Shown here: piece after piece, positions 1-64,000 of the stretch | How positions within the stretch are numbered: position 1 is the first letter of the stretch | How the letters are laid out: each line of letters begins with the position of its first letter | Source: Desulfobotulus pelophilus | GTDB taxonomy: Bacteria; Desulfobacterota; Desulfobacteria; Desulfobacterales; ASO4-4 | Direction of reading: 5' to 3' | DNA: 64,000 nt | NCBI RefSeq assembly: GCF_026155325.1 | Contig: NZ_JAPFPW010000005.1 | Span: forward strand, 62,001 to 126,000 | Translations under genes and position numbers: made by a program | Notes under the pieces: generated by a model | What the model saw: the letters and a program-made list of their open reading frames with translations, nothing else | What the model was told of the DNA's origin: nothing | The model's database searches: none

Positions 1-42
1 GTCCGCAACCCGGCTGACAGCTCCCGATGCATTCCCCAATCC

Positions 43-444
43 TCAGCCAAGAATATACTGCTGAAACTCCGCTGCCGGAGGGATGGGATGGTAGCAGTAA
101 ACAAGGGCACCGGAGGGATCCAGAAGCCCGAAGCCCCTGTCTCCCCATGGATGATCTTCCAGAGGCATGATGACAGACAGACCCGCCTGATCATGCAGCC
201 TCTCGTACATGGCATCGGCATCCGTCACAAGGACATTCAGAAAGATACCTCCGGTAAAAGGAACCATGCCTTCCTGGGGCTTCATAAGGCAGATTTCCGG
301 CCCGGACGGGGAAGCTCCAAGGCGAAGCACCACGTACCAGCCGCAGTCGAAGGCCGGGCGGGCATCAAAGTGTGAGATATAAAATCCCTTTGTTTCTTCA
401 AGATTTTGCGTGACAATGGTTGTGCTGACGGATTGAATTTCCAT
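43..444 (-). CDS. VOC (glyoxalase/bleomycin-resistance fold) family protein
   Basis: A 133-residue protein with the features of a single vicinal-oxygen-chelate domain protein: an N-terminal beta strand followed by a helix containing NLEETKGFY, and a C-terminal strand LLDPSGALVYCYH typical of these modules. Members bind metals or small hydrophobic ligands; the substrate cannot be read from sequence. The ATG at 444 is preferred because GGAGG lies just upstream; a TTG twelve bases further upstream would add four residues. It diverges from the JetD-like gene across a region with two A/T-rich palindromes. The family call is fairly sure; the function is unknown. Confidence 0.8.
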   Translation of the reverse strand: MEIQSVSTTIVTQNLEETKGFYISHFDARPAFDCGWYVVLRLGASPSGPEICLMKPQEGMVPFTGGIFLNVLVTDADAMYERLHDQAGLSVIMPLEDHPWGDRGFGLLDPSGALVYCYHPIPPAAEFQQYILG

Positions 445-526
445 GTCTTCCTCCAAGGGTTCCTGTTTTCCTCAATACAAAACGCTGATGGGCAGAATAG
501 CTCAATATATGTGGCAGAATCTTGAA

Positions 527-615
527 TTTTTTGGCCAAAAAACCAGCTGTTCTGACAGGAATGCCCCTATACCTTCATGGCAATGGCAGGCTTTCAGCCA
601 AAAAAAAGCTTTTTT
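527..615. repeat. Two perfect A/T-rich palindromes in the divergent intergenic region
   Basis: TTTTTTGGCCAAAAAA (527-542) and AAAAAAGCTTTTTT (602-615) are both perfect palindromes. They lie between the start of the VOC gene and the likely start of the JetD-like gene. They could be operator-type sites, hairpins in the leader, or chance in an A/T-rich spacer. No clear promoter was recognised around them. Confidence 0.5.
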
Positions 616-664
616 AGTTTCTGACCGACAAAGAACTCTAATAACCCGGCAAAGGATATTCTCC

Positions 665-1735
665 ATGGAAAACATCCTCCATGAAGCTGTTTGGGAAGTG
701 ATACGATGCAGCAAACGCAAAAAGATTGAAACGGTCCTTCTGCTTGAAACCATCAGAAGAAAAGCCCCTTCATCCATAGGGGATTTCGAACTCCCAAAAC
801 GCCTTTTTGATATCCTGAAAACCCTTGAAAAAGAAAAACTGCTGCAAATTCCCAAAACTAAATCTGATTACAAAACCGGCCTTCCCCCTTATGTCACCGC
901 ATTACGACCGGAAGAAGATGCCGCCCTAATTCAAAAAAAGACAGAACTTTACAATTTACGCCACCTGACCGCCTGGGAACCCACATACATGGCAGCCTTT
1001 GCCTGTCATCTGAAAACAGAAAAAGAACTGAAACAGGCCATCAGGGTCAACGATTATCTCCTGAACCGAAAAACCGATACAAAGATCATCCCCCACAGGG
1101 AAAGGGCCTTACAGATCTTTGAAAGTGAAAAGGCCCTGGATGGCTATAGCCGCAAGGGACTTTTTGGTGGCAGAATCACCCTTGAAAATCTGGACTGCTT
1201 TTACTGCCCGGAACCCCTTCCCTTCCAAAGCCCCTCACCGGATAAGGCCCTTCTTTCAGGAAAACCCCTTCTGGTTGTGGAAAACGCCAATACTTACTGG
1301 AGCTGCTGCCAGGCCAATGGGGATATGTGCATTTATGCAGCAGTGGTATATGGCAAGGGTTTCACGGTATCGGCCAATGCAGGGGAATATGCCAATGACG
1401 GGCTGGAACAGATCAGAGCAGATCTTGAAGCCATGGAAATCCTCTATTTTGGAGACCTTGATCCCACAGGCATTGCCATTCCCACCCGAATCAATGCCAT
1501 GAGGAAAGAAAAGGGCCTTCTTCCACTTCGACCAGCCCTTTCCCTTTATAAGGCCCTCCTTGAAAAAAACCTCCCTACGCCCTATGACAGATCCCAGACC
1601 AAGGATCACGATCCCATGGCTGCCAAGCAATGGCTGGGGGTTGAACTGGCAGAAATTTATCTTGAAAAAGCAGAAATTCTTCGCTGGCCCCAGGAGGGGC
1701 TGACCTCTGATGATATCCGCAGGATTTCGGTTTAA
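665..1735 (+). CDS. JetD-like (DUF2220) TOPRIM protein without JetABC
   Basis: A 356-residue protein whose C-terminal half looks like the Wadjet JetD/DUF2220 nuclease domain. The conserved acidic residues of a TOPRIM fold are visible: Glu206 in LLVVENANTY and Asp264/Asp266 in YFGDLDPTGI. JetD is the DNA-cleaving subunit of the Wadjet anti-plasmid system and normally sits with jetA, jetB and jetC. No such genes occur in the window. The reading frame is open from 443, but the ATG at 665 has an AAAGGA ribosome site and avoids overlap with the divergent VOC gene. It may be a stand-alone nuclease or a remnant; the domain call is more secure than the role. Confidence 0.72.
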   Translation: MENILHEAVWEVIRCSKRKKIETVLLLETIRRKAPSSIGDFELPKRLFDILKTLEKEKLLQIPKTKSDYKTGLPPYVTALRPEEDAALIQKKTELYNLRHLTAWEPTYMAAFACHLKTEKELKQAIRVNDYLLNRKTDTKIIPHRERALQIFESEKALDGYSRKGLFGGRITLENLDCFYCPEPLPFQSPSPDKALLSGKPLLVVENANTYWSCCQANGDMCIYAAVVYGKGFTVSANAGEYANDGLEQIRADLEAMEILYFGDLDPTGIAIPTRINAMRKEKGLLPLRPALSLYKALLEKNLPTPYDRSQTKDHDPMAAKQWLGVELAEIYLEKAEILRWPQEGLTSDDIRRISV

Positions 1736-1880
1736 AAAACAATCTGATACTATCCTGCCCCATCAGCTACTTTTTTCTGACCCTATAGCTTGCAGACATA
1801 ATTGGGCCGGAGATCGGAATCTGGACAGGCGCAAGGCCTGACCCTTCATACCCTTACCCTTACAGGTGGAAAGATACCCC

Positions 1881-2642
1881 ATGACCATAACCGGCATCAT
1901 TGGAGGCTCAGGGCTGGACAACCCGGAAATCCTCGAATCTCCCAAAGATCTTCGTCTGGACACCCCCTACGGCCCGCCGTCTTCCCCCCTGCGCCGTGGC
2001 CGCATTCAGGGGCAGGAAGTGATTCTCCTTGCCCGCCATGGCCGGGAGCACACCATTCCACCCAGCGGCATCAACAACAGGGCCAACCTTTACGCCCTGA
2101 AAGCCGCAGGCTGCACCAAGATCATCGCCACAGCGGCCTGCGGCTCCTTACAAGAAGACCTTGAACCGGGAAGCCTCGTGCTGCCGGATCAGCTCATTGA
2201 CTTCACCCGCCACCGCATCGTCACCTTTCACGAGACCTTTGAGCCGGGCATCGAAAACGCCCGTCACGCCCACATGGCCGAGCCCTTTTCTCCCCAGATC
2301 CGAAACATTCTGAAAAAAACCGCTGAAGAGGAAGGCCTCACCCTCCATGACGGCGCTACCCTTATCACCATCGAAGGCCCCCGTTTTTCCACAAGGGCCG
2401 AGTCCCGCATGTTCCGCATCTGGGGGGCGGATCTCGTAAACATGACCGTTGCGCCGGAGGCCATCCTCGCCACGGAACTGGGAATTCCCTATGCCGTGGT
2501 GGCCATGGTGACGGATTACGATTCCTGGAAAGACGATGCCCCGCCCCTCATTGTGGAAGAAATCATACAAATCTTTAAAGGCAATGTGGCTAAACTGGTG
2601 AGCCTTCTCACCCGAAGCCTTCCCCGCCTTCACGGGGCCTGA
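1881..2642 (+). CDS. mtnP: S-methyl-5'-thioadenosine phosphorylase family (PNP family 2)
   Basis: A 253-residue phosphorylase that cleaves the glycosidic bond of a methylthioadenosine- or purine-type nucleoside with phosphate. Visible motifs are GIIGGSGL at the N terminus, ARHGREHTIPPSGINNRAN, and the central TIEGPRFSTRAES followed by DLVNMTVAPEAILA. The ATG at 1881 has AGGTGG upstream; a GTG fifteen bases earlier is possible. It is the first gene of a tight plus-strand cluster with a radical SAM protein and a glycosyltransferase fusion. In arsenosugar-type loci a phosphorylase of this family is thought to remove adenine from an adenosyl intermediate, so the true substrate here may not be MTA. 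Confidence 0.88.
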   Translation: MTITGIIGGSGLDNPEILESPKDLRLDTPYGPPSSPLRRGRIQGQEVILLARHGREHTIPPSGINNRANLYALKAAGCTKIIATAACGSLQEDLEPGSLVLPDQLIDFTRHRIVTFHETFEPGIENARHAHMAEPFSPQIRNILKKTAEEEGLTLHDGATLITIEGPRFSTRAESRMFRIWGADLVNMTVAPEAILATELGIPYAVVAMVTDYDSWKDDAPPLIVEEIIQIFKGNVAKLVSLLTRSLPRLHGA

Positions 2643-2671
2643 AAAATTCACCACCCAAGCGAGGTTTTCCC

Positions 2672-3562
2672 ATGTTTCAAGAACGCATCTCCCCCCTCCA
2701 CACCCCCGCCGCTTCCGGGGAAGCACGGGGCTTCATTGAGTTTCAGGGACTTCAGGAACTCTGGTTCCATACGGGAACAGACTGCAACCTCAGCTGTCCG
2801 GACTGCTTTGAGCATTCAGGGCCGGGCGTGCACCGCCTTGCCCCCGTTACCCTTGAAGATGTAAAACCCTTCATGGCGGAAGGCCTCAAGACCGGAGCCA
2901 GACAGTTCTCCTTTACCGGCGGGGAACCCTTCCTCAACAAAGAAATCATCCCCATTCTGGAACATGCCTTAAATATCGCCCCCTGCCTTGTGCTGAGCAA
3001 CGGCACCCGGCCCATGCAGGCCCGCCTTGAGGCTCTTCTTCCCCTGAAGGAAAAACCCCATCGCCTCACCTTCCGCATCAGTCTGGATCATCCGGATGCC
3101 ATCCGCCACGATGCGGGCAGAGGAGAGGGCATGTTTGAACTTGCCCTGACCGGCATCCGAAAACTTCTCGACGCAGGCTTCGGGGTTTCCGTGGCCTGCC
3201 GCAGGGAAGACGGGGATCGCAGTGAAGCCTATCGAAAACTTTTCAAAGAAAGGGGCCTGCCCGAAGACCTGCACCTTGTGAGCTTTCCGGATCTTCAAGA
3301 AAAAGATACACCTGAAATCACACAAAGCTGCATGCAGACCTGCCATACCCCAAAAACCAGTGCCGCTTTCATGTGCGCCTTCAGCCGCATGGTGGTGAAA
3401 AAGAAAAACCGGATGGCCGTCTATGCCTGTACGCTGGTGGACAATGACGCCGCCTATGACATGGGAGAGGAGCTGGAACCCGCCCTTAAAGCCCGCACCA
3501 TTCTGGCCCACCCCCGATGCTTCACCTGTTTTGCCGGAGGCGTTTCATGCAGTGAACTCTAA
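2672..3562 (+). CDS. Radical SAM protein with extra C-terminal cysteines
   Basis: A 296-residue radical SAM enzyme. The cluster-binding CX3CX2C motif is Cys38-Cys42-Cys45, and the glycine-rich FTGGEP motif that contacts SAM follows. The last 80 residues hold seven further cysteines (SCMQTC, MCAFSR, YACTLVD, and the terminal PRCFTCFAGGVSC), suggesting a SPASM-like auxiliary iron-sulfur cluster. It does not have the shape expected of the usual ArsS arsenosugar enzyme. It starts 29 bases after the phosphorylase gene and is probably co-transcribed with it. The reaction is unknown; class membership is certain. Confidence 0.85.
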   Translation: MFQERISPLHTPAASGEARGFIEFQGLQELWFHTGTDCNLSCPDCFEHSGPGVHRLAPVTLEDVKPFMAEGLKTGARQFSFTGGEPFLNKEIIPILEHALNIAPCLVLSNGTRPMQARLEALLPLKEKPHRLTFRISLDHPDAIRHDAGRGEGMFELALTGIRKLLDAGFGVSVACRREDGDRSEAYRKLFKERGLPEDLHLVSFPDLQEKDTPEITQSCMQTCHTPKTSAAFMCAFSRMVVKKKNRMAVYACTLVDNDAAYDMGEELEPALKARTILAHPRCFTCFAGGVSCSEL

Positions 3563-3589
3563 GGGATTTGAAACGTACTGATATACTGC

Positions 3590-3604
3590 CCGTGAAGTTC
3601 ACGG
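3590..3604. repeat. Inverted repeat CCGTGAA-g-TTCACGG
   Basis: A perfect 7-bp inverted repeat around a single G lies in the 119-bp gap between the radical SAM gene and the TVP38 gene. The one-base centre suits a protein operator better than an RNA hairpin. A second, looser repeat (TGAAAT ... ATTTCA) follows within 40 bp. It may mark an internal promoter for the second half of the cluster; that role is an inference. Confidence 0.4.
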
Positions 3605-3681
3605 CTCTCGCCTGAAATGAAGAATCAAATTTCAATGATGTATATTGGCAATTTTCATCTCCCTAATGGAAGGGAATCCCC

Positions 3682-4347
3682 ATGAAAAAGCAGCTGCCCA
3701 TATGGCTCAAACCCCTGATTTTTGTTCTGGGTCTGGGCGTACTCATCGCAGGCGCACGTTTTGCCGGGCTGGACACCCAGCTTGGCAACCTCAGGGAATG
3801 GATTCAGGGCTTAGGCCTGATGGGTCCTGTGATTTTCAGCCTGCTCTATGCCCTTGCCGCGATTCTCGCCATACCCGGTTCTGCCCTCACCATCATGGCC
3901 GGTGCCCTTTTCGGTTCCATTACGGGCAGCATTTCCGTCATCATAGGAGCCACCCTCGGGGCTTCCCTCTGCTTTCTCATTTCCCGCTACCTTGCACGGG
4001 ATGCTCTGGCAAAGCTTCTGGAAAACAATGAAAAATTCAGAAAACTCGATGATCTTACGGAAAAAAACGGGGCCATCATTGTGGCCATCACCCGTCTGGT
4101 GCCCCTTTTTCCCTTCAACCTGCTCAACTATGGTTTCGGACTCACCCGCATTCCCTTCAAAATTTATGTTTTCTGGTCCTTTTTCTGCATGATGCCCGGA
4201 ACCATCCTTTATGTGGTGGGAACGGATATCATCACAAAGGCCATCACCGAAGGCAGAATTCCCTGGCCCCTTGCGGCTGTCTTCCTCCTTGTTTTCGTAC
4301 TGCTCTTCTTCCTTGTGAAGAAGGCCCGACAGAATATGCGGGGCTGA
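3682..4347 (+). CDS. TVP38/TMEM64 (SNARE-associated Golgi/VTT) membrane protein
   Basis: A 221-residue inner-membrane protein with about five to six hydrophobic segments. It has the family core: a small-residue-rich stretch around AIPGSALTIMAGALFG, then a Gly/Ala-rich helix, and the second half with RLVPLFPFNLLNYGFG. VTT-domain proteins (DedA relatives) are probable lipid or small-solute transporters. AAGGGAATCCCC precedes the ATG. It ends three bases before the flavoprotein gene, so the two are coupled. TVP38 proteins are frequent neighbours of mercuric-reductase-like flavoproteins and of arsenosugar-type glycosyltransferases. Confidence 0.87.
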   Translation: MKKQLPIWLKPLIFVLGLGVLIAGARFAGLDTQLGNLREWIQGLGLMGPVIFSLLYALAAILAIPGSALTIMAGALFGSITGSISVIIGATLGASLCFLISRYLARDALAKLLENNEKFRKLDDLTEKNGAIIVAITRLVPLFPFNLLNYGFGLTRIPFKIYVFWSFFCMMPGTILYVVGTDIITKAITEGRIPWPLAAVFLLVFVLLFFLVKKARQNMRG

Positions 4348-4350
4348 GCC

Positions 4351-5883
4351 ATGAAGATCCCAAACCACGGACTTTTCCCCGATGATGCGGCCAACCGAAA
4401 GCTCCTCTCCCTTGTGCATCCGGACAACTGGCAGAACCCTTCCCCCAGCCCCTGCTACAACCTCGTGGTGCTGGGGGCCGGATCTGCGGGTCTCATTTCC
4501 GCCATTGCCACCGCTTCCCTCGGCGGCAGGGTAGCCCTTGTGGAGCGCCATCTCATGGGCGGGGACTGCCTCCATACGGGCTGTGTGCCCTCCAAAAGCC
4601 TCATCCGCTCCGCCCGTGTGGCGGCAGACCTGAAAAGGGCCGGAGATTTCGGCCTTTCTCCACAAAGCGGTGTGCGGAAAGAAGATTTTTCAAGGATCAT
4701 GGAACGCCTCCGCAATATCCGGGCGGACATCGGCGAAAACGATGCTGCCGCCCGGTACCGGGATCTGGGAGTGGATGTCTTTCTGGGGGAAGGTATGTTC
4801 ACAGGCCCGGATACCCTTGATGTGGCAGGCCAGACCCTGCGCTTCAAGAAGGCCGTCATCGCCACGGGGGCCTCTGCGGTTCCGCCCCCCATACCGGGTT
4901 TAAAGGAAACGGGTTTTCTGGACAATGAGACCCTCTTTTTCCTCACGGAAAGGCCCGAAGATCTCCTTGTCATCGGAGGTGGCCCCATCGGCTGCGAGAT
5001 GGCCCAGGCCTTTGCACGGCTGGGAAGCCGGGTGAGCCTCGTTCAGGATACCCGCCTGCTGCCCCAGGAAAGTGCTGAGGTTTCAAGGCTCATGACGGAA
5101 GTTCTGGAAGAAGAAGGCATACAGCTCTATACGGATGCCAGCATATTGAAAGCTGAAGAACTTCCCGATGGAAGAAAAAGCCTGGTCCTGAACCATGGCG
5201 GGCAGGAAATCCGCCTTGATGCGGAAACCCTCCTTGTGGCTGCAGGCCGCAAACCCAGGGTGGAGGGGCTGGGACTGGAGAAGGCCGGAGTGCGCTACAA
5301 CACAAAACAGGGTATTCTTGTGGATGATTTTCTCCGCACCAGCAACAAAAGAATCTACGGGGCCGGAGACTGCTGCATGGCATGGAAGTTCACCCACGCA
5401 GCCGATGCTTCCGCCCAGATTGCCGTACAGAATGCCCTTTTCATGGGCAGAAAACGGGTCAGCCGTCTACTGATGCCCTGGTGCACCTACACGGACCCGG
5501 AGGTGGCCCATGTGGGCATGGGGGAAAGGGAGGCCGAAACCCTTGGCATTGAGGTGGAGACCTTTACCTTTCCCATGGAAGAAAATGACCGGGCCAAAAC
5601 CGAAGGAGAGAAAAAGGGCTTTGTATCCGTGATGGTGAAAAGGGGAAGCGACCGGATTCTCGGTGCCACTATGGTTTCCTCCCATGCCGGAGAAAGCATC
5701 GGGATTTTCACCACAGCCATGGCAGCGGGCATGGGCCTTGGCGCACTGGCTTCGGTGATCCACCCCTACCCAACCCAGGCCGAAGCCATCCGCAGGGCAG
5801 CGGGGCTTTACAGAAAAAGCCGCCTCACCCCAAGAATTGCCGCTCTGCTCCGGGGCTGGCTGGATATGGCCAGAAAATACTAA
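4351..5883 (+). CDS. Mercuric-reductase-like FAD/NAD(P) disulfide oxidoreductase
   Basis: A 510-residue class I pyridine nucleotide-disulfide oxidoreductase. The FAD-binding GAGSAG is at residues 42-47, the redox-active pair CX4C is Cys73/Cys78 in GDCLHTGCVPSK, the NAD(P) motif is VIGGGPIGCEMAQ, and the second FAD motif is RIYGAGDC. The C-terminal dimer domain ends with the His of HPYPTQAE. It lacks the N-terminal heavy-metal domain and the C-terminal Cys-Cys pair of true MerA, so mercury reduction is unlikely. A 30-residue N-terminal extension precedes the FAD domain. The electron acceptor is unknown; the operon context suggests a role with the radical SAM/glycosyltransferase pathway. Confidence 0.88.
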   Translation: MKIPNHGLFPDDAANRKLLSLVHPDNWQNPSPSPCYNLVVLGAGSAGLISAIATASLGGRVALVERHLMGGDCLHTGCVPSKSLIRSARVAADLKRAGDFGLSPQSGVRKEDFSRIMERLRNIRADIGENDAAARYRDLGVDVFLGEGMFTGPDTLDVAGQTLRFKKAVIATGASAVPPPIPGLKETGFLDNETLFFLTERPEDLLVIGGGPIGCEMAQAFARLGSRVSLVQDTRLLPQESAEVSRLMTEVLEEEGIQLYTDASILKAEELPDGRKSLVLNHGGQEIRLDAETLLVAAGRKPRVEGLGLEKAGVRYNTKQGILVDDFLRTSNKRIYGAGDCCMAWKFTHAADASAQIAVQNALFMGRKRVSRLLMPWCTYTDPEVAHVGMGEREAETLGIEVETFTFPMEENDRAKTEGEKKGFVSVMVKRGSDRILGATMVSSHAGESIGIFTTAMAAGMGLGALASVIHPYPTQAEAIRRAAGLYRKSRLTPRIAALLRGWLDMARKY

Positions 5884-5900
5884 AAAAGGACACTTGCTCC

Positions 5901-7160
5901 ATGACGGATCTCTCCTCTCCGGATACGGTACAGCTTTTGCTTTTTACCCGTTATCCCCGGCCTGGCAGCAGCAAAACCCGACTCATCCCCGCCCTCGGGC
6001 CTGAGGGAGCCGCAGCCCTCCAGCGGGACATGACCCGTTTCACCCTGAAGGAAGCCCTGAAAACGGGCTTTCCCCTTGAAGTGCGCTACACCGGAGCAAG
6101 GGCAGAGGACATGAGAAACTGGCTGGGCGAAGGGTTCAGTCTTGCGGATCAGGGGGACGGGGATCTGGGAGAACGACTGGACAGGGCCTTCAGGGAGCAT
6201 TTTACTAAAAAAACGCGCTTTGTGATTGTACTGGGTGCGGACTGCCCGGAGAACCGCGCAGACAACATCCTTGCCTGTGCCAAAGCCCTTGGCCAGAAGG
6301 ACTGGGCCATCGGCCCTGCCAAGGACGGCGGATACTACATGCTGGGCATGGGCCGCTATCTGCCCCGTCTCTTTCAGGGCGTGGACTGGGGAACATCCAA
6401 GGTTCTGGCCCAGACCCTTGCCGCAGAAAAATCCGCCCCCTTCCTCCTTTCCTGCTTAAGCGATGTGGATGAAAAAGAAGACATCCCGGCAAAAATCTCC
6501 GTGATACTCCCCACCCTCAACGAGGCCGCCTTCATCGAAAAAACCCTGAGCTCTTTGGGGCAGGGTTTTCATGTGGAAGTCCTTGTATCCGACGGCGGCA
6601 GCCGGGATCGCACACCGGAGATTGCCCGATCCTGCGGGGCAGAAGTGCTGACATCCCCTCCGGGACGGGCCGGACAGATGAACTACGCCGCAGCCAGAGC
6701 TTCGGGCAGCATTCTTTTTTTTCTGCACGGGGACAGCCTTGCCCCGGAAAACTGGGACAGGGATCTGCGCCAGATCCTGAAGCAGCCGGGTGTGGCTCTG
6801 GGGGCCTTTCAGTTCGGCCTTCAGGAAAAAATCCCCGGCATGGATCTTCTGATCCGGGCCGTCCGTTTCCGGTCCTGCCGGATGAAAAGACCCTACGGCG
6901 ATCAGGGGCTTTTCATGCATAAAAGCCTGTTTGAAGAGCTGGGGGGCTTTCCCGATGAGCCCATACTTGAGGATCTCCTTTTGGTAAAAAAGGCCCGAAA
7001 ACGGGGCAGAATTGTCATGGCTGCCTCTTTTGTAAAAACATCCGCCCGCAGATGGCAGCAGAAGGGGCTTTTGCGCACCACCCTCATCCATCAGGCCATC
7101 CTTTTGGGTGCAGCCATGGGTCTTTCTCCCAGCAGACTCATGAAACTGCTGCGGCGATAA
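5901..7160 (+). CDS. Fusion of DUF2064 (TIGR04282-type) and family 2 glycosyltransferase (TIGR04283-type)
   Basis: A 419-residue two-domain protein. Residues 1-196 resemble the DUF2064/TIGR04282 nucleotidyl/glycosyltransferase-like family: LLLFTRYPRPGSSKTRL, GADCP at 112-116, and PAKDGGYYMLG at 139-149. From residue 197 a GT-A glycosyltransferase follows, with SVILPTLNE, VSDGGSRD, an HGDS metal-site motif and YGDQGLFM, matching the TIGR04283 type. The two domains are usually separate neighbouring genes in arsenosugar-type loci; here they are one chain. It lies 17 bp after the flavoprotein gene and is the last gene of the cluster. The transferred sugar is unknown. Confidence 0.87.
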   Translation: MTDLSSPDTVQLLLFTRYPRPGSSKTRLIPALGPEGAAALQRDMTRFTLKEALKTGFPLEVRYTGARAEDMRNWLGEGFSLADQGDGDLGERLDRAFREHFTKKTRFVIVLGADCPENRADNILACAKALGQKDWAIGPAKDGGYYMLGMGRYLPRLFQGVDWGTSKVLAQTLAAEKSAPFLLSCLSDVDEKEDIPAKISVILPTLNEAAFIEKTLSSLGQGFHVEVLVSDGGSRDRTPEIARSCGAEVLTSPPGRAGQMNYAAARASGSILFFLHGDSLAPENWDRDLRQILKQPGVALGAFQFGLQEKIPGMDLLIRAVRFRSCRMKRPYGDQGLFMHKSLFEELGGFPDEPILEDLLLVKKARKRGRIVMAASFVKTSARRWQQKGLLRTTLIHQAILLGAAMGLSPSRLMKLLRR

Positions 7161-7200
7161 GAAATTTTCCTGAGGCCGAGCCATGGCTGAAGTCATGGCA

Positions 7201-7467
7201 TCAGGGTAGCTTTTGATACACATCCTTCCGGTGACCAATTGCTACGACCCATATGGTAAGCTCATTATCCTGAATTGAATACACAATACGGTATTGCCCC
7301 TGCCGCAGACGGTAACGATCCTGCCCGGTCAGTTTTTCATAACCCGGAGGACGAGGATTGTTTTCAAGGGACTTTATACGCTCAAGGATTCTTATGACAT
7401 CCTTTCCTCTGATGCCTAAAAGATCCTTTTCTACGGATTTTCTGAATAATATTTTATATTCGACCAT
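7201..7467 (-). CDS. ParE/RelE-family toxin
   Basis: An 88-residue basic protein with the ParE/RelE fold pattern: an N-terminal strand YKILFRKSVEKDL, two helices, then YRLRQGQYRIVYSI and the C-terminal VAIGHRKDVYQ. Such toxins either cleave mRNA at the ribosome or poison gyrase; the sequence does not decide which. It overlaps the upstream antitoxin gene by 14 bp, the usual antitoxin-first order. The unit sits at the edge of the accessory region, pointing the opposite way from the cluster to its left. Confidence 0.88.
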   Translation of the reverse strand: MVEYKILFRKSVEKDLLGIRGKDVIRILERIKSLENNPRPPGYEKLTGQDRYRLRQGQYRIVYSIQDNELTIWVVAIGHRKDVYQKLP

Positions 7468-7687
7468 CTTTTTTCAGCCTTTTTACCATTTCATCATAGC
7501 TGATCAAAGGCTCATCCATCCGGTTTTCGAATGCAGCAAGATCTGCGGCATCTTCGGCAAGGGCTTCTCGGATAGCCGAATTAACAAGGTCCGATATGGA
7601 ACGGGACGTTTCAAAAGCTTTCAACTTAAGGGCTTTATGAAGCATTTCATCAAGATAAACTGTGGTTCGCCTGGTCGTTGTTTCCAT
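7454..7687 (-). CDS. Ribbon-helix-helix antitoxin
   Basis: A 77-residue protein whose N terminus (TRRTTVYLDEMLHKALKLKA) fits a ribbon-helix-helix DNA-binding domain, followed by an acidic C-terminal tail that would bind the toxin. The ATG at 7687 is chosen because GGAGGT lies six bases upstream; the frame is open for 13 more codons. As antitoxin and likely autorepressor it should bind its own promoter region around 7690-7740. It is cotranscribed with the overlapping ParE/RelE toxin. Confidence 0.86.
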   Translation of the reverse strand: METTTRRTTVYLDEMLHKALKLKAFETSRSISDLVNSAIREALAEDAADLAAFENRMDEPLISYDEMVKRLKKDGRI

Positions 7688-7727
7688 AGGAGTACCTCCA
7701 TTCGTTTGACAAAAATATAATGCCATA

Positions 7728-8220
7728 GCGTTTAAGCATCAAGACGTTTTTTAAATAATTTAGAAAGCCCCCTGCTAAAAAAGCAGATGCAACAGGCACC
7801 ATCTCCGAAAAAACCATTGCCTCCATCCGCCAGGACCGGCAATGGGATCAGCCCGTTACCGCCATGCTGAACAGGGAGGTGCCTTCTGTCTCTCCAGAAG
7901 ACCGCCTGTGCCATGCCCTGCTTCTCATGTCCCACTCGGAAACCGGTCTTTGCCCTTGATTATAAAGGGAAAGCTTGCGGGAGAAATCACCATGGCTTCC
8001 ATTATTTTGAATATGTATTCATTTTAACCTGAACAAAACAGCTATCCATTCAATGGAAGTTAAAACCAAAGGCCAGCCCCACAACAATGTCATGACCTCA
8101 AGGAAATAAGACTTTCATGGGCAACGCCTTGCAAAAAACAGCTGAGCATCCTATGAGAGAATCCAGACGCAAGAATCATAGGCCGAAGAAAACGGGCTGA
8201 GGAAAGCACTAAAAACCGGC
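7728..8220. other. 493-bp stretch without an intact gene; decayed sequence
   Basis: Between the antitoxin gene and the next plausible ORF there is no intact gene. One open stretch with normal-looking amino-acid use (7759-7959, listed separately) appears to be a gene fragment. Around 8150-8185 there is a 7-bp inverted repeat (CCTATGA ... TCATAGG) with a 19-base loop. The pattern suits a decayed junction at the edge of an accessory island. Confidence 0.5.
7759..7959 (+). pseudogene. C-terminal fragment of an unidentified gene
   Basis: An open frame of 66 codons begins right after a TAA (7756-7758) and ends at TGA 7957-7959, with no good start. The predicted peptide (for example KTIASIRQDRQWDQPVTAML and PEDRLCHALLLMSHSETG) reads like genuine soluble protein sequence. 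I could not assign a family. It is most simply the 3' end of a gene whose front was lost when the neighbouring toxin-antitoxin or island DNA arrived. Confidence 0.35.
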
Positions 8221-8586
8221 ATGGGATTTCAAAACCAGATCTTGAGTTATTTTAAAAAGCTTTGTTATCAATCAAATAATGGTTCATTCTGCTGTGAAAA
8301 AATAAAGAAAAAACTAACAAAGGTACAGAAACAGGCACGGAATGCAGCCAAAAAAGAGCGCCAGAAAAAATACCAGTGGATTTTTATCAATGGAAAGCAG
8401 GTCAGAATCAAAAGACCTGAAACCATAGACGGAATCCCTGCGGATGAATTCATAGCGAACAATGCCGATCCTCTGTGGTTGCATAGGAATGGATTCTGGG
8501 AGCTTATCAAAGAGGAAGAGCCCCTTTCCGATTCATATACTCCGGTTCGGTGTGTGGAGGAAGATGAGGACGGCATTCCATTTTAA
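8221..8586 (+). CDS. Small hypothetical protein of the accessory region
   Basis: A 121-residue protein I do not recognise. It has a strongly basic middle (VQKQARNAAKKERQKKYQW), a short strand-like segment IFINGKQVRIKRP, then an acidic C terminus (VEEDEDGIPF). No membrane segment, signal peptide or metal motif is visible. No clear ribosome site precedes the ATG at 8221, so the true start may be further in. It precedes the HNH endonuclease gene by 83 bp and shares its A/T-rich composition, suggesting it arrived with it. Confidence 0.5.
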   Translation: MGFQNQILSYFKKLCYQSNNGSFCCEKIKKKLTKVQKQARNAAKKERQKKYQWIFINGKQVRIKRPETIDGIPADEFIANNADPLWLHRNGFWELIKEEEPLSDSYTPVRCVEEDEDGIPF

Positions 8587-8669
8587 CTAAAAAAGCAGAG
8601 CTCAAAGATATAAAAACTTGTAATTATGGACAATATTTTTCTAAGTGCATAAATTTTTAAGGGCAACTC

Positions 8670-9401
8670 GTGAAAAACACAAAAGGAAGAAATTGGACAA
8701 AAGAAGAGCTTTTAGTAGCTATCAATCTGTATTGCAAAATTCCTTTTGGTAAAATCCATCAAAAGACCCCTGAAATCATAGAATTAGCAGAGCTTTTAGA
8801 CCGTAGCCCTGGATCTGTAAGCTATAAACTTGCCAATTTTGCCAGCATAGATCCATCCCTTCAACGAGAAGGAGCTTCCCATGTCAGTAAATTAGATATT
8901 GAAGTATGGAATGAATTCTTTCTTAACTGGGAAGAAATGAGTTATAAAAGTGAAATAACCCTCTCAAAAATCAAAGAAGAACAAACAGAAATTTTTCCAG
9001 CAGGAACAAACAAAGAAGCCTTTGTAAGGGTGAGGGTAAACCAGAATTTTTTTCGCAAAACAATTCTGGCCTCCTATGGGGGCTGTTGCATAACCGGTCT
9101 ATCTATCCCAGAACTTGTTGTTGCAAGCCACATTGTACCTTGGTCTGTAGATGAAAAAAACCGAACCAATCCAAGGAATGGTTTATGTTTGAACGCACTA
9201 CACGATAAAGCCTTTGACGCTGGTTTAATTTCTATCTCCGAAGATTTTACTGTTGTAGGGTCTAAAAAGCTCTTGTCTTTTGATACGAACGGAATAGAGC
9301 TAATTACGGATTCTATTGGCTTACAAATCAACATGCCAAAACGTTTTTTGCCGGATCAAAATTTTCTTTCTTATCACAGAAAACATATTTTTCAGGGGTA
9401 A
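8670..9401 (+). CDS. HNH endonuclease (HNH_2/McrA-like restriction type)
   Basis: A 243-residue protein starting at a GTG preceded by AAGGG. The C-terminal half is an HNH_2-type nuclease domain: a CCITG motif, then SHIVPWS (metal/catalytic His), NPRNGLCLNALHDKAFDAGL, the pattern seen in type IV-like McrA restriction enzymes. The N terminus (NWTKEELLVAINLYCK ... DRSPGSVSYKLANF) looks like a helix-turn-helix or target-recognition module. The gene is distinctly A/T-rich compared with flanking housekeeping genes, a sign of horizontal transfer. A defence role against modified or foreign DNA is likely but inferred. Confidence 0.83.
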   Translation: MKNTKGRNWTKEELLVAINLYCKIPFGKIHQKTPEIIELAELLDRSPGSVSYKLANFASIDPSLQREGASHVSKLDIEVWNEFFLNWEEMSYKSEITLSKIKEEQTEIFPAGTNKEAFVRVRVNQNFFRKTILASYGGCCITGLSIPELVVASHIVPWSVDEKNRTNPRNGLCLNALHDKAFDAGLISISEDFTVVGSKKLLSFDTNGIELITDSIGLQINMPKRFLPDQNFLSYHRKHIFQG

Positions 9402-9415
9402 TAAAAAAATTCAAA

Positions 9416-10615
9416 TTACCCAAGAAGAAAATCAATAACATTAACAATCTTAATACCTTCATAGTCATTGGGTATAACCTTATCCATGGTGAGAATCATT
9501 TTCGGGTAATTGTCGGAGATGGCCTGAAGGGACTGCAACTCCCGCTTCCGGGTATGTTCATCCATGATGCTTGCGGAAACCTGAACATATAATTTTTCCT
9601 TCAGCCTGGTTGCAATGAAATCCACCTCCAGCGTCCCAACCTTGCCCACAGCCACATCATAGCCCCGCCTCAGCAGTTCAAAATACACTATATTTTCAAG
9701 CACATGACCATAATCGGTATTTCTCAGCCCTGTCAGATGATTGCGAATCCCCATGTCAACAATGTAGAACTTTTCCAGTGCCTTTAAAAAAGCCTTTCCC
9801 TTCAGATCATACCGCCTGGCCCTGTAGATGATGAAGGCGCTTTCAAGCATTTTAAGGTAGCTGTCTATGGTCTCGCTGGATGTTTTTCTGCCGCTGCTTG
9901 TGAGATAATCACTTATTTTTTTTGTGGAGACAATGCTTCCAATGTTGGCAGCGATAAACTTCAGCACACTTTCAAGCAGGGTCGCATCCCTGACTCTGTT
10001 ACGTTCCATGACATCCTTCATCAGAACCGTATTGCATATGCCGCTGAAAAATGCCGGCAGGGTTTCAGGAACATCCATCAGATCCACAACCGTGGGGAGC
10101 CCGCCCAGCTCCAGATACGCATTAAAGGATGAAAGAAGATCTCCATTCTGATGCTGGCCGGTAAAATCCAGATATTCCCTGAAGGAAAGGGGAAGCATGG
10201 GGATTTCCACATAACGCCCCGAAAGAAGCGTAGAAAGTTCAGAGGAAAGCAGAAAGGCATTGGAACCTGTGATGTAAATGTCTGTGTCCGCATCCACCGA
10301 GAAAGCATTGATTGCTTTTTCCCAGGAATTGACCTGCTGCACCTCATCCAGGAGAATATAATATTTTTCAGTAGTTGGCATTCTGCTCCGGATATGGCTG
10401 TGCAGTGCTTTATAATCCGTAATGCCATCGAATTCAAAGGATTCAAAATTCATGCGGATGATCCGGTGCGCTTCCACTCCGCTTTTTTTCAGGTGCGCTT
10501 CAAAAAGGGAAAGAAGGGTGGATTTTCCACAGCGACGGATACCTGTAATCACCTTGATCAGGGGTTTGTCTTTGAACTGTATGAGCTTTGTCAGATAAAG
10601 ATCTCTTTTTTTCAT
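9416..10615 (-). CDS. AAA_14/DUF4143 family ATPase
   Basis: A 399-residue protein with an N-terminal P-loop domain (Walker A GIRRCGKSTLL, Walker B YYILLDEVQQ, then an ITGSNAFLLS sensor motif) and a C-terminal DUF4143 domain with DFIATR, similar to a PD-(D/E)XK nuclease fold. These proteins are widespread in bacteria and archaea and often lie in variable regions; their function is not established. The ATG at 10615 has GGAGG upstream and is preferred to the earlier in-frame start at 10657. It converges with the HNH gene with 14 bp between stops. Confidence 0.86.
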   Translation of the reverse strand: MKKRDLYLTKLIQFKDKPLIKVITGIRRCGKSTLLSLFEAHLKKSGVEAHRIIRMNFESFEFDGITDYKALHSHIRSRMPTTEKYYILLDEVQQVNSWEKAINAFSVDADTDIYITGSNAFLLSSELSTLLSGRYVEIPMLPLSFREYLDFTGQHQNGDLLSSFNAYLELGGLPTVVDLMDVPETLPAFFSGICNTVLMKDVMERNRVRDATLLESVLKFIAANIGSIVSTKKISDYLTSSGRKTSSETIDSYLKMLESAFIIYRARRYDLKGKAFLKALEKFYIVDMGIRNHLTGLRNTDYGHVLENIVYFELLRRGYDVAVGKVGTLEVDFIATRLKEKLYVQVSASIMDEHTRKRELQSLQAISDNYPKMILTMDKVIPNDYEGIKIVNVIDFLLG

Positions 10616-10675
10616 GCATCCTCCTTTTTTTAGAGAATACCTGAAAATAAGATGCAAAAAAACAATTTTTTCGGT

Positions 10676-10816
10676 TATAATCGAAAAACTTTACAGATCG
10701 GCATTTCAGTGTGATGGGCCCTTGCCAAAAGTCGCCGTAAAGCCCCTCGCTTTAGCCATGGAGAGGTTCCGTGTTTCGGGATAACCCTCACCTGTAAGTG
10801 CCTTGAGGTTTTTTTT
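10676..10816 (+). ncRNA. IS200/IS605 right-end relic resembling a TnpB omegaRNA 3' end, with its own promoter -10 and terminator
   Basis: A hairpin TAAAGC-CCCTC-GCTTTA (10738-10754) is followed by GCCATGGAGAGG, whose GAGG (10763-10766) can pair with the hairpin loop CCTC. This hairpin-plus-pseudoknot is the recurring signature at the right end of IS605-family elements, where it forms the 3' part of the TnpB guide RNA. A perfect TATAAT (10676-10681) lies upstream, although its -35 is poor. The stretch ends in a 5-bp stem CCTCA/TGAGG followed by eight T (10786-10816). No tnpB or tnpA is present. The motif match is from memory of the family; a functional RNA is unproven. Confidence 0.42.
10786..10816 (+). 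terminator. Intrinsic terminator with T8 tract upstream of the OLD-like ATPase gene
   Basis: CCTCA (10786-10790) pairs with TGAGG (10804-10808) and is followed at once by eight T residues. The stem is short but the T tract is ideal. It lies 92 bp before the ATG of the next gene, so it could end a short upstream transcript or act as an attenuator in the leader of the ATPase operon. Confidence 0.5.
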
Positions 10817-10908
10817 ATGGCCTGCCGGGCATGGAATACGATAATATGGCTCAGGCTACAGGAATACAGAAATTGCAGCTTACAAAACCCAAAAAAAGCG
10901 GGAGTGAT

Positions 10909-12144
10909 ATGGGGGATCAAAAAAAAGGCATTCCCAGAATAGAATCCTTAAGAGTTCTGAACTACAGGGCTTTAAAAGAAATTACCCTGGACAGACTGAC
11001 ACCCGTGACAGTTCTTCTTGGGCCAAATGGAAGCGGTAAGTCAACAATTTTTGATGTGTTTAATTTTCTGTCTGAGTGCTTCCGGTATGGGCTGCGCCAT
11101 GCATGGGATCGCAGGGGCAGAAGCAAGGAACTGAAAAGCCGTGGCTCAAGCGGTCCCATCGTTTTTGAGCTGAAATATCGTGAAGCTCCAAAGACTCCTG
11201 TTATTACGTATCACCTGGCTATAGATGAAGGAACCAAAGGGCCGGAGGTGGTGGAAGAGTGGCTTCAATGGCGACGGGGGAGCAAAGGCCAGCCGTTTCG
11301 CTTTCTGGAGTTTAAAAAAGGCATTGGACGTGCCGTCAGTGGTGAAGTACCCGATGCCGATGATGTAAGAGCGGAAAGTAATTTGCGTTCACCGGATCTC
11401 ATTGCAGTGAATACACTGGGACAGCTTTCAGACCATCCCCGTGTGGCCGCATTGCGTGAGTTTATTACGGACTGGTATGTCTCTTATTTATCCATTGATC
11501 AAACCCGAAATCAGCCGGAAGCCGGACCCCAGGATCGTTTGAATAAGAATGGTGACAACCTGCCCAATGTCATCCAGTATCTGAAGGAAAACCATACGGA
11601 AAGGCTGGAGCAGATATTTGCCATACTCAGGAAGCGAATTCCTCGCCTGGAACGGGTGGATGCCGATCTGATGCCGGATGGACGATTGCTCCTTCAGATC
11701 AAGGATGCCCCGTTCGAAAAACCGGTACTTTCAAAGTTTGCATCTGATGGCACAATGAAAATGCTGGCCTATTTAACGGTACTTTATGACCCTGAGCCCC
11801 CTCAATTTGTAGGGATCGAAGAACCTGAGAATTTCCTTCACCCCCGACTGCTGCCTGAACTGGCAGAGGAGTGCAGGGCTGCTTCTGAAAAAACGCAGCT
11901 TCTAGTTACCAGCCATTCTCCCTTCTTCCTTAATGCAATGAGAGCTGAAGAGGTGCGGGTTCTTTACCGGGATGAGCAAGGCTTCACCCATGCTGTTAAA
12001 GCATCGGAGATACAGGGAATTCCTGAAATGCTTCAAGCCGGTGCAAGCCTTGGCCACCTCTGGATGGAAGGTCATTTTGGCTTTGGTGATCCCCTTATCA
12101 ACTTCGGTGCCCCCAGGAAAAAGAAGCGGAAGGGGGACAAGTGA
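10909..12144 (+). CDS. OLD/RecF-like AAA ATPase
   Basis: A 411-residue SMC/RecF-type ATPase of the AAA_15/AAA_21 group. The N terminus [18 protein letters not shown] is typical of these proteins. Walker A is GPNGSGKST at residues 38-46, the signature region is [14 protein letters not shown], Walker B is [12 protein letters not shown], and the switch His is in [16 protein letters not shown] precedes the ATG at 10909; upstream in-frame starts lack a site. Its stop codon overlaps the start of the DUF4276 gene (TGATG), a tight pairing that resembles ATPase-plus-TOPRIM defence pairs such as PARIS. The defence role is inferred. Confidence 0.85.
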
Positions 12145-12768
12145 TGCTGGAAAAACTGCTTGTTTTTGTGGAAGAATATTCCATGGAAGCAGCATTGGAG
12201 CTTCTGCTTCCCAAAATGCTTGACGGAACAGATTATCAGATCATTTGTTTTCAATGCAAAGACGACCTCTTGAAACAACTGCCTGTACGACTGAAAGGTT
12301 ATAGCATCATGGATGCCTGAGAATTGGTCTGTCCTTGTTCTGGTAGACAGAGATGATGATTGTTCGGTTCTTAAACACAAACTGGAACAAGCAGCCATCC
12401 GTTCTGGTTTTATAACCAAAAGAAGTGCAGCCTCCGGACAGCGTTTTAATATTACCAACCGTATTGTCATAGAAGAACTGAAAGCATGGTATTTTGGGGA
12501 TTGGAACGCAGTCAAAGCCGCTTATCCAAAGGTTCCCGTTACGATTCCCCAAAAAGCTCCCTATTGCAATCCCGATGCAATAAGCGGTGGTACCTGGGAG
12601 GCCCTGGAACGTGTGCTGAAACAGGCCGGGTATTTTTCAACCGGTTTACGCAAGGCGGAATGTGCCCGGGAGATTGCCATGCTCATGGATATTCATCAAA
12701 ACAGATCTGGCAGCTTCAATATTTTCCTTACTGCGATACAAGCCATTTCACGCGGAAATCTTACGTGA
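12144..12768 (+). pseudogene. DUF4276 (TOPRIM-like) partner gene split by a one-base frameshift
   Basis: The gene starts at an ATG overlapping the ATPase stop. The first 58 codons (LLVFVEEYSMEAALELLLPK ... LKGYSIMDA) end at TGA 12318-12320. The +1 frame continues without a break from about 12307 to 12768 and reads SWMPENWSVLVLVDRDDDC, then NRIVIEELKAWYFGDW, the expected continuation. Skipping a single base near 12306 restores YSSWMPENW, a normal DUF4276 junction. About 208 residues would result. The break is either a real inactivating insertion, an assembly error, or less likely programmed frameshifting. The conserved acidic residues (Glu-Glu near the start, VDRDDD) remain intact across the two halves. 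Confidence 0.75.
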
Positions 12769-12961
12769 GGGCATGGACCTGAGGCCCACTATAAATGGAG
12801 CGGTGCATGAAATGCTGTGACAATAGCCTGAATTATTAAATTGATTGCTCGCTAATTGCTGCATGCTCAATTATGTAGGCAATTCAAAGGGCAATTTAAG
12901 GCATCTGAATAAGTACATCGACTCTGCCCAAAACAATCCCCTACCCACAGACAGGCCTTGC

Positions 12962-14395
12962 ATGAAAACAGATCCGAATATCCGGAACAACCCATCGGAA
13001 GAAAAAGCCTCTCTTTCCCTCATTCAAACCCTATGCGTTGCAGGAACGGCATCGCTGGCCATTTTCATGGTGAATCTGGATGCCACGGTGGTGAATATCG
13101 TGCTGCCGGAAATCAGCAGCCTCTTTGGTATCCGTACATCAGAAGCTTCTATATTTGTTCTTTCCTACCTGCTGGCCCTCACGGGCACGGCCCTGATCTT
13201 TGGCCGTCTCAGCGACATGAAAGGACCGGAAAAAATCTTTTTTCTGGGATACGGGACCTTTGTGCTGGGTTCTCTTCTCTGTGCCTTTTCATGGAATGTC
13301 TGGTCCCTTGCCCTTTTCCGTTTTGTTCAGGGACTGGGCGGAGCCATGATCTTTGCCACCAATGCGGTGATTGTCATCCGCTACCTTCCGGAAAAAATCC
13401 GTGGGAGGGCCTTTGCCTTTAACGGTATGATGGCAGGTATCGGCTTTGCTCTGGGTTCCCCCGTGGGTGGCTTTCTTTCCCACCACTTTGACTGGCGCAT
13501 GGTCTTTCTGGTGAATATTCCCGTGGGGCTGGCTGGTCTGTTTCTGGGCATGTACTGGCTGAAAAAACGGGAGCTTCCAGCTGTCCGGGGAAGCTTTGAC
13601 AAAGCCGGTGCCATCACAAGTTTTCTCTGTCTCTGCTTTCTTGTCTTCTCCCTGCACTCATGGGAAGAATCCCTGTATCTTTCAACTGAAATTATCGGGG
13701 GACTTTCCATTGCCCTTGTGGCAGGGTTTCTTTTTGTAAGGTACCAGCAGAGATCCACCCATCCCCTCATGCCCCTTTCCCTTTTTCGCAATGGCCCCTT
13801 AAATTTTGCTCTGGCAGGAACGGCCTGTTACTACATTCTGCTGCAGGGGCTGGCCATTATATTCCCGTTTTATTTCATCGATGCCCGGGGCATGACGGCC
13901 TTTGCCACGGGAAATCTTCTGTTTATCAGCCCCATGATTTCCATGCTCATCACCCCCCTGGCGGGCTGGCTCTGTGACAGAATCGGCTCCCGGATTCCGG
14001 CCATGGGCGGAGCCGTTCTCTTTATTGCCGCCTGCATTTTTTTCCTTAACCTCACACCAGCCTCTTCCACAACCTGGCTGATGACCTGCCTTGTACTTTA
14101 CGGGCTTGCCATGGGCTTTTACTGCGCCCCCATCCTCACCCTCACCATGTCCCACGCCAGACCGGAAACTTCCGGTGTTCTCTCCTCTGTTAAATCCGTT
14201 CTGCCATCCATTTTCGGTATGATCAGTGTGGGCATTTACGCCACCCTTTACAGCACCGGTGAAAGTGCCGGGGGGATCATGGAGCAGGCTGCTTCCCAAC
14301 AGGGCTTTCACACCATTATATGGGTGAGCCTCGGTGTCAGCCTTTTTTGTTTTGCCGTTACCTTTTTAAGCAGGGATGGCAGTCCCCAGCCATAA
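12962..14395 (+). CDS. DHA2-type MFS drug efflux transporter (EmrB/QacA subfamily)
   Basis: A 477-residue inner-membrane transporter with about fourteen hydrophobic segments. The DHA2 signature VNLDATVVNIVLPEI is in the first helix, motif A appears as GRLSDMKG, and the motif-C-like GMMAGIGFALGSPVGGFL follows in helix 5. It would export drugs or other amphipathic compounds using the proton gradient. The ATG at 12962 is preferred to an earlier in-frame one because the extra residues do not look like family sequence. No regulator or membrane fusion partner adjoins it, so substrate and control are open. Confidence 0.88.
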   Translation: MKTDPNIRNNPSEEKASLSLIQTLCVAGTASLAIFMVNLDATVVNIVLPEISSLFGIRTSEASIFVLSYLLALTGTALIFGRLSDMKGPEKIFFLGYGTFVLGSLLCAFSWNVWSLALFRFVQGLGGAMIFATNAVIVIRYLPEKIRGRAFAFNGMMAGIGFALGSPVGGFLSHHFDWRMVFLVNIPVGLAGLFLGMYWLKKRELPAVRGSFDKAGAITSFLCLCFLVFSLHSWEESLYLSTEIIGGLSIALVAGFLFVRYQQRSTHPLMPLSLFRNGPLNFALAGTACYYILLQGLAIIFPFYFIDARGMTAFATGNLLFISPMISMLITPLAGWLCDRIGSRIPAMGGAVLFIAACIFFLNLTPASSTTWLMTCLVLYGLAMGFYCAPILTLTMSHARPETSGVLSSVKSVLPSIFGMISVGIYATLYSTGESAGGIMEQAASQQGFHTIIWVSLGVSLFCFAVTFLSRDGSPQP

Positions 14396-14424
14396 AAATC
14401 CTGCTCCCTTTTTCCATTCTTTCC

Positions 14425-14457
14425 GCCAGCCCTTTTTCCTATGGAAGAAGGGTTGGC
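14425..14457 (+). terminator. Terminator-like hairpin after the MFS gene
   Basis: GCCAGCCCTT (14425-14434) pairs with AAGGGTTGGC (14448-14457), one pair being G-T, and the inner TTCC/GGAA extends the stem with a small bulge. It lies 30 bp after the MFS stop. No T tract follows on the plus strand, so it may be Rho-assisted or merely protect the 3' end. Confidence 0.4.
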
Positions 14458-14595
14458 TCCCTCACAAAAAACAAACAAAAACCATATTTCATCCTGACAA
14501 TCTCTGCGTAAGGTGCCTTCCGATACTGGCGGAGAAAAGCGGACAAACAGTCTGTCCCTTTTCTTGATGAAAAACCTTTTTATCGGAGTGTCCGG

Positions 14596-15627
14596 ATGAA
14601 GTTCTGGGGAATAAAATCCTTTATGGTATGTTTGTTTGCGGCAGCTGGAATGATGGGTGTCTTTCTGCCTGCCACCGGAGTACATGCGGGTGAAATCACC
14701 GTGTATACCTCCTATGAGGAAGATGAGGCCGCAGCCTTTCTTGCCGCTGCCCGGCGGGATTTGCCGGATATCAAAGTGAATATGCTGCGTCTTTCCACAG
14801 GAGATCTCCATGCCCGCATGCTGGCGGAATCCGCCAATCCCCGCCACGATGTAATCTGGGGCTGGGCTGTAACCAACATGGTCGATCCCCGGATTCTTAA
14901 CATGCTGGAACCCTACCAGCCGCAAGGCATTGAAAAGGTACCCGCACGGTTCAGGGATGCAAAGAACCGCTGGTTTGCCACCACAGGATACATGGCTGCT
15001 TTTTGCGTGAACAATGAAGTACTGAAACGCAGAAACCTGCCCATGCCCACCTCATGGGAAGATTTGCTGAAGCCCGAATTCAAGGGTGAAGTGGTCATGC
15101 CTAACCCTGCCAGCTCCGGTACCGGTTATCTTCAGATTGCCTCCATCCTGCAGATGAAGGGAGAGGAGAGAGGCTGGCGTTATCTGGAAGCTTTGGACAA
15201 AAATATTGCCCAGTATATCAAAAGCGGTTCCCGGCCCTGTAATGCGGCCAGTGCCGGTGAATTTGCCGTGGGTGCCTCCTTTGCCCTTCGGGCCATCAAA
15301 AACATTGATGAAGGATTTCCCATTACCATGGTCATTCCTTCAGAAGGTGCCGGCAATGAGCTGGAAGCCACAGGGCTCATGAAATCCTCCCGCAACAAGA
15401 AGGATGCAAAGCGTTTCATTGACTGGGCACTTTCTGCCAATGCGGTAAATGAATACTATAAGTGGAAAGAAATCGTTACCGTAAGTGGTGGCACCATGCC
15501 AAAGAACTTTGTGGCAGCCGGTCTTCCCGAAGACATCGGTTCCGTGATGGTGGACATGGATTTTGACTGGTCTGCGACAAACAGGGACCGGATTCTCAAT
15601 ACCTGGCAGCAGCGGCTGGAACGCTAG
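14596..15627 (+). CDS. Periplasmic binding protein, phosphonate (AEP)/iron ABC transporter type
   Basis: A 343-residue secreted binding protein with an N-terminal signal peptide (basic MKFWGIK, hydrophobic core, cleavage near VHAGE). The mature part begins ITVYTSYEEDEA, the class I periplasmic binding fold shared by ferric-ion and 2-aminoethylphosphonate binders; VMPNPASSGTGYL is the anion-binding-type segment. Size and gene order (binding protein, ATPase, one fused permease) match the PhnS2-PhnT2-PhnU2 type. No phosphonate-degrading genes are nearby, so phosphonate, iron or a sugar phosphate remain possible ligands. It starts the three-gene operon. Confidence 0.87.
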   Translation: MKFWGIKSFMVCLFAAAGMMGVFLPATGVHAGEITVYTSYEEDEAAAFLAAARRDLPDIKVNMLRLSTGDLHARMLAESANPRHDVIWGWAVTNMVDPRILNMLEPYQPQGIEKVPARFRDAKNRWFATTGYMAAFCVNNEVLKRRNLPMPTSWEDLLKPEFKGEVVMPNPASSGTGYLQIASILQMKGEERGWRYLEALDKNIAQYIKSGSRPCNAASAGEFAVGASFALRAIKNIDEGFPITMVIPSEGAGNELEATGLMKSSRNKKDAKRFIDWALSANAVNEYYKWKEIVTVSGGTMPKNFVAAGLPEDIGSVMVDMDFDWSATNRDRILNTWQQRLER

Positions 15628-15693
15628 AAAAATCAGAGCTGTACGGGCTTTTTGCCTGTGCAGCTTCTTTGTTTTGCGATGGAAGGGATAAGC

Positions 15694-16728
15694 ATGTCTT
15701 TGGAAATACGGAAAATAAGCAAGTTCTTCGGGGGGATGAAGGCGCTGGATGGCGTATCCTTACGCGTTGAAACAGGAGAAATGATCTGTTTTCTTGGCCC
15801 TTCTGGCTGCGGCAAAACAACCCTGTTGAGAATAATAGCAGGCCTTGAATCTGCCGATGGGGGCAGCATATATCTGGATGGCAGGGATTTATCATCGTTC
15901 CCTGCAAGGAAGCGCAATTTTGGTGTGGTATTTCAGTCCTACTCCCTTTTTCCCAATTTAAGCGTTGCCGCCAATGTGGCTTACGGTCTTGAGTGTCGCA
16001 GGTGGCCGGGGGCGAAAATCAGAACAAGGGTGGAGGAAATGCTTGCCCTTGTGCACCTTGGGGACCATGCCCGTAAACTTCCCCACCAGCTTTCGGGCGG
16101 TCAGCAGCAGCGGGTGGCTCTGGCAAGGGCGCTTGCGCCGGAACCTTCCCTTCTGCTTCTGGATGAACCCCTTTCCGCACTGGATGCACAGGTAAGGGAA
16201 GAGCTGCAGGAAGAAATACGGCGGGTGCAGCAGCATCTGAAAATCACCAGCATCATGGTAACCCATGATCAGGAGGAAGCCCTTTCCATGGCCGACAGGG
16301 TAATGGTGATGAAAGACGGCAGGGTGATGCAGACGGGAACTCCCATGGACATTTACAGAAAACCGGAAAACTCCTTTGTGGCGCAGTTTATCGGCAAAAT
16401 GAATGTTCTTCCTGCCCAGAAGGAAATACCCGTTCAAAGCCATGTGGCTGCAGAGGGCAGCAGGCCAAGGGTCATTGGGATTCGTCCCGAAGATGTGCAG
16501 ATTGCCTGCTGCAGCAGGGAAGAAGGCACTTTCAACGGTGTTGTGGATCAGGTGGTAAGGCTGGGTAACCTTACCCGCGTGAGCCTGCGGGTGGGAAATA
16601 TTATGGGTGGGGAGAATGATTTTACGATTGTATCGGAATTGCAGGGCATGGGGGATGGACTGGAAGTGGGTGCCAGCCTGCCGCTCTGCGTTCAGCCGGA
16701 AAATGTGAGGGTACTGGAATGGCATTGA
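15694..16728 (+). CDS. ABC transporter ATPase (PhnT2/FbpC-like)
   Basis: A 344-residue ATPase energising the import system. Walker A GPSGCGKTT, Q-loop VVFQSYSLFP, signature LSGGQQQRVALARAL, Walker B LLLLDEPLSALD and the switch THDQEEAL are all intact. A C-terminal TOBE-like domain of about 100 residues (GIRPEDVQIA onward) is typical of importers of this class. The ATG at 15694 follows GGAAGGG; upstream in-frame TTG and ATG codons are less likely. The stop overlaps the permease start by 10 bp, indicating translational coupling. Confidence 0.9.
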   Translation: MSLEIRKISKFFGGMKALDGVSLRVETGEMICFLGPSGCGKTTLLRIIAGLESADGGSIYLDGRDLSSFPARKRNFGVVFQSYSLFPNLSVAANVAYGLECRRWPGAKIRTRVEEMLALVHLGDHARKLPHQLSGGQQQRVALARALAPEPSLLLLDEPLSALDAQVREELQEEIRRVQQHLKITSIMVTHDQEEALSMADRVMVMKDGRVMQTGTPMDIYRKPENSFVAQFIGKMNVLPAQKEIPVQSHVAAEGSRPRVIGIRPEDVQIACCSREEGTFNGVVDQVVRLGNLTRVSLRVGNIMGGENDFTIVSELQGMGDGLEVGASLPLCVQPENVRVLEWH

Positions 16729-18458
16729 TTCGACAGGAAGAAGAACCTTCCCCAAGACTGTTTCCCCGCAGGATGTTGATGATGATTACCCCTGCTGTTT
16801 TTGTACAGAAAATGAAACAGATGGATGGAGAAGCTCTGCTCAAGGGACTGATGCCTCTGCTGGTGGCGCTGCCCCTTGTTCTTTTTGTACTTTACCCCAT
16901 GGTGCATATCCTTGGCCGCAGTTTTCAGACTCCCGAGGGCACGGGTTTTGGCAACTATATTTCCGTTATGGGAACATCACGTTTTTTGGGTCTTGTGTAC
17001 AACAGTTTTGCCGTTACCCTGATGACAACGGGAATTACCCTCATTCTGGCCTATATCTATGCCTATGCCATACAGAGAACCCGTATTCCCTTTAAAAATT
17101 TTTTCCGACTTCTTGCCCTGATTCCGGTGTTTGCTCCCTCTCTGGTTCAGGCCCAGGGGCTGGTTCTTCTGCTGGGCCGCAATGGCCTGATCAACCGCAC
17201 CTTTGGCACGGATTTTTCCATTTACGGATACTGGGGAATTGTCATTGCCAGTGTTCTCTATGTGTTTCCCTATGCCTTTCTCATTTTTTCCGCCTCCCTT
17301 GCCATGGCGGATAACCGCCTTTACGAATCCTCCCGCATTCTGGGGGCAGGCAGTGTCAGAACCTTTCTGAAAGTAACCCTGCCTTCCACCCGCTTTGCCG
17401 TCATGGCATCGGGATTTGTGGTGTTCACTCTGGTAATGACGGATTTCGGCAATCCCATGGTTATTGGCGGAGATTACAGTGTACTGGCAACGGAAGTATA
17501 TAATCAGGTGATAGGACAGGCAAACTTTGAGCTGGGCGCGGTCATCGGCATGATTCTGCTGCTGCCCGTGGCACTGGCTGTTGGACTGGAAAAGTGGCTG
17601 ACACGAGGTGGAAATATGGAGATCTCCGACCGTGCCCAGCCCTTACAGATTCAGCCCCATCTTCCAAGGGATCTTGCCTTTGGCAGCTTTGTTCTTCCCA
17701 TGGCATCTGTCATTCTCGCAGTGGTGGGTGTGGTGATTTTTGCAAGCTTTACCCATCTGTGGCCCTATCGCATGGAGTTTTCCCTGCGTCACTACAATTT
17801 TGATGTGCAAAATGGCATGGCTCCCCTGTGGAACAGTATTTATATCGGGCTGATGGCAGCCGGTACCGGTGTGATTGTTGCGGGTCTGGGTGCATGGGTT
17901 ACGGAACGCTGCCGCACATTCATGGACGGACCTTTGTATTTTCTCTGCATTGCACCCGCAGCCATTCCCGGCATGGTGCTGGGCCTTGGCTATGTGCTGG
18001 CCTTTAACCATCCTTCCAGTCCCGTTTCCATGCTCTATGGTTCTCTTCTGCTTTTAGCCATTTGTAATGTTTATCATTACCATGCCCAGGGTTTTCTCAT
18101 CGCTTCCACCAGCATGAAACAGATAGCAGGAACCTATGATGAGGCTTCCGCCGTTCTGGGCGGGTCTTTCATAAGGACCCTGCGCAGAATCACCCTGCCC
18201 CTGATGTGGCCCACCCTTGTGGGGGTGGCGGTGTTTTTCTTCATGCGAAGCATGGTGACCCTCAGTGCGGTGATTTTTCTCCTAACGTCTTCCACGCAGG
18301 TGGCGGCCGTTTCTGTTCTGATGCTGGAAGATCGGGGTGCTGTGAATCAGGCGGCCGCATTTTCCGTATGCATCATGGCTGTAGTGGTGGGTGTGCTGCT
18401 GGTGGCAAGGCTTCTGCTCAATGCCTTCGGATACAGACATGTCTCTTTGATTCGGTAG
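16719..18458 (+). CDS. Fused double-permease subunit of the ABC importer (PhnU2/FbpB-like)
   Basis: A 579-residue membrane protein made of two tandem permease halves, each with about six transmembrane helices. Each half has a coupling (EAA) loop: ESSRILGAGSVRTFLKVTLP in the first and DEASAVLGGSFIRTLRRITLP in the second. A single chain with two permease domains is the usual form in the PhnU2 and ferric-iron importer families. GAGGG lies before the ATG at 16719. It completes the import complex with the preceding binding protein and ATPase. Confidence 0.88.
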   Translation: MALIRQEEEPSPRLFPRRMLMMITPAVFVQKMKQMDGEALLKGLMPLLVALPLVLFVLYPMVHILGRSFQTPEGTGFGNYISVMGTSRFLGLVYNSFAVTLMTTGITLILAYIYAYAIQRTRIPFKNFFRLLALIPVFAPSLVQAQGLVLLLGRNGLINRTFGTDFSIYGYWGIVIASVLYVFPYAFLIFSASLAMADNRLYESSRILGAGSVRTFLKVTLPSTRFAVMASGFVVFTLVMTDFGNPMVIGGDYSVLATEVYNQVIGQANFELGAVIGMILLLPVALAVGLEKWLTRGGNMEISDRAQPLQIQPHLPRDLAFGSFVLPMASVILAVVGVVIFASFTHLWPYRMEFSLRHYNFDVQNGMAPLWNSIYIGLMAAGTGVIVAGLGAWVTERCRTFMDGPLYFLCIAPAAIPGMVLGLGYVLAFNHPSSPVSMLYGSLLLLAICNVYHYHAQGFLIASTSMKQIAGTYDEASAVLGGSFIRTLRRITLPLMWPTLVGVAVFFFMRSMVTLSAVIFLLTSSTQVAAVSVLMLEDRGAVNQAAAFSVCIMAVVVGVLLVARLLLNAFGYRHVSLIR

Positions 18459-18647
18459 GGCCGTATGGCATTTTGACATGAAACTGACCGCAGGCAGACA
18501 GAGGTATAGGCATCCGGTTGAGAAAAGCCGGGGTTGTGGATTCAGAATAAGACGACAGAAAACGATGCAGGCGAACCCTCTGCAGGGCGGTACCGCAATC
18601 TGCTTGTGGCCTGCCGGGGGGACGGATAAGCAGCTCGTTGGTTTTTT

Positions 18648-19898
18648 TCAGGTGAAAAAAGAGTCCTCGTGCAGACACAGAAGAATGCATATTCCGGGCA
18701 GACCTGTCACGGCAAGAAAGACAAGACTTCTTACGCGGCTGGATGAAGGCCGGTTCCGGTTGAGCACCAGATACAGGAGCATGGCAAGAACGATGCCTGC
18801 AAGGGAGCCGACACCGCCCGTATGCAACTGTAGTGTGGCCTGATTCTGCCATGGGCTTTCAAGGCTCAGGACGAGGGGGAAAAGAAAGTCCTTTATGTGC
18901 CGGACACTATTGTTTTCATGGGAAAAGGGTAGCGTGAAGGAGTGAATGGGCTGATAAGCCCTGTCCATGGCTGTGGCATGAACCTTTTTTCCCTCCGTGA
19001 GGATAAGGGTGCGGTAAAGGGGATTGACGAGAAGTTTTATGTTCATACGATCCGGGTCGTAGCCGGCGGAGGGCAGCGGAATCAGTTCATAGTTATGCCA
19101 GGTTATGAGAAAAATTCCGCCTTCTTTTGTAATCAGAAGGCCGTAGAACTCCCGCCTTTGGTTTTCGGAGATAATGATATCCAGAATGTCCATATCGGGT
19201 GGAATGGCGGTTTTGCGGATGTGCGGTTGATCCAACACCCTGCGGATGTGAAATACCTGTTCTTTGCTGTCTTGCACAAAGTAGCCCTCATCAAAGGGCT
19301 TAAGATTGGTGGGGTTACCACTGATCAGGGTGGCGGGAAAGACAAAACCCTCTGCCTTCAGGTTTTCCGTAAAACGATGGGAGAGAGTCTCGTCTTTGCG
19401 GTTTGTGTCTGCATGGATGAACTCCATGCCATTTTTTGTAAAGCGGAATACATCTTCGGGAAAGGGAAGCATGGTTACCGCAGGATTGTTGTTGAAGAGA
19501 GGATAGATGGGTATCTGCGGGTATCTGCCTCTTATATCTCTGGCCTTAATCTCAAAGGACTGACGGTGTGTCCGTACGGCTTCACTGTCAAAAACCGTTC
19601 CTGCAAGCTTCAGGGGTTCTTCATTTCTCAGTTCGTAATTTCGAAAATAGACAAAGGGAAGAAGATCTTCCCATTCCTGACGGCTGAATTCCCTGCCGCT
19701 TTCATCTGCGTACAGGAACTGATGACTGCCAAGGGACTTTTGATAGACAAAGTTCTTTTGCACCGGACTGAAAAAAACAAGAGGTTCTTCGTGTCTGGGA
19801 GTCCATACTTTATCAAACAAGGCAGGCAGTACGGAAAAGGTGGCGATCACAGCTATGATCAGGGTACTCCAGCGGGAGATGTGGTTCAAAGGCATCAT
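18648..19898 (-). CDS. DUF4857-like membrane-anchored protein
   Basis: A 416-residue protein with one N-terminal hydrophobic anchor (TLIIAVIATFSVLPALF), a long extracytoplasmic middle, and two hydrophobic segments at the C terminus (LAGIVLAMLLYLVL; RSLVFLAVTGLPGICILLCL). I recall DUF4857 proteins with this layout beside small ABC transporters, and the context fits. It is the last gene of a four-gene minus-strand unit and overlaps the permease gene by 4 bp. A role as an accessory or sensor part of the transporter is likely; the substrate is unknown. Confidence 0.65.
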   Translation of the reverse strand: MMPLNHISRWSTLIIAVIATFSVLPALFDKVWTPRHEEPLVFFSPVQKNFVYQKSLGSHQFLYADESGREFSRQEWEDLLPFVYFRNYELRNEEPLKLAGTVFDSEAVRTHRQSFEIKARDIRGRYPQIPIYPLFNNNPAVTMLPFPEDVFRFTKNGMEFIHADTNRKDETLSHRFTENLKAEGFVFPATLISGNPTNLKPFDEGYFVQDSKEQVFHIRRVLDQPHIRKTAIPPDMDILDIIISENQRREFYGLLITKEGGIFLITWHNYELIPLPSAGYDPDRMNIKLLVNPLYRTLILTEGKKVHATAMDRAYQPIHSFTLPFSHENNSVRHIKDFLFPLVLSLESPWQNQATLQLHTGGVGSLAGIVLAMLLYLVLNRNRPSSSRVRSLVFLAVTGLPGICILLCLHEDSFFT

Positions 19899-20563
19899 GC
19901 ACCTCCCTGACGGAATCGGCGGCAGGCATCAAAGATACCCGGAAGAGCCAGGACTGAAAGCATAAAAAGGAAGGGAAGAACCGGGGAAAGCCAGTTATAA
20001 CCGCTGCCGGTGAAGTGGACTGCCGTAAGGCTTGCGAAAACAAAGGCATGAAAAATCCTGCGGGACGGGGAAGGTTCAAGGAGAAGGTGCACTCCACCGA
20101 GATAGGCAAGAAACCCGGCACATATCCAAGGAAGAAGGGTGGGAACGGATGCCCGGGCTACTTCTGCCGGGAAATAGTTGAAGAGGAGAATGCCTGTGAG
20201 TAGTATGTCCAGACCCGTAATGGCAGCGAGATGAAGGATGCCTGCAAGCAGGCTGAGAAAAAGCATGCGGTTTTGATTCATGGGAAGATGAAGAGAAATC
20301 CGCATTCTGCGGCCGGAAACTTCCGGCAGAAACTGGGCTGTGGCCAGCACAAGTCCTGTTATCAGAGGGAGATATCGCAGGGGTTCATAAAACAGGGTAT
20401 GCAGGTGGATGGCCTGATACCAGACCATTTCCGCATGTTCCATGTGAATGATCTGCCGGATATCCAGGAATATTTTCATGCATACGCCAAGATTAACCAG
20501 AAGGGCAGCCGTAAAATACCAGCGGAGCTTGAGCCATTCCTTCATAAAAAGGGATTGCCACAT
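19895..20563 (-). CDS. ABC transporter permease (six-helix type)
   Basis: A 222-residue integral membrane protein with about six hydrophobic helices, such as YFTAALLVNLGVCMKIFL, YLPLITGLVLATAQFLPE and LLAGILHLAAITGLDILLTG. It resembles the small permeases paired with CcmA/YhaQ-type ATPases and has no sugar- or peptide-importer signature. It starts one base after the ATPase stop and overlaps the DUF4857-like gene. It is presumably the membrane half of an exporter or of an assembly transporter. Confidence 0.8.
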   Translation of the reverse strand: MWQSLFMKEWLKLRWYFTAALLVNLGVCMKIFLDIRQIIHMEHAEMVWYQAIHLHTLFYEPLRYLPLITGLVLATAQFLPEVSGRRMRISLHLPMNQNRMLFLSLLAGILHLAAITGLDILLTGILLFNYFPAEVARASVPTLLPWICAGFLAYLGGVHLLLEPSPSRRIFHAFVFASLTAVHFTGSGYNWLSPVLPFLFMLSVLALPGIFDACRRFRQGGA

Positions 20564-20564
20564 G

Positions 20565-21443
20565 TCAGTATTTTCCCATCAGTCCGATGAACCCGTCTTC
20601 CAGGCTCATGGGGACCTGTTTCAGATCCAGAGGGCGGATGCCGAGACCGGCCAGATGCCCGGCCAGTTCTTCTCTGTCACCATAGGAGTAAAGGGTAGTT
20701 ATGTTCCCCCTCTGTTCCATGCCGGTGATGAGGGTGTCTTCGCGGATATTCTGCCCGTTTTCAGCTGTGAAGGTGAATTTTTTGAAGGCAGTCATGAATT
20801 CCTTGAGCGATGTTTTCATGATGCGGCCCTTATCCAGAAAGAGCAGGGTGTCTACCAGCTGTTCCAGATCCTGAACAATATGACTGGTTACAAAAACCGT
20901 TTTGTCACCGGAAGCCACAAAATCGTGGAGAACATCCAGAAACAGGCGGCGGTAACCCGCATCCAGTCCCATGCTGTAATCATCCAGAATGAGCAGGTCG
21001 GGATTTTGGGCCATGATTACTCCCAGTACCACCTGGGACCTTTGTCCACAGGACATCTGGCTGACTTTATGACTGGGCGAAAGGCCCATCCGGCTCACAA
21101 GATCATGGAAGATTTCCCCGTTCCAGTCCGGGTACCAGGCCCGGAAAAATTTTTCAGTCTGGGTGATGGTCATGAATTCATAGGCCTGATGGCCTTCATG
21201 GAGCAGACCCACACGCTTTCGTAAGGCAGGAGAAAGGCTGTGGGAATTTTCTCCCAGTACCAGACAGCGGCCTGAACCGGGTTTGAGAAAACCCATGAGT
21301 ATGTTCACAAGGGTGGTTTTGCCCTGACCGTTTTTACCCAGAAGACCGCATACGGACCCCGTGGGAACGGAAAAGCAGAGATCCTCATAAACGGTTTTGC
21401 CATTATAGCGGTGGCAGAGATGGCTGACTTCGATGGCGTTCAT
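20565..21443 (-). CDS. ABC transporter ATPase of the DUF4857-associated system
   Basis: A 292-residue ATPase of the CcmA/YhbG exporter-like group: Walker A GLLGKNGQGKTTL, Walker B PDLLILDDYSMGLDAG, and switch region VFVTSHIVQDLEQL. The signature motif reads QMSCGQRSQV rather than LSGGQ, a conservative departure. A C-terminal domain of about 80 residues follows. The start overlaps the end of the upstream small secreted protein gene by one base, so all four genes are probably one transcript. The overall role is export or metal-linked assembly, by inference. Confidence 0.87.
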   Translation of the reverse strand: MNAIEVSHLCHRYNGKTVYEDLCFSVPTGSVCGLLGKNGQGKTTLVNILMGFLKPGSGRCLVLGENSHSLSPALRKRVGLLHEGHQAYEFMTITQTEKFFRAWYPDWNGEIFHDLVSRMGLSPSHKVSQMSCGQRSQVVLGVIMAQNPDLLILDDYSMGLDAGYRRLFLDVLHDFVASGDKTVFVTSHIVQDLEQLVDTLLFLDKGRIMKTSLKEFMTAFKKFTFTAENGQNIREDTLITGMEQRGNITTLYSYGDREELAGHLAGLGIRPLDLKQVPMSLEDGFIGLMGKY

Positions 21444-21757
21444 TATCGGGAAATCTGCCTTCCGGGCACGGTGACCCGGTGGTCGGCACCGGCGTCAAAG
21501 ACTACCACAAAGGGTGTGCGTGGCTTGGTAAATGTAAACGCGGAGTCTTCTCCCATGCGGCCCTGCATCAGAATCCGGCTGTCCGTGGATTCTACACGCA
21601 TGGACACACCCGAAGCGGAAGAACCATCGGAAAAACCACCCTGGCATGTGATGGTATTATCTCCATTATCGTTGCACAGTACCATGGCCCTGTGGGCATG
21701 GGCCGGAAGAGCAGAGGTAAGCAGCAGAGCTGTTAGAATAAAACGTTTAGCAATCAT
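21443..21757 (-). CDS. Small secreted protein resembling the extracytoplasmic part of Ni/Co transporters (NikL/CbiL-like)
   Basis: A 104-residue protein with a clear signal peptide (FILTALLLTSALPAHA, cleavage before HRAMV). The mature N terminus begins with His, and the layout HRAMVLC ... GGFSDGSSASGVSMRV ... VVVFDAGADHRV follows the small carboxypeptidase-like domains attached to nickel/cobalt uptake systems, where an N-terminal His helps bind the metal. The resemblance is from pattern memory. It is the first gene of the ABC/DUF4857 unit and points to a transition-metal substrate for it. Confidence 0.6.
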   Translation of the reverse strand: MIAKRFILTALLLTSALPAHAHRAMVLCNDNGDNTITCQGGFSDGSSASGVSMRVESTDSRILMQGRMGEDSAFTFTKPRTPFVVVFDAGADHRVTVPGRQISR

Positions 21758-21886
21758 GGTTGATGGTCCTTTGCGGAAGATTCCTGTGCGGGTGGATTGC
21801 CATCAATCAGTGAATAGGGAAGAATAGTAAGTTAGTCAATATAATTTTTGCCAATCCAAAAAAAGACTGGCATGGCAGGGCTTTGG

Positions 21887-21927
21887 AAAGAAGAAGGGAA
21901 GACAACGAATGTCTTCCCTTCTTCTTT
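21887..21927 (-). terminator. 18-bp perfect stem terminator downstream of feoB
   Basis: AAAGAAGAAGGGAAGACA (21887-21904) pairs perfectly with TGTCTTCCCTTCTTCTTT (21910-21927) around the loop ACGAA. It lies 15 bp beyond the feoB stop on the minus strand. The stem is unusually long; the tract after it is only TTT followed by CC, so it is partly T-poor. It separates feoAB from the next minus-strand unit. Confidence 0.75.
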
Positions 21928-21941
21928 GCTGCCGGAGCTTA

Positions 21942-24089
21942 TCAGATCATACGTGAAAAAATCTGGAAAAGAAAAACCGATGCAGCAAAGGCAAGGGCTG
22001 TGTTGAATACCATACTGAAGGTGGCCCACTTCCAGCTGGATTCCTTTGCAATGGCCACAATGGTGACAAAGCAGGGACTGTACAGCATGACGAAAGCAAT
22101 CAGGGCTATGGCCGTGGCCACTGTCCATGAAGGATCGGAAGCCAGACGCTGGGCCAGCCCCTGGGAATCTTCTGGGTCCACTTCGCCCATGGAATAGGCC
22201 GTTCCCATGGTGGCAATGATGACTTCTTTGGCTGCAAAACCACCGATGAGGGCAATGTTGGTTTTCCAGTCAAAACCGGCAAGGCTGGAAATGGGTTCCA
22301 GCGCCGTTCCCACGCGGCCGGCCAGGGAGTGGCGAAGAGCTGCCTGGCCTTCTGCATTATCAATGAGAAGAAGCTGTGCCTCGCTGTCCGGAAGTCCGAC
22401 TACGGCCATCCGCTCCCTTTCAAAGGCTTCGGTACGGTTTTCGGGAAGTCCGGGAAAGGTCATGGACACCCAGATGAGAATGGCAATGGCCAGGATAACC
22501 GTACCTGCTTTTTTGATGTACTGCCAGGCCCTTTCCCAGGTATGCAGCAGCACTCCATGGAGGGTGGGCATACGGTAGGGAGGCAGCTCCATGACAAAGG
22601 GGGTGGCCTCTCCCCGTATGAGGGTGGATCGGAGCAGTCTGGCCACCAGAAGGGCGGCGGCCCATGAAGAAAGGGTGATCCAGAACATGGCCTGTGCGGC
22701 ATAGTCACCGAAGAATGCAGCGCTGAGCAGAAGAAATACCGGAACTTTGGCACCACAGCTCATGAAAGGGGCCGTCAGCAGGGTTGCCAGCCGTTCTTTG
22801 GGACTGCGCAGGGTCCGGGCGGCCATGACACCCGGAACGGCACATCCTCCGGGAATTCCGCCGGAAATGACAAAGGGCATGACCGAAGCACCATGGAGAC
22901 CGAAAATACGAAAAATACGGTCCAGCATGTAGGCCATGCGGGCCATGTATCCGGCGTCCTCCAGAAAAGTAACAAGGAGAAACATGACAAGAATCAGAGG
23001 CACAAAACCCATGACAGCACCCACACCATCAATGATGCCGGAAACAATGAGAGACTGCAGAAGTCCCGGAGAGATCAAAGCGGAAGCCATATCTCCCATC
23101 CACCCGAAAAGGGCTTCCACCCATCCCATGGGAATTTCCCCAATGGCAAAGGTGGCTTCAAACAACAGGTAAAAGACCATCAGCATGATCAGGGGGCCGC
23201 CGAGCTGGTGGGTAAGCACCCGGTCAATTTTTTCGGACGTTCGCAGACGGTTCTCCATGCTGTCTTCCCCTCGCTGAACCACTTCTCTGGTGATGGAGGT
23301 GATGAAGCCGTAGCGGTATCCGGCAATAATGGAGTCCGCATGGGTTCTGAGGGTTTTTTGGCAATGATCATCAAGGCTTGCTGTTATTCCCTGCAGTTTT
23401 GAAGCCAGTTCCTGACTGGTATCGCATAAACTGCGGATTTCAGGATCTCCTTCGATATAGCGGAGTGCCAGCCATCGGCAGGGGTAGAGATCCTTGAGTC
23501 TGGTCTGGGTCTCAAGGATTTCCGTCATTTTTTTGAGCACGGGATCCACATCCGGACCGTAGGAAATTTCCAGGGGCTGCCAGTTGCCTTTTCGTTTTCC
23601 GGCAAGCTGAACAGCGGCATCGAGAAGGGCCTCTTTACCCTCCCCTCTGCGTGCCACCGTTTCCACTACCGGTACTCCGAGAAGATGAGAAAGTTGAGGG
23701 GTATTGATCCGGCGGCCCTGCTTCTGGACCTCATCCATCATGTTCAGAGCCAGAACCAGCGGAACGCCCAGCTCCAGAAACTGTACCGCCAGATAGAGGT
23801 TGCGATCAAGGTTGGTGGCGTCCACCACATCAATTACCGCAGAGGGACGCTCCTGTACCAGAACATTGCGGGCTACCCTTTCCTCATCGGACCAGGATGT
23901 GAGGGAATAGGTACCGGGAAGGTCCACAACCCGGATACGTGTTTCTCCGTGGAGCACATCTCCTTCCCGTTTTTCCACCGTAACGCCCGGGTAGTTTCCC
24001 ACCCGTTGACGGGAGCCGGTGAGGGCATTGAAGAGGGTGGTTTTCCCCGCATTGGGATTTCCTCCAAGGGCAATGACTGTGGGCTTCAT
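21942..24089 (-). CDS. feoB: Ferrous iron transporter FeoB
   Basis: A 715-residue inner-membrane Fe(II) importer. The N-terminal G domain has G1 GNPNAGKTTLFNALTG, G3 VDLPGTYSL and G4 ALNMMDE. The membrane half carries the two Gate motifs, including SGGIPGGCAVPGVMAARTL and APFMSCGAKVPVF with a conserved cysteine, and about eight to ten helices. Length is normal for the family, and no FeoC is adjacent. The start overlaps the feoA stop (ATGA). The pair is followed by an 18-bp terminator hairpin. Confidence 0.95.
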   Translation of the reverse strand: MKPTVIALGGNPNAGKTTLFNALTGSRQRVGNYPGVTVEKREGDVLHGETRIRVVDLPGTYSLTSWSDEERVARNVLVQERPSAVIDVVDATNLDRNLYLAVQFLELGVPLVLALNMMDEVQKQGRRINTPQLSHLLGVPVVETVARRGEGKEALLDAAVQLAGKRKGNWQPLEISYGPDVDPVLKKMTEILETQTRLKDLYPCRWLALRYIEGDPEIRSLCDTSQELASKLQGITASLDDHCQKTLRTHADSIIAGYRYGFITSITREVVQRGEDSMENRLRTSEKIDRVLTHQLGGPLIMLMVFYLLFEATFAIGEIPMGWVEALFGWMGDMASALISPGLLQSLIVSGIIDGVGAVMGFVPLILVMFLLVTFLEDAGYMARMAYMLDRIFRIFGLHGASVMPFVISGGIPGGCAVPGVMAARTLRSPKERLATLLTAPFMSCGAKVPVFLLLSAAFFGDYAAQAMFWITLSSWAAALLVARLLRSTLIRGEATPFVMELPPYRMPTLHGVLLHTWERAWQYIKKAGTVILAIAILIWVSMTFPGLPENRTEAFERERMAVVGLPDSEAQLLLIDNAEGQAALRHSLAGRVGTALEPISSLAGFDWKTNIALIGGFAAKEVIIATMGTAYSMGEVDPEDSQGLAQRLASDPSWTVATAIALIAFVMLYSPCFVTIVAIAKESSWKWATFSMVFNTALAFAASVFLFQIFSRMI

Positions 24090-24322
24090 GGGCGTTCCTC
24101 CACCCGAATCCAGTCCGCTTCATTGTTGCGCAGGGTGAGGGTAAAATCTCCTATGCGCAGAGCCACAGGATCTTTCAGGGGGGCACGACCCGTAATCCGG
24201 ATTTTTGCTCCGGGAACAAGGCCCATCTCGCGAAGTTTTCGGCCCAGCTCTCCTTCGGCAAGGACCTCATGGATGAAGGCGGTTTCGTTGACACGCATGC
24301 GGCGCATGGGTTTGATGGTCAT
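24086..24322 (-). CDS. feoA: Ferrous iron transport protein FeoA
   Basis: A 78-residue SH3-like cytoplasmic protein needed for FeoB function. The pattern GELGRKLREMGLVPGAKIRITGRAPLKDPVALRIGDFTLTLR is interrupted nowhere and matches the family (quoted in parts: GELGRKLREMGLVPG, then VALRIGDFTLTLR). The ATG at 24322 follows GAAGGATC. It overlaps feoB by 4 bp. I looked for a Fur site upstream and found only a weak candidate near 24567, so regulation is not settled. Confidence 0.92.
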   Translation of the reverse strand: MTIKPMRRMRVNETAFIHEVLAEGELGRKLREMGLVPGAKIRITGRAPLKDPVALRIGDFTLTLRNNEADWIRVEERP

Positions 24323-24892
24323 GATACGATCCTTCGGTATGTCAGAAAAGGATAATGTGAAATGGGGGCAGCTTCTGTTCCGGTATCGGTTTGTCCGGTT
24401 ACAATCTGCCGGAGATCTGGGGGTTCTAAGCCCGGGATCCGGGTATGTCAATCTTTTTCACGGTGCGGGGATACTGGCAGCAATCTTCTGGATTATCAGC
24501 AGGGTGGGGGGAGGAAATGTATGCTCATGGGCCGGATCTGCATTGCCTGGGAAGGGCTTCTCTGCTATGAATGATGCATTATCACCTAGTCTATGCAGCA
24601 GGGCATACAAGCAGCAAATTTTACGCTTGGTAAGGATTATTCCTGCGCAAGGCAGGCATAGGTCGTCCGTTTACCACGGAATCTTATGGCTGGAGAATCC
24701 TGGCCTGCGCGGAAGGGCGGCGTCGGAAGATGGCGGTTGTTTAAGCTGATATGGTTTGTGGCACCTGCGCTGGCTTTCGCTGTGCTGAACAGCAACGCAC
24801 GGGCACAGCGGTGTTTTGTCTTGGAGTAAGCTGTTCTTACAAATAGTGAAAAGGCTTTTTCATCATTCTGCCATTTATCAGAAAGGGATGCC
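24323..24892. other. 570-bp intergenic region without a supported gene
   Basis: Divergent spacer between feoA (minus) and the TIGR03546 gene (plus). No ORF with convincing composition is present. It contains an 8-bp inverted repeat CGCTGTGC/GCACAGCG (24778-24785, 24803-24810) and, 30-60 bp downstream, GTAAG/CTTAC, both possible leader hairpins. An imperfect ATGATGCATTATC stretch near 24570 is the only faint Fur-box-like sequence seen. Promoters for both genes should lie here but could not be fixed by eye. Confidence 0.5.
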
Positions 24893-25396
24893 ATGATACA
24901 GCCCATTGCTTCTTTTTTAAAGATTCTGAATTCAGAAGCTTCGCCTGCGCAGATCAGTCTTGCCTTGTGTTTTGCCATGGTTGCCGGATTTATTCCGTTT
25001 TTCAATCCTTTTACCCTCTGCGTGCTGTTTGTGGTGCTTGTATTGAGGGTTAATCTTTCGGCCTTTTTGCTGGGATGGGGCTTTTGTACGGTTCTGGCCT
25101 TTGTAATGGATCCTTTGTTTCATAGTCTGGGGCTCGTTCTGCTTTCCTTCACTGGACTGGAAGCCTTATGGACCAGTCTTTACAATATCCCGCTTATAAG
25201 GCTGACCCATTTTAACAATACGGTTATGATGGGCAGTCTGGTGGTATCCTTTCTGCTTTTTATTCCTCTTTTTTTTATGCTTCAGTTCCTTATCGGAAAA
25301 TACCGAGGTCACTTCATGGGCTGGATTCAGAAGACCCGTATGGCTCAGATCATCAAGGGGACCAAAGTTTTTATGGCTTATAGGGCACTTCGCTGA
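24893..25396 (+). CDS. TIGR03546 family membrane protein (DUF2062-like)
   Basis: A 167-residue inner-membrane protein with about four hydrophobic segments, including FAMVAGFIPFFNPFTLCVLFV and VVSFLLFIPLFFMLQFLI, quoted in part. It resembles TIGR03546 proteins, which occur next to TIGR03545 proteins, and that partner follows 15 bp downstream here. The pair may handle envelope or lipid traffic, judging from the AsmA-like partner, but no function is established. AAAGGGATGCC precedes the ATG. Confidence 0.8.
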   Translation: MIQPIASFLKILNSEASPAQISLALCFAMVAGFIPFFNPFTLCVLFVVLVLRVNLSAFLLGWGFCTVLAFVMDPLFHSLGLVLLSFTGLEALWTSLYNIPLIRLTHFNNTVMMGSLVVSFLLFIPLFFMLQFLIGKYRGHFMGWIQKTRMAQIIKGTKVFMAYRALR

Positions 25397-25410
25397 AAGG
25401 GAGGAAAACA

Positions 25411-27108
25411 ATGACAAAGTGGATCCGCTGGCCAGGCCTTGTGGCTTTTCTGGTGATAACCGGTCTTCTTGTGGCGGGAACGGTTTTGTTTTCCGGCCCT
25501 CTCATTGCAAAGGGAGTGGAGTTGGCAGGTACCCGGATTGTGGGGGCAAGGGTGGACGTGGCCAGTGCAAGGCCTGGTCTGTTTCCTCTGGGACTCAGGC
25601 TCTCTGGCATTGAAGTGACGGATCCGAATGAGCCCATGACCAATGCCATTGAGATTGCTGGCATCCGTATGAAAATGGACGCAAGTGCACTGATGCTTGG
25701 CAAGGTAGATGTGAGAGAAATGGCTGTGGAAGGTATCCGCATGGGAACACCACGCAGGGTATCCGGTGCCCTGCCTGAGAAAAAGAAAGAGGAGAAGAAA
25801 AAAATGACCGTTCCTTCGGTCATGGACCGTCTCCCCATGCCGTCTATGGAAATTCCCGATGTGTCTGTCATTCTGGAGCGGGCGTCCCTTGGATCTCTGG
25901 AAGAAGCGGACAGGCTGGAAAGAACTCTGCGGGAAGAATATGAAAGATTTGAGCAAAGGCTCCGAAACCTGCCCGATGCCGATGACTTTGCGGCCTACAG
26001 AACGCGCATTGAAGATCTCAGAAAGGGAGGGGGACTTGCCGGTGTTTTGGCAGGGGCAAGGGAGCTGCGGGAGATCAAGGTCGATGTGGACAAAGATATG
26101 CTGGCCTTGCGCCGTGCCAGACAGGAAATGGAAGAGAGCGTCGCTGACCTGCGCAGGCGGATCCGATCCTTGAAAAATATGGCCACAAATGATGTACATG
26201 AGCTTGTGAGTCGTTACGGAATTTCCAGTGAAGGACTCAGCAACATGACAGGGCTCCTGTTGGGACCCGAGTGGGAAGCCCATCTGAGGAAGGGGCTTGG
26301 TCTGTACCGACGGGTGGAGCCTTTGCTTAGCAGGGCTCGTGAACGGGAAAAGAAGCCGGAACCGGAGAAACCTATGCGGAGAGAAGGCACAGACATTGTG
26401 TTTGCCGAAAGTCCTCTCCGGCCGGATTTTTTGATCCGGAGAGCCACGCTTTCCCTTGAAATTCCTGCGGGCAGCCTGAAAGGAAGTCTCCGCAATGCAA
26501 CGGCACAGCAGCCCATGGTGGGAAGTCCCATGGAGCTGGATTTCAAGGGTGATCAGCTTTCCGGTCTGGAAAGTATCGGGGTGCAGCTTGTGTTTGACCG
26601 CGTGACTCCGCAAGTCCCTGCAGATCATTTCTGGCTGGGAGGAAAAGGTTGGCAGCCCGGTGCCATGGGTAGCGGTGATCTTACTTTTCTCGCAGACAGA
26701 GCTGATTTTACATTGGATTTGCAAAACCGAAGCGGAGTTTTGAAGGGCAGGGTAGAACTGGATTTCAGCGGAGTGAGTTGGGAGATGGCAGATTCCGGGG
26801 ACAGTGTACGGGCTGCTGTGGCTTCAGGCCTGAGAGGAGTGGATCGTATTGCTGTGGAAGCGGATTTGACCGGAACCCTTGAAAAACCCAAGCTCAGGAT
26901 CTCTTCCAGTCTGGACACTGTTGTGAGGGAGGCTGTTACCAGAGCTGCCAGAGAAGCAACGGAAGCTCTGCGTATCCGTCTGACTGAAGAGGTGCAGGCC
27001 CAGACGGATGAACGGATCCGGGAACTGGAAAGGCAGCTTGGTGGGGTGGCAGGCCTGAGACAGATACTGGATGAACGTCTGAACCTTGCAGGACGGCTGA
27101 ATATCTGA
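25411..27108 (+). CDS. TIGR03545 family AsmA-like envelope protein
   Basis: A 565-residue protein with a single N-terminal membrane anchor (WPGLVAFLVITGLLVAGTVL) and an AsmA/TamB-like beginning: GARVDVASARPGLFPLGLRL and the repeated strand pattern I-E-I-A-G-I-R-M. The middle (about 150-320) is a charged coiled coil, and the last 50 residues form another amphipathic helix. It matches TIGR03545 and is paired with TIGR03546. AsmA-like proteins bridge the periplasm and move lipids; that role here is inferred. GGGAGG precedes the ATG. Confidence 0.82.
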   Translation: MTKWIRWPGLVAFLVITGLLVAGTVLFSGPLIAKGVELAGTRIVGARVDVASARPGLFPLGLRLSGIEVTDPNEPMTNAIEIAGIRMKMDASALMLGKVDVREMAVEGIRMGTPRRVSGALPEKKKEEKKKMTVPSVMDRLPMPSMEIPDVSVILERASLGSLEEADRLERTLREEYERFEQRLRNLPDADDFAAYRTRIEDLRKGGGLAGVLAGARELREIKVDVDKDMLALRRARQEMEESVADLRRRIRSLKNMATNDVHELVSRYGISSEGLSNMTGLLLGPEWEAHLRKGLGLYRRVEPLLSRAREREKKPEPEKPMRREGTDIVFAESPLRPDFLIRRATLSLEIPAGSLKGSLRNATAQQPMVGSPMELDFKGDQLSGLESIGVQLVFDRVTPQVPADHFWLGGKGWQPGAMGSGDLTFLADRADFTLDLQNRSGVLKGRVELDFSGVSWEMADSGDSVRAAVASGLRGVDRIAVEADLTGTLEKPKLRISSSLDTVVREAVTRAAREATEALRIRLTEEVQAQTDERIRELERQLGGVAGLRQILDERLNLAGRLNI

Positions 27109-27121
27109 ACCGGGTCCGATT

Positions 27122-28747
27122 CTATTCTCCTTTTGCAATACTTTGGGCTGCATGGTGTGCCGTCAGAATGGCTCCCCCCAGAAACGTGCCTTCCAGTGCC
27201 CCCCTGCCATGCATGTTGCCACCGCCGAAGCCGGCGGTTTCACCTGCTGCAAAGAGGCCGGGTATGGGTTTGTCGTGCATATCCAGTACCCGGCTGTTCA
27301 GATCTGTCCGGATGCCGCCAAGGGATTTTCGGGTGAGGATGAAGGTGCGGATGGCCATAAGAGGGCCTGCCGCAGGATCGAGAATCTGTTGGAAACGGCA
27401 GGTGCGCATCCGGTCACCCCGGTATTTTCGGGTGATGGCAATGCGCCTGAGCTGATCATCCGTAAAAAAGGATGGCCCCCACTCAATTTGACGGTCATAG
27501 GCCCGTACGGAATTTTCCATGGCTTTCATATGGATGGGAACTTCCGGTACTTTCTGCTGCATCTTTCGGCCAAGTTCCGTCAGGGTGGGGGCTGTAATGA
27601 TCTCATCGGATTCCCGGATGAGCCGGTCTGTGAGTTCTCTGTTGCCGAACAGCAGTTCCCGGATCATGCGGAAAAATTTTCTGTAACGGAAAGCCGTCAT
27701 ATAATCACAGCCCGATACGGCCAGCTCCCGCAGGGCGATCTTCCGGTTGAGAAGCAGCCATGAAAAGGGTTCTTCCTCCCGGCACAGTCGTTCGACAAGA
27801 TAGGCCGTATCCGTATAGCCCATCAGGGGCAGGGGGCCGATGCGTTCTCCTTTGGCGTTGAGCCAGAGGGCCGATCGTGGTGGTACAAGGCTTAATCCCT
27901 GATTTTCCACAAGGCTTTTCGGGTAGGGAATGCCTGCCGCATAGTGCCACTGCCGGTCCGGATGATCCAGTCGGGCACCGACGGCTGTTGCGGCATCATG
28001 GATGCGTCCGTCCGCAAAACGATGACTACCGTTGAGAAGTCTGGAAGGGATAGTATGCAGATGAGAGGGCCAGTGTTGGCGGACCCGTGATAAATTTCCC
28101 CCGCAGAGGCCGCCGGCGGCGAGTACAATTCTGTCCGCATGGGCTTCAAAGGGGCGGCTCGTCGTTTCCATATGGCCTGTGCAGCCAGCAATCTGACCAT
28201 CGTGCATGAGAAGATTTTCCACGCGATGACCGAATCGGAAGCGGAGATTACGGCGGTGGGGGTGGGTATCCAGTGCCTTGATAAGGCATTCGATAATGCG
28301 GTAACCCGTTCCCCAGGCGATGTGCCATCTGGGCAGGGAGTTGGCTGTATGCAGCATGCCCCGTTCCGGCCAGTTGACAACGGGCAGAAAGCGGATGCCA
28401 AGTTCCGTAAGGAAAGAGTAGATATCCCTTTCTGAATGTTCCACGTAGCGCTTGGCCCAGGCTCTGGACCATTTTTCCTCCCTGCGGAAACGGGCAACCC
28501 GTTTCCAGTCTTCCCATGCAATTTCTGGCGTATCCGGGATTCCCATGCGTTTTTGGAGGGGGGTGTCCACGGCACAGATGCCACCGAAGGATTCCTTGGC
28601 AAGTCCTCCCATTTTTTCTTCCCTGTCTCTGTCCAGAATGAGAAGAGAAAGGCCACTGTCCAGAAGCTTGAGTGCTGTAACCAGTCCGGCGATGCCTCCG
28701 CCGATAATGATCACGTCTGTCTGATAGGAAGGTGCCGGAGCAAACAT
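27122..28747 (-). CDS. FAD-binding dehydrogenase (flavocytochrome c/3-ketosteroid dehydrogenase-like)
   Basis: A 541-residue flavoprotein of the fumarate reductase/ketosteroid dehydrogenase superfamily. The FAD motif is DVIIIGGGIAGLVTALKLL near the N terminus, with RIVLAAGGLCGG in the middle and the C-terminal FAD-clamp GLFAAGETAGFGGGNMHG, ending GTFLGGAIL. It resembles the putative FAD-binding dehydrogenases of the PRK12834 type, whose substrate is not established. It has no signal peptide or heme motif, so it is likely cytoplasmic. Its stop is 14 bp from the convergent TIGR03545 stop. Confidence 0.85.
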   Translation of the reverse strand: MFAPAPSYQTDVIIIGGGIAGLVTALKLLDSGLSLLILDRDREEKMGGLAKESFGGICAVDTPLQKRMGIPDTPEIAWEDWKRVARFRREEKWSRAWAKRYVEHSERDIYSFLTELGIRFLPVVNWPERGMLHTANSLPRWHIAWGTGYRIIECLIKALDTHPHRRNLRFRFGHRVENLLMHDGQIAGCTGHMETTSRPFEAHADRIVLAAGGLCGGNLSRVRQHWPSHLHTIPSRLLNGSHRFADGRIHDAATAVGARLDHPDRQWHYAAGIPYPKSLVENQGLSLVPPRSALWLNAKGERIGPLPLMGYTDTAYLVERLCREEEPFSWLLLNRKIALRELAVSGCDYMTAFRYRKFFRMIRELLFGNRELTDRLIRESDEIITAPTLTELGRKMQQKVPEVPIHMKAMENSVRAYDRQIEWGPSFFTDDQLRRIAITRKYRGDRMRTCRFQQILDPAAGPLMAIRTFILTRKSLGGIRTDLNSRVLDMHDKPIPGLFAAGETAGFGGGNMHGRGALEGTFLGGAILTAHHAAQSIAKGE

Positions 28748-28965
28748 AAAGCGAGTCCTTGGTACGGTTGGAAGGAATCAGTCTGGCATACCGGCCGGAT
28801 GCGGCGAAAGACCGATATCCCTTGAACTGGAAATATCATGACAAGGTCCGTATGTCTCTTTGTGGACTGACAATTTTGAAAAAAGGGACTTTTCATGAAG
28901 AAAAATAAGGATATGGTTCACGCTGCCCCATTGCTGTGCTATTGTCAACCGGTTTTGAGGGAAGA

Positions 28966-28992
28966 ACGGCCCGTCTTCTGCAGGCGGGCCGT
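28966..28992 (+). repeat. GC-rich hairpin in the leader of the YkgJ-type gene
   Basis: ACGGCCCG (28966-28973) pairs perfectly with CGGGCCGT (28985-28992). The hairpin lies 30 bp upstream of the start codon at 29023. No T tract follows. It could influence translation or mRNA stability; no known leader motif was recognised. Confidence 0.4.
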
Positions 28993-29022
28993 GGCGTATG
29001 GGCAAGCAAAAAGGCGGGAGCG

Positions 29023-29586
29023 ATGTGGGAAACGGTTTTTATCAATTACAGAACCCTTGTTCAGCGGGTGGAAGAAAAACTCGGTGAAATCCGTTCCGGC
29101 GTGGGAGATTCGATGGCCTGCCGGAAAGGTTGTGATGGTTGCTGTCGGCATATTTCCATCTTTATGGTAGAGGCCTGCTGGCTGGTTCTGGCCCTTGAGG
29201 CCCTTACCGGGCCTGAAAGAAGCCGAATCCGGGAACGGGCCCGGCATGCGGATCCCGAAGGATGCTGCCCGTTGCTGGAAGAGGGCTGCTGTGTTTTGTA
29301 TGCAGCCCGGCCCCTGATCTGCCGGACCCATGGCTATCCCATACTGGTTGAAGAGGGGGGGGATGCTTTTCTCGATTGTTGCCCTCTGAATTTCACGGAC
29401 AATCTTGCGGAGATGCTTCCTTTTTCCCTTTCCCTTGATTCTCTGAACCGTATGCTCTCGGCCGTACATACCCTTTTTATGAAGGAAAGCCCCATGGTAG
29501 ATCGCGCTGTACCGGACAGAATGAGTATTGCCGAAGCTTTGCTTATGGATTGGGAATCATGGACTTGCGGAAGCATGCAGCGTTAA
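29023..29586 (+). CDS. YkgJ-family cysteine cluster protein
   Basis: A 187-residue protein with the zinc- or iron-sulfur-binding Cys pattern of the YkgJ/CxxCxxCC family: CRKGCDGCC near residue 35, then CCPLLEEGCCVLYAARPLICRTHGYP (split here as CCPLLEEGCCVLY and RPLICRTHGYP), and a final DCCPLNF. The metal site is clear; the biological role of the family is not. The ATG at 29023 has GGCGGGAG upstream and is preferred to an earlier in-frame start. The next gene follows after 88 bp. Confidence 0.85.
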   Translation: MWETVFINYRTLVQRVEEKLGEIRSGVGDSMACRKGCDGCCRHISIFMVEACWLVLALEALTGPERSRIRERARHADPEGCCPLLEEGCCVLYAARPLICRTHGYPILVEEGGDAFLDCCPLNFTDNLAEMLPFSLSLDSLNRMLSAVHTLFMKESPMVDRAVPDRMSIAEALLMDWESWTCGSMQR

Positions 29587-29674
29587 TGTTATTGTTTTTT
29601 ATAGAAAAAGTGAGATCCTATGCAGGTTCTTCCGTGTGTGGGAAAGCTTGCTGCCTGCTGAAGGGAAGGAGTCA

Positions 29675-30865
29675 ATGAAAAAGGAAGTTGTCGTAAGTGA
29701 GAAGGGGGCCGGAGCCCTACATCGCCGTCACCCATGGGTATTTTCCGGTGCCATCCGTGAGGTAAGGGGTTATCCTGCCCTGGGTGATACGGTGGACATT
29801 ATTGATGAAAAAAATAACTGGCTTGCCAGCGGAGCCTACTCACCTTCCTCCCGCATTCGGGTCCGGGTGTGGACCTTTAGCCCTTCGGAAAAAGTGGATG
29901 CGAATTTTTTTGTCCAGAGAATCCAGTCGGCTGCCATGGTACGGGCTGGTCTGTATCCCAATGGTTCCGTAACGGCTCTCAGGCTGGTGGCCGGTGAGGC
30001 GGACGGGCTGCCTGGCCTGATTGTGGATCGCTATGACAGGGTGGCTGTCTGTCAGTTTCAGTCCGCTGGGGTGGAGCGATGGAAAGGTGCCATTGTGGAG
30101 GCACTGGCACGGCTTCCCGGTATTGAGAGTGTCTATGAACGATCCGATGCTTCTGTGCGGAAAAAAGAAGGGCTGTCTTTACAGACCGGCCTGTTGTATG
30201 GACCGGAACCGCCAGAAATGATGGATATTCAGGAAGGGCGCGTTCGCTTCCGTATAGATATCCGTTCCGGCCATAAAACCGGCTTCTATCTGGACCAGAG
30301 GGAGAGCCGGGCAAGGGTGATGGGCTGCAGTAACGGCATGCGGGTTCTCAATGCCTTTTCCTATACAGGCGGCTTCGGCATTGCCGCACTGGTGGGCGGT
30401 GCATGTTCCGTTGTCAATATGGATACCTCCCGGCCGTCTCTGGATATGGCCGAAGTCAATGCCCGTCTGAACGGGTGCTGTCCGGACAGGATGGAAAATG
30501 TGGAGGGAAACGCTTTTCAGCTTTTGAGGGGCTTTCGCAGTGATGGACGTCTTTTTGACCTTGTGGTTCTGGATCCTCCTAAATTCGCTGAATCCAGAAT
30601 ACAGCTGCCGAAGGCGGCCAGAGGATACAAGGATATCAATATGCTGGGTATGCAGGTGCTGGCTCCGGGTGGCCTCCTGTTCACTTATTCCTGTTCCGGT
30701 GCCATGGAGCAGGATCTGTTTCAGAAGATTGTAGCGGATGCCGCCCTGGATGCAGGTCGGCAGGGACGGATTCTGAGAAGAATGGAACAGGGTCCGGATC
30801 ACCCCGTTTCTTTGAATTTTCCCGAAGGAAACTACCTGAAAGGTTTGATGATACAGATGGATTAG
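29675..30865 (+). CDS. rlmI: Class I SAM-dependent rRNA methyltransferase (RlmI/YccW-like)
   Basis: A 396-residue methyltransferase with an N-terminal PUA domain (HPWVFSGAIREV), an EEHD-like middle (GLIVDRYD) and a Rossmann catalytic domain: SGHKTGFYLDQR, motif I NAFSYTGGFGIAAL and the catalytic VVLDPPKFA. RlmI methylates C5 of a cytosine in 23S rRNA, usually m5C1962 in Escherichia coli numbering; exact specificity here is inferred. AAGGAG precedes the ATG at 29675. It is followed by purB. Confidence 0.88.
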   Translation: MKKEVVVSEKGAGALHRRHPWVFSGAIREVRGYPALGDTVDIIDEKNNWLASGAYSPSSRIRVRVWTFSPSEKVDANFFVQRIQSAAMVRAGLYPNGSVTALRLVAGEADGLPGLIVDRYDRVAVCQFQSAGVERWKGAIVEALARLPGIESVYERSDASVRKKEGLSLQTGLLYGPEPPEMMDIQEGRVRFRIDIRSGHKTGFYLDQRESRARVMGCSNGMRVLNAFSYTGGFGIAALVGGACSVVNMDTSRPSLDMAEVNARLNGCCPDRMENVEGNAFQLLRGFRSDGRLFDLVVLDPPKFAESRIQLPKAARGYKDINMLGMQVLAPGGLLFTYSCSGAMEQDLFQKIVADAALDAGRQGRILRRMEQGPDHPVSLNFPEGNYLKGLMIQMD

Positions 30866-30993
30866 CTTCGGGTTTTCCTGTCTGTCATGGGAGATATGCT
30901 GCGGTGGTGTCTGTGGCATGCCCGCGGGACTGGCCAGGAAGCGCCGGATGGAATGTCGAAAAATGCCTTGACCATTTTCATAAGGATACCGCT

Positions 30994-32364
30994 ATGGAAC
31001 AGATTTGTGCTTTGGGTGTGCTGGATGGCCGTTATCGCAGGCTTACGGAAGATCTCCGGGATATTTTTTCTGAATATGGACTGATCCGGCACCGGCTGGT
31101 CGTAGAACTGCGCTGGCTGCGTTTTCTTGTGGAACACCTGAAGATTGTGGATATTTCGGATGAAGATCTGGATCGCATCGAGGCCATTGGCTCCTCGTTC
31201 ACGCCGGAAGAAGCTCTGAAGGTGAAAGCTATTGAGAAGACCACCAATCATGATGTGAAGGCCGTGGAATACTATATCAAGGAAAGGCTGGATGATCTGG
31301 GGCTCGGTGCTGTCCGGGAATGGACCCATTTTGCCTGTACGTCTGATGACATCAATAATACGGCCTATGCCCTGATGCTTCAGGCGGGCAGGGACTATAT
31401 TCTGAATCAGGCACAGGAGGTTCTCACAGCCATTGAAACCCTTGCCCGGACGGGCCGCTGTGCGGCCATGATGAGCCGTACCCATGGTCAGCCTGCCACA
31501 CCCACTACCATGGGTAAGGAGATGGTCAATTTTGCCTGGCGCATTCGCCAGGAAATGGAAAGCCTTTCCTCCGTTCGTATCGGAGCTAAAATGAATGGAG
31601 CTACGGGAAATTTCAATGCCCACATGGCCGCTTTTCCGGGGGTTGACTGGATTCGGGCTTCCGGTATTTTTCTTTCGCAGTATCTCGAGGTGAGTCCTGT
31701 TCTCTATTCAACACAAATTAACCCCAACCACAGTATCGCTCAGGTGCTGCATGCCATGGTACGCATGGCGGGTGTTCTGATGGATCTGGACCGGGACATG
31801 TGGGGATACATCAGCCTGGGGTATTTCCGCCAGCGTCTTAAAGAGGGAGAAGTGGGTTCGTCTACCATGCCTCATAAGGTGAATCCCATTGATTTTGAAA
31901 ACGGTGAGGGAAACCTGGGCATAGCTATGGCCATGATGGAGCATATGGCAGCCAAGCTGTTGCAGAGTCGTTTTCAGAGAGATCTGACGGATTCCACGGT
32001 TTTGAGAAATATGGGAGCCCTTTTTGGTTATATGACCATAGGATGCAAGAATACTCTGAAAGGCCTGGGCAAGGTGGCTCTCGATCCAGATCGGCTGAGA
32101 GAGGATCTGGAAGCCAATCCTGAACTTCTTGCGGAACCTATTCAGACGGTGATGCGGGTGTATGGTGAAGAAAATCCCTACGAGAAACTGAAAGAGCTGA
32201 CCCGGGGGCATCGAATTCAGCTGAAAGATTTTTCCCGTCTGATCGATTCCCTTGAAAAGGTTCCGGAAAAGGCGAAAGAGGAAATGCGGCAGTTGACTCC
32301 TGCCGGTTATACGGGGCTGGCCGTTTCTCTGGTGGATCATTATTTTGCGGAGTATGGTGGATAA
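30994..32364 (+). CDS. purB: Adenylosuccinate lyase
   Basis: A 456-residue enzyme of the fumarase/aspartase superfamily that works twice in purine synthesis, releasing fumarate from SAICAR and from adenylosuccinate. The fumarase signature GSSTMPHKVNPIDFEN with the flexible catalytic loop is visible, as are TSDDINNTAYALM and RTHGQPATPTTMGKE. Length and layout follow the Escherichia coli-type long form. The ATG at 30994 has TAAGGA upstream; a longer in-frame start exists at 30904 but adds unrelated sequence. Confidence 0.95.
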   Translation: MEQICALGVLDGRYRRLTEDLRDIFSEYGLIRHRLVVELRWLRFLVEHLKIVDISDEDLDRIEAIGSSFTPEEALKVKAIEKTTNHDVKAVEYYIKERLDDLGLGAVREWTHFACTSDDINNTAYALMLQAGRDYILNQAQEVLTAIETLARTGRCAAMMSRTHGQPATPTTMGKEMVNFAWRIRQEMESLSSVRIGAKMNGATGNFNAHMAAFPGVDWIRASGIFLSQYLEVSPVLYSTQINPNHSIAQVLHAMVRMAGVLMDLDRDMWGYISLGYFRQRLKEGEVGSSTMPHKVNPIDFENGEGNLGIAMAMMEHMAAKLLQSRFQRDLTDSTVLRNMGALFGYMTIGCKNTLKGLGKVALDPDRLREDLEANPELLAEPIQTVMRVYGEENPYEKLKELTRGHRIQLKDFSRLIDSLEKVPEKAKEEMRQLTPAGYTGLAVSLVDHYFAEYGG

Positions 32365-32461
32365 AAAACAGCTTTTACTTCAATTCCGGGCCTCTTTTGC
32401 CGATACTGTTAAAAAAGTCTTTTTTACGGCAACCACTTATGGTTCGTAACGGAGGAATCCG

Positions 32462-33460
32462 ATGAAAAAAAGCTGTCTTCCGGGGCTCATTCTGACAGGC
32501 CTTTTTCTGATGCAGGCCGTACCGGCCTTTTCCGAAGCTTTGAATACGCTGGTAGTGCTCAGGGATGGTACTCGTATTCAGTCTTCCGCCTATCATATCC
32601 CTGCGGATTATACGGAAGAAGGCCTGCTCAGACATGATTCGTCCGTTCGTGTGCGGGATCTTCAGCTGTCTGCTTTTCGTTTTACCAGAGAAGGGCAGCG
32701 TTTTTTTGTTCCTTTGGAAGAAGCCCGCCGCAAATTTGCCAGTGTGGAGCTGCTCAGTGTGCCCGGATCTTCTTCCCACGGCAGTCTTGTTATGAAGATT
32801 ACTCCCATTCAGGGAGAGCCTTTTGATGTGCAGCAGGGTGCGCTCATACGCCATGTGGGGGATGAGTACCCGGCTTTTGAGATGGAAGTCGAAAAATATG
32901 TGGCTTCTGAAGATCGCTGGCAGCGGAACTATCTGGCCTGGAAGGATGTGAAGGAGATTCATTTTAAAAGACTGCAGCCCGTTGAGAAGGATGAAAAGCC
33001 GGAGGAAGAAGAGAGGGTCCTGGTGGGTACTCCTTTGACGGGGGATGGGCATTCCGTGGAAGTCCTGACGGAGCTGCTGCTGGCTATGGTACAGGCGGGT
33101 AGAAGTGGCGGTCGTTTGAGCTTTGATGTGCGATTTGATGTGAATGCGGCTACCCTGCGTCCGGATTCCCGGAACGTGCTGGACCGGCTGGGGGCTGCCC
33201 TTCGGGATCCCCGCCTTGCGGGAACCCGTTTTCGGCTGGGCGGACATGCGGATACCACGGGTCAGGCCGCTCATAACCTGAACCTGAGCCGCAGAAGGGC
33301 TGAATCCGTCCGCAGCTATCTGGTGCAGCAGGCCGGCATTGAAACCTATCGTCTGGAAGCATCCGGATATGGAGATACCCGGCCGGTGGCAACAAACCGT
33401 ACGCCCGAGGGAAGGCAGTCTAACCGCAGGGTGGAGATTGAGTTTCTGCCGCCCGGCTAG
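32462..33460 (+). CDS. OmpA-family peptidoglycan-binding protein
   Basis: A 332-residue secreted protein: signal peptide (LPGLILTGLFLMQAVPAFSE), a middle region of about 200 residues without clear similarity, and a C-terminal OmpA-like domain. The domain begins with SFDVRFDVNAATLRPDS and has GHADTTG, NLSRRRAESVRSYL and SNRRVEIEF, with the Asp and Arg that grip diaminopimelate. It should tether the outer membrane or a periplasmic complex to peptidoglycan. AACGGAGGAATCCG precedes the ATG. Confidence 0.88.
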   Translation: MKKSCLPGLILTGLFLMQAVPAFSEALNTLVVLRDGTRIQSSAYHIPADYTEEGLLRHDSSVRVRDLQLSAFRFTREGQRFFVPLEEARRKFASVELLSVPGSSSHGSLVMKITPIQGEPFDVQQGALIRHVGDEYPAFEMEVEKYVASEDRWQRNYLAWKDVKEIHFKRLQPVEKDEKPEEEERVLVGTPLTGDGHSVEVLTELLLAMVQAGRSGGRLSFDVRFDVNAATLRPDSRNVLDRLGAALRDPRLAGTRFRLGGHADTTGQAAHNLNLSRRRAESVRSYLVQQAGIETYRLEASGYGDTRPVATNRTPEGRQSNRRVEIEFLPPG

Positions 33461-33481
33461 CCGTATGTGACATCCGGGGAA

Positions 33482-33510
33482 GGGTCCGCCAAATATTATG
33501 ATGCGGACCC
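33482..33510. terminator. Convergent hairpin between the OmpA gene and the TOPRIM-like gene
   Basis: GGGTCCGC (33482-33489) pairs perfectly with GCGGACCC (33503-33510) around a 13-base loop. It lies in the 97-bp gap between two convergent genes. No T tract follows on either strand, so it is a weak or Rho-assisted terminator. Confidence 0.5.
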
Positions 33511-33557
33511 GTATAAACAGCCGGTATTCACGCCGGAGGGGTATTTCACACGGAAGG

Positions 33558-34232
33558 TCAGCGGAAGCGGGCCATGGCCGAAAGATCGGATGGGTGGAGG
33601 TCTCCGTCCAGAATGCCTCCCACAAGCCCTTTGTCCGGCAACCAGAAGGCTTCCGCCATCCGTCCTCTTTCCCTGAGGCCTGCGAGGATGGCCCGGTTTT
33701 CTTCATTGGCGGGTGCCACAAGGCGTATCCGTCCGAAGTCTGAAAAATCGATGGAAGCAGCCTGAGGACTTATGGGAACGGCCATGACAGCCGTTGAGCT
33801 GTCTTTTTCCTGTATCAGGCGGAAGGCGTCACCGTCACTGAGGGTAAGCAGCAGACCCGGACCTTTTCCGGAAACCATGGGGGCTGTCGCGCTGCCTTCC
33901 AGCAGGAGAAGACTGCCATCGGGGCTTAGGATGGAAAGGCGGAGCAGTTCCTGTTCCTGAATCCATGGAAGAAGGAGACCCCGGGGGAGATAATATTTCT
34001 CATCACCCCGTTCTTCTCCCAGCCACAGGGCTGTTTTTCGGAACATGGACCGGAAGTTCCAGCCCAGATAGTGATCCTGAGCAAAGGCAAGGGAAAATCC
34101 GGCTCTGTGCAGCCATGTCAGGGGTTCTTCCTTGTGTTTTCCCCACATCTGGGCACGGCAGCGTGCAAGAAAAGCTGTGGCCTGATGCTGCCAGTTTTGG
34201 GCTGGCCGGGATTGATCCGCAGAGTAATCCAT
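33558..34232 (-). CDS. Hypothetical protein resembling a degraded phage-type primase/TOPRIM module
   Basis: A 224-residue protein. The order WLHRAGFSLAFAQDHYLGWN, YYLPRGLLLPWIQ, LLRLSILSPDGSLLLLEGS, TAPMVSG matches from memory the region of mobile-element primase-like proteins leading into their TOPRIM domain. In those proteins the next segment has a catalytic Glu (VVVESELDA type); here it reads LLLTLSDGDAF, and no DxD motif follows where expected. It is therefore probably not an active primase. It lies 73 bp after the RNase II/R gene on the same strand and may be cotranscribed. No strong ribosome site was found. Confidence 0.5.
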   Translation of the reverse strand: MDYSADQSRPAQNWQHQATAFLARCRAQMWGKHKEEPLTWLHRAGFSLAFAQDHYLGWNFRSMFRKTALWLGEERGDEKYYLPRGLLLPWIQEQELLRLSILSPDGSLLLLEGSATAPMVSGKGPGLLLTLSDGDAFRLIQEKDSSTAVMAVPISPQAASIDFSDFGRIRLVAPANEENRAILAGLRERGRMAEAFWLPDKGLVGGILDGDLHPSDLSAMARFR

Positions 34233-34305
34233 ATAAAAACCCGGTTTGGTTGGGTGGTCAGGAGACCTGCCGAACGGAATGCAGGAAAGGAAGCCTCAAA
34301 ATCAG

Positions 34306-36294
34306 TCAGGCAAGGTAAAGGGATAGCTGATCCCGTCGGGCACTGACCTGCTGAATGACCACTTCAATCTCGCTTTCCGGTTTCAGTTGTATGCCGGATG
34401 ATACGGGTAGCATCCATTCCAGCATATAATCCATGAGAAGAATCTGATACTGATTGCGGCGTTCTTCCAGGACCATGGCCCTTTCCCTCTGGCCAATACG
34501 TTTTTCCAGGTATTTCAGCAGCCAGTAGCGTTTTCTGAAAAACTGCACTCTGCCCACCGCTGCCATGGGTTGTTCCAGCCGTGCGAAGAGGTTTTGAATT
34601 TCCTGCATGTCAGCGGGTGTTTCCATCCCAAGAATGGATTTCAGCTGTCTCTGTGTGGCCAGATCCCAGTATTTGCGTATGGGAGAGGTAGCGGTCACAT
34701 AGCAGGGGAAGCCAATGCCCGCATGGGGTTCGGGAACGGGGCTGAGCACAACCCTGTTCAGGTGCCGACGCTGCATCAGATTTTGAAAAAGGCTCCCTTC
34801 GTCTCCCTTGTAAAGCCGGTTTTTCGGTTCGGGCTGGGAACGGAAAACCGCAGGCATATTATTTTTTTTCAAAAAATCTGCCATCATGGCATTGGCCATG
34901 ATCATCATTTCCGCCACAAGCATGCGACTGGAGCTTTCCCTGTCTATCTTAGAAATCAGGATGTCTCCATTTTCGTCATCCACACGGATATTGACTTCCG
35001 GCAGGGAAATCTGCACAGCTCCTGCGTGGAGCCGCTGGGTTCTGAAATTTCTGGCGATACGGTCCAGATTGGCCAGATCCGTGTCTTCTTCTATCATACG
35101 GTTGGCATCACTGTACGTCAGCTGTTCCGCAACACGGATAATGCTGGGTACAATTTCATAGTCCACCACCCGGGCATAGTCGGCAATCCGCATGAGTACG
35201 CTGACAGCCGGTCGCAGCTCTCCTCCTTTAAGACTGCAGAGGTCTTCGGACATGGCAGGCGGCAACATGGAAAAGCGAGCATCGGGCAGGTAGATGGAAC
35301 TGCCCCTGTCCAGGGCGCAGTTATCCAGAGGGCTGTCTTTGGTAACGAAGTGAGCCACATCAATAATGTGAACGCCAACTATATGAAAGTCTCCCGCAGC
35401 TTCTATGCTGATGGCATCATCAAAATCCAGGGTGGAAGGACCGTCTATGGTCATGAGACGACGGTCTCTCAGGTCGCGTCGCCGGGCGTCGTTGCAGAAA
35501 TCCAGCGGTGTTTCCCGCAGTGCGCTGACGGCTTCCATGGTTTTCCCATTGAATTCTGTTTCAACCTCAAATTTTTTCAGGAGCAGGTTTTCGTTCGGTC
35601 CCCAGAGTCCGAGGCGAACAAACAGATGAAAGAGTTTTTCTCCTGGATCTCCGCCTATGCCGTTGAGAATGTGGCGGGAAATTTCTATCCCGGGTGCTTC
35701 ATCTCCGAAAATGATATAATCCTGAAGAAGCTCTGCTACGGGCCTGAGGTTGTCGGGAAGCTCCGGTGCCGGGTCCTCCAGGCTTTTTTTGAGCCAGACC
35801 ACTCCTTCTTCTATGATGCGTTTACGCCGTTCCGCTTCTTCCTGCTGCTTTTGGAGCTGCATAACCTGATCCGGACTGTGGGGCAGAAAACGGCTGGTAC
35901 CGAATTTAAAATAGAGACGGTCCGCAAACAGGGTTCGTATAACAGCAGATCCTGCATCATCGGCGCTTTCGTCCGTAAAACAGAGGGAAGCAATGGTTTC
36001 CGTTTCCAGCCAGTCATTTTCTTCCTGAAGAACTTCCCAGAGCTCTGCAAGATCTATGGAGGCGGCCAGCTGCCTGCGGCGATCGGCAATTTCTTTGAGT
36101 GTACGGACCTGTCCGTCCCTCGGTGTGGCGGGATCCAGAGAGCTTTCCGATATATGGGACAGGCGGTTGGCCGAGAGGTTGACCTCCCGGTTGGTTTCTG
36201 TAAGAAGCCGAAGTCTCTGCTTTTTATTTTCTGTGACAACGGCGGTGATAATTTTTTGTTGGTCGATATATTCGACAATTTTCCCAGGTTCCAT
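34306..36294 (-). CDS. RNase II/RNase R family 3'-5' exoribonuclease
   Basis: A 662-residue exoribonuclease. The RNB catalytic domain is marked by TIDGPSTLDFDDAISIE, with the metal-binding aspartates, then VGVHIIDVAHFV, DRGSSIYLPD and, near the end, YVTATSPIRKYWDL. The N terminus carries a non-canonical small beta domain rather than clear cold-shock repeats, and the C-terminal S1 domain is short (ending SARRDQLSLYLA), as in the shorter RNase II-like proteins. It degrades single-stranded RNA processively. The promoter seen upstream places the start of transcription almost at the ATG. Confidence 0.9.
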   Translation of the reverse strand: MEPGKIVEYIDQQKIITAVVTENKKQRLRLLTETNREVNLSANRLSHISESSLDPATPRDGQVRTLKEIADRRRQLAASIDLAELWEVLQEENDWLETETIASLCFTDESADDAGSAVIRTLFADRLYFKFGTSRFLPHSPDQVMQLQKQQEEAERRKRIIEEGVVWLKKSLEDPAPELPDNLRPVAELLQDYIIFGDEAPGIEISRHILNGIGGDPGEKLFHLFVRLGLWGPNENLLLKKFEVETEFNGKTMEAVSALRETPLDFCNDARRRDLRDRRLMTIDGPSTLDFDDAISIEAAGDFHIVGVHIIDVAHFVTKDSPLDNCALDRGSSIYLPDARFSMLPPAMSEDLCSLKGGELRPAVSVLMRIADYARVVDYEIVPSIIRVAEQLTYSDANRMIEEDTDLANLDRIARNFRTQRLHAGAVQISLPEVNIRVDDENGDILISKIDRESSSRMLVAEMMIMANAMMADFLKKNNMPAVFRSQPEPKNRLYKGDEGSLFQNLMQRRHLNRVVLSPVPEPHAGIGFPCYVTATSPIRKYWDLATQRQLKSILGMETPADMQEIQNLFARLEQPMAAVGRVQFFRKRYWLLKYLEKRIGQRERAMVLEERRNQYQILLMDYMLEWMLPVSSGIQLKPESEIEVVIQQVSARRDQLSLYLA

Positions 36295-36302
36295 AACCGG
36301 AA

Positions 36303-36331
36303 AAATTAGCAGCTCCCCCCGGCCAAGTCAA
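36303..36331 (-). promoter_or_regulatory. Sigma70-type promoter of the RNase gene, near-leaderless
   Basis: On the minus strand TTGACT (36331-36326), a 17-bp spacer and TAATTT (36308-36303) form a good sigma70-like promoter. Transcription would begin near 36296, while the ATG is at 36294. No Shine-Dalgarno sequence precedes that ATG, which fits a leaderless message. The next in-frame Met is far inside conserved sequence. Confidence 0.5.
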
Positions 36332-36820
36332 TCTTCATAGCACTGAAAAAACTTCAGAAAGTTTTCAGAAGATCCGATTTTGCTCTTATCTTGTTAAAAT
36401 GATTGGAAGAGGAGGAAGAAGTTTTTTCTGATACCGGTGGGTGTGAGAAAGGCCATCGGATTGTTGCAATGGCAAATAAAGGCGCAGATTCTTGTCTTTT
36501 AATTTCTGATGGAGCTTTAAAAATAAAGGCTTTGTCCCATATGTTTGTTAGCGGATTGGACCCTGTCTTCAGACAGAAGGCCGGAAAGGATAAAATCATG
36601 GATAGAAAGGCGACTACAGACCCTTTCAGCCCCTTGCTGAACAGGTTACGCAAAGGCAATTAGGGGGAGTTTCCGGCTCTCTGTTGACCTGGGTATGTCC
36701 CTGTGATACCCAGAAAAAAGCAACTTTTGCTCAAGCTTTTCTTTTACAGGCTTTTCCGGAACCATGGGGCCTGTTCTTCCATCCGGGTCTCTCTTCCCAA
36801 AGACTCATAAAGGACTTTCC
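36332..36820. other. 489-bp region between the RNase gene and motA without a firm gene
   Basis: Two overlapping ORFs of about 90-100 codons exist on opposite strands (36403-36663 plus, from a TTG; 36354-36659 minus). Neither has a recognisable family, so neither is called. At 36341-36366 the sequence CTGAA-AA-AACTT-CAGA-AAGTT-TTCAG can form a bulged hairpin. An AAAGGAC ribosome site for motA is at the right end. Confidence 0.4.
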
Positions 36821-37603
36821 ATGGACTTTGCATCCCTTATTGGTATCGTTTCGGGTCTTTCCCTTATCATCAGTGCCATTTTTCTGAGTGGTGACATAAA
36901 AAGTTTTATCAATGTGCCCGGAATGATGATTGTACTGGGCGGAACCATGGCCGCAACACTCCTGACCTTTACCTTCCGTGAAGTGGCTGCGGCATTCCGG
37001 GCTGCGGCTTTTGCCTTTACCAAGGACCGGGAAGATCCCAATACGGCCGTGGAAACCATGATCCGGATATGTAATGTGGGGCGCAAGAAAGGTCTTCTGG
37101 AGCTGGGTAACCTTGATACAGATTCCGGGTTTTTGAAAAAAGCCTGCGGCCTTATTGCCGATGGCTCGGAGGAAGATGTGGTGCGGGCAGCTCTGCGGAC
37201 GGAAATTGACTCTTTGAAAATGCGTCATTTTGCGGTGCAGGATGTCTTTAAAAAAATGGGAGCCTATGCACCTGCCTTCGGTATGCTGGGTACACTGATC
37301 GGCCTTGTTCATATGCTTTCCAAGCTGGCAGACCCTTCTTCCATAGGACCGGCTATGGCTGTGGCACTTCTCACCACATTTTATGGCTCTCTTCTGTCTT
37401 CCATGGTTTTTCTCCCCATGGCCGGTAAGCTGAAGGCCCGGACCATATCCGAGGTGATGCAGCTTGAAATTATGCTGGAGGGTGCCATCGCCGTTCTCAA
37501 AGGCAACAATCCCATCATGGTTTATGAAAGTCTTTCTTCCTTTATCCCCATTAAAGAACGCGTTCCCCTTGAAAAAATGGATATACGGCAGGGGGATATA
37601 TGA
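36821..37603 (+). CDS. motA: Flagellar motor stator protein MotA/PomA-type
   Basis: A 260-residue inner-membrane stator subunit with four transmembrane helices: two at the N terminus (LIGIVSGLSLIISAIFLSG; VPGMMIVLGGTMAATLL) and two after the cytoplasmic loop (PAFGMLGTLIGLVHML; AVALLTTFYGSLLSSMVFLP). The TLIGLVHML and TTFYG motifs are classic. The ATG at 36821 has AAAGGAC upstream. It overlaps motB by 4 bp. The short compact form is closer to PomA or MotP, so the coupling ion (proton or sodium) cannot be told. Confidence 0.92.
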   Translation: MDFASLIGIVSGLSLIISAIFLSGDIKSFINVPGMMIVLGGTMAATLLTFTFREVAAAFRAAAFAFTKDREDPNTAVETMIRICNVGRKKGLLELGNLDTDSGFLKKACGLIADGSEEDVVRAALRTEIDSLKMRHFAVQDVFKKMGAYAPAFGMLGTLIGLVHMLSKLADPSSIGPAMAVALLTTFYGSLLSSMVFLPMAGKLKARTISEVMQLEIMLEGAIAVLKGNNPIMVYESLSSFIPIKERVPLEKMDIRQGDI

Positions 37604-38325
37604 GAGAAAAACGTGGCAGCGATGATTTTCTTCAGGAAGACGACGGCCCCGGATGGATTGTTACTTATGCGGATCTTGTGACCTTGCTGCTGGTTTTTTT
37701 TGTGCTTCTCTACTCCATATCCAGCCTGAACATGGAGAGATTCAAACAGGCGTTTGAATCCATACGCATCAGTCTTGGTCAGGATTTGACCACGCTGGGA
37801 ATTATTGAAGTCATGGAGGTACCGGAGCTGGACCGAAGGGAACTTACCGTGGAGGAAATTTTTGGTCAGCGCTCCAGAGAAGAAGCCATTGTGGAAGATA
37901 TCAATGCTTTTATTGCGGAACGGAATGTGGGGGACCATATCACGGTACAGATCCTGAATAACAAGATCGTGGTGCGCATCCGTGGAACCATTCTCTTTGA
38001 GTCCGGAAGTGAACAGCTTACCGGTCAGGCGGCTCCTATTCTGGAGCAGATTGTGCATATTTTCAGGGCATATCCAGAGTATAATATCAATATACGGGGG
38101 CATACGGATGATGTTCCCATTGCGACCCTTCGCTTCCCATCCAACTGGGAACTTTCGGCATTCAGGGCGACAACTGTTCTTAAGTACTTAATTGATAAGG
38201 GTATATCTCCTTTCCGTCTGACGGCTACCGGGTATGGGTCCCTTCTTCCTCTTCGGCCGAATACCACGGATGAGAACCGCGCTATCAACAGGAGGGTTGA
38301 GTTTGTTCTCGAAAAAAAAGGATAA
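37600..38325 (+). CDS. motB: Flagellar motor stator protein MotB (OmpA domain)
   Basis: A 241-residue stator partner. One transmembrane helix (WIVTYADLVTLLLVFFVLLY) contains Asp25, the ion-binding residue. The C-terminal OmpA-like domain binds peptidoglycan: GTILFESGSEQL, then IRGHTDDVPI, NWELSAFRATTVLKYL and ENRAINRRVEF. Together with MotA it forms the ion channel that drives flagellar rotation. The start overlaps motA (ATGA), and its 3' end overlaps the PilZ gene. Confidence 0.93.
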   Translation: MREKRGSDDFLQEDDGPGWIVTYADLVTLLLVFFVLLYSISSLNMERFKQAFESIRISLGQDLTTLGIIEVMEVPELDRRELTVEEIFGQRSREEAIVEDINAFIAERNVGDHITVQILNNKIVVRIRGTILFESGSEQLTGQAAPILEQIVHIFRAYPEYNINIRGHTDDVPIATLRFPSNWELSAFRATTVLKYLIDKGISPFRLTATGYGSLLPLRPNTTDENRAINRRVEFVLEKKG

Positions 38326-38734
38326 GGTTTTTGCCTGGCTTGACAAAATTCTGAACGACCGCAGGAAGAATTATCGCTACACCCCTGCCGAAACGGTAAA
38401 GGTTACGGTTCAGGTCGGTAAGGATGTGGAGCAACGGCCGGTAAGGGATCTGAGTGCGGGGGGCTGCAGTTTTCACTGCCCTGAGTTGAAGCCGGGAGAC
38501 CGGGTAACCCTCGTTGTCATGTCCGACAACCCGGCTGTTCCTATGGAGCTTGTTCTTACGGCAGAAGTTCTGGGCCGCACCCTGGATGGTTTCTGTCACT
38601 GCAGTTTCCCGGATATTCTGGATGTGGATGAGGAAACCCTGCACCGTTTTGTTCTGGAAGCTCAGCGTTACGGGTTCAGGCGCAAGCGCATGCAGAATGT
38701 CCGGAAACTCCGTGGCAAAGGGGAAAAGGGCTGA
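38303..38734 (+). CDS. PilZ domain protein (c-di-GMP binding)
   Basis: A 143-residue PilZ protein. The c-di-GMP-binding RxxxR is RKNYR and the second motif is DLSAGGCSF, both intact, so it should bind the messenger. The best start is a TTG at 38303, since AGGAGGG lies at 38290-38296, inside motB, giving a 23-bp overlap. Sitting directly behind motAB, it probably acts as a brake or regulator on the stator, as YcgR does elsewhere. The role is inferred from context. Confidence 0.82.
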   Translation: MFSKKKDKVFAWLDKILNDRRKNYRYTPAETVKVTVQVGKDVEQRPVRDLSAGGCSFHCPELKPGDRVTLVVMSDNPAVPMELVLTAEVLGRTLDGFCHCSFPDILDVDEETLHRFVLEAQRYGFRRKRMQNVRKLRGKGEKG

Positions 38735-38850
38735 TACGGCGGAACAGGACACAGTTCCTTCAGCCACGGCTGCCTGAACCAGAAGGAAACAAATTCCAGC
38801 TGCCGAAACAGGCACTCTGGTAACATTTATTTCACAGGGGTACTGATATT

Positions 38851-39240
38851 ATGGAACATATTGCCGTCCGTTGGCTTATTCTCACCGTTTCCATTCTGGT
38901 GGCTGGAATGCTTTTTCAGGGTATAGAGATTGCCAGTGTGGGAACGGCCATTGCCGCTGCTGCCATACTGGGTGTTCTGAATGCCTTCATCCGGCCGGTC
39001 CTGCTTCTCCTGACCCTGCCGGTTACCTTGCTGTCTCTTGGCCTTTTTGCCTTTGTGATCAATGCTTTTCTTTTGCAGATAAGCGCGGCTCTGGTCAGCG
39101 GGTTTGAGGTCTCCGGTTTCTGGACAGCTTTTTGGGCTTCCCTTGTGATGGCTGTAATCAATGTGGCCCTCACGGGTTTCCGTTTTGAAAACGGTCGTAT
39201 TATTGTGGTGGACACCCGTCGCCGTGGACCCTGGGACTAG
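38851..39240 (+). CDS. Small four-helix membrane protein (phage holin family 4/YvlD-like)
   Basis: A 129-residue protein with four hydrophobic helices: WLILTVSILVAGMLFQGI, GTAIAAAAILGVLNAFI, LLLTLPVTLLSLGLFAFVI and FWTAFWASLVMAVINVAL. The IRPVLLLLTLPVTL motif is characteristic of the PF04020 family. Despite the holin label these are ordinary chromosomal proteins of unknown function. AGGGGTACTGATATT precedes the ATG. Its stop nearly touches the convergent OMPLA gene. Confidence 0.87.
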   Translation: MEHIAVRWLILTVSILVAGMLFQGIEIASVGTAIAAAAILGVLNAFIRPVLLLLTLPVTLLSLGLFAFVINAFLLQISAALVSGFEVSGFWTAFWASLVMAVINVALTGFRFENGRIIVVDTRRRGPWD

Positions 39241-39241
39241 C

Positions 39242-40183
39242 TTACATCCAGTCTGTCAGCAGGAATCCCAATCCTATGCGATTAACGGATACATTGTAGT
39301 CAAGAAGACTCTCTCCGTATCCGTTGAAGTATTGTACGTACAGTTTCAGGTGCTGGTGAACCGGAAAAGTCCAGTCCACCTGTATGGCTCCTCTGTTATC
39401 CTTTCCTCTGAGATTATTGCGCAGGAGCAGTGCCAGATTCTGTTCTTCCTTCACCTTGTACACTAACCGGATGTCTCCATATCCCATGTAGTTATGGATT
39501 CCGGGATTGTCATCCCCTCCCGGGTCCGTGGGATGGGATTTTTTACTTTCGGGAATCCGGTACCATGGCCGGATGATTACTGCCGTGCGGTCTCCGATTT
39601 CCCATATGCTGCTGAGATAAACACGGTTCCAGCTTCTGGACATAAGGCCGTTCTGTCCGTTGGACTGATGATTAAGACCCAAAACGAGATGGGACAGATG
39701 GATGCGCCCTTTTTGTTTTTCCATGGCGTAGGAAAGAAGCAGCTCCGGTTCATGGTTTGTTTCGCGGAAAGGGCTGGAATCGTCTTTGTTGTAGGCCTGC
39801 CACCATGACCGGTTGGTATAGGCAAAGGCAAGGTTGGCACGTCCATCCCAGAAATTACGGAGAACAGGGACCTTAATACTGATCTGAAAATGAACTTCCG
39901 TATTGTCAATGTCGCTGTCCGGATCTTCCGGTGTAGGGTTGGGAGAGCTATTCCAGGTAAACGGGAGAAGGTAGTTGGTTTTATGGGGCAGCATGGCAAA
40001 GGGGTTGTCGGCCGTACTTTTTTCCAGCTTTCTCCTTTCTTCCAGGGGATTGACCAGGAGGAGAGTTTCATATCCTTCATCAGAAGTATCCCCTGCTTCG
40101 GATGGTTCAGCAAAGGAAAGGCCGGGCGCAAGTATCAGAAGCAAGGCAGAGAGAATCAGGCCTGAAATGGGAACACAGGGCAT
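39242..40183 (-). CDS. pldA: Outer-membrane phospholipase A (OMPLA)
   Basis: A 313-residue protein with a signal peptide (ISGLILSALLLILAPGLSFA) and a 12-strand beta-barrel. The catalytic triad is visible as His172 and Ser174 in NHQSNGQ and Asn186 in SRSWNRVY. The spacing (2 and 12 residues) equals that of Escherichia coli His142-Ser144-Asn156. The enzyme hydrolyses phospholipids misplaced in the outer leaflet, with calcium-dependent dimerisation. The ATG at 40183 follows AGGAAGG; an upstream start would add residues before the signal peptide. Confidence 0.92.
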   Translation of the reverse strand: MPCVPISGLILSALLLILAPGLSFAEPSEAGDTSDEGYETLLLVNPLEERRKLEKSTADNPFAMLPHKTNYLLPFTWNSSPNPTPEDPDSDIDNTEVHFQISIKVPVLRNFWDGRANLAFAYTNRSWWQAYNKDDSSPFRETNHEPELLLSYAMEKQKGRIHLSHLVLGLNHQSNGQNGLMSRSWNRVYLSSIWEIGDRTAVIIRPWYRIPESKKSHPTDPGGDDNPGIHNYMGYGDIRLVYKVKEEQNLALLLRNNLRGKDNRGAIQVDWTFPVHQHLKLYVQYFNGYGESLLDYNVSVNRIGLGFLLTDWM

Positions 40184-40245
40184 GGACACACCTTCCTGTA
40201 AGGGGTTGGGGAAAACCGTATGAAATACTTTAGCGTAAAGGACAT

Positions 40246-40902
40246 GTGAAAACAATGGAGAAGACCCGCATTCAGACCCTCTTACTGGATAATGATGGCG
40301 TCCTGGTGGACACGGAAAAATGTTATTTTGAGGCAAATCGTCGTGTACTGGCAGAATATGATATTACCATGAACCTTGAGGATTATCAGGAACATTTTTT
40401 GAGGTCATCCAGGGGGATTCATGCCTGGTTTCCGGAAATGTCTGCTTCATTTATGTCTGACTTCAGGGAAAAAAGAAATAAACATCACATGGAGCTGTTG
40501 GCAAAGGAGCCCATAACCATACCCGGAGTGGACAAGGTTCTTGCTGACTTTTCATCGCGTTTTCGTATCGGTGTGGTAACCAGCTCGGAAAAAAAACCTT
40601 TTCTGCGCATTCATGAGCGTACCGGATTTCTTCCTTTTTTTGATTTTGTGGTCTGCCGGGAGGATGTGCGGTTTTCTAAGCCCCATCCGGAGCCCTACCT
40701 GAAAGCCCTTACCATGGCAGGCTGTCCTGCGGAATTCTGCCTGGTGATTGAAGATGCCCGGAGGGGTGTAATGGCAGCTCAGGCGGCGGGGCTTTGCTGC
40801 TGGGTGGTTCCGGGACCTATGGGATGTGGCGGGGATCTCAGTGGAGCAGAGCGGGTTTTACACAGTCTGGAAGAAGCCCGTTCCCTTCTGATGGATGTTT
40901 GA
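40246..40902 (+). CDS. HAD-family phosphatase (beta-phosphoglucomutase-like subfamily)
   Basis: A 218-residue HAD hydrolase. Motif I is LLDNDGVLVDTE with the nucleophilic Asp, motif II is VVTSSEKK, motif III Lys is in FSKPHPEPYLKAL and motif IV is VIEDARRGVMAA. The helical cap lies between motifs I and II. It hydrolyses a phosphomonoester or isomerises a sugar phosphate; the substrate is not readable. The GTG at 40246 follows AAAGGA; an ATG nine bases later is possible. It diverges from pldA. Confidence 0.86.
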   Translation: MKTMEKTRIQTLLLDNDGVLVDTEKCYFEANRRVLAEYDITMNLEDYQEHFLRSSRGIHAWFPEMSASFMSDFREKRNKHHMELLAKEPITIPGVDKVLADFSSRFRIGVVTSSEKKPFLRIHERTGFLPFFDFVVCREDVRFSKPHPEPYLKALTMAGCPAEFCLVIEDARRGVMAAQAAGLCCWVVPGPMGCGGDLSGAERVLHSLEEARSLLMDV

Positions 40903-41112
40903 AGAAGGTTGTTTTTTTGGTGCTAGCTATTGCAAAATTCATTGCTGTGTACTTATCTTGTTAGGTCTGGCTAATATGGGTTGCCAGGCTGAATAGCAGA
41001 CAAGGCCTTAGGGGCTGTGAGATATGGAGTGCCATAGCCGGAGATCCGTTTTCAGCTTGAGCTGGAAATATGGCGTGAAAAGGTTGAATTGATACGGAAG
41101 TCAGGAGGCTTT

Positions 41113-41682
41113 ATGAAAGCAATGCCCATAGCAGCGGGAAAATCCAGTTTCTCTCTTGTAGATACCCAGCGACTGAAAGAGGCTCTGGGCCCCCTGGACG
41201 GCATGGTGATTCTGGATGCTGCCTGCGGTGCGGGAAACTATACACTGGCCCTTGCCCGCTGGGCAGGACTGCACAGCCGCATTTATGCCGTGGACCTCTG
41301 GGAGGAGGGTGTTTTTGAGCTGAGGCAGCGTATCCGTGATGCCGGAGCGTCCTATATTCAGGCAATGGTGGCCGATCTTTCTCAGGGCACTACACTGGCT
41401 GCGGAAAGTGTGGATCTTTGTCTGGCTGCTACGGTGCTTCATGATCTGGTGGCCGATGGAACCATAGACGGAATGATGAAGGCGGTGGCACGGACACTCA
41501 AATGCGAAGGACGGCTTGCTGTGGTGGAGTTTGACAAAAAGCCCGGCCCCCCCGGTCCTCCGGAAGCCATACGTCTTTCTCCTGAAGAGCTGACGGCTCT
41601 GGTTGTCCCCTTTGGATTCACCCTTGATGAGATACGGCCTGTGGGTGATTCGCTCTACCTTGCGGTTTTCCGCCGCGGTTAG
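41113..41682 (+). CDS. Class I SAM-dependent methyltransferase (UbiE-like)
   Basis: A 189-residue methyltransferase. SAM-binding motif I is VILDAACGAGNYTLALAR, the acidic end of strand 2 is IYAVDLWEEG, and the post-I region DLCLAATVLHDL and EGRLAVVEFDKK complete the fold. It resembles small UbiE/arsenite-type methyltransferases but has no cysteine set expected of ArsM. AGGAGGC precedes the ATG at 41113. The substrate is unknown. It is directly upstream of the structured-RNA region. Confidence 0.85.
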   Translation: MKAMPIAAGKSSFSLVDTQRLKEALGPLDGMVILDAACGAGNYTLALARWAGLHSRIYAVDLWEEGVFELRQRIRDAGASYIQAMVADLSQGTTLAAESVDLCLAATVLHDLVADGTIDGMMKAVARTLKCEGRLAVVEFDKKPGPPGPPEAIRLSPEELTALVVPFGFTLDEIRPVGDSLYLAVFRRG

Positions 41683-41733
41683 ATTTTACAGGAAAAGGCA
41701 TGGCGGATATCAGGAACTTTATGATTTTCGTCC

Positions 41734-41762
41734 TTGACAAGAGGTGGGAACGTGCCAATGTT
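41734..41762 (+). promoter_or_regulatory. Candidate promoter of the structured RNA
   Basis: TTGACA (41734-41739) is a perfect -35 box; 17 bp later AATGTT (41757-41762) is a weak -10. Transcription would start near 41770, just before the first hairpin. A second, weaker candidate (TTGAGC at 41879) lies inside the structured region. Confidence 0.35.
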
Positions 41763-41769
41763 TGGTACC

Positions 41770-42054
41770 AGATAGAGAAACCGGAAAAAGTCTGTTCGGT
41801 AAAAAGCCGGTTTCTGATTCTGCGCTTCGGGAACGGAAGCGGCCCCATCTGAAACAATGTAAAGAATCTTTCGGCCAATTGAGCCGACCTTCCTTGTTAC
41901 TATGTAACCTGCCGCCCTCGATGAAGGGTCTCTGCACCATGAAGAAAACCCGCCTGAGGGTGACCATTTCCGTTCCCACAGACACTACCGTGATTCCCTG
42001 TGAATCACGATCAGCCCCCCGGATTCTTTGAGAGTTCCGGGGGGCTTTGTTTTT
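41770..42054 (+). ncRNA. Candidate structured non-coding RNA ending in a strong terminator
   Basis: A region with no plausible protein but dense plus-strand pairing. Hairpins: AGAAACCGG/CCGGTTTCT (41776-41784, 41807-41815); GATTCT/AGAATC (41816-41821, 41863-41868) enclosing CGCTTC/GAAGCG (41823-41841); TCGGC/GCCGA (41871-41887); GTTAC/GTAAC (41896-41908); ACCC/GGGT (41948-41961); CGTGATTC/GAATCACG (41989-42009). GGGAACGGAA (41829-41838) can instead pair with TTCCGTTCCC (41968-41977). It ends at the terminator 42013-42051. No downstream plus-strand gene exists before 47838, so it is not an obvious leader. It does not resemble tmRNA, RNase P, SRP or 6S RNA as I know them. Confidence 0.55.
42013..42054 (+). 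terminator. Near-ideal intrinsic terminator of the candidate RNA
   Basis: AGCCCCCCGGA (42013-42023) pairs perfectly over 11 bp with TCCGGGGGGCT (42036-42046), loop of 12, followed by TTGTTTTTG. It is the strongest plus-strand terminator in the window and lies 330 bp after the methyltransferase stop, too far to be simply that gene's own 3' end. Confidence 0.85.
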
Positions 42055-42200
42055 GTATCTCTGTAAGGTACCTCCGTGAGATGTTGTCAGCTGGCCTGAT
42101 ACCGATGGAGAGATTTGTTTGGCAGCACCCGATAAAATGCAAGCGGCACGGTGCAGATAGTTTGCATCATGCCGCGCAGGTTCTGTCATGGGGCCGGTTT

Positions 42201-42452
42201 CTATCTTTTTGTATCTATTGCAAACACAAAACCTCCTCCTTTTTCATCCCAGTCTGCCTCGCACCAGTAGCCAAGTAGTGCCGCTTTCTGCATAACAAGG
42301 GGAGCATTGAAGACAGACTGACCGTCAGCCCCGGGCGTGATAAATTCATCCAGTCTGGCAAGTTCTTCGTCATGGATAAATACAACGGGCTCTTCAGGTG
42401 CTTTTTTACTGAAACGTGCTTCCAGAAGTTCACTCAAGGTGTCATACATCAT
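42201..42452 (-). CDS. Small hypothetical protein
   Basis: An 83-residue soluble protein with an acidic character and a central FITPGADGQSVFNAPLVMQKAALL helix region (quoted as FITPGADGQ and NAPLVMQKAALLGYW). It has the feel of a small regulatory or adaptor protein, but no family is recognised. AGGAGAAATC precedes the double ATG, giving good support for translation. A TACAATTGTA palindrome lies 45 bp upstream. It follows the hybrid histidine kinase gene on the same strand. Confidence 0.65.
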   Translation of the reverse strand: MMYDTLSELLEARFSKKAPEEPVVFIHDEELARLDEFITPGADGQSVFNAPLVMQKAALLGYWCEADWDEKGGGFVFAIDTKR

Positions 42453-42496
42453 GATTTCTCCTGCGTGCTATGGATGGTGAATCCGTCAGAACAATG

Positions 42497-42506
42497 TACA
42501 ATTGTA
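42497..42506. repeat. TACAATTGTA palindrome upstream of the small hypothetical gene
   Basis: A perfect 10-bp palindrome 45 bp before the start of the 83-residue gene, in an A/T-rich patch likely to hold its promoter. It is a reasonable operator candidate; the binding protein is unknown. Confidence 0.35.
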
Positions 42507-42571
42507 ATTCAAACTAATCATGGTGGCGGGTATGTAAAGGGGGGCGGTGTCTTTGTTGCGATGCATGGGCG

Positions 42572-45079
42572 CTAATCAAGAAGGCTGCGAACGGCACTGG
42601 CCAGCTGATGGCGTGTGAAGGGTTTCATCAGATAGCTTCGTATTCCCATAAATTCCAGCATCGTCGGTGCAATGGCTTCGGAAAAACCGGAACAGAGCAG
42701 AATGGGAAGGCCCGGGCGTGCACCCAGCAGATGCCGGGCTAGCTGGACACCTGTCATGTGTGGCATTATCTGATCCAGAATGGCAAGATCAAAGGCTTGG
42801 GGACGTTTCTGGAATATCCGGAGGGCTTCTTTGGGGCAGGAGGTTCCTGTGATCTCATAGCCCAGTCCTGAGAGGATGGTGGTGGAAAGATGGAGCAGGT
42901 CAGGTTCATCTTCTACCAGCAGGATATGCTCGCTGCCGCCAGTCGGAGCCGGAAGCTGTGTACGATCGGGGCCAGGGACATCCAGTGCTGGGAGTAAGGG
43001 AAGGAATACCCTGAAAGTGCTGCCCCTGCCCGTCTGGGTTTCCACCTGTATGACACCACCGTGGCGGCCTATGATTCCATGGCTGATGGAGAGACCCATT
43101 CCTGTGCCTTTGCCCTGGGGTTTTGTGGTAAAAAAGGGGTCAAAAATACGGCAGAGGTAGGCTTCGGGAATACCTGTTCCTCTGTCCTTCACAGTCAGTT
43201 CCGCGTAGGTACCTTCTTGGAAAGCAGGATCTGTGGAAGCGAGAAGAGGACCGATCACAAGGCCTCTGATTCCAACGGAAATAGTACCTCCGTTGGGCAT
43301 GGCATGGGCGGCATTGGTGCAGAGATTCATGATCAGCTGATGGAGCTGGGTTGGATTCCCCAGAACGGGGAGCGGACTTTCTCTGCGGTACAGTTCTATT
43401 TCCAGTGTGGCAGGCAGGCTGGCTCTGAGCAGTTTCAGCACATCTTCCGTGATTTCTGTGAGGCAGAGGGGGCGCATGTCCTTATTGTTGCTCTCTCCCC
43501 GTGCAAAAGAGAGAATCTGGCGTATGAGTTCGGAGGCCCTGTTGCATGCGGAAAGGGCTTTTTCGATATACGGTCTCGCACCATCAGGGGAATCCAGTTT
43601 GGCAATGGCCAGTTCCGCATAGCCCATGATTCCAGCCAGAATATTGTTGAAATCATGGGCTATGCCTCCGGCAAGGGTACCTATGGCTTCCATTTTCTGG
43701 GATTGGAGCAGACGGTTTTCCAATTCCTGCATCTGGGTGATATCCCTTAAAATGAAGATGGCCGCATGACGCTCGGGAACCGATCCTTTATAAGGGTAGG
43801 CTGCCACATCAATGTGCCGAAGCCCCCATCCGGGAAAAGACCATGAAAAGCGGAATCGGGCTGTTTCTCCGCCAAGGCATCGTATCAGCGGTTTTTCCAG
43901 CTTTTTCTGAAAAAGATCAGGATCCGTTACCCTGGCTATGTTTTTTCCTTCCAGCCTCTGGCTGGTGGTACCGAAGGCTTCGGCACAGGCCCTGTTGGCC
44001 AGTACAAAACAGAAATCAGAACCGATAAGGGCCATGGGATCCTGGGAGGCGGCCACAACACCTTGATAGGCAAGCAGTTTTTCCTGTGTCTGCTTTTTTT
44101 CTGTGATTTCTGCCTGCAGGTTTCCGAGAGATTTTTCCAGCGCTGCATTGTTTTGCTTGAGATCTGCATAAAGGATAGCATTACGGAAGGGAGCCAGAGA
44201 CTGGCTTATCATGGCAGCGGCCAGATGCAGTGCCCCTTCTTCGGGAAAAAGCTTTCTGGCCATGGGGCCAAAAAACACAAGGACGCCAAGTTCTGCATCA
44301 TCACGCAGGGGAAACAGTATTTCCATGCCCATGGATACAGCCAGGGCAGACAGCTGAGGGTCATGAATGTCTCCGCTGCGGACAAAGCGCGGCCAGCCAC
44401 CCGGAGAGTTCCAATAAGAGACGGACAGGTCCCGGGGCCAGGCCGGGCCGGAAGTTCCTGTTTCGGCGGCAAGGTGGAAGATGGTGGAATGCTCTCTCTC
44501 TTTCAGATAGAGGGCCGCAGATGTGGCTGTAAGGTATCCGCCAACGGAGAGCAGCAGCTTTTTGGCAATGGCAGCAATATCCAGTTCGGGTGCAAGGCTG
44601 GCTCCGCTTTCTTCCAGCATGGCCAGCTCAAAGACTTTTTTTTCCAGCTCGTTTTTTCTTTGTTCAAGGTCCTGACGGACAAAGAGGTGATGAATGGCAA
44701 GGCCAGACAGTGCGGCGAGGCGTTGCAAAAAGGAATGCTGGCTTGCGGAATTCGGGCAGCCTGAATCCTCACAGGCAAGAATGGCTATCGTTTTTTTGCC
44801 GAAATGGATGGGGATCAGTGTGTAGCCGTCCGGTTTTTTATCTCTGCCATAGTCCTCCATCTCTTCCGTGCTGAGCTCAAGGCAGGAGAATGGTGGCGGC
44901 AGGATGTGGTCACTGAAGCGAAAAAGACCGTTGAAGGGGGGATGGTGAAGACCCAGCCAGATTTCAATGCCGGTATGCCTACGGATGAAAGAAGAGAGCA
45001 GGTGATGAAAATCTTCAAGGGAGGGGGCCTGACTGAGGCCTTCGATGAGCTGAACAATCACATCCTCTGGTGGATTCAT
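42572..45079 (-). CDS. Hybrid sensor histidine kinase/response regulator with GAF and PAS domains
   Basis: An 835-residue soluble kinase. Residues 1-300 look like two GAF-type sensor modules with a linking helix at about 130-155, 336-450 is a PAS domain, then a HisKA domain with His475 in GGIAHDFNN. The ATPase domain has its N-box at LIMNLCTNAAHAM (about 583-595) and G-boxes at DRGTGIP and GKGTGMGLS. The C-terminal receiver (717-835) carries the phosphoacceptor Asp769 in AILDQIMP and Lys in YLMKPFT. No membrane helix is present. It is the last of a minus-strand signalling set and probably passes phosphate to its own receiver. Confidence 0.9.
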   Translation of the reverse strand: MNPPEDVIVQLIEGLSQAPSLEDFHHLLSSFIRRHTGIEIWLGLHHPPFNGLFRFSDHILPPPFSCLELSTEEMEDYGRDKKPDGYTLIPIHFGKKTIAILACEDSGCPNSASQHSFLQRLAALSGLAIHHLFVRQDLEQRKNELEKKVFELAMLEESGASLAPELDIAAIAKKLLLSVGGYLTATSAALYLKEREHSTIFHLAAETGTSGPAWPRDLSVSYWNSPGGWPRFVRSGDIHDPQLSALAVSMGMEILFPLRDDAELGVLVFFGPMARKLFPEEGALHLAAAMISQSLAPFRNAILYADLKQNNAALEKSLGNLQAEITEKKQTQEKLLAYQGVVAASQDPMALIGSDFCFVLANRACAEAFGTTSQRLEGKNIARVTDPDLFQKKLEKPLIRCLGGETARFRFSWSFPGWGLRHIDVAAYPYKGSVPERHAAIFILRDITQMQELENRLLQSQKMEAIGTLAGGIAHDFNNILAGIMGYAELAIAKLDSPDGARPYIEKALSACNRASELIRQILSFARGESNNKDMRPLCLTEITEDVLKLLRASLPATLEIELYRRESPLPVLGNPTQLHQLIMNLCTNAAHAMPNGGTISVGIRGLVIGPLLASTDPAFQEGTYAELTVKDRGTGIPEAYLCRIFDPFFTTKPQGKGTGMGLSISHGIIGRHGGVIQVETQTGRGSTFRVFLPLLPALDVPGPDRTQLPAPTGGSEHILLVEDEPDLLHLSTTILSGLGYEITGTSCPKEALRIFQKRPQAFDLAILDQIMPHMTGVQLARHLLGARPGLPILLCSGFSEAIAPTMLEFMGIRSYLMKPFTRHQLASAVRSLLD

Positions 45080-45100
45080 GGCTGCGTCCCTTTGTTGGTC

Positions 45101-45439
45101 TTACGCAAAACTGGCCAGTCCCATTTCCATGGAATCAAAGTGAGAAAAGAAATCCTCCATGTCCAGCAGAGTAAAAATACGTCTGACCTGAGGCTGCATT
45201 TCGCTAAAGCGGAGATCACCTTTTTTTTGGCGGATGGCTGCAATGGCACCGATAAAACATCCCACACCTGCACTGCTGATGTATTCGAGATCCCTGACAC
45301 AGAGCAGGATGCAGGGCCGTGATTCCTGAGCCAGCTGGCGGAGCAGTTTTTCGAGCTCTGGGCTGGTGTCCGCATTCAGGATACCGTTGAGATGAATGAC
45401 ATGTATCTGGTTTAGCGTCTCACTTTTGATGATGAGCAT
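45101..45439 (-). CDS. STAS-domain anti-sigma factor antagonist
   Basis: A 112-residue single STAS domain of the SpoIIAA/RsbV type. The phosphorylatable serine is in LEYISSAGVG, the standard DxxxxSSAG context. In partner switching the unphosphorylated form binds the anti-sigma kinase and frees its target. It sits between an RsbW-like ATPase gene and the hybrid kinase gene on the minus strand, with the SpoIIE phosphatase further upstream, so all components of a switch are present except the final target. Confidence 0.88.
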   Translation of the reverse strand: MLIIKSETLNQIHVIHLNGILNADTSPELEKLLRQLAQESRPCILLCVRDLEYISSAGVGCFIGAIAAIRQKKGDLRFSEMQPQVRRIFTLLDMEDFFSHFDSMEMGLASFA

Positions 45440-45491
45440 GACGGGCCTCGTTTGATTAGGATCAGAAACTGTGCAGGAGCAGAAGAATGTA

Positions 45492-46040
45492 TTATCCGGG
45501 TCGGTGAATATAGCGTTTCATGGTGAGGCGATTGGGCTGACCGGGTCCTTTTTCATAGGTAACCGCATCCATGATTTTCCGAATCAGATGGAAGCCCAGA
45601 CCTCCGGGTATGGGGGTGACCCTGAGGGCATCCATGTCTGGAGGGCGAAGTTTTTCGGGCTCAAAACATCGACCGGACTCACCCTGATCCGTCAGAATGA
45701 TGGTGATGGAATCGGAAGAGATGGATAGTTCCACTTCAATGATTTTCTGATGGCTGTGCCTGTCATAGGCATGAGCCATAATGTTGGTACAGGCTTCATC
45801 CAGCGCAAGGGAAATATCGTCGGCAGTCTGTGGATCCAGGCCCGGAGCCTGGGATGCCGTGCTGTGGGCCAGCCTGCGGATGAGTTCAAGCTGACGGGTT
45901 TCGGCAGGAAAAATCATCCGGATCCGGCATTCCTTTTCTATCCGGATTTCCCGGATATCATTTTCCTGAATTCCCAGGATTGCTGCCTGGGTTTCAAGGG
46001 CCTGCATGGTATCTTCCGCAAGAAAGGACAGGACTGGCAT
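45492..46040 (-). CDS. RsbW/SpoIIAB-like serine kinase (anti-sigma type ATPase)
   Basis: A 182-residue protein. The C-terminal 130 residues form a GHKL ATPase domain: N-box DEACTNIMAHAY, G1 LTDQGESGR and G2 PGGLGFHLIRKIMD. The first 50 residues (PVLSFLAEDTMQALETQAAI) are an extra module. It should phosphorylate the neighbouring STAS protein and bind the target sigma or other partner. It lies 13 bp after the SpoIIE phosphatase gene, so the two are cotranscribed. Confidence 0.86.
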   Translation of the reverse strand: MPVLSFLAEDTMQALETQAAILGIQENDIREIRIEKECRIRMIFPAETRQLELIRRLAHSTASQAPGLDPQTADDISLALDEACTNIMAHAYDRHSHQKIIEVELSISSDSITIILTDQGESGRCFEPEKLRPPDMDALRVTPIPGGLGFHLIRKIMDAVTYEKGPGQPNRLTMKRYIHRPG

Positions 46041-46052
46041 TGCCGTACTCCT

Positions 46053-47489
46053 TCAGGGGTGCCTCGGGTGGAAATGGAGGGCCACCAGGGTTGCATCATC
46101 GAGAGGAATCCGGTTGTTGCGGAAATGCTCAAGCTGATTCCGGATGCTGCGTATCAGGTCCTCCGGTGAGGAATGGTTCTGTTTCATAAGACTGCGGATA
46201 CGATTTTCACCAAAGGCTTCATTTTCCGGGGAAAGAGTTTCGGTGACACCATCGGTAAAAGCAAGAAGGGTGTCGCCGGGCTCAATGGATAGCCTAAGGC
46301 TTTTCAGTCTTGTGTCAAATGTTTTCTGATGCAGGCGGCAGAAAGGATACCCATGGGGTTTAAGGCTTAGGATTTCACCGCTGCCCCTTTTCAGCAGGAC
46401 CGGATCGTGGCCTGCGGAAACGAGGGTGATCCGGTTTTCCCGGGTATCCACTACAAAGTAGGTGAGAGTAAGAAACTGGGATGCCCCCATGGCACTGGGC
46501 AAGGTGCGGTTCATGGCGCAAAGGAGAGCATCGGGTCTGGACTGTAGTTCGGGGTAAGCCATGATCAGCACCCTGGCTGCACTGACGATCATGGCTGCGG
46601 GTATGCCTTTGCCTGAAGCATCCGCAATGACCACCCCCATGCGGAATTCATCAAGGGGGAAGAAATCAAAATAATCCCCGCTGACTTCAAGGGCGGGTTC
46701 AAAGGCAAAGGCTGCATCCGTGGAGAATATCAGAGGCGGACTCTGGGGTAACAGTGCTCCCTGTATGGCGGCAGCCGCACGGATTTCCCCTTCCATGCGG
46801 GCTTTTTCAGCTTTCTGTTCCAGCCCCTGAAGGATGGATAACCGCATGATATTGATGGCTCCGGCAACGGTATCCAGTTCGTCAGTGTCTTGGCTGCCTG
46901 TCGTTTTTTGCAGAATAAGGGGTGTTTCGAGGCCGTCCAGATTCATATTCCGTGTATAAACGGCCATTGTTTCCAACCGGCGTGTGATAAGGTGCCGGAT
47001 GATCCAGAGAAAGGCCAGGCTGATGATCATGAGATCAACGGCCCGGATGGCGAGGATGCGCAGACCGTTCGTACGTATTCTCTGATTCATGGCAACCGTA
47101 TCCATGGTGACAAAAAGGGTGCCAATGGTGGAGGGAATCAGTCCTTCGAGCTGATAAAGGGGATAGATCCGGGTAGTTCCTTCTGTCTCTTCTCCCTTTT
47201 CTGCGAGGCGTTGTTTTTTTTCATCTTCCACTTTTACATGAACAACTCCGGGAATATTATGGATACCATCTGCAACCAGAAATATTTCTTCGGATCCCAT
47301 ATTCCAGACAAGCGCGGAGATAGTGTGAACATAGGTATACCCGATCTGATCCAGTGTCTGGTGCATGGCTTTTTGTTCCTGTTGATGATCCTGAGCGACC
47401 ATCAGAATGGTGGACGCCAGTGTTATGATCATGGCCAGAAGCAGAAAATAGAGAAGAATACGGATGGACAGGGAGGCGGTACGGGCCAT
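46053..47489 (-). CDS. Membrane SpoIIE/RsbU-type PP2C phosphatase with sensor and HAMP-like domain
   Basis: A 478-residue phosphatase. Two membrane helices (ILLYFLLLAMIITLASTILM and LMIISLAFLWIIRHLI) enclose a periplasmic sensor of about 100 residues. A HAMP-like linker and coiled coil follow, then the PP2C domain with SGDYFDFF, VVIADASGKGIPAAM, FTDGVTE and DDATLVAL, the metal-binding aspartates all in place. It would dephosphorylate the STAS protein in response to an external signal. The ATG at 47489 follows GGAG; the frame is open for another 21 codons upstream. Confidence 0.9.
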   Translation of the reverse strand: MARTASLSIRILLYFLLLAMIITLASTILMVAQDHQQEQKAMHQTLDQIGYTYVHTISALVWNMGSEEIFLVADGIHNIPGVVHVKVEDEKKQRLAEKGEETEGTTRIYPLYQLEGLIPSTIGTLFVTMDTVAMNQRIRTNGLRILAIRAVDLMIISLAFLWIIRHLITRRLETMAVYTRNMNLDGLETPLILQKTTGSQDTDELDTVAGAINIMRLSILQGLEQKAEKARMEGEIRAAAAIQGALLPQSPPLIFSTDAAFAFEPALEVSGDYFDFFPLDEFRMGVVIADASGKGIPAAMIVSAARVLIMAYPELQSRPDALLCAMNRTLPSAMGASQFLTLTYFVVDTRENRITLVSAGHDPVLLKRGSGEILSLKPHGYPFCRLHQKTFDTRLKSLRLSIEPGDTLLAFTDGVTETLSPENEAFGENRIRSLMKQNHSSPEDLIRSIRNQLEHFRNNRIPLDDATLVALHFHPRHP

Positions 47490-47837
47490 GGCAGACTCCG
47501 GCTGGCTGTTGAGAAGAGATAAACCCGGGCCCATGATCGTCTGGGATGGCATTTGTAGTGAACATAAATGAATTCAAAAAAGAAAATATCTGTATTTTTT
47601 ATTTATACATTCAGGAAGATAAATCTTCAATGACTTTTTATCCGGGTCAAAAAAAATCATTTCAGAAAAAACGGAGCGATAAAATGGGAGATTGAAGCGC
47701 GAAACCTTGTTCTTGTAACGAATTTCTGCTAATCGAAATGCATATTCAGTAAAATAGTTTCGGGGAGGCAGCTTGCTCTTTTGGTGAGCACCCAGACAAA
47801 ATCACGGAGACACAGAAGTGTGCAAGGGGGGAGGTTT

Positions 47838-49313
47838 ATGGGAAAGCTGACAGAGGGGTTCTGGGATTTTTTTGTCCCGAAGAATTTTTTCGAAAATCCG
47901 GAAGAAAGAAGAGTAGCCGTTTTTTTGGTGATTTTTACGTTTTTTGCAAGCACCCTTTTTCTACTGACAACCATTCGGTGGTTTCGAATGGGAGAAAGCG
48001 TGTTGGCAACAAACATACTGCTTGTGATGTTTGGTGTTATTTTCGCACCTTTTTTACAGAAGCTTATCCGTTCTTCCCGGGTTACCGCTGCCTACATGAT
48101 GACTTTGCTGGCATGGTATTTTCTTTTTTACATCTGGCGTACGGGAGGAATGGATTCCAGTGCCCTAAGCTGGCTTCTGGTTTTTCCCGTTCTGGCAGCG
48201 GTATTTCAGGGCTTGTGGGCCTGTGTGGCATGGTCGGTAACCATGGGGCTGGCTTTGTGTTTTTTTCATTATGGTCCACAGATGGGTATTGTTTTTCCTC
48301 TGCTTGATGTCACTTCCGCACAGCGTTCGGATTTACGTTTCGGGGATTTTGCAAGGCAGCTGTCCTCCGTTGCCGTATGTATGTATGTGATTGAACGACT
48401 GCGCTTGCAGGCAATGGCCGCGCAGAAGGAAGCCGATGCAAAACAGGCAAAAGCCATGGAAGCTCAGGCCCGCTCCGCACGGGATGTGGAGCGGCACATG
48501 AAGAATCTGGAGCAGGTGTTTCAGCGTACCGCACAGAATGCCTGTGATCTGCTGGATGCTTCCAAGGAACTGGCCGCTTCCAGTGCCAATATGGGGGGCG
48601 AAGCGGGTAAAACGGCCCGTTTTTCCGCAGAGGTGAAGGAGGGCACCCAGGAGATCAAGGAAATTCTCCACGTCATGGCCAGTTCCGTTGAGGAGACGGC
48701 CGTTTCCATCCGTGAGGTACGGGACCGAATTAATGAAGGAGCCAGTGTGGCCCGTATGGCGGTGAAGGAAGCGGACTCTGCCAATGAAATGATTGACAAT
48801 CTGTCGGAAAGCAGTCGCCGCATCGGGAAAGTGACCGCTGTCATCCAGGAGATTTCTGAACAGACCAACCTTCTTGCCCTGAATGCCACCATAGAAGCGG
48901 CTCGGGCCGGAGAAGCAGGTAAGGGATTTGCCGTTGTGGCGGGAGAGATCAAGGATCTCTCACGTAAGACACGGGAGGCTACGGAGGAAATCCGTAACCA
49001 TATTTCCGGCAATGAGGAAACGGTGGCAAAGGTTGTTTTGAGCAATCAGGCCATCAGCCGTACCATTGCCCAGATAAGGGAAGGAGAAGAGTCCATTGCC
49101 GCTGCCGTGGAACAGCAGAGCGTGGTTATTCAGGACATTGCTTCCCGCATAGGAGAATCCGCCCAGCGGAGTGATGATGCGGCCGAGCATGTACTTGCCC
49201 TGAATGAGGCAGTGGAGCGTATTCGGGAAGACATTGAAAAAATGGTAGCCTCTTCGGGTTTTCTTGAGAAGATGGCCAAAGATCTGAATGATACCTGTGA
49301 AATGAAAGCGTAG
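47838..49313 (+). CDS. Methyl-accepting chemotaxis protein with a polytopic membrane sensor
   Basis: A 491-residue chemoreceptor. Instead of a periplasmic ligand domain between two helices it has about five membrane segments packed into the first 150 residues (for example [36 protein letters not shown]). No HAMP domain is obvious; a coiled coil leads into the signalling tip [34 protein letters not shown] (quoted in part: [18 protein letters not shown]). The ATG at 47838 follows GGGGGAGG. The sensor should respond to a membrane-borne or redox signal. Confidence 0.88.
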
Positions 49314-49320
49314 GAGAACA

Positions 49321-49719
49321 ATGGTTGAAAAGGATCACGAAAAGCTGGCAGCCTGGCATGATGTGGTGTGTAAGAAGGACATGGAAGCGCTGGAAAATTT
49401 TCTGGCCGAGGACGTGCAGTTTTTTTCTCCGGCTCTCTGGAAGCCCAAAGGTACACGCATGGAAGCCATGGTGATGCTGGGAACGGTCATAGAAGTCTTC
49501 GGGAACTTTACCTATCACCGCGAGTTGATTCAGGGCAGAAACTGGGCTCTGGAGTTCAGTGCGGATGTGGGAGATAAGTCCGTTAAAGGCATTGATCTCA
49601 TAGAATTTAATGAAGAAGGAAAAATTCAGCGTTTTGAGGTTTTTATTCGTCCCCTTACGGGCCTCATGGCTCTTGCGGAGGAAATGGGAAAAAGGCTGAA
49701 AGAAAAAGGCTTTTTATAA
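49321..49719 (+). CDS. NTF2-like/SnoaL-like protein
   Basis: A 132-residue protein with the NTF2-fold pattern: first helix LAAWHDVVCKKDMEALENFL, then AEDVQFFSP and a four-strand sheet ending KIQRFEVFIRPLTGLMAL. Such proteins are small enzymes or binding modules. Its start lies seven bases after the chemoreceptor stop, with AGGAG inside the end of that gene, so it is translationally coupled to it. A role in binding a ligand for the receptor is conceivable but unsupported. Confidence 0.82.
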   Translation: MVEKDHEKLAAWHDVVCKKDMEALENFLAEDVQFFSPALWKPKGTRMEAMVMLGTVIEVFGNFTYHRELIQGRNWALEFSADVGDKSVKGIDLIEFNEEGKIQRFEVFIRPLTGLMALAEEMGKRLKEKGFL

Positions 49720-49748
49720 TAATCTCTGCAAGAGTCCGGAAAGGAAGG

Positions 49749-49770
49749 AAAGGGGCCGCAGGGCCCCTTT
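49749..49770. terminator. Bidirectional hairpin between the NTF2-like gene and the small minus-strand gene
   Basis: AAAGGGGCC (49749-49757) pairs with GGCCCCTTT (49762-49770) around GCAG, a perfect 9-bp stem located between two convergent genes. The A-rich and T-rich flanks of the stem allow it to act on both strands. Confidence 0.7.
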
Positions 49771-49776
49771 ATGATT

Positions 49777-49974
49777 TTATTGCATTCTGAGGGGACTTTC
49801 TTCGGGTACAAAGAAATCATCAAGAAAACCAGCATCAAGCTGTTGTTCCTGTTCGATGAGGCAGCGGAGCCGTACGGCACAGAATTCCCTGCAGATTCGG
49901 TCATTCATACGAAAACGGGCATAACATTCAAGAGTATCGTCGTAACGATCCTGTGATGAACTTCTTTTTTTCAT
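49777..49974 (-). CDS. Small hypothetical protein coupled to suhB
   Basis: A 65-residue hydrophilic protein with a basic N terminus (MKKRSSSQDRYDD), two cysteines near residues 17 and 28, another pair in the middle (CREFCAVRLRCL) and an acidic end. Its ATG overlaps the suhB stop (ATGA) and has GGAG upstream, so translation is well supported. The four cysteines could bind a metal. No family is recognised. A terminator follows six bases beyond the stop. Confidence 0.6.
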   Translation of the reverse strand: MKKRSSSQDRYDDTLECYARFRMNDRICREFCAVRLRCLIEQEQQLDAGFLDDFFVPEESPLRMQ

Positions 49975-50753
49975 GATTCTAACTCCAGAAGACTGCGCAG
50001 AGGTTCATGGATCCGGCCATTGGATGCCAGAATTTCGGCGGCATGAATATGATGAGGGTTTCCGGAGAAGTCCGTTACAAGGGCTCCGGCTTCCCGGGCA
50101 ATGATACTGCCTGCTGCTGTATCCCAGGGTTTGAGATCCTCTTCCCAGAATCCGTCAAAATGCCCGTTGGCCACATAGCACAGATCAAGGGATGCGGCAC
50201 CCAGGCGACGGATTCCCCGGGCTGGGCGGATACAACGACGGAAACGGCTGGTAAGGGCGTCAAATTTCTGATCCAGAGAGTAGGGAAAACCTGTGGCAAG
50301 AAGGCTGTCTTCAATAGATGTGGTTTGGGATACGGATATGGGTATGCCGTTTTTACAGGCTCCTTTGCCCTCCATGGCGGTAAAGCATTCCTGCATTACC
50401 GGGTTGAATACACAGCCGGCAAGAAGTCTGCCATCCAGAGAAATACCAATGGAGACAGCAAAAAAAGGAAGGCCGTGGGCAAAGTTGGTGGTACCGTCAA
50501 GGGGATCAATAATCCAGAGGAAGGACGTATTATCGCCTTGCATGCCAGATTCTTCTGCCATGATACCATGGTCCGGAAAACGGTTTCTGATGTGGTCAAT
50601 AACAGCTTGCTCGGAGGCAGTATCGGCGTCTGTTACCAGATCGGTCCGGCCTTTTTTACGGATACCGTTCAGGTTGCCGAAGTGGGCCATGAGTCTCTCC
50701 CCCCCGACCCTTGCCGCCATGACAGCGGTATGTAAAAGTGCTTCTTTATTCAT
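49971..50753 (-). CDS. suhB: Inositol-1-monophosphatase family protein (SuhB)
   Basis: A 260-residue magnesium-dependent phosphatase. The metal site is visible as MAEESG, IDPLDGTTNFAHG and KPWDTAAGSIIA. The family hydrolyses inositol phosphate, and bacterial SuhB also acts in rRNA transcription and processing; which applies here is unknown. Its start overlaps the hflX stop by eight bases, and its stop overlaps the next small gene by four, forming a chain of coupled genes. Confidence 0.92.
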   Translation of the reverse strand: MNKEALLHTAVMAARVGGERLMAHFGNLNGIRKKGRTDLVTDADTASEQAVIDHIRNRFPDHGIMAEESGMQGDNTSFLWIIDPLDGTTNFAHGLPFFAVSIGISLDGRLLAGCVFNPVMQECFTAMEGKGACKNGIPISVSQTTSIEDSLLATGFPYSLDQKFDALTSRFRRCIRPARGIRRLGAASLDLCYVANGHFDGFWEEDLKPWDTAAGSIIAREAGALVTDFSGNPHHIHAAEILASNGRIHEPLRSLLELES

Positions 50754-52473
50754 CGGCTCTCATATAGGGACTTTGTCCGGGTCTGTCAATACGCGTAGGC
50801 TCCCCGCTTGTGCTGGAGTCTGAACAGACGGGAAGGGCCTGGCTGCCGGTACGTGCATAGAGTTCCTTCTGCATGGTTTCCAACAGGGGGCGGAGGCTGG
50901 AGCGGTCCAGGGCGGAAACAGTTATGCCACCATACTGTCTCAGGGCTTTTACCACCTCTTCCGGAAGGGCCAGATCTTTTTTGTTGAAAACCCGGATCTG
51001 CGGGATATCGGAAAGTCCCAGATCTTCCAGAACGCCATCAACGCTTGCGAGTTGTTTTTCCCATGAGGGGCTGGCAATGTCCACCACATGAAGGAGGATA
51101 TCCGCTCCTTCCAGTTCTTCCAGCGTTGCCCTGAAGGCGGCGACCAGCTCTTTCGGGAGGTTCCGTATGAATCCCACCGTATCAGTTATGATCACTTCCA
51201 CATCCTGAGGGAAACGAAGACGTCGGGAGGTGGGGTCCAGGGTGGCAAACATCTGATCCTTTGCTGTGACTTTGCTTTGGGTCATGGCATTGAGCAGGGT
51301 GGATTTACCGGCGTTGGTGTAACCCACAATGGAAAAAACCGGCAGGCCCATGCGATTGCGCCGGGCTTTCTGCTGCCTTCGGTGGCTCTGAATCTGGGAT
51401 ACGTCTTTTTCCAGCCGTAGGATCTGTTCTCTCACTCTGCGCCGGTTGATCTCCAGCTTGGTTTCTCCTGGCCCTCTTCCTCCAATCCCGCCTGTCAGAC
51501 GGCTCATGGCTGTATTTTTTTCTGTCAGTCGGGGTTGCAGGTATTTCAGCTGAGCCAGTTCTACCTGTAATTTCCCTTCCCGGGTTTGGGCTCTTCGGGC
51601 AAAAATATCCAGAATAAGCTGGGTCCGGTCCATGACTTTGAGTTCCATGCGGTCACTGACATTACGGACCTGGGCCGGGGATAGTTCCTGATCAAAAATG
51701 ATCAGTGTGGCCGCATCCTGCAAGGCCATCAGATAGAGTTCCTTGAGTTTGCCCTGTCCCATAAGAGTTTTGGGATCGGGTTTTTGACGGGTCTGCATGA
51801 GGTTGCGGATGACATGAACCCCGCAGGACTGGGCCAGTTCCTTCAGCTCCGCCATATGGGCTTCTGCTTCGGCTTTGCTGAGACTGGAAACACCCACAAG
51901 AATGGCCCTTTCCACCCCCGGAGGAGCATCCTGCAGAGAACCGGAACGGCTGAGTTCATCTTCCAGTTCAAGGATAAAGTGGAGGCAGTCATTTTCCAGC
52001 AGTTCCCCATGGCCGGGAGCAAAAACCCGGCAGGGATTTTCCCGGTCGCTGCCGGGCAGAACATGGCCGACATGGACTGTCTCCAGTTCCCCTTTGCGGG
52101 AGGTACAGAGGGCACAGATAAGGTCCAGGCGCAGAAGAGCAAGGTCAGTGAGGTCGTCTTCCGTAAGGGGTTCACCATTCAGATGTGTATGAACAATGCG
52201 TACCCCCCTGAGGCGACCTGGAGCCGTTCTGAAATCCGACAGATCCGGTATGAGAATTTCTTTGGCATCTCCTGCTATCACCCGGACTATTTTACCGCCG
52301 CGGTCTATGGCAAGCCCGATCTGCCGGTTCAGCTCTCTGGAGAAAAGGCAAAGCTCGTCCGCAAGGTCCGGTGGGAGAATGGTATCCTGAGGAACTCTCT
52401 GGTTATAGAGGCTTTCAAGCCGTTTGATCTGCCGGGTCTTGAGTCCGGTTGTATTGCCGAATATGTTGGCCAT
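50746..52473 (-). CDS. hflX: Ribosome-associated GTPase HflX
   Basis: A 575-residue GTPase. The N-terminal extension of about 180 residues (with VHTHLNGEPLTEDDL) is longer than in Escherichia coli, followed by the HflX domain (DQELSPAQVRNV; RLTGGIGGRGPGETKLE) and the G domain: G1 GYTNAGKSTLLNAM, G3 DTVGFIRNLP, G4 NKKDL. HflX rescues stalled ribosomes under stress by splitting the 70S particle. The longer N-terminal form is normal in several phyla, including sulfate reducers. Confidence 0.92.
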   Translation of the reverse strand: MANIFGNTTGLKTRQIKRLESLYNQRVPQDTILPPDLADELCLFSRELNRQIGLAIDRGGKIVRVIAGDAKEILIPDLSDFRTAPGRLRGVRIVHTHLNGEPLTEDDLTDLALLRLDLICALCTSRKGELETVHVGHVLPGSDRENPCRVFAPGHGELLENDCLHFILELEDELSRSGSLQDAPPGVERAILVGVSSLSKAEAEAHMAELKELAQSCGVHVIRNLMQTRQKPDPKTLMGQGKLKELYLMALQDAATLIIFDQELSPAQVRNVSDRMELKVMDRTQLILDIFARRAQTREGKLQVELAQLKYLQPRLTEKNTAMSRLTGGIGGRGPGETKLEINRRRVREQILRLEKDVSQIQSHRRQQKARRNRMGLPVFSIVGYTNAGKSTLLNAMTQSKVTAKDQMFATLDPTSRRLRFPQDVEVIITDTVGFIRNLPKELVAAFRATLEELEGADILLHVVDIASPSWEKQLASVDGVLEDLGLSDIPQIRVFNKKDLALPEEVVKALRQYGGITVSALDRSSLRPLLETMQKELYARTGSQALPVCSDSSTSGEPTRIDRPGQSPYMRADE

Positions 52474-52494
52474 GGGGCTGTACTCCGAAAGATG

Positions 52495-53865
52495 TCAGTG
52501 GGGATACTCGCCTGCTGCAAGATCTTCGAACCGCGTGTAGGCACCCAGGAAAGCCATGTGTGCTGTCCCGACGGCACCGTTTCTGTGTTTGGCCAGAATA
52601 ATTTCCGCTTTCCCTTTGTTGGGATTGTTTTCTTCCTTATTATAGACTTCATCCCGGTAAATGAACATGACGATATCCGCATCCTGTTCGAGGGAGCCTG
52701 ATTCCCGGAGATCAGACAGCATGGGGCGTTTGTCCGCACGCTGCTCGAGCATACGGTTGAGCTGGGAAAGGGCAATGACGGGAATACTCAGTTCTTTGGC
52801 CAGCCCCTTCAGGGAACGTGAGATTTCGGCAATCTCCAGATCTCGGCGGTCTGAATGGGAAGAGCCACGCATGAGCTGAAGGTAGTCGATGATCAGAAGA
52901 CCCAGTCCCTTTTCCATTTTGAGGCGCCTGGCCTTAGCTCGAATATCCATGGGAGATGCATCCGGTGAATCATCAATAAAAATGGGTGCTTCGTATAGAA
53001 TACCCGCAGCTGTATTGATGCGGTTCCATTCATCGGGGCTGAGCGAGCCGCCGCGCAGTTTACCGGATTCCACCCTGGCTTCCGCCGTCAGAAGACGCAT
53101 GGAAAGCTGCTCTTTGCTCATTTCCAGAGAAAAGATTCCTACGGGTACATTGGCTTCCACGGCGGCATTTCTCGCAATATTCAGAACAAAGGATGTTTTG
53201 CCCATGGCGGGTCTTGCGGCCAGAATGAGAAGATCGGAATTCTGCAGTCCTGCCGTCAGTTTGTCTAGCCTCCTATACCCTGTTGGAATTCCAGTTATTT
53301 CCTTGTTTTCGCCCTGTTGTTTTTCTATGGTGTCAATATTGATGTCGATGAGCTGATGCAAAGGTAAAAAGGCTTTTTTACTTTTGTTTTCAGCAATTTC
53401 AAAAATAACGCTCTGGGCAAAATCAATGACACCATCCACATCGTCCGCATTGGAAAAGCATTTTCCGACAATCTGGGTAGCCCGTTCTATGAGTCGTCGT
53501 AAATCAGATTTTTTCCGTATGATACGGGCATATTCAACGGCGTTGGGGGCAACGGGAATGGTATCCACAATGCGGGCGAGGGCAGCAGCCCCGCCAATGT
53601 TTTCCAGCTGTCCGCTGTCCTGCAGAAAGTTAGCAACCGTAACAAGATCAGCCGGTTGATTTCTGGCAAAAAGAGCCGTTGCGGCAGCGTAAATTTTCTG
53701 ATTTGTATTTCGGTAAAAATGTTCGGGATCCAGTATGTCCACAATGTCAAGGAGCACATCATTGTCAAGTAGAATGGCGCTCAGAAGGGAGATTTCCGCC
53801 TCCGGGCTGTGGGGCGGGGTTCGCGAGAAAAGGGGATCGGTTTCTCTTGTGGATATTTCGGCCAT
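52495..53865 (-). CDS. dnaB: Replicative DNA helicase DnaB
   Basis: A 456-residue hexameric helicase. The N-terminal helical domain (PHSPEAEISLLSAILLDNDV) binds primase, and the RecA-like domain has Walker A ARPAMGKTSF, Walker B LLIIDYLQLM, and SQLNRMLEQRADKRPMLSDLRESG-type motifs (split as SQLNR and LSDLRESG). No intein is present. The ATG at 53865 follows GAGG; a TTG five codons upstream is possible. Its position after rplI is the classic ribosomal-protein/replication neighbourhood. Confidence 0.94.
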   Translation of the reverse strand: MAEISTRETDPLFSRTPPHSPEAEISLLSAILLDNDVLLDIVDILDPEHFYRNTNQKIYAAATALFARNQPADLVTVANFLQDSGQLENIGGAAALARIVDTIPVAPNAVEYARIIRKKSDLRRLIERATQIVGKCFSNADDVDGVIDFAQSVIFEIAENKSKKAFLPLHQLIDINIDTIEKQQGENKEITGIPTGYRRLDKLTAGLQNSDLLILAARPAMGKTSFVLNIARNAAVEANVPVGIFSLEMSKEQLSMRLLTAEARVESGKLRGGSLSPDEWNRINTAAGILYEAPIFIDDSPDASPMDIRAKARRLKMEKGLGLLIIDYLQLMRGSSHSDRRDLEIAEISRSLKGLAKELSIPVIALSQLNRMLEQRADKRPMLSDLRESGSLEQDADIVMFIYRDEVYNKEENNPNKGKAEIILAKHRNGAVGTAHMAFLGAYTRFEDLAAGEYPH

Positions 53866-53957
53866 GGGGGGGTGCCTCAAAGAAGTCAGGCGGAAAACCC
53901 TATGGTTTCCGCCTGACCTTCATTATGCTGGTTCAGAATCTAAGGGGTTCTGCCGGA

Positions 53958-54404
53958 TCAGGTGGCAGGAACCACTTCAACGGTAATTTCCGGTTCCACA
54001 CCTTTATAAACCCGCACGGGAATTTTATAGATGCCGATGGCCTTGATGGGCTCCGGCAGCAGAAGCTGACGTCTTTCCACTTCAACGTTCTGATCCTGCA
54101 GGGCACGGGTGATATCCTGAACGGATACGGAGCCGTACAGCTTGCCCTCATCCGCCACTTTGGCAGAAATGGTAATCGAAATTTGAGAAAGGAGGGCTGC
54201 CAGTTCTTCGGCAATGGCCCGTTCTTTTGCGATCTGAGCCTGAACCCGCACTTTGATCTGCTCCATTACCTTGCGATTCTGGGGTGTTGCGGGAATAGCC
54301 TTACTCTGGGGGAGCAGGTAGTTACGTGCATACCCGTCCGCCACATTCACCTCGGAACCGATGATTCCGAGGGATTCTATGGTTTCTTTAAGAATAACTT
54401 TCAT
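53958..54404 (-). CDS. rplI: Ribosomal protein bL9
   Basis: A 148-residue large-subunit protein with two globular domains joined by a long helix. The N terminus MKVILKETIESLGIIGSEV and VADGYARNYLLPQ are the bL9 signature. The ATG at 54404 follows GGAGGTTCAT; the frame is open four codons upstream. It is part of the rpsF-rpsR-(DUF2232)-rplI-dnaB string. Confidence 0.96.
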   Translation of the reverse strand: MKVILKETIESLGIIGSEVNVADGYARNYLLPQSKAIPATPQNRKVMEQIKVRVQAQIAKERAIAEELAALLSQISITISAKVADEGKLYGSVSVQDITRALQDQNVEVERRQLLLPEPIKAIGIYKIPVRVYKGVEPEITVEVVPAT

Positions 54405-54435
54405 ATGAACCTCCAAGTGTCTGTGAGGATATTTG

Positions 54436-55398
54436 CTAGGGTTTGGGCTTGGTTTGTATCCGGTTACGGAAATTCAGCCAGGTATCGAAAATGCCCAGCA
54501 CCAGAACCACCAGGAACAGAATTTGCTGTATCAGCATCAGTGCGTACAGCGCATGCCGGATAAGAGGTGGTACACCCCTGTGATGGAACCAGTATGCCAC
54601 AATGGCCATACCCTGAAGAAAGTAAAGGGGCATCATCACCAGAAGGCAGGACAGTCCCAGAATCCGCACAAAGGGTATGGGGATCATCAGGATGAGTCCT
54701 GCAAGTATCAGTCCCCAGATAAACAGGGGAGGGACCCCCCAGTTCATGAAAAGACCAAGATCCGGTGCCTGTATTTTTCTGTGGCGGATCATGGATCGCG
54801 CTGCCAGAAGATTCAGCCATGCCGCAAGAATGAGGATGCATGCGGAAATGGCTGGCAGAAGACGGGCCAGTGTATACTCCAGCCTTGGAAGTGCCGCCTC
54901 AAAAACAGCCAGAGTCTCTTCCGGCATTTCCATATGGCGGTACACTTCAAGGGTCATGGCCAGATTGGCTGCCACGTGGTTCTGGATCAGTGCCACAGGC
55001 CCCATGCTTTTTGTCACGGCCAGCACAATGATCATGAGAGCCACCATACCCAGTACGGCCAGGATGGCTCGAAGGACAGCCGTTTCTTTATGAATGCCCT
55101 GCTGCCATCCTTCTCCGATGACAAAGCCAAAGAGCAGCATGCCTGCATAAAAAAGCATGTCTGAGCTGATTCTGCCCGTAAAGAGCAGAGGTACAGCAAG
55201 CACAACGCCCGCAAGAATCAGGGCGGAAGCGGTTTCCCGGTTTTCAAGCCGCATCACTATCATGGGCAGGGGGAGAAAGAGAACAGGAAATACACCCACA
55301 AAAGGCAGCAGTATACCGGCTGCTGCCAGAAGTGCTGCCAGTATGAAAATACTGATGGATCCCCTTAGCTGGAACCCTTTTTCCCCGTCCGTAACCAT
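54436..55398 (-). CDS. YybS/DUF2232 family membrane protein
   Basis: A 320-residue inner-membrane protein with about eight hydrophobic helices, such as ISIFILAALLAAAGILLPFV, SALILAGVVLAVPLLFTG and AILAVLGMVALMIIVLAV. DUF2232 (YybS) proteins occupy exactly this position between rpsR and rplI in many genomes, but their function is unknown. It is encoded between two ribosomal protein genes and so is probably expressed with them. Confidence 0.85.
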   Translation of the reverse strand: MVTDGEKGFQLRGSISIFILAALLAAAGILLPFVGVFPVLFLPLPMIVMRLENRETASALILAGVVLAVPLLFTGRISSDMLFYAGMLLFGFVIGEGWQQGIHKETAVLRAILAVLGMVALMIIVLAVTKSMGPVALIQNHVAANLAMTLEVYRHMEMPEETLAVFEAALPRLEYTLARLLPAISACILILAAWLNLLAARSMIRHRKIQAPDLGLFMNWGVPPLFIWGLILAGLILMIPIPFVRILGLSCLLVMMPLYFLQGMAIVAYWFHHRGVPPLIRHALYALMLIQQILFLVVLVLGIFDTWLNFRNRIQTKPKP

Positions 55399-55422
55399 TC
55401 TCAGCTCCCTGACCGTTGCGGT

Positions 55423-55689
55423 TTAATCCACATTTCCCACAAAGGGCATAAGGGCAATATTGCGGGAACGCTTGATGGCCGTTGTCAGAAGCCGCTGATG
55501 TCTGGAGCAGGTTCCGGTAATTCTACGGGGGATAATCTTGCCCCGTTCCGTAACAAAATACTTCAGGCTTTTTGGGTCTTTATATTCAATGGCAAGCTTG
55601 GTATCCGCGCAGAAACGGCATACTTTTCTGCGATGATAAACCCGTCTTTTCTTTTTACGTGAGATTTTGGCTGTTCTGGGATTTACCAT
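55423..55689 (-). CDS. rpsR: Ribosomal protein bS18 (zinc-binding type)
   Basis: An 88-residue small-subunit protein. It has a CxxC (VCRFC) and a later CSRH, the four ligands of the zinc-binding C+ form, and the RNA-binding [22 protein letters not shown] (quoted as [11 protein letters not shown]). Organisms with the C+ form often hold a zinc-free paralogue elsewhere. It starts six bases after the rpsF stop. Confidence 0.95.
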
Positions 55690-55694
55690 GGATA

Positions 55695-56123
55695 TCAGTC
55701 CTCCTTGTCGTAGTCGTCATCATCATCATCATCATCGTCGTCATCGTTATCTCTGGCATTTTCCAGCGCAGCGGCTGCCTCGGCGGCAGCTTTTTCAGCT
55801 GCAGCCGTTTCTGCCTCAATTTTTTCAAGGCTGCTGTACTTGTCCAGAAGAACGGTGAGGAATTTGAGGACCTTGTCATCAAGGCGGAAGGTTCTCTCCA
55901 TTTCATAAATGAGATCACCTTCGCAGAGATAGTCGAGGCGCCAATAGTGACCACGAACTTTTTTGGCAATGGGATAGGCCAGCTTGCGATTGCCCCACTC
56001 ATCGATTTTGGCAATCTGACCACCAGCAGTCTCAATCATACCGGTGGTACGTTCCAGTATCTGAGTCCGGGCTTCTTCGGAGAGGTCCGGGTCCAGAATG
56101 AAGATGGTTTCGTATCTTCTCAT
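55695..56123 (-). CDS. rpsF: Ribosomal protein bS6 with a poly-Asp tail
   Basis: A 142-residue protein. The body ([35 protein letters not shown]) is normal bS6, which binds bS18 in the 30S platform. The C terminus is extended by an alanine-rich helix and then a run of eleven aspartates before YDKED. The Asp codons lie at 55713-55745 as GAT/GAC triplet repeats. In Escherichia coli bS6 is modified by RimK with added glutamates, so the encoded acidic tail is a natural analogue. The ATG at 56123 begins the operon. Confidence 0.95.
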
Positions 56124-56313
56124 GAAAAATCCTTTCGGGTTTAAAGCCCCGGTCTTATTCCATACCGGAGCAAGGAAAAGTCCCACCCATGGGAAGGAGG
56201 GACAAAATCACGATTGAATACTACTGATGGTGGGCTTTTGTCAAGGAAGACCTGTGCGAACCTTTCTCTCTTCCGGCTGGAATTCCTCTCTCACGCTCAT
56301 TGCCCGAACCTTT

Positions 56314-57300
56314 CTACCATCGTACATAGTGGTCTTCCGTCCATCCGGGTGTGGCGGAAATGCGGAGAAGGGATTGGTCCGGCAGGCGGATATATCCGGA
56401 GAAATGGCCGGTATTCTGCACAAAGTCTGTGGCCAGAAGTAAGATGTTCATACGGTGGGCCATGGTCCATGAAGGGGTGAACAGGAGATCGATGCTTTGA
56501 TTTTCTGTATGGATACGCCAGGAATCCTGATGACGGTTTTTCGGTACATGGAAAATGACGGGTCCGAAATCCGTGGGGCTGCCGTTGAGCCAGATCCGGT
56601 TTTCCGTAAACCCCGTTTCATTCACTCCCCATGCGAGGTTCATTCCAAATTCCCTGCCATCGGGAAGAAGGCAGGAGGCCGAGGCCCAGTTCCAGAAAGT
56701 TTCTCTGCGCAGAAACCCGCCGGTTCGGTCCGTAATGGCACGGCAGGAAGATGCTGAAAGTTCAATGGATTCATCTTTCCACGAAAACCGTCCCTCCACA
56801 GGAATGGATGCAGCCTTGCGGGTAAAGGTCCAGCCCTGTCGACCCGTAGGGGTACAGAGTCGCAGGGGAGAGGCTGCTTCCCCCAGCACCACATCCAGCA
56901 GGGCATTTCCGCAGGAAACCTGCAGCCTGTTCAGGGCAAAACGGATGGAAAGGGTTGCATGGTCAAAAGAGAAGTCCGGAAATTCCGTTTCCCCATTCAT
57001 AGATCTGCGGGGAAAGAGGCAAAGCGGTGCAGCCTGAACCACTATCCGGCCGGAAGCATGTCTGGCATAGAAAAAGGCCTGCTGAGCGAATTTCAGATCG
57101 GCCAGGGCTATGCCAGCGCAGAAATCTTTATCTGAGAGACCGATAAAGACAAATTGCCTGTACCGGAGGGGCATGAGCACCCGGGGCAGGGGAGTACCCA
57201 TGGCGGAAAGGAAACGGTAATCGTTGAGGTTGATATGAACCCGGTCCAAGTGGCGACCATACCGGGCCTTACCGGTTTCAGGGCAGATGATAAGTGCCAT
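56314..57300 (-). CDS. DUF2804 family protein
   Basis: A 328-residue protein of beta-rich, probably soluble character matching DUF2804. Typical segments are FVFIGLSDKDFCAGIALADLKFA (quoted in part: IGLSDKDFCAGIALADL), MNLAWGVNETGFTENRIWLNG and PGWTEDHYVRW at the very end. Members look like carotenoid/retinoid-like lipocalin-type beta-barrels or hydratase-like proteins; no function is established. It lies upstream of the ribosomal operon on the same strand, 15 bp after the CheW gene. Confidence 0.82.
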   Translation of the reverse strand: MALIICPETGKARYGRHLDRVHINLNDYRFLSAMGTPLPRVLMPLRYRQFVFIGLSDKDFCAGIALADLKFAQQAFFYARHASGRIVVQAAPLCLFPRRSMNGETEFPDFSFDHATLSIRFALNRLQVSCGNALLDVVLGEAASPLRLCTPTGRQGWTFTRKAASIPVEGRFSWKDESIELSASSCRAITDRTGGFLRRETFWNWASASCLLPDGREFGMNLAWGVNETGFTENRIWLNGSPTDFGPVIFHVPKNRHQDSWRIHTENQSIDLLFTPSWTMAHRMNILLLATDFVQNTGHFSGYIRLPDQSLLRISATPGWTEDHYVRW

Positions 57301-57314
57301 GGCCTCTCCGGATT

Positions 57315-57791
57315 TCAGGCGGCGGATGTGATACTGGTAATTTCTTCGCTGGTGAGCACGCGGTCAATGTCCAGGAGAATTTTTACCCTGCCATCCATTT
57401 TGGCCATGCCGAGAATGTACTCTGTATGAACCCGGGATCCGAAGGTGGGAGAAGCCTCGATTTCTTCTGCTTTGATATTCAGAACCTCGGATACGGAATC
57501 CACCACACAACCCATGAGCAGAGAGCCCGTACTGCCTGTAATTTCAACGACAATAATGCAGGTTCGTTCCGTATATTCCGCAGGAGGCATGGCAAACTTG
57601 AGGCGCAGGTCCACAACGGGGATGACCTTGCCCCGCAGGTTGATCACTCCCTTGACAAAGGAGGGGGTCTGGGGGACAGAAGTGATGGGCATCATGCCGA
57701 TAATTTCCTTTACCTTGAGTATACCGATGCCATACTCCTCCTCACCGAGGGAAAAGGTCAGGTATTTGCCTGCACTGGCGGTTTCGCTCAT
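57315..57791 (-). CDS. cheW: CheW-like chemotaxis coupling protein
   Basis: A 158-residue adaptor linking chemoreceptors to CheA. The core KYLTFSLGEEEYGIGILKVKEI, the VINLRGKVIPVVDLRLKF strand pair and LLMGCVVDSVSEVLNI are diagnostic (quoted in parts). The ATG at 57791 follows AAAGGAG; the frame is open for another 49 codons upstream without CheW similarity. No cheA is near, so it serves receptors encoded elsewhere, possibly with the chemoreceptor at 47838. Confidence 0.93.
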   Translation of the reverse strand: MSETASAGKYLTFSLGEEEYGIGILKVKEIIGMMPITSVPQTPSFVKGVINLRGKVIPVVDLRLKFAMPPAEYTERTCIIVVEITGSTGSLLMGCVVDSVSEVLNIKAEEIEASPTFGSRVHTEYILGMAKMDGRVKILLDIDRVLTSEEITSITSAA

Positions 57792-58060
57792 GTTGCTTTC
57801 TCCTTTCATGGATGGCACCCTGATGCGGATGGCATGCGGGCTCCCCGTTTTTTTGCATGAACTGACTTTACCATAAATAATGGCAGAAAGAAAAAGAAAA
57901 GCTTGGGCTTTGTTTTTCATCAGCTGCCCACACGCCACGGGCTGCGGTTCCGGTAGGGTTCCTCTCTATTTTTTTCAGCAAAAAAGCTTTTGTTTGCAGC
58001 TATGAAAGGGTACATTGACAATCTTTATGACGTTGTCAAACAGCAATGGGAGCCAGTCAG

Positions 58061-58690
58061 ATGCTAGACAGCCGTTTACGCCCCCTTATTCAGCCCCTTT
58101 TGAATCTGATGGTCCGGCCTTTTGTGCTTTGTGGCGTGACGGCCATGCACCTGACCTTCATGGCCTTTGCCATGGGCATGGTGGCAGCTTTCTGTCTCCT
58201 GCAGGGCTATCCTCCCCTCTGGGCCGTAATTTTTTTATGGGCCTCCGGGCTTTTCGATATGCTGGACGGCGCTCTTGCCCGCAGGCGGGGAACCACTTCC
58301 GAGATAGGTGCTTTTCTGGATGTGCTGGGAGACCGGTGCGTGGAGGTGGCCGTGATTGTCTGCCTTGCCATCATGCGGCCGGAACTGCGACTGGTTCTGA
58401 TTTTTCTTCTGGCAGCTCTTCTTGTTTCCGTAACGGTCCTCCTCCTTCATGGAGCTCTCTCTCCGGGGGATACCCGTGCGAGTTTTCGTTATCAGCCGGG
58501 TCTTGCGGAACGCAGCGAGGGCTTTCTTTTTTTTACTTTGATCATTCTTTTTCCCAGAGCCGGTGTCTTTTTGACCCTTCTTTTCACCCTGCTTGTCACT
58601 CTCAGTGCAGGGCAGCGTATTATGGAAAGTCTCATGCTGTTCCGTCTGCAGGGAAGAGCTTCGGCTGATAATGGAAATGGCTCTCCCTGA
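58061..58690 (+). CDS. CDP-alcohol phosphatidyltransferase family protein
   Basis: A 209-residue membrane enzyme with about six helices. The catalytic CDP-binding motif is DMLDGALARRRGTTSEIGAF followed by LDVLGDR, the full D-x2-DG-x2-AR-x8-G-x3-D-x3-D signature. It joins an alcohol to a CDP-diacylglycerol or related donor in phospholipid synthesis; the alcohol is not determined. GGGAG nine bases before the ATG at 58061 supports this start over the ATG at 58046. Confidence 0.88.
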   Translation: MLDSRLRPLIQPLLNLMVRPFVLCGVTAMHLTFMAFAMGMVAAFCLLQGYPPLWAVIFLWASGLFDMLDGALARRRGTTSEIGAFLDVLGDRCVEVAVIVCLAIMRPELRLVLIFLLAALLVSVTVLLLHGALSPGDTRASFRYQPGLAERSEGFLFFTLIILFPRAGVFLTLLFTLLVTLSAGQRIMESLMLFRLQGRASADNGNGSP

Positions 58691-58780
58691 TGGGGGGAGA
58701 CTCTGACCGGTTTATGGATATTGTTGAGGTCTGCAAAGCTGACAGTTTGTTTTTTATTGAGGATGCAAGGAGATGTACCA

Positions 58781-58990
58781 ATGCCCATCTATGAGTTTTC
58801 ATGTACCAAATGTTCCCATACCTTTGAGCTGCTGATGGGGCTGAAAGATCCCGTTCCGCGTTGTCCTGCCTGCGGTTATGAAAAGACAAAGCGCCTGATG
58901 TCCTGCGGTGCCATACGGCCGGATGGTATTCCAAAGGGCAGTGGGGGGTTTCATGCTCCATCCTGCAGTGGCAGGGGGTGTAAAAAGTGA
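58781..58990 (+). CDS. FmdB-type zinc ribbon protein
   Basis: A 69-residue putative regulatory protein. It begins MPIYEFSCTKCSHTFELLMG, with two CxxC pairs (CTKC and CPAC) forming a zinc ribbon, and ends with a Gly/Ser/Cys-rich tail (PSCSGRGCKK). FmdB-type proteins are very common and of unknown exact function. AAGGAGATGTACCA precedes the ATG at 58781. It is followed by the tRNA gene. Confidence 0.9.
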   Translation: MPIYEFSCTKCSHTFELLMGLKDPVPRCPACGYEKTKRLMSCGAIRPDGIPKGSGGFHAPSCSGRGCKK

Positions 58991-59062
58991 ACCGGCTGTC
59001 CCTGTTGTTCTGTCCGTCTGTGGCATGCTGATTGGAACAGAGGAAGCGGAGTTTTTTTTAAG

Positions 59063-59091
59063 TTGATTTGTTCTGCTCGATGCATTACAAA
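59063..59091 (+). promoter_or_regulatory. Sigma70-type promoter of tRNA-Gly
   Basis: TTGATT (59063-59068), a 17-bp spacer and TACAAA (59086-59091) lie so that transcription would begin about seven bases before the mature tRNA 5' end at 59105. This matches the usual arrangement of a single tRNA gene with its own promoter. Confidence 0.6.
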
Positions 59092-59104
59092 GGTTCGGGT
59101 CACT

Positions 59105-59179
<75 letters not shown>

Positions 59180-59190
59180 GTCAAAAATCA

Positions 59191-59222
59191 AGCCGCTTCC
59201 TGTTAACAGGAAGCGGCTTTTT
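59191..59222 (+). terminator. Terminator of the tRNA-Gly gene
   Basis: AGCCGCTTCCTG (59191-59202) pairs perfectly over 12 bp with CAGGAAGCGGCT (59207-59218) around a TTAA loop, followed by TTTTTGTG. It is a textbook Rho-independent terminator 12 bp downstream of the tRNA 3' end. Confidence 0.92.
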
Positions 59223-59603
59223 GTGTTTGCCCGGCAAAACCGGCACTCCGTCCACTTGAAAGAAAATGGATATGCCCTTTCCGGGGAGAAATAAATTCGG
59301 GTCGCAAGGATATTTCTGGTGAGTCTTCATAGGCAATTCAGACAACTGGAGTAAAAAAGAGACTTCCAGTGTATCCGAATGAACTCATGGAGGAAGGCAG
59401 CCTGTCAGCTCAGTCGCTGGGGCATACCCAATAAATGGTTTGAAAAAGCAGGCTTATTCTTAATGGGTCAGGTAGAAACAGGAACGCTTCTCCCTGTAAA
59501 ATGTGGAGAAGGGAGGGCATCAGCCCTGTCCGAGATCCTTTCTATTGTGTTGGTAATGGGACTGGCCCGGGAAGTATCGGTACGGCTTCCTGTGACCTAA
59601 AGG

Positions 59604-59637
59604 AAAAAAGCCCTTCCGCTTGCAGCGGAAGGGCTTT
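59604..59637 (-). terminator. 14-bp terminator for minus-strand transcription
   Basis: AAAGCCCTTCCGCT (59607-59620) pairs perfectly with AGCGGAAGGGCTTT (59624-59637) around a TGC loop. The A6 tract on the plus strand (59604-59609) gives the minus-strand RNA a T6 tail, so it ends transcripts coming from the right. The only candidate reading frame that it serves is the short broken one at 59658-59792. Confidence 0.85.
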
Positions 59638-59657
59638 GATGTCTTAGTTGTAACAGA

Positions 59658-59792
59658 TCAGGATCGGCTTCTGGCTGAACGGGTAGGGATGATGACCATG
59701 AGAAGACCCATGGTGAGGCCTATGAAGGTTGTGAAAAATTTCCGGGGTGCCACCGTTGCCTCAATGAAGTAGCCCCAGCGATTTCCTTGCTT
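59658..59792 (-). pseudogene. 44-codon membrane-protein fragment between two terminators, possibly frameshifted small gene
   Basis: The minus-strand frame reads NRWGYFIEATVAPRKFF and then a hydrophobic segment TTFIGLTMGLLMVIIP before ending TRSARSRS. It opens after a TGA and lacks a start. An ATG AAA lies just upstream in another frame; removal of one A would give a continuous small protein beginning MKQGNRWGYF. The strong minus-strand terminator only 20 bp beyond the stop suggests a true transcription unit. It may be a small membrane-protein gene broken by a homopolymer indel (real or assembly), or the tail of a lost gene. Confidence 0.4.
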
Positions 59793-59847
59793 TCATCAAT
59801 TCGGAACGATACGCAGTCGGGACGTCTTATGGGTGAGGAAAGGTCGT

Positions 59848-59882
59848 AAAAAAAGCAGGAAACCCGTAAGGTTCCCTGCTTT
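59848..59882 (-). terminator. Terminator of the tyrosine recombinase gene
   Basis: AAAGCAGG (59852-59859) pairs with CCTGCTTT (59875-59882), and AACC/GGTT extends the stem after one mismatch. The A7 tract on the plus strand (59848-59854) becomes a T7 tail on the minus strand. It lies 35 bp past the recombinase stop. Confidence 0.82.
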
Positions 59883-59916
59883 CGTCATTTCATGGTTCGG
59901 CATTGGCTGGAGAATG

Positions 59917-60534
59917 TCAGAGTTCGTTGAGGAAAATATCCGTTTCTTCGGGTTCTTCAATGCAGAGATAGTCTCTGGTCTGTTTCTGGCTGCTGTGGTT
60001 AAAAATTTTAGTAAGCCTTGAAACTTCAACGCCGAAGCTGTGATTCTGATGGAAACCCCAGGTTTTTCTCAGGGTGTGGGAGCCGAAATTGCCCACAAGG
60101 CCGATGCTTTTACACCATTTAGTGATGAGCCGGTGCAGGGATGGCACCACGAGGTTGCCTCGCTGAGATTTGAAGAGAAAATCATCGTCCCCGTAGGTGT
60201 CCGTCTCCAGCAGGGCCTGGATGGCCAGAACGGAAATGCGGTTGACGGGAATGGTTTTGGCCCGTTCGGTCCTGTCGTCACCAATGGTGACCAGGCCGCC
60301 GGGGGTGAGGTTTCTTACCTGATGGACTTTGAGGTGCAGAAGTTCGTTGGGCATGAGGGGAGTGTTGATTCCCAGAGTAAAGAGGGCGGCATTGCGGGGG
60401 TTGTCTTTGATGAGAATTTTGATGGCTTTGATGTCCCGGAGACGCCGGATGGGTTCTACTTTTGCCTGTTGCGCCGCATCCGGCTCCTGCAGGTTATCGG
60501 AGGGTTCATTGTCACCTGTGTCCTGGGTTTGCAT
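59917..60534 (-). CDS. Tyrosine recombinase-like protein lacking the first catalytic arginine
   Basis: A 205-residue single catalytic domain of the phage integrase fold, without an N-terminal arm- or core-binding domain. The order RRLRDIKAIKILIKDNPRNA, LHLKVHQVRNL, SHTLRKTWGF and NHSSQKQTRDYL follows the short recombinases common in sulfate and metal reducers. His153, Arg156, His180 and Tyr189 are present. In relatives the second helix reads GLRxxELL; here it is PLMPNELL, so the first catalytic Arg is Met61. The protein is therefore probably inactive in strand exchange and may act as a DNA-binding regulator. It has its own terminator. Confidence 0.85.
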   Translation of the reverse strand: MQTQDTGDNEPSDNLQEPDAAQQAKVEPIRRLRDIKAIKILIKDNPRNAALFTLGINTPLMPNELLHLKVHQVRNLTPGGLVTIGDDRTERAKTIPVNRISVLAIQALLETDTYGDDDFLFKSQRGNLVVPSLHRLITKWCKSIGLVGNFGSHTLRKTWGFHQNHSFGVEVSRLTKIFNHSSQKQTRDYLCIEEPEETDIFLNEL

Positions 60535-60597
60535 ACGGAACCTCCCTGTCTCAAAGGGTTAAGTTTTGTATGATAATGACCAAAACAATACCAGTTT

Positions 60598-61386
60598 TCA
60601 AGGTTTTTTTTCCCTTGTTTCCAAAAAAAGTTCCGGAACCTCCATCCATTGGTTTTTAAAATCTTCTGCCATGTCTCCATAGCCTCCTGATGCCACAAAA
60701 TCATCAAATAGCTGGCCTATGGCCCGGACAAGATCCATGTCGCTTTTTTTTCCCGTTACAAGGTAGTAGTCCCTGTCGAGCTGGGGGAAACGGTGAACGG
60801 GTGTGAGGTCTTTTGCCTCATGGCCCAGTTCACGGGCCAGCTGCATACCTGTGATCATGTTTCCGGCCCAGATGTCTATCCGGCCTGCCATCAGTTTGCG
60901 CATATTCTGGCGGTAGCTGGATGTTCTCTGGATGCTCAGTCCGAGGCTTTCTTCCCGTGCGGAGAGATACTGATCCACCACATCCTCAATCACCGTACCT
61001 ATCTGGTAGGCGGCCAGATCCTTTTCATCTTTTATGTGGATGTCTTCTCTGGCAGCAAGACGGAGCATTCCTTCCAGGGTGGGACCAACGGGCCCCAACC
61101 AGTGAAAAAGGTTTTCCCTTTCCGGAGTGCGTGCCACACAGAATTCAAAAATGTTTTTTTCGTCCCGGGTGGTGACATAGGCGCGGGCAAAGGGAAAAAG
61201 GTATACCCTGTAGGTATGGTGGCTTTCCTCCAGCACCCTGTGTACCACATCCATGCAGATGCCGTGGATGTTTCCCTGATGCTCATAGCTGTAGGGGGGA
61301 AAATCATCGGTCAGCATGGTCAGGGCATGGGCTTTGTGAACAAGCAGGAAAAGGAAGAGGCCGATGGAAAAAAGACGGAATGACAT
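60598..61386 (-). CDS. Periplasmic solute-binding protein (SBP_bac_3 family)
   Basis: A 262-residue binding protein with signal peptide (LFSIGLFLFLLVHKAHA) and the type II fold pattern LTMLTDDFPPYSYEHQGNIHG at the start of the mature protein (quoted in part). The region MRKLMAGRIDIWAGN and VTGKKSDMDLVRAI are typical of amino-acid-type binders. No ABC permease or kinase adjoins it, so it may be an orphan sensor-type receptor. The ATG at 61386 follows AAGGAG; an open frame upstream is not used. Confidence 0.87.
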   Translation of the reverse strand: MSFRLFSIGLFLFLLVHKAHALTMLTDDFPPYSYEHQGNIHGICMDVVHRVLEESHHTYRVYLFPFARAYVTTRDEKNIFEFCVARTPERENLFHWLGPVGPTLEGMLRLAAREDIHIKDEKDLAAYQIGTVIEDVVDQYLSAREESLGLSIQRTSSYRQNMRKLMAGRIDIWAGNMITGMQLARELGHEAKDLTPVHRFPQLDRDYYLVTGKKSDMDLVRAIGQLFDDFVASGGYGDMAEDFKNQWMEVPELFLETREKKP

Positions 61387-61420
61387 CCTGGATTCTCCTT
61401 GCCTGTAATAAGGACGGGTT

Positions 61421-62467
61421 TTACCGGCCATTCGGCAGGGGTCGCCCTGGTGTGTCAAAGTGGTTGATATACACCAGGACACTGCCGCCGGGTTCCCTGC
61501 TATCATTTCCCCATTGCCAGGAAAGAATAAGGCCGGTTTTGGCCATTTCCCGAATTTTTTGATCTACGATATCCGGAAGAACCGCCGGCCCTTGGGAATT
61601 GCGTCCCCGGCCGGTAATGATACGGACGGTGAACAGGCCATCTTCTTTGGCCTGTTGCAGAAAAATTTCCGTTTTCAGGTGGGCCTGAATACCGGAAAAG
61701 CCATGGAGGTCCAGGTTTTTCTGGGGGGCGGGGTAACGGCGCAGCCGTTCTTTGAGGCTGATGCCCGGGCCTTGGGAAACCCCTGTTTTTTTTTCTTTTA
61801 AAAGTCGTTCCGTACCTTTATCGCCCAGACTGTTGCGCAACTGGACGGAAAAATCAAGGGGTTCCGACTTTCTGGCGGCCGCTCCCGTAGCTGGAACGGA
61901 CATACTCTCTGTCGCTTTTCCCCCATATTTCGTTTCTTCCCGAAAAACCATAGTGAAATCGGTTTGATTCCGTAAAAGGGGAATACCGTTTTTATCTTTC
62001 AGCAGTGGTTTCTGTTTTTTTCCCGCTGGAGAAGGCTGTTGTCTCCGGGCATGGGAAGGCAGTTTGTGATTTGATTCGTCCCCATTTCCTCTGGGAGACA
62101 GCATGGCCCTGAAAAGATCCTTTTCTCCGTCCAGCAGGGGAAGACCGGAGCGCGTGGTAGTGCGACGGGTTTTTTTAGGGGCTGGTGCGGATGTCTCCCT
62201 TTTCGGAGATGGGGTCCGAGTGATTTTTTCGGGGGGAGAGGCGGGTTCATCGGTAAAAAAAGCTTCTGCGGCCTTATCCAGTCTGGGAATATTGTTTTTG
62301 TGGCGGGTGAGCACGGATTGGGTAGCCGGAGGTTTTTCATGAAAAGCGGCTGCAGCAGAGGGGGGCTTTTCTCCGGAACAGTCCGGATTGGGAGATGGCG
62401 TGGCAGGCACCTCTGGCTGTGGAGATTTTTTCCGAAATAATTGCTGAAGTCCTTCGAATACACTCAT
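61421..62467 (-). CDS. Smr-domain protein with disordered N terminus
   Basis: A 348-residue protein. About 260 N-terminal residues are charged, Pro/Lys-rich and probably unstructured. The last 80 residues form a Smr domain: LDLHGFSGIQAHLKTEIFL, then IITGRGRNSQGPAVLPDIV, the catalytic-site pattern of MutS2-associated endonuclease domains (LDLHG; G-K/R-G). These domains cut nucleic acid or act at collided ribosomes. The ATG at 62467 lies directly after the ftsK stop, so it is coupled to ftsK. Confidence 0.83.
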   Translation of the reverse strand: MSVFEGLQQLFRKKSPQPEVPATPSPNPDCSGEKPPSAAAAFHEKPPATQSVLTRHKNNIPRLDKAAEAFFTDEPASPPEKITRTPSPKRETSAPAPKKTRRTTTRSGLPLLDGEKDLFRAMLSPRGNGDESNHKLPSHARRQQPSPAGKKQKPLLKDKNGIPLLRNQTDFTMVFREETKYGGKATESMSVPATGAAARKSEPLDFSVQLRNSLGDKGTERLLKEKKTGVSQGPGISLKERLRRYPAPQKNLDLHGFSGIQAHLKTEIFLQQAKEDGLFTVRIITGRGRNSQGPAVLPDIVDQKIREMAKTGLILSWQWGNDSREPGGSVLVYINHFDTPGRPLPNGR

Positions 62468-62468
62468 A

Positions 62469-64000
62469 TCAGGCAAAGTTTCCGTTGGTATCATCCGGTT
62501 CGGGCAGAAGAATTTCTCTGGGCCTGGCCCCGTCTGCCGGACCGACAATGTTTTCTTTTTCCATGGTCTCAATGATCCGTGCGGCCCGGTTGTAGCCGAT
62601 ACGAAGGTGCCTCTGCACGGATGATATGGAGGCCTGACGGGTGCGCAGTACCAGGTCGACGGCCTCGTCATAGCGGTCATCGTATTCCGTTTCGCCGTTT
62701 TCGGTGGATTCCGCATGGGCGGTTTCCGTGACGTCCGGCAGATATTCGGGAGCTTTTTGAGATTTGATGAATTCTGTTATACGGAAAAGTTCTTCTTCGG
62801 CCACAAAGGCTCCGTGGATGCGCTGGATGCGGGAGGTTCCAGGAGGAACAAAAAGCATGTCACCATTACCCAGCAGGCTTTCCGCACCCATACTGTCAAT
62901 GATGGTTCGCGAATCAATTCTGGATGAAACCTGAAAGGATATGCGGGTGGGGAAGTTCGCCTTGATCACACCGGTGAGCACATCCACCGACGGCCGCTGT
63001 GTGGCAAGGATCAGGTGAATGCCTGCGGCTCTGGCCATCTGCGCAAGACGGGCAAGGGCTACTTCCACATCCCGGGATGCCACCATCATGAGGTCTGCCA
63101 GTTCATCAATAATGATTACGATAAAGGGCAGGGGGGCGTCCAGGCCCGTGGCTCTCATTTTTTTATTGAATCCGGTGATGTTGCGAGTCTGATGGTCTGC
63201 CAGCAGTCCGTATCGCCGCTCCATTTCCCTTACAGCCCAGTACAGGGCGTTGGTGGCCAGTTTCATGTCCGTTACCACCGGAGAAATGAGGTGAGGAATG
63301 TCGTTGTAAAAAGAAAGTTCAATTCGTTTGGGGTCAATCATCAGCAGCTTCACTTCGTCGGGTCTGGCCTTGTAGAGAAGGCTGGTGATCATGCTGTTGA
63401 GTCCAACGCTTTTGCCTGTTCCCGTGGCCCCGGCGATGAGGAGGTGGGGCATCTGATCCATGGGTGCCACCACAGGACGACCTTCGATATCTTTTCCCAG
63501 GCAGAGGGTCAGTTTGGAGGGATGCTGGAGGAAAGCGGGTGATTCAATGACTTCCCGAAGCCTTACCATCTCTCTGTCCTGGTTGGGGATTTCAATGCCG
63601 ATAACATCTTTTCCGGGGATGGGTGCCACTATACGGATGCTGAGAGCGGAGAGCGCAAGGGCGAGATCGTCGGAAAGATTGACAATTTTGCTGATTTTGA
63701 TGCCCGGTGCAGGTCTGTATTCAAAGGTGGTGATAACAGGGCCGGGCACAATGCGGACCACCTCCCCCCGTATGCCGAAATCTCCCAGTTTGCTTTCCAG
63801 AATTTCAGCCTTTGTCTGCAGGGAGGCGCTGTCCTGAGTGGGCGGAGCCGGGTCTTTCGGGGTAAGGAATCCCGGATCCGGCATCTGCCAGTCCGCCTGG
63901 GGCTCCGGCCGTGCTGTGGGAGTCGTTTTCTCCCACAGAGGTACTGGGACGGATGGAGTGGAAACGGAAGCTTTTTTCTGTTCAGGCGGCAAAGACGGAG
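62469..64000 (-). CDS. ftsK: DNA translocase FtsK/SpoIIIE (3' part; runs off the window)
   Basis: The visible 510 residues are the C-terminal part of FtsK. Walker [15 protein letters not shown], Walker [27 protein letters not shown] and the gamma winged-helix domain ([33 protein letters not shown]) are all present. FtsK pumps the chromosome termini through the division septum and activates XerCD at dif. The reading frame remains open at the right edge, so the membrane domain lies beyond. The gamma domain recognises KOPS polar sequences. Confidence 0.95.

Follow-up and report, generated by a model that had tools for sequence, protein, structure and literature searches.

Among the RNAs already described in bacteria, 6S RNA has a large internal region bounded by a closing helix and is encoded as a single-copy intergenic gene, and CsrA sponges are characterised by their GGA motifs. 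Hfq-independent, structured base-pairing small RNAs with exposed C-rich segments occur in Gram-positive bacteria. PMC11109978 reports the gcsH motif, a narrow cis motif that lies upstream of a gene in two Desulfobacteraceae genera, and PMC11124144 covers noncoding RNA prediction in Oleidesulfovibrio. In the open-licence literature we found no paper on a small RNA of Desulfobotulus, and none describing the RNA reported here. We analysed a stretch of 64,000 nucleotides from Desulfobotulus pelophilus (the window), which, judged from comparison with related genomes, very probably contains an undescribed, genus-restricted noncoding RNA gene of the structured intergenic small RNA kind.

The whole inferred RNA is ∼285 nt long and occupies positions 41770–42054 of the plus strand. 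At gathering thresholds, Rfam 15 returned no family here or at either of the homologous loci in the related species, and at E 10 it returned nothing credible for the stretch. tmRNA, RNase P RNA and SRP RNA were set aside, having no Rfam or ARAGORN match there; across the window, the only hit of either program at a cut-off was a tRNA-Gly at 59105. 6S RNA (RF00013) was likewise rejected: its model gave no hit to the stretch as far as E 10, and the genome has its 6S gene elsewhere, on contig C21 (106.9 bits). These searches, including the Rfam check that it had suggested, agree with an earlier sequence-only reading of the window, which had held the stretch to be unlike tmRNA, RNase P, SRP and 6S RNA. 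The Desulfobotulus RNA shares with 6S RNA a large internal region bounded by a closing helix, the single copy and the intergenic position, but differs in its branched interior with two hairpins, in having its own terminator and in giving no match to the Rfam 6S model at E 10. The best Rfam score of the stretch was obtained with the myxobacterial Pxr small RNA (RF01812), at 20.8 bits and E 0.26 against a gathering score of 80. Both have two hairpins and a GC-rich terminator (41946–42053), but the matched part is mostly the fast-changing 3′ end of the Desulfobotulus RNA, and the match, which we rejected, is probably a chance resemblance of terminators. Compared by description, the likeness to the Gram-positive C-rich small RNAs extends to the terminator, several hairpins, exposed pyrimidine segments complementary to Shine-Dalgarno sequences, and the finding of no Hfq. 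The narrow distribution and few representatives recall the gcsH motif of PMC11109978, which differs in being a cis element that precedes a gene, whereas the Desulfobotulus RNA has no fixed gene partner.

The locus displays the parts of a putative self-contained transcription unit, all on the plus strand. The 5′ end of the RNA is placed by reference to a perfect TTGACA, a −35-like hexamer at 41734–41739 that is kept in all three species, 42 nt from the 5′ hairpin in the window and 36 nt in both relatives. By eye, a −10-like AATGTT follows at 41757–41762, 17 nt 3′ of TTGACA, although it matches the consensus poorly, and a consensus promoter scan listed no sigma-70 promoter at the locus. The 5′ hairpin, P0 (41776–41815), has a 9-bp stem with arms at 41776–41784 and 41807–41815. 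An 11-bp closing helix, P1 (41829–41977, arms 41829–41839 and 41967–41977), then surrounds two further elements: P2, a small hairpin at 41871–41887, and P3, an irregular long hairpin at 41913–41962 that pairs CGCCC with GGGUG around a nested GGGU/ACCC helix and is the minimum free energy (MFE) state of the isolated domain in all three species. P2 folds and was found in all three species by hand pairing, being misregistered in the MAFFT alignment. Directly 3′ of P2 lies CCTTCCT (41888–41894), a partly exposed pyrimidine run present in all three species. P4, a pre-terminator hairpin at 41989–42009 with an 8-bp stem (41989–41996/42002–42009), is kept as a hairpin in the relatives with a different sequence. 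The unit closes with an intrinsic terminator (42013–42054) comprising an 11-bp GC-rich stem (arms 42013–42023 and 42036–42046) and the T tract TTTGTTTTT at 42046–42054, and a T-rich tail is present in all three species. With its loop of 12 it is beyond the limit of 8 set in the terminator scan, where it is accordingly missing. The hairpins of 8–9 perfect base pairs, the GC-rich terminator with its T tract and the TTGACA just ahead of the RNA had all been claimed in the sequence-only reading, and each was located.

We then assessed the strength of the fold. The plus strand of 41770–42054 folds with z = −4.55, and none of 200 dinucleotide shuffles was as good; the homologues in the two relatives fold with z of −4.11 and −3.26, again with none of 200 shuffles as good in either case. 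As a control, 128 plus-strand tiles of 285 nt, sampled from across the whole window, were folded with 12 shuffles each, and the RNA stretch ranked first, ahead of all of them, with an MFE 23.8 below its shuffle mean (−23.8) compared with −16.9 for the next best tile. The minus strand of the stretch folds slightly better (z −5.49, and −27.7 in the tiling measure), so folding alone does not assign the strand. In the three-species alignment, 13 cells hold G–U and 4 hold A–C on the plus-strand structure, a count that leans towards the plus strand, the structure having been fitted to that strand. Together, the T tract, TTGACA and the G–U pairs indicate that the plus strand is the RNA strand.

Homologues were sought by BLAST in a sample of 58 genomes, made up of the genome of the window and 57 relatives. 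Two relatives of the same genus, G001 and G002, each contain a single copy (the homologues being L022:2850–3134 and L023:3055–3348, both on the minus strand), detected at 80% identity over 97 query bases for G001 (E 5.4e-15) and 85% over 97 query bases for G002 (E 9.8e-21). The rest of the matches listed, with E above 0.004 over 16–49 bases, were put down to chance. A covariance model built on the core gave one hit per genome in all three Desulfobotulus genomes, at 151–180 bits; the model matches these, its source sequences, by construction. Run against two overlapping samples, 389 genomes at the order level and 395 at the phylum level, the model found no credible copy outside the genus; both searches used stricter filters, at a cost in sensitivity to weak matches, and a copy that had diverged strongly could escape them. 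At the order level, 15 of the 389 genomes had a hit at E ≤ 1, namely the three Desulfobotulus and 12 weak ones (E 0.0136–0.72), and at the phylum level four of 395 had a hit at E ≤ 0.1, namely the genome of the window and three weak ones (E 0.0038–0.066), two of which come from one genus with nearly the same alignment. We rejected these 15 weak hits (L038–L049 and L058–L060; alignments shown for 12 and reading frames for all 15): reading frames of 113–702 codons cover at least 73% of each, and they are therefore taken as chance matches in genes. An exact search with one conserved 20-mer hit a single record of the genome_contigs collection, from D. alkaliphilus (records near the window genome were possibly left out of this collection), and none in viral contigs; phage and plasmid collections gave no match to the RNA. 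The RNA thus appears to be restricted to the genus Desulfobotulus and present in its three available species.

The three sequences share a predicted fold, P0 – P1[P2, P3] – P4 – terminator. Identity is unevenly distributed along it, at 67–91% in the core, 38–73% in the 5′ part and 41–53% in the 3′ part. In the extended three-species alignment the shared core is ∼150 nt, the window copy being 67–68% identical to the relatives there, and in its inner 3′ half 60 of the 73 window positions (78–150) are invariant. Standard pairs occupy 89.9% of cells, compared with 35–51% when the partners are slid by 1–3 columns. Both sides of a pair have changed in 14 of 69 pairs, against 7.0 ± 1.8 in shuffles (none of 500 as high), counts drawn from three sequences, two of them close, on a structure derived from the same alignment; we regard them as supportive rather than decisive for the fold. 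The RNAalifold covariation term was slightly unfavourable for the whole RNA (+0.79 kcal/mol) and −0.21 kcal/mol for the core, its weakness arising because the gain from compensatory pairs is cancelled by pairs that are broken in one sequence.

The clearest compensatory changes are found in P0 and the terminator. P0 (helix 1) pairs AGAAACC with GGUUUCU in the window and ACAAACC with GGUUUGU in both relatives, a G–C to C–G exchange that is its one two-sided change, with all seven pairs kept in all three species. In the terminator (helix 8), five of 16 pairs show two-sided change. The 22 bases of P1 are identical in all three species and show no covariation, and as its 11 pairs never vary, P1 is uninformative about pairing. 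P3 (helices 5 and 6) is 100% paired, with one-sided change to G–U in four of 14 pairs and no two-sided change, and the isolated domain adopts the same kind of MFE pairing in all three species. We also considered, and rejected, a two-state switch within P3, a single state alone lying within 4 kcal/mol in each of the three. Four apparent two-sided changes in P2 reflect a one-base register shift of the hand pairing, and for P4 that pairing picked up a stray upstream copy of one arm in the window; neither enters the evidence. An undescribed structured RNA had been the central proposal of the sequence-only reading, and it is supported by the presence of the RNA, TTGACA and terminator in all three species, at a different locus in the relatives, by the compensatory changes, by the failure of any Rfam family to reach its cut-off in the stretch, and by the separate 6S gene.

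With high confidence, we assign the locus as a noncoding RNA gene of Desulfobotulus. The Hfq model (Pfam PF17209) matched nothing in the three Desulfobotulus genomes but did match in five of 14 control genomes. From this, together with the separate 6S gene, the invariant P1, the largely invariant inner 3′ half of the core and CCTTCCT, we read the gene as probably encoding a single-copy, autonomous, Hfq-independent, trans-acting structured RNA, whatever its exact mode of action. It would be transcribed on the plus strand from its own TTGACA promoter, end at the intrinsic terminator and fold as described above, with P0, P4 and the terminator protecting its ends, and it would act in trans without Hfq. 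Our first choice for the mode of action, offered tentatively ahead of protein binding, is base pairing to ribosome-binding sites. Two pyrimidine-rich segments inside P1, CCTTCCT and AACCTGCC (∼41906–41913), would be offered to the ribosome-binding sites of mRNAs. Both are conserved, partly exposed and complementary to a Shine-Dalgarno-like sequence, and the partition function gives CCTTCCT an unpaired probability of ∼0.6–0.9 in the window, 0.5–0.9 in G2 and 0.3–0.8 in G1. Complements of the second segment (≤2 mismatches) occur 100, 81 and 76 times in the three genomes, compared with 31, 28 and 17 for the reversed pattern, an excess of ∼3- to 4.5-fold that is a pattern count and names no target candidate. 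Base-pairing small RNAs are usually less structured, and an invariant P1 is no less compatible with protein recognition than with base pairing.

The best-surviving alternative, which we consider possible though rather unlikely, is that the RNA binds or sequesters a protein, in the manner of 6S RNA, CsrB or a ribonucleoprotein scaffold, with the invariant P1 and P3 forming the protein site. The identity of all 22 bases of P1 across three species, in a core that is only 67–68% identical between the window copy and the relatives, suggests a sequence constraint beyond pairing, and the finding of no Hfq also suits this alternative. In contrast, 6S RNA gives no match even at E 10 and has its gene elsewhere, and the few GGA motifs seen by eye, two of them inside P1, make the RNA unlike CsrA sponges. 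A more specific form, in which a new Desulfobotulus-only RNA family forms a dedicated ribonucleoprotein, with P1 and P3 holding a putative protein of these sulfate-reducing bacteria, is less probable still; if true, the RNA would be this lineage's own counterpart of the 6S or CsrB-type regulatory RNAs. The locus is an undescribed but well-supported RNA gene in a genus where no Hfq gene was found, and its single copy makes it a clean object for deletion and pull-down. Its distribution is narrow, and its importance would be greater if the RNA proved to be protein-binding or a global regulator.

The surroundings of the RNA bear on whether it could instead be a cis-acting leader or a 3′ UTR of a neighbouring gene (a riboswitch, an attenuator or a UTR-derived RNA), which we consider highly improbable. 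A plus-strand methyltransferase gene (41089–41682; Pfam Methyltransf_25) ends ∼90 bp before the RNA begins in the window, which could favour such an origin, but the genes next downstream of the RNA are on the minus strand and the terminator closes the RNA. In G001 and G002 the RNA has on one side a 191-aa gene, next to what we take to be pyrG, and on the other a PadR regulator with a chromate transporter beyond it (Pfam was run on the G002 copies). In these relatives the space from the RNA to the 191-aa gene holds a conserved small protein gene (∼60 aa), on the strand of the RNA and ∼0.4 kb downstream of it, which is the other point in favour of a cis element. Against this, the genome of the window has the 191-aa gene (C2:128212) and PadR (C2:161302) 33 kb apart, and in the 6 kb fetched around the 191-aa gene the small protein gene is kept and the RNA is absent. 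The relatives have the methyltransferase on other contigs than the RNA, and the covariance model found no copy in the stretches fetched around it (L062 and L063); the comparison suggested earlier, of regions after the same methyltransferase gene, would thus have failed. No gene was seen fixed beside the RNA in all three species. A riboswitch or leader would occupy a fixed site upstream of a same-strand gene, and here the neighbourhood differs between species; a promoter-like sequence and a terminator are conserved with the RNA, as in an autonomous small RNA, with a weak −10 and no promoter in the scan. Since the neighbourhood differs, the kept unit is TTGACA, RNA and terminator, independent of neighbouring genes, which weakens the case for a leader, UTR product or protein-linked element and bears out the earlier view that the RNA leads no plus-strand gene. 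A lineage-specific RNA gene has in this way retained its promoter hexamer, its fold and its terminator through a change of genomic location.

A small protein gene or dual-function RNA is similarly improbable. Open reading frames of 95 aa (plus strand) and 156 aa (minus strand) span the RNA in the window, but a search of the three homologues for a conserved frame found longest frames that differ in strand, frame, length and sequence, and the core alignment contains gaps of one and two bases, in keeping with the earlier claim that no credible protein is encoded. Finally, a non-autonomous, MITE-like mobile element with P1 as its terminal inverted repeats would account for the 11-bp inverted repeats and the differing neighbourhoods, but is very doubtful given one copy per genome in all three species, a promoter-like hexamer and terminator kept outside the repeats, and no match in phage or plasmid collections or, for the exact 20-mer, in viral contigs.

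The change of place itself was traced between the window (41089–42054) and G000:C2:128212–161607, where a rearrangement between the congeners has swapped the neighbours of the RNA, of a large sensor histidine kinase and of the methyltransferase. In G002 the methyltransferase has a histidine kinase next to it, and in the genome of the window a histidine kinase, similar by eye, stands beside the 191-aa gene. A simple inversion was rejected because the methyltransferase is not oriented as it would require, and a more complex rearrangement is likely.

Two further features were recorded. Upstream of the 191-aa gene by pyrG lies a stretch of ∼230 nt with 75% identity among the species (L061:2443–2673, from G000:C2; L022:2198–2426; L023:2395–2609); considered as a second RNA, it was rejected, as it encodes on the minus strand a lysine-rich protein of ∼60 aa kept in all three species. 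In the window, 39242–40336 on the minus strand encodes a phospholipase A1 family protein (PF02253, E 4.9e-98).
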